A stretch of DNA of 6,886 nt, taken from Bacteroidota bacterium. Lineage in GTDB: Bacteria; Bacteroidota; Bacteroidia; Flavobacteriales; Crocinitomicaceae. Both the position numbers and the translations under genes were made by a program. Below the pieces are notes generated by a model. It was not told the DNA's origin. It ran no database searches and saw nothing but the letters and a program-made list of their open reading frames with translations. Each line of letters begins with the position of its first letter. The first letter of the stretch is position 1. Below are positions 1-6,886 of this stretch, in pieces. Location of the stretch: positions 1 through 6,886 of the forward strand of contig JAKQEZ010000053.1 of the NCBI GenBank assembly GCA_029558435.1, in the 5' to 3' direction.

Positions 1-15
1 GTAACCTGCACCTTC

Positions 16-151
16 GCATAACGTTCCGGGTTAATGAAGTGGCGGAAATCGAAGATAATAATTTTACATGGCGGCTCAACCAAAATATAAAAATTAAACA
101 ATCGAGCCGCCAAGCACAAAACCAGCCATTTCATTTAACCCATTGTTATGC
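16..151 (-). repeat. attC-like site 1 (family I), 3' end of the OMP cassette
   Basis: On the plus strand it runs from GCATAAC (16-22) to GTTATGC (145-151). The outer arms pair: CCGGGTTAATGAAGTGGC near 26-43 faces GCCATTTCATTTAACCC near 125-141. An inner arm TGGCGGCTC (69-77) pairs with GAGCCGCCA (105-113), leaving an AT-rich loop. The last ten bases GTTATGCCCA (145-154) are the reverse complement of 882-891, the other end of the same unit. Its arms are nearly identical to those of site 5, so the two are recent relatives although they follow unrelated genes. Confidence 0.8.
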
Positions 152-215
152 CCAGTGACACACTTCCTGCTCGAAATAAGTTAAATTTAGCTTGCCGCAC
201 ATTTTCTTCGTTCTA

Positions 216-821
216 CTATTTACTAAATTTGTAGGACAATGCGACTTGAAAGTTCAATATTGTTCTATTCTTCTCCGAATCAAACATGTTTTCATCGTAC
301 CTAGGTTTATTGTAAATCCTGAAACAATATTGCGGAGATATCTGAAACCCTAAATCCAATGGTAATTTCAATACTGATAGAAATTTATAGTTAACTGCCA
401 ATCCTGTACAAATGTATTCGCTTTTATATACTTCAATCCAATTAGCAACTTGACCTGTTTGACTTGCATTGACTTCAGAGTAATTTACTATTGGTCCAAT
501 TCGAATTACGGATTGTTGAAATGATTTTAATTTCCACGACCAATTTACACCTATGTCATAATAATGAAAAGTTGTGATTATTTCATCAGTAGGACATTCA
601 TAACAATCATTAAATTCACCATTCTTTGTAACGACATTGAAATGAAAATTAATTTCTGAATTCTTAAACTTGAGTGGGAAAGAAAATAAAACTCCACCTC
701 CCATTGCGAAATTTGATTTTTTACTTCCGGTATAAATTGATGAACCAATAACTCCAATATTTACAGCATGAGATGGGTTAAAGATAAGCAAGCAAAAAAC
801 AGCTAAAAAAAAGTGTTTCAT
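216..821 (-). CDS. Predicted small outer-membrane beta-barrel protein
   Basis: This 201-residue protein is probably exported and inserted in the outer membrane; its exact role is unknown. The ATG at 821 is preferred because it starts directly on a signal peptide (MKHFFLAVF, hydrophobic core, cleavage likely after SHA near residue 19); an upstream in-frame TTG at 845 would put eight extra residues in front of it. The mature part alternates short amphipathic strands and glycine/polar turns and ends in a final aromatic strand (VALSYKF), as in OmpW- or OMP_b-brl-like barrels of Bacteroidota. A Cys-x-x-Cys pair (DCYEC) and two later cysteines could form disulphides. It is the only gene of its cassette, about 65 bp ahead of attC-like site 1 and about 60 bp after site 2. 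No Shine-Dalgarno sequence is visible. The barrel call rests on composition and pattern, not on a recognised family signature. Confidence 0.65.
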   Translation of the reverse strand: MKHFFLAVFCLLIFNPSHAVNIGVIGSSIYTGSKKSNFAMGGGVLFSFPLKFKNSEINFHFNVVTKNGEFNDCYECPTDEIITTFHYYDIGVNWSWKLKSFQQSVIRIGPIVNYSEVNASQTGQVANWIEVYKSEYICTGLAVNYKFLSVLKLPLDLGFQISPQYCFRIYNKPRYDENMFDSEKNRTILNFQVALSYKFSK

Positions 822-884
822 TTGATTAAACCTTAAAAATTCCAATTGTTACTAACGGAAAGCAGCACGGCTTATTGTCATTGG

Positions 885-1016
885 GCATAACGTTTTGCAG
901 CTACAAGAAGTTGGCGATTTAGAAGCACAAAACTGTCGGCAAATAAAAAATTAATTACGAAGACGAAAGCTATGTTTAACCAAAGAACCGCCAATTTATT
1001 GTAGGTGCTGTTACCT
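885..1016 (-). repeat. attC-like site 2 (family II), 3' end of the YD-like protein cassette
   Basis: It runs from GCATAAC (885-891) to GTTACCT (1010-1016). The arm GCAGCTACAAGAAGTTGGCG at 897-916 is largely complementary to the arm ending near 1009, which reads CGCCAATTTATTGTAGGTGC. The 3' box GTTACCTGC (1010-1018) matches the reverse complement of 2019-2027 at the other end of the same unit. The site shares its arms with site 3. Confidence 0.8.
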
Positions 1017-1050
1017 GCTGCCTTATTTCTTGTCGATATATTGTCCATAT

Positions 1051-1977
1051 TCACATTTTTTCAGTTGTTGTAAAAATTACTTTTCTTCCTTCGCACCAAT
1101 ATGGTTTTCTTTTTACCACCGTCAACTTTTTTTGATTGTCAGATGAAACTAACGTAAGAAAATAATTCTCACACTTATCTGTTGTCAAAAGTTTTTTATT
1201 GTCAATAAGCACTTGACGAATTAAGTGCCTAATTGAACTGTAATCTGTCGAAACGAATGAATATTCGGTTTCTATGTCACACTTTGTGTTTATATGTTTT
1301 TCTTTTGATGAAAGTATTTCCATTTCATCAACTTTTTCTGATATCAAACTGTCTTTGTCGTTGTATGTATAGATAGTAATTTGGGCCATTGAGTCATTTG
1401 GTTCACTTTCTCGCAGTTCTTTTACTTTTCTGTTTTTACTGTCATATACATTGAGAACTCTGAAATTAAATCTTTTAGCACCAGCAGCATCGTCAACGAA
1501 AATTGTTTGTATCTCAATTTTACCTGTGCTTATTGAACTGTCACGATACTCATAAAACCATTCAAAACTTGGGTCATAAGATGATTCAGCATTGAAGTCC
1601 TTCATTCCATAATAAATAATTCTTCCAAGATTGTCATAATTGGTTTGGTATGTCATTGATGGCTTGCCTTCTTTATAATGATTGCTTATACTGTCTCGTC
1701 CATTTATTCCAAAATACTCAATCTGTATTGACGGTTCACTTTTCTTATTGAAGCCAGAGTAAGAGATTGTTTTTACAATAGATTTCTGTTCGTTTGAATA
1801 TTGCACAATACTATCAGCGAAGAATAGCGTTAAACTGTCACCGAAAGAGTAAGCAAAGTTGTATGTCCTGCTAATTGCCCATGTCTTGATTTGCTTTCCG
1901 TCTGCTTCAAAGAATGATTGTCCCAGCAATTGTGCCCTAATTAAAAATTGAATTATTGTCAGAAAAAACAGTTTCAT
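1051..1977 (-). CDS. Secreted hypothetical protein with YD-like repeats
   Basis: The 308-residue product is not assigned to a function. It opens with a hydrophobic export signal (MKLFFLTIIQFLI, cleavage probably near LLGQ at residues 18-20), so it should leave the cytoplasm. The middle is rich in short beta-strand units of the form Y-D/N-x-x-x-R/S-x-I/V: YDNLGRIIYY, YDSKNRKVKE and YNDKDSLISE. These resemble the degenerate RHS/YD or MORN-like repeats common in hypothetical envelope proteins of Bacteroidota. Three cysteines lie in the C-terminal 80 residues. It fills its cassette alone: the start is about 42 bp after the R' box of site 3 and the stop about 35 bp before site 2. There is no Shine-Dalgarno motif, and no catalytic motif can be seen. 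Confidence 0.75.
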   Translation of the reverse strand: MKLFFLTIIQFLIRAQLLGQSFFEADGKQIKTWAISRTYNFAYSFGDSLTLFFADSIVQYSNEQKSIVKTISYSGFNKKSEPSIQIEYFGINGRDSISNHYKEGKPSMTYQTNYDNLGRIIYYGMKDFNAESSYDPSFEWFYEYRDSSISTGKIEIQTIFVDDAAGAKRFNFRVLNVYDSKNRKVKELRESEPNDSMAQITIYTYNDKDSLISEKVDEMEILSSKEKHINTKCDIETEYSFVSTDYSSIRHLIRQVLIDNKKLLTTDKCENYFLTLVSSDNQKKLTVVKRKPYWCEGRKVIFTTTEKM

Positions 1978-2020
1978 TTTTTATTGTTGATTCGTTTTAA
2001 GTTCTGTCGCCAAAGGTTGC

Positions 2021-2152
2021 AGGTAACGGTTTGCGGCTACAAGAAGTTGGCGATTTCGAAGCACAAAGCTGTCTGCCAGCAGGAAACTTGATACGAAGAA
2101 CAAAGCTTCATTTAACCACAAAACCGCCAATTTCTTGTAGCTGCTGTTAGCG
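2021..2152 (-). repeat. attC-like site 3 (family II), 3' end of the DinB cassette
   Basis: It runs from AGGTAAC (2021-2027) to GTTAGCG (2146-2152). The arm GGCTACAAGAAGTTGGCG pairs almost perfectly with CGCCAATTTCTTGTAGC, one mismatch apart, making it the cleanest palindrome of the window. Its 3' box GTTAGCGGT (2146-2154) is the reverse complement of 2771-2779 at the far end of the DinB unit. The DinB stop codon is only about 10 bp away, a tight gene-to-attC spacing that is usual in integron cassettes. Confidence 0.82.
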
Positions 2153-2161
2153 GTTCGGTTT

Positions 2162-2734
2162 TTATTCTTTTTTGTCATTTAGAAATTCGTCTGTAAAGTG
2201 TCCTCTTTGTTTTTGTTTTGAAAACTTGTCTTTGTTATACGATTGTGAATTCCCTTTTGGAATTGATAGCGAAATCCAGCCATTTTCTGCAAGCATTTTT
2301 CCCAAAAATACAATTTGTCCAATGTGATAAGGATAATGTGCGAGTTGTCGATTTATTGCTTCGGTTACGGTGTGTCCTTGATTACGTATGTAAATAATTT
2401 TGTCAAGGTCGTCCGTTGTCAAAGAGTTGATTGCATTAAAAAGACAATTCCAACCTTCGTTCCACTTGTCTAAAAGTTCTTCTCTATTTTTAATGTCGTT
2501 TTCAAATTCTGCGTCCCTGTTGCGAAATTCTTTTTCTCCGTCTGAAGTTAAAAAGTCTGTCCAACGTGAAAGCATATTTCCCCAAATGTGTTTTACAATT
2601 GTCGCAATGCTGTTGCTGTCGTCATTGTATTGCCAAAACAATTTGTCATCCTGTAATTGCGAAAACGTTTTGTCGCCAAGCATTTTGTAGTACTCAAATT
2701 GTTTTTTTACACTGTCTAAATAGTCGTTTGTCAT
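2162..2734 (-). CDS. DUF1572/DinB-superfamily protein (putative metal-dependent)
   Basis: This is a 190-residue four-helix-bundle protein of the DinB/YfiT superfamily, closest by pattern to DUF1572. Such proteins are cytoplasmic, often bind a divalent metal through three histidines, and in some families act as thiol-dependent transferases; the substrate here is unknown. The expected triad is visible: H49 in VKHIWGNMLSRW and the HxxxH pair H133/H137 in AHYPYHIGQI. Length and helix order fit the family. I chose the ATG at 2734; an in-frame ATG at 2815 would add 27 residues read through attC-like site 4 and is not credible. The C-terminus (about residues 160-190) is polar and probably disordered. 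It is the only gene of its cassette. The family call is strong; a role in stress or detoxification would be inference only. Confidence 0.88.
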   Translation of the reverse strand: MTNDYLDSVKKQFEYYKMLGDKTFSQLQDDKLFWQYNDDSNSIATIVKHIWGNMLSRWTDFLTSDGEKEFRNRDAEFENDIKNREELLDKWNEGWNCLFNAINSLTTDDLDKIIYIRNQGHTVTEAINRQLAHYPYHIGQIVFLGKMLAENGWISLSIPKGNSQSYNKDKFSKQKQRGHFTDEFLNDKKE

Positions 2735-2772
2735 AATTTCATATCTTTTTGATTTGTCAGTCCTAAACTGAC

Positions 2773-2904
2773 CGCTAACGTTTTGCCGCTTTGCGAAGGC
2801 GGGGATTTTTAGCACTAAACTTCATTAGATGCACAAAGCTTGAATTTAGCACTTCATTGTCATAGAAGCACGAAACCCCCGCTTTTGCAAAACGGCTGTT
2901 AGTG
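2773..2904 (-). repeat. attC-like site 4 (family III), 3' end of the RT cassette
   Basis: It runs from CGCTAAC (2773-2779) to GTTAGTG (2898-2904). The terminal arm CGTTTTGC pairs with GCAAAACG, with three extra bases (gct) next to the GTTA end, the asymmetry typical of attC sites beside R''. A second arm GGCGGGG near 2798 pairs with CCCCCGC near 2875. The 3' box GTTAGTGGC (2898-2906) is the reverse complement of 4849-4857 at the other end of the RT unit. The RT stop codon lies about 10 bp away. Confidence 0.82.
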
Positions 2905-2914
2905 GCTGGGCTTC

Positions 2915-4459
2915 TCATTTGTTTTCAATTTTATTCATCAATTCGTGAAATTTTTTCCAATGTCGTTTTAGTTGCCCGCCAATTTTATTGTCAGGAATTG
3001 TCTTTTCAGCAAGCTTTGCATAAGTAATGAAATTACCCCAATCATATTTATGTGACAAAATGAATAAATCCGATTTAATGGGGTGTCTTTGATACATTCT
3101 TCTTCTTGTTGCACCAACATGAGTGAATTTTTTGTAAAGTTTGGTCTTAAATACTTGTCCTTTGGTGGCTGTCTTATTATGATAGCTGTAAAATCGACTT
3201 CTAGCAAAAGAACGCTTCATTTTTCGATAATAGCTTGCAACACTTGAACTCTTAATTAATGTGTTGAACCCGTCAAATTGAAAACCTAAGTACTCAAATA
3301 AAGTATTATTCTGTAGTTTGCAAGTGTTTAAATTTTTCTCAAAACAATGATGTCTATCGGTTTTATTGTCAAAAGGGAAATGAAAGACTTGTGTTTTACT
3401 TATTTGAATTTCTAGCTTAAAGTCTTTTATTGTCCTTAAAAAATGTTCGATGATTATATCTTCATATTCAATTGGACAAATTGCAACCATATCGTCAGAA
3501 TACCTTTGATAAACTCCGCCAATTTTTTTTAATAGCTCATTTGCTTTGGTGTCAAAGTCAATCATATAAACGTTTGCAAGAGTTGCGCTAATTGGTGAAC
3601 CTTGAGGAATTCCCTTTTTTCTTAACTCTTTTCTGCTTTCATCTAAATACTTATTCGCCTTAATAAGCTTTAGCTTTCTTATTTCATCAATATTCTCTTT
3701 TGAGCAGTAAGCAACGGCTCTTTTATTACGCAAATAGTTTTTCTTTTTAATCTTTATTTCTTTGAAGTTTTTTGGTTTTCGTTCAACTATTATCTGATTT
3801 TTATAATGGTCGAAAAGGTCGTCTTCTTCAATGTAAGAGAACTTTGAAATATTGCGGAAGACATTATAATGGTTTGGTGGTAAGTCTACTCCTGAATTGA
3901 TTATTCTTTTCCAATTTTTCTTGAGTAATTGATGGTCAAGATTGTCAAAAAAGCTTTTTATATCGAATGTTATTGCTACAAGGTCAGTCCCCTTGTTCAG
4001 TTTTATGAATTGAAATACATCATTTGCAAAATCAACATTGCATTTATTTCTTGACCTTTCCTTTTCAGGGTTTAATTTAATCTTTCTATATGCAGTAATA
4101 CAGTTGGTTATATCTAAATCTTTAATTGTTTTTTCGTATGCAGTTGAAAGCAATTCAGAATAGTAACTAAAAACATTAGAGTCAATATGATTAGAAAAGT
4201 ATATTTCTCTTTCTTTAGTAGTTGGCTTTCTTAGAGTTGAACGTGTCCCGTCATGGCAAATCTCCTTTCGGAATTTTCGTACTTTTAACTGTCTATGGAT
4301 AAAAGGATAAAATGCATGTTTTGCGATTGCATCTTTGTCTTTCACATACGGTTCTATCCATGCTCTATCTTTTGGCTCAAGTTGTAAGCCAACATGTGGA
4401 TAGCGTTTTAGCCTAAACCAATCTTTATTTTTCTTCTCTTTGTGAATTACAGATTTCAT
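2915..4459 (-). CDS. Reverse transcriptase, probable antiviral UG/DRT type
   Basis: This 514-residue RNA-directed DNA polymerase has intact catalytic motifs. Motif A is FDIKSFFDNLDH (D166 catalytic), motif B is GIPQGSPISATLAN (283-296), motif C is RYSDDMVAIC (D322/D323), a motif-D-like ISKTQVFHF follows near 353-361, and EYLGFQFDG (389-397) is the motif E/RT7 region. The N-terminus (about 12-130) carries WFRLKRYPHVG, KHAFYPFIHR and an AYRKI segment, a lead unlike group II intron or retron RTs. A lysine-rich insertion of about 50-60 residues separates motifs A and B. After residue 400 the chain is basic and helical, with no maturase X, HNH or protease domain. Together with the structured segment just upstream, this fits the single-gene 'unknown group' RTs that act in phage defence (DRT2 and DRT9 pair with an upstream ncRNA). 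RT activity is near certain; the defence role and exact class are inference. Its AT-rich composition is like its neighbours'. Confidence 0.9.
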   Translation of the reverse strand: MKSVIHKEKKNKDWFRLKRYPHVGLQLEPKDRAWIEPYVKDKDAIAKHAFYPFIHRQLKVRKFRKEICHDGTRSTLRKPTTKEREIYFSNHIDSNVFSYYSELLSTAYEKTIKDLDITNCITAYRKIKLNPEKERSRNKCNVDFANDVFQFIKLNKGTDLVAITFDIKSFFDNLDHQLLKKNWKRIINSGVDLPPNHYNVFRNISKFSYIEEDDLFDHYKNQIIVERKPKNFKEIKIKKKNYLRNKRAVAYCSKENIDEIRKLKLIKANKYLDESRKELRKKGIPQGSPISATLANVYMIDFDTKANELLKKIGGVYQRYSDDMVAICPIEYEDIIIEHFLRTIKDFKLEIQISKTQVFHFPFDNKTDRHHCFEKNLNTCKLQNNTLFEYLGFQFDGFNTLIKSSSVASYYRKMKRSFARSRFYSYHNKTATKGQVFKTKLYKKFTHVGATRRRMYQRHPIKSDLFILSHKYDWGNFITYAKLAEKTIPDNKIGGQLKRHWKKFHELMNKIENK

Positions 4460-4463
4460 AATA

Positions 4464-4778
4464 GAAATGAGGGGTAAGTGGTTAGACGGGGCAAGCTTTT
4501 ACATTAATTTTCATTAACGGAATAGTACATGCATTGCACAACACTCTGTTGAATGTCGCCCCGATTTCCCTTTCGGGAAGAATTCTATTCGTAACTTTGT
4601 CCATAATAATAAATATCATGAAGTCAATCAGAACAGTACAGATGATTCTCAACATGCTTGAACTTTCTTGCGATTGTCCTTGCATAATTGGAATTCCTGC
4701 TCCGTAAGCAACGTATGTCTTGCTTAGCTGTGGATGATAAAACGTACTATTCAGCGAACCACTTACCTTTCTCATTTC
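4464..4778 (-). ncRNA. Candidate RT-associated structured ncRNA
   Basis: Read on the minus strand, the ends pair: GAAATGAG (4778-4771) with CTCATTTC (4471-4464), then GGTAAGTGGTT (4767-4757) with AACCACTTACC (4483-4473), 19 bp split by one small internal loop. A second long-range stem pairs GAATAGTACGT (4752-4742) with ATGTACTATTC (4530-4520). Local hairpins are TAAGCAA/TTGCTTA (4726-4705), TTCCC-GAAA-GGGAA (4579-4566), CATT+CAACA/TGTTG+AATG (4555-4532) and CGTTAAT-GAAA-ATTAATG (4519-4502). CGGGGCGA (4563-4556) can pair with TTGCCCCG (4494-4487), crossing the second stem as a pseudoknot. These elements abut without conflict and end five bases before the RT start codon. A template or structural RNA for the RT is the best reading. 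A 97-codon open frame (4775-4482) spans it; an ordinary small protein is the alternative. Fold energies were not computed. Confidence 0.68.
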
Positions 4779-4812
4779 ATGTCTTTAATTTTTTTATTTT
4801 CATTTAGTTTAT

Positions 4813-4837
4813 TAGTCGGTCTGTCTTGGTAGTCGGT
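4813..4837 (-). promoter_or_regulatory. Short tandem direct repeat ahead of the RT-associated RNA
   Basis: ACCGACTA occurs twice on the minus strand (4837-4830 and 4820-4813), 17 nt apart from start to start, in the cassette leader between the attC-like box and the structured RNA. The spacing is between one and two helix turns, so it could be a paired operator or part of a promoter. I see no convincing Bacteroidota -7 box (TAnnTTTG), so the regulatory role is a guess. Confidence 0.25.
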
Positions 4838-4850
4838 TTTTTAGCCTTGC

Positions 4851-4988
4851 CACTAACGTTCCGGGTTAATGAAGTGGCGGAGTTCGAAGCTACAACTTTT
4901 CTTTGGCGGCTCAAACAACTATCTATAAAATTAACAGATCGAGCCGCCAAGCAATGTCCCAGCCATTTCATTTAACCCAATGTTAGCG
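4851..4988 (-). repeat. attC-like site 5 (family I), 3' end of the LRR cassette
   Basis: It runs from CACTAAC (4851-4857) to GTTAGCG (4982-4988). The outer arms CCGGGTTAATGAAGTGGC and CAGCCATTTCATTTAACCC pair imperfectly, and the inner arm TTGGCGGCTC pairs with GAGCCGCCAA. Its 3' box GTTAGCGGCA (4982-4991) is the reverse complement of 6691-6700 at the far end of the LRR unit. Arm sequences are almost the same as site 1, some 4.8 kb away. Confidence 0.82.
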
Positions 4989-5003
4989 GCAGGTTTTTTA
5001 ACG

Positions 5004-6584
5004 TTATTGTTTAACCAGCAAGCCAGTTTTTAGCACTCCTTTCGAGTTCTTCAATTCATAAAAGTAGATCCCGTCTGCAAGTGTCTGTGTGTTTAGGGTC
5101 GTGGTGTTTGTAACTGATTGTTTCATTAATTGCTGTCCAAAAACGTTGTAGAGCGAAATAGTTGTCGATTCGTTGTTCTCCAGGAAGAAAGTTAACTGAT
5201 TTGAAAAAGGGTTCGGGAAACAAACAATTTTATTTAAATGATTATTCTCATTTTCAAGTCCTGTAGTGCATAAAACAAAGTTAATGTTTGGACTGCCAGG
5301 TGCATTATAGCTAATTGATGGTGGCGGAAATGGCAAAGTTCTAACAAACAAAGTGCTTAGATTGCCGTTGTCAACTAAAGTCATCACTTGAAGATTGGGG
5401 AGTTGGCAAATGTCTAATGTGGTTAATAATGAGTCATCGATGCAAACGAATGTCATCAACGACGGACTAACCAAAACCAGAGTGTCAAATAAATTATGGC
5501 CATCATGAATCGACATAAGGCTTGGAGCACCTAATAAATCAAGTTCGGTCAATCTATTTGACTCGCAATACATATATTTCAATGACACGTTGTTATTTAA
5601 TATTACTTTTTCTACTTGGGAATTCACAAAATTCAAATGTGTAAGTGCAGTACACCCTGAAACATCTAAAGTGTCTAATGAGTTACTACCGCAATTCAAG
5701 CTCTGGAGTTTTGTCATATTGGTTACAGTTAATGAGCTTAATTGAGTCCCAATACAATTCAATTTCTCTAAATTCGGAGCTAATCTTGCATCAAGGCTAG
5801 GCAGCAAATTAGCTCCACAATCCACTTCGGTTAACAGATTCAGATTAGAAAGGTTGATCGTTTGTAATTGATTGCCTCTTATGTCAATTCTATCCAGTTT
5901 TAAATTATTGCTAAAATCAATACTGGCAATCTGATTCCTTGGACAATACAAATAGTTTAAGTTAACCAAGGTAGATAAATCAAGAGCTTGAAAGTTATTA
6001 TCGGAGCAGAATAATGTTTCCAATAGTGTATCATTCGTCAGACTAAGAGTACTAAGAGAACATTGACTTACATTCGCATCCTCAAGATAAAATTTGTTTG
6101 AAAGGTCTAGCGTTGTCAAAGGATTACTCCCGCAGCTTATGGAGCTCAGGAGAGGATTATTAGAAAGATTTAAATTTACCAAATCGTTGGAATAGGTCCA
6201 CAACTCTTTTAGCAAAGTATTTCCTGAAATGTTTAAGCTATTTATATTATTCATACTGCAATCCAAGTATTCTAAGAAAAGATTATTACTAAGATCTAGC
6301 ATCACTATTTTATTTCCCGCACATGTTAAAGCCCGGAGATTAATAAAAGCTTCAATACCCGTTAAGTCTGCTATCTTACCATCGAACCCCCAAATTGGAG
6401 ACTGCAATTGTAAGCTGTCAACAAGAGCAGCTTCAGCATAACTAATTTCTCCATCACTGTTTGTATCTACTCCCAAAAAGATTAGTCTTAGCTTGAGGGT
6501 GTCATCCGGTATAATTACGTTCTGACATTTTACTTGGAATAGAAAAGAACTCAAAAAAATCGCTAACAAAAAAATACGTTTCAT
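5004..6584 (-). CDS. Secreted leucine-rich-repeat protein with T9SS sorting domain
   Basis: This surface or secreted protein is about 526 residues from the ATG at 6584; an adjacent ATG at 6587 would give 527. Using the 527 numbering, residues 1-21 are a signal peptide (KRIFLLAIFLSSFLF, cut near VKCQ). An EF-hand-like calcium loop DTNSDGEISYAE sits at 41-52. About 16 repeats of 21 residues follow from 84 to about 420, with the pattern LxxLxCxxNxLxxLDLSxNxx, which should form a curved solenoid for binding a protein or glycan partner. Residues 457-527 are a type IX secretion C-terminal domain (FPNPFSNQ..., YNVFGQ, LADGIYFYEL, K at the end), so the protein is exported through the outer membrane and probably attached to the surface. 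It is the lone gene of its cassette, with a leader of about 110 bp after site 6 that may hold its own promoter. The domain calls are firm; the binding partner is unknown. Confidence 0.93.
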   Translation of the reverse strand: MKRIFLLAIFLSSFLFQVKCQNVIIPDDTLKLRLIFLGVDTNSDGEISYAEAALVDSLQLQSPIWGFDGKIADLTGIEAFINLRALTCAGNKIVMLDLSNNLFLEYLDCSMNNINSLNISGNTLLKELWTYSNDLVNLNLSNNPLLSSISCGSNPLTTLDLSNKFYLEDANVSQCSLSTLSLTNDTLLETLFCSDNNFQALDLSTLVNLNYLYCPRNQIASIDFSNNLKLDRIDIRGNQLQTINLSNLNLLTEVDCGANLLPSLDARLAPNLEKLNCIGTQLSSLTVTNMTKLQSLNCGSNSLDTLDVSGCTALTHLNFVNSQVEKVILNNNVSLKYMYCESNRLTELDLLGAPSLMSIHDGHNLFDTLVLVSPSLMTFVCIDDSLLTTLDICQLPNLQVMTLVDNGNLSTLFVRTLPFPPPSISYNAPGSPNINFVLCTTGLENENNHLNKIVCFPNPFSNQLTFFLENNESTTISLYNVFGQQLMKQSVTNTTTLNTQTLADGIYFYELKNSKGVLKTGLLVKQ

Positions 6585-6693
6585 CATGTTTATTTTACAA
6601 CTAATTTGAATTTATCTATAATTCTTGCTTCAAGATTAATGTCTAGATTAAAGGTTGGTTAAGTGAGCCTGATTGGGTATGCGTAAAACTTGC

Positions 6694-6825
6694 CGCTAAC
6701 GTTTGGCAGATTTGCGATGGGCGGGTTTTTCACCACATATGTTGAGGCGGAGAACTGAACTTTCGGGTACCACTAAACTGTCTGTGGAGCACGAAACCCC
6801 GCCTATTGCAAATGTGCTGTTATAA
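6694..6825 (-). repeat. attC-like site 6 (family III), 3' end of the incomplete right-hand cassette
   Basis: It runs from CGCTAAC (6694-6700) to GTTATAA (6819-6825). The inner arm GGCGGG near 6720 pairs with CCCGCC near 6798, and GGCAGATTTGC faces GCAAATGTGC, as in site 4. The 3' box GTTATAAGCC (6819-6828) should recur in reverse complement at the 5' end of the next cassette, beyond the window. Confidence 0.78.
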
Positions 6826-6846
6826 GCCGTTTTTTCTGCCAATTGG

Positions 6847-6886
6847 TTAATCATATGTCCATTCTGTCAAGGTCAATAAGTTTGAT
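6847..6886 (-). CDS. Possible C-terminal end of the next cassette gene (partial)
   Basis: By analogy with the other units, the gene belonging to attC-like site 6 should end just to its right. Two minus-strand frames run in from the edge and stop close to the site: one reads ...IKLIDLDRMDI and stops at 6853-6851, the other ...SNLLTLTEWTYD and stops at 6849-6847. The third frame stops early. Too little is present to choose between them or to name the product. Confidence 0.35.
   Translation of the reverse strand, partial: SNLLTLTEWTYD

Follow-up and report, generated by a model that had tools for sequence, protein, structure and literature searches.

The window, by which we mean the whole stretch of 6,886 nucleotides that was analysed, carries on its minus strand a reverse transcriptase (RT) gene preceded by a predicted non-coding RNA (ncRNA), both within a single integron cassette. 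The features of the cassette are:

2779..4856, minus: integron cassette made up of the ncRNA, the RT and its own attC, delimited by the matching boxes GTTAGTGGC and GCCACTAAC
2769..2906, minus: attC of the cassette itself, 3' of the RT (box match and folding)
4849..4988, minus: attC of the upstream neighbouring cassette, marking the start of the RT cassette (box match and folding)
2915..4459, minus: DRT2-family RT, 514 amino acids (profile, PDB sequence, fold and a tree of DRT2 relatives)
4464..4778, minus: predicted DRT2 ncRNA of about 315 nt, closed by a stem of 4757-4778 with 4464-4483 (folding and alignment)
4742..4752, minus: 5' arm of a long-range covarying helix, GAATAGTACGT (alignment and covariation)
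4520..4530, minus: 3' arm of the same helix, ATGTACTATTC (alignment and covariation)

The boxes at 2898-2906 and 4849-4857 are exact complements, confirming the first-pass annotation of this DNA, which had placed cassette boxes around the RT-ncRNA pair. Matching boxes of at least 9 nt, as judged by eye, are present in all five complete cassettes of the window. Compared with shuffled sequences, the folding of the attC sites is clear for three of the four strands (z-scores of -4.35, -3.93 and -4.14) and less so for the other (-1.89). Both marks of an integron cassette, folding of the attC hairpins and matching R boxes at the two ends, were found. Crossover in attC sites occurs at G^TT, and this position was assumed when setting the cassette ends. 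An integrase gene had no match among the ORFs listed for the window, and the ORF list, Pfam and PADLOC gave no second family-matched gene inside the RT cassette.

The reverse transcriptase and its upstream RNA

The RT reading frame is intact, as had been noted, with GIPQGSP at residues 283-289 and YSDD at residues 320-323. RVT_1 is its sole Pfam match at E ≤ 0.1, and PHROGs returned generic RT and polymerase families only. The PADLOC Drt2 model (PDLC03757) matches residues 6-510 with an E-value of 1.3e-136, the runner-up family being RT_UG17 at 6e-20. The best NCBIfam model, NF041746, scores 345 bits, under its equivalog cut-off of 390; a group II intron model reaches 68 bits (cut-off 300) and the retron St85 model 44 bits (cut-off 235). 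The best relatives in a PDB sequence search are Drt2 proteins, with 9c0i, which we take to be the KpnDRT2 structure, at 2e-52. The same entry heads the Foldseek matches of an AF2 model of the RT (pLDDT 86), with an E-value of 8.5e-35 and a TM-score, normalised by target and comparing the overall fold, of 0.83. The second match, DRT9 at 7.5e-11, lies 24 orders of magnitude behind.

Profile, sequence and fold comparisons place the RT outside the group II introns and retrons, in line with the earlier reading, with Drt2 far ahead of the other UG models too. Judged on these comparisons, the RT is a DRT2 of a divergent branch and no new DRT type, which corrects the undescribed subtype once considered possible. 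A distinctive insertion between motifs A and B had also been described. This stretch is indeed longer than in 9c0i and contains residues that are invariant across 43 aligned relatives, yet it is partly alignable to 9c0i. The RT tree comprises DRT2 relatives only, leaving out L033 (internal stop) and L019 and L021-L023 (partial matches). The nearest protein from a named organism, 80-81% identical, is from a Flavobacteriales metagenome-assembled genome, which supports the proposed Bacteroidota kinship of an RT and upstream structured RNA sharing one cassette.

The comparison set consists of 21 related loci, with border-word and RNA counts made over 19; kinship among the loci lowers every probability quoted. 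All loci compared as DNA encode RTs at most 50% identical to that of the window, relatives at 80-98% being known as proteins, and searches over 1,978 genome slots (some genomes repeated) gave no locus above 50% RT identity. A search of genome contigs yielded 11 related loci, the best at 42% identity. Viral contigs yielded two, one at 30% identity and one a 73-residue match, and a further search of them none. A second Bacteroidota group of 14 loci was aligned and stands outside the decoded set.

Between the ncRNA segment and the start codon of the RT lie four bases (five positions by the first-pass count). The minus strand of 4460-4853, containing the ncRNA and its flanks, folds with -107.4 kcal/mol (z -6.4; none of 100 shuffles as good), and the self-closing segment of about 315 nt proposed to end just before the RT start was recovered, with arms 4464-4483 and 4757-4778. 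The segment can be aligned with the regions upstream of 18 related RTs; L017, in which no TACGTTT motif was found, was excluded from the RNA set. All 11 pairs of the long-range helix form in 10 of the 19 loci and 10 of the 11 in two further loci, with compensating changes present. In the variable half of the helix 89 of 114 pairs form, against 65 ± 4.8 for arms exchanged among loci (none of 5,000 exchanges as good). The first-pass annotation had raised the question of whether the upstream RNA is conserved among homologues; conservation was found, with covariation. The structured ncRNA that DRT2 systems have immediately 5' of their RT is thus represented here by a predicted RNA that can be aligned and covaries over 19 loci. 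Rfam contains no match for it at E ≤ 5.

Template borders and the antisense repeat

Comparison of short words shared between the two sides of the ncRNA delimits a candidate template:

4691..4696, minus: 5' template border word GAATTC (shared-word comparison)
4580..4585, minus: 3' template border word GAATTC, the predicted re-annealing site for the jump (shared-word comparison)
4586..4696, minus: predicted template of 111 nt, one repeat unit of 37 codons (border words)
4586..4696, plus: predicted neo repeat FVTLSIIINIMKSIRTVQMILNMLELSCDCPCIIGIL, its last codon crossing the junction (border words and antisense frame)

The GAATTC copies are 111 nt apart, and the antisense strand placed end to end is stop-free with an in-frame ATG; a unit divisible by three with a stop-free antisense frame, as characterises DRT2, is therefore found in the window. 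A single longest shared border word exists in 14 of the 19 loci, with ties in five. Eleven of these 14 have a spacing divisible by three and an open antisense concatemer, a combination that displaced window pairs (n = 3,120) show in 23% on average, with 28 of them equalling the 11/14 result. In 18 of 19 loci one antisense frame crosses the entire template region with no stop. Among dinucleotide shuffles, made for 18 units, a frame stays open in 2-43% of cases depending on the locus (18% for the window), and shuffling the border words among loci performs weakly worse than the true pairing (p 0.046).

The longest-word rule fails in L013, L036 and L037. The shorter ATTTC fits L013, and the 3-nt word ATT, found with the promoter spacing already in view, makes L034-L037 fit. 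In later unit-based counts the words of L013, L015 and L038 were hand-picked among shorter or tied ones. For loci of the L012 type, CAATTTC-like words were taken at first and then replaced by ATAC(C), which was adopted after the promoter spacing had been seen (L012, L015, L025, L038, L039, L055 and L056). The frame rule, set beforehand for L055-L057, held in all three. Third codon positions hold 12 of 22, 13 of 21 and 16 of 24 changes in three pairs among L034-L036; the pair L031/L032 has no third-position excess (7 of 23), and other pairs are too distant to judge.

As a control, Psychrobacter drt2 gives one ACA-to-ACA unit, which is 105 nt long and open; among four loci outside the branch that were tried, L003 and L004 have no ACA unit. 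The ACA-1 and ACA-2 template flanks were not found in this DRT2 branch, where the words are GAATTC, AATTTC, ATACC and others. In the available text of Tang et al. (PMC11100668), ACA borders are reported for KpnDRT2-related homologues and divergent clades are left open, so the border words mark the branch as a variant rather than as a non-member.

Promoter-like boxes and start codon across the junction

Three further elements lie within the predicted repeat:

4592..4599, plus: -7-like box TAACTTTG, early in the repeat (promoter-spacing comparison)
4679..4682, plus: -33-like CTTG towards the far end of the repeat; only the joining of repeats brings it to 20 nt upstream of the -7 box
4618..4620, plus: predicted neo start ATG in the open frame, the -7 box lying 18 nt upstream; in unjoined DNA this ATG opens an ORF of only 29 codons

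The arrangement TTG-N20-TAACTTTG is present in the window after joining and absent from the unjoined DNA; the junction-rebuilt promoter of DRT2 is thus represented here by promoter-like boxes. Across loci, a TTG stands 19-21 nt before the box over the junction in 9 of 15 joined and 0 of 15 unjoined units, or, when the subclade word ATAC(C) is used, in 16 of 17 and 0 of 17 (seven words fixed post hoc). Sliding the 5' border by 4-40 nt gives the arrangement in 1.4 loci on average and at most 8, versus 16 of 17. The TAnnTTTR box is missing in L034-L036 and the TTG in L031, and 8 of 17 boxes end in TTTA, not TTTG. Among L055-L057 the -7 box prediction held in two of three, L057 being a broken copy without the box. 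In each of 18 units the first ATG past the box (for the boxless L034-L036, past the junction) falls in the open frame; applied as a prior prediction to two new loci, the rule failed in both, leaving 18 of 20 overall. The Bacteroidota promoter form is given as TTTG/TANNTTTG in the available text of PMC6847099 and PMC2483708, the former adding that the -33 motif is far less evident in F. johnsoniae. The boxes at the joined repeat suggest a putative promoter of this Bacteroidota type.

Proposed mechanism and alternatives

The well-characterised relative is KpnDRT2, the Klebsiella pneumoniae DRT2 (UG2), as described in the available text of PMC11100668 and PMC12039810 and in PDB 9c0i. Both systems have a lone RT gene with an upstream ncRNA and the same overall fold and, as predicted here, a template between copies of a short word, a unit that is a multiple of three, a stop-free antisense ORF and a promoter at the junction. 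The RTs are 30% identical in the fold alignment (425 amino acids in KpnDRT2, 514 here). The jump word is ACA in KpnDRT2 and, as predicted, GAATTC here, with ATACC, AATTTC and TATTTC in relatives (3-7 nt, subclade-specific); the repeat unit is 120 nt there and a predicted 111 nt here, and the promoter TTGACA/TATAAT there and a predicted TTG/TAnnTTTR here. Unlike KpnDRT2, the DRT2 of the window sits in an integron cassette.

It is likely that the cassette holds a DRT2 RT and ncRNA whose 111-base template would be copied into tandem repeats forming a stop-free antisense neo gene, probably toxic, with a Bacteroidota-type promoter rebuilt at each junction. Transposing the KpnDRT2 mechanism, template copying would be set off by phage infection. 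The cDNA end at the 5' border word would melt and re-anneal at the 3' word, beginning a new round. Second-strand synthesis would make the repeat DNA transcribable by the housekeeping polymerase, and the hydrophobic repeat protein may then arrest the cell and stop the phage.

With somewhat less confidence, we think it probable that throughout the Bacteroidota DRT2 branch jump words and unit lengths evolve freely, the only rules being that the unit is divisible by three and that the jump places a -33 box 19-20 nt upstream of a -7 box. Only the Bacteroidota sigma factor would then see neo, and in the window the whole system would be contained in one cassette. If so, this would be a mobile element whose effector gene and promoter exist nowhere in the DNA that moves. 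A literature search, largely without subscription papers, returned none decoding Neo in a Bacteroidota DRT2 and none on DRT2 in an integron. Sequence alone thus allows predictions for this divergent branch: for the window, the junction, the repeat unit, the promoter and the initiation codon, and for about 15 relatives the majority of these four. They suggest a hidden gene fitted to the promoter grammar of its host, and an integron able to transport a gene that comes into being only through reverse transcription.

An effector other than a protein has been proposed for DRT9 and DRT10. DRT9 (UG28), a class 2 UG RT with an upstream ncRNA, makes a poly-A homopolymer off a U tract and forms a hexamer, and DRT10 (UG17) is an RT-ncRNA system yielding tandem-repeat cDNA, as predicted here, according to the available text of PMC12632851; that of Tang et al. 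(PMC11100668) calls Neo annotation harder in divergent DRT2 branches and leaves other mechanisms possible there. The effector of the window could likewise be single- or double-stranded cDNA repeats or another product, the antisense frame being untranslated. We regard this as unlikely, since a DNA effector needs neither multiple-of-three units (11/14), nor an open antisense frame (18/19), nor a first ATG in frame (18/20), nor promoter-like boxes at the junction. DRT9 is second in the PDB fold search, and its profile matches the RT at 1.2e-16, as against 1.3e-136 for Drt2. DRT10, whose profile reaches only 6e-20, requires a SLATT protein, whereas the cassette is without a second family-matched gene.

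A 97-residue sense ORF (4482-4775, minus) spans almost the entire ncRNA, and some sense frame is open in 9 of 18 units. That it encodes a genuine small protein produced together with the RT, the structure being incidental, is hardly credible: every sense frame has stops in the other nine units, the long-range helix covaries, and the ORF has no PADLOC match and just two Pfam matches, both under cut-off. Nor could it be neo, since it lies on the sense strand and the predicted neo gene is antisense. Integron cassettes are frequently unexpressed, and this one may be a silent member of its array, with no present function even if the mechanism operates in relatives. We consider this very unlikely for a cassette in which the RT with its motifs and the ncRNA features are all intact. 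P0001, a protein 98% identical to the RT, represents a cluster of 43 sequences, whereas in L057, a broken copy, the -7 box is gone.

An integron cassette with a Drt2-family reverse transcriptase

The window is a series of integron cassettes with their genes on the minus strand. Each complete cassette (five of five, by eye) has a complementary box pair of its own at its ends, and attC folds far better than shuffles in three of the four strands tested. The first-pass annotation had paired a reverse transcriptase (RT) with a structured segment inside one cassette, and its coordinates for both proved good:

2779-4856, minus strand: integron cassette with the RT and the structured segment, from the cassette boxes
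2915-4459, minus strand: RT of 514 amino acids, inside cassette 2779-4856
4464-4778, minus strand: structured segment between the RT and the cassette start, from folding
2162-2815, minus strand: adjoining cassette, DUF1572/DinB-like protein (family match 4.5e-76)
5004-6587, minus strand: cassette for a leucine-rich-repeat protein ending in a type IX secretion sorting domain (family matches)
216-845 and 1051-1977, minus strand: two cassettes for whose proteins profile searches found no family above cut-off

The type IX secretion sorting domain is typical of Bacteroidota.

The RT belongs to the Drt2 family. Two Drt2 models of PADLOC match it at 1.3e-136 and 3.9e-93, with the next family at 6e-20. 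Drt2 is also its best PDB sequence relative, the best fold match of its predicted structure and its best NCBIfam model, yet under the cut-off of the latter. A protein search scored 7,998 sequences, of which 2,029 are relatives at E<=0.001; 11 of the 12 organism-named relatives among the best 120 of these 2,029 we take to be Bacteroidota. A tree restricted to 48 DRT2 relatives places the window RT among proteins of its own search set. Psychrobacter and Neisseria RTs cluster with a different set of Bacteroidota RTs, and the deep branching order is not firm (supports 82/63 and 93/92). A second Bacteroidota DRT2 group (loci L018, L020, L026-L028, L040-L044 and L046-L049) has its own conserved sequence upstream of the RT, with different motifs.

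A conserved, predicted upstream RNA

The regions upstream of 18 related RTs (40-50% identity) can be aligned with that of the window. The motif TACGTTT or TGCGTTT is present on the 5' side in all 19 loci, and most have an AAAG-like block followed by a C-rich motif on the 3' side. For the outer domains, RNAalifold returned one helix, formed in the window by GAAUAGUACGU and AUGUACUAUUC. A count over its arms gives 11 of 11 pairs in 10 of the 19 loci and 10 pairs in L031 and L032; the remaining seven, L016 and L054 among them, score 3-7 pairs, and in L012, L015, L025, L038 and L039 pairing is regained with one bulged base (by eye). The variable half of the helix has 89 of 114 pairs, compared with 65 when arms are swapped between loci (0 of 5,000 shuffles). 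Forcing the helix in the window RNA costs only 1.3 kcal/mol.

Border words, repeat units and a predicted junction promoter

In the DRT2 of Klebsiella pneumoniae (KpnDRT2), according to PMC11100668 and PMC12039810, two ACA words flank the template, the repeat unit runs from the first ACA up to the second, and the strand complementary to the RNA carries the hidden gene neo. The question put to the loci was whether any repeated word has the role of this ACA. In the window, GAATTC is the longest word common to both border regions; its copies are 111 nt apart, and of the frames of the antisense concatemer only one is open. As the word straddles the junction, a jump at any position within it would yield an identical concatemer. 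A single longest border word exists in 14 of 19 loci, and in 11 of these 14 it gives a multiple of three and an open frame; L013, L036 and L037 depart from this longest-word rule. At least one best word fits in this way in 16 of 19 loci. The same two measures averaged 23% and 6.4 loci over 3,120 displaced windows, of which 28 and 34, respectively, attained the real values (11/14 and 16/19). Swapping border words between loci gave a weak contrast (p 0.046), since AATTTC-like words are common to many loci. Independently of the words, 18 of 19 loci have one antisense frame that is stop-free from end to end of the template region; L024 is the sole exception, yet is open within its own unit.

Units bounded by ACA were observed elsewhere. 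Upstream of drt2 in L050 (Psychrobacter plasmid pP62BP1) there is a 105-nt ACA-to-ACA unit, open in antisense, with a predicted Neo protein of 35 residues. Upstream of the RT in L002 (Treponema), one 90-nt ACA-to-ACA unit is open in antisense and contains TATAAT and TTGACA on that strand.

Of the first 17 units, 15 have a -7-like TAnnTTTR box at the repeat start on the antisense strand. In all of 18 units the first ATG downstream of the box lies in the open frame, and in 13 of them position -3 is A; for L034, L035 and L036, which gave no TAnnTTTR box at the repeat start, the first ATG past the junction was taken instead. The Bacteroidota housekeeping promoter is given as TTTG/TAnnTTTG in PMC6847099 and PMC2483708, with a spacing of about 19 nt as reckoned from the numbering in the former. 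Across the predicted junction, 9 of 15 loci have TTG 19-20 nt ahead of the box (the border word of one, L013, being chosen by hand), against 0 of 15 unjoined; with the 5' border slid by 2-30 nt, the arrangement is present in at most 5 loci. The six loci without this spacing are L031, L025 and four L012-type loci. Three further loci (L055-L057, see below) revealed that ATACC is common to both borders in their subclade, and with this word (ATAC in L015 and L025) TTG-N19-20-box appears in 16 of 17 loci and 0 of 17 unjoined, the choice of word being post hoc in 7 of the 17; therefore, 9/15 is the less biased figure. Sliding the 5' border of this set by 4-40 nt gave a mean of 1.4 and a maximum of 8 loci. 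If the 3-nt word ATT, again chosen post hoc, is accepted, L034-L037 would also have an open 141-nt unit and TTG 19-20 nt before the boxes TATATTGC, TAAATTGC, TATATTGT and TATCTTTA.

For three further loci (L055, L056 and L057), predictions were set down before inspection. RNA motifs and the frame rule were as predicted in all three and the box in two; L055 and L056 broke the first-ATG rule, each having an ATG 7 nt past the box that is out of frame. The locus lacking the box, L057, is a decayed relative with an interrupted RT and its -7 box changed to TATCTTGG; despite the decay, its border words and open frame are still present.

Proposed mechanism and predicted product

In the proposed mechanism, the ncRNA would be transcribed and reverse transcription primed on it; the cDNA end would jump between border words, a second strand would be made, and the concatemer would be transcribed and then translated, upon which the infected cell would be arrested. 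The window system differs from KpnDRT2 in its predicted jump word and type of promoter. RT-ncRNA defence by gene synthesis is already known, as are phage-defence genes in integrons. In the literature searched, we found no decoded neo, or its promoter, for any divergent Bacteroidota DRT2 branch, and no DRT2 reported in an integron cassette.

The predicted repeats are 36-66 residues long and hydrophobic (GRAVY 0.5-1.4, 18 units), with little common sequence between subclades; by analogy with KpnDRT2, the repeat protein may be toxic. Codon positions give mixed support for a putatively translated antisense frame. Third-position changes are favoured in the L034, L035 and L036 pairs (12/22, 13/21 and 16/24), and L031 versus L032 shows no such preference (7 of 23 changes), the counts being limited to these loci as other pairs are too distant or out of register. 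Without joining, the predicted start codon of the window opens a 29-codon ORF only.
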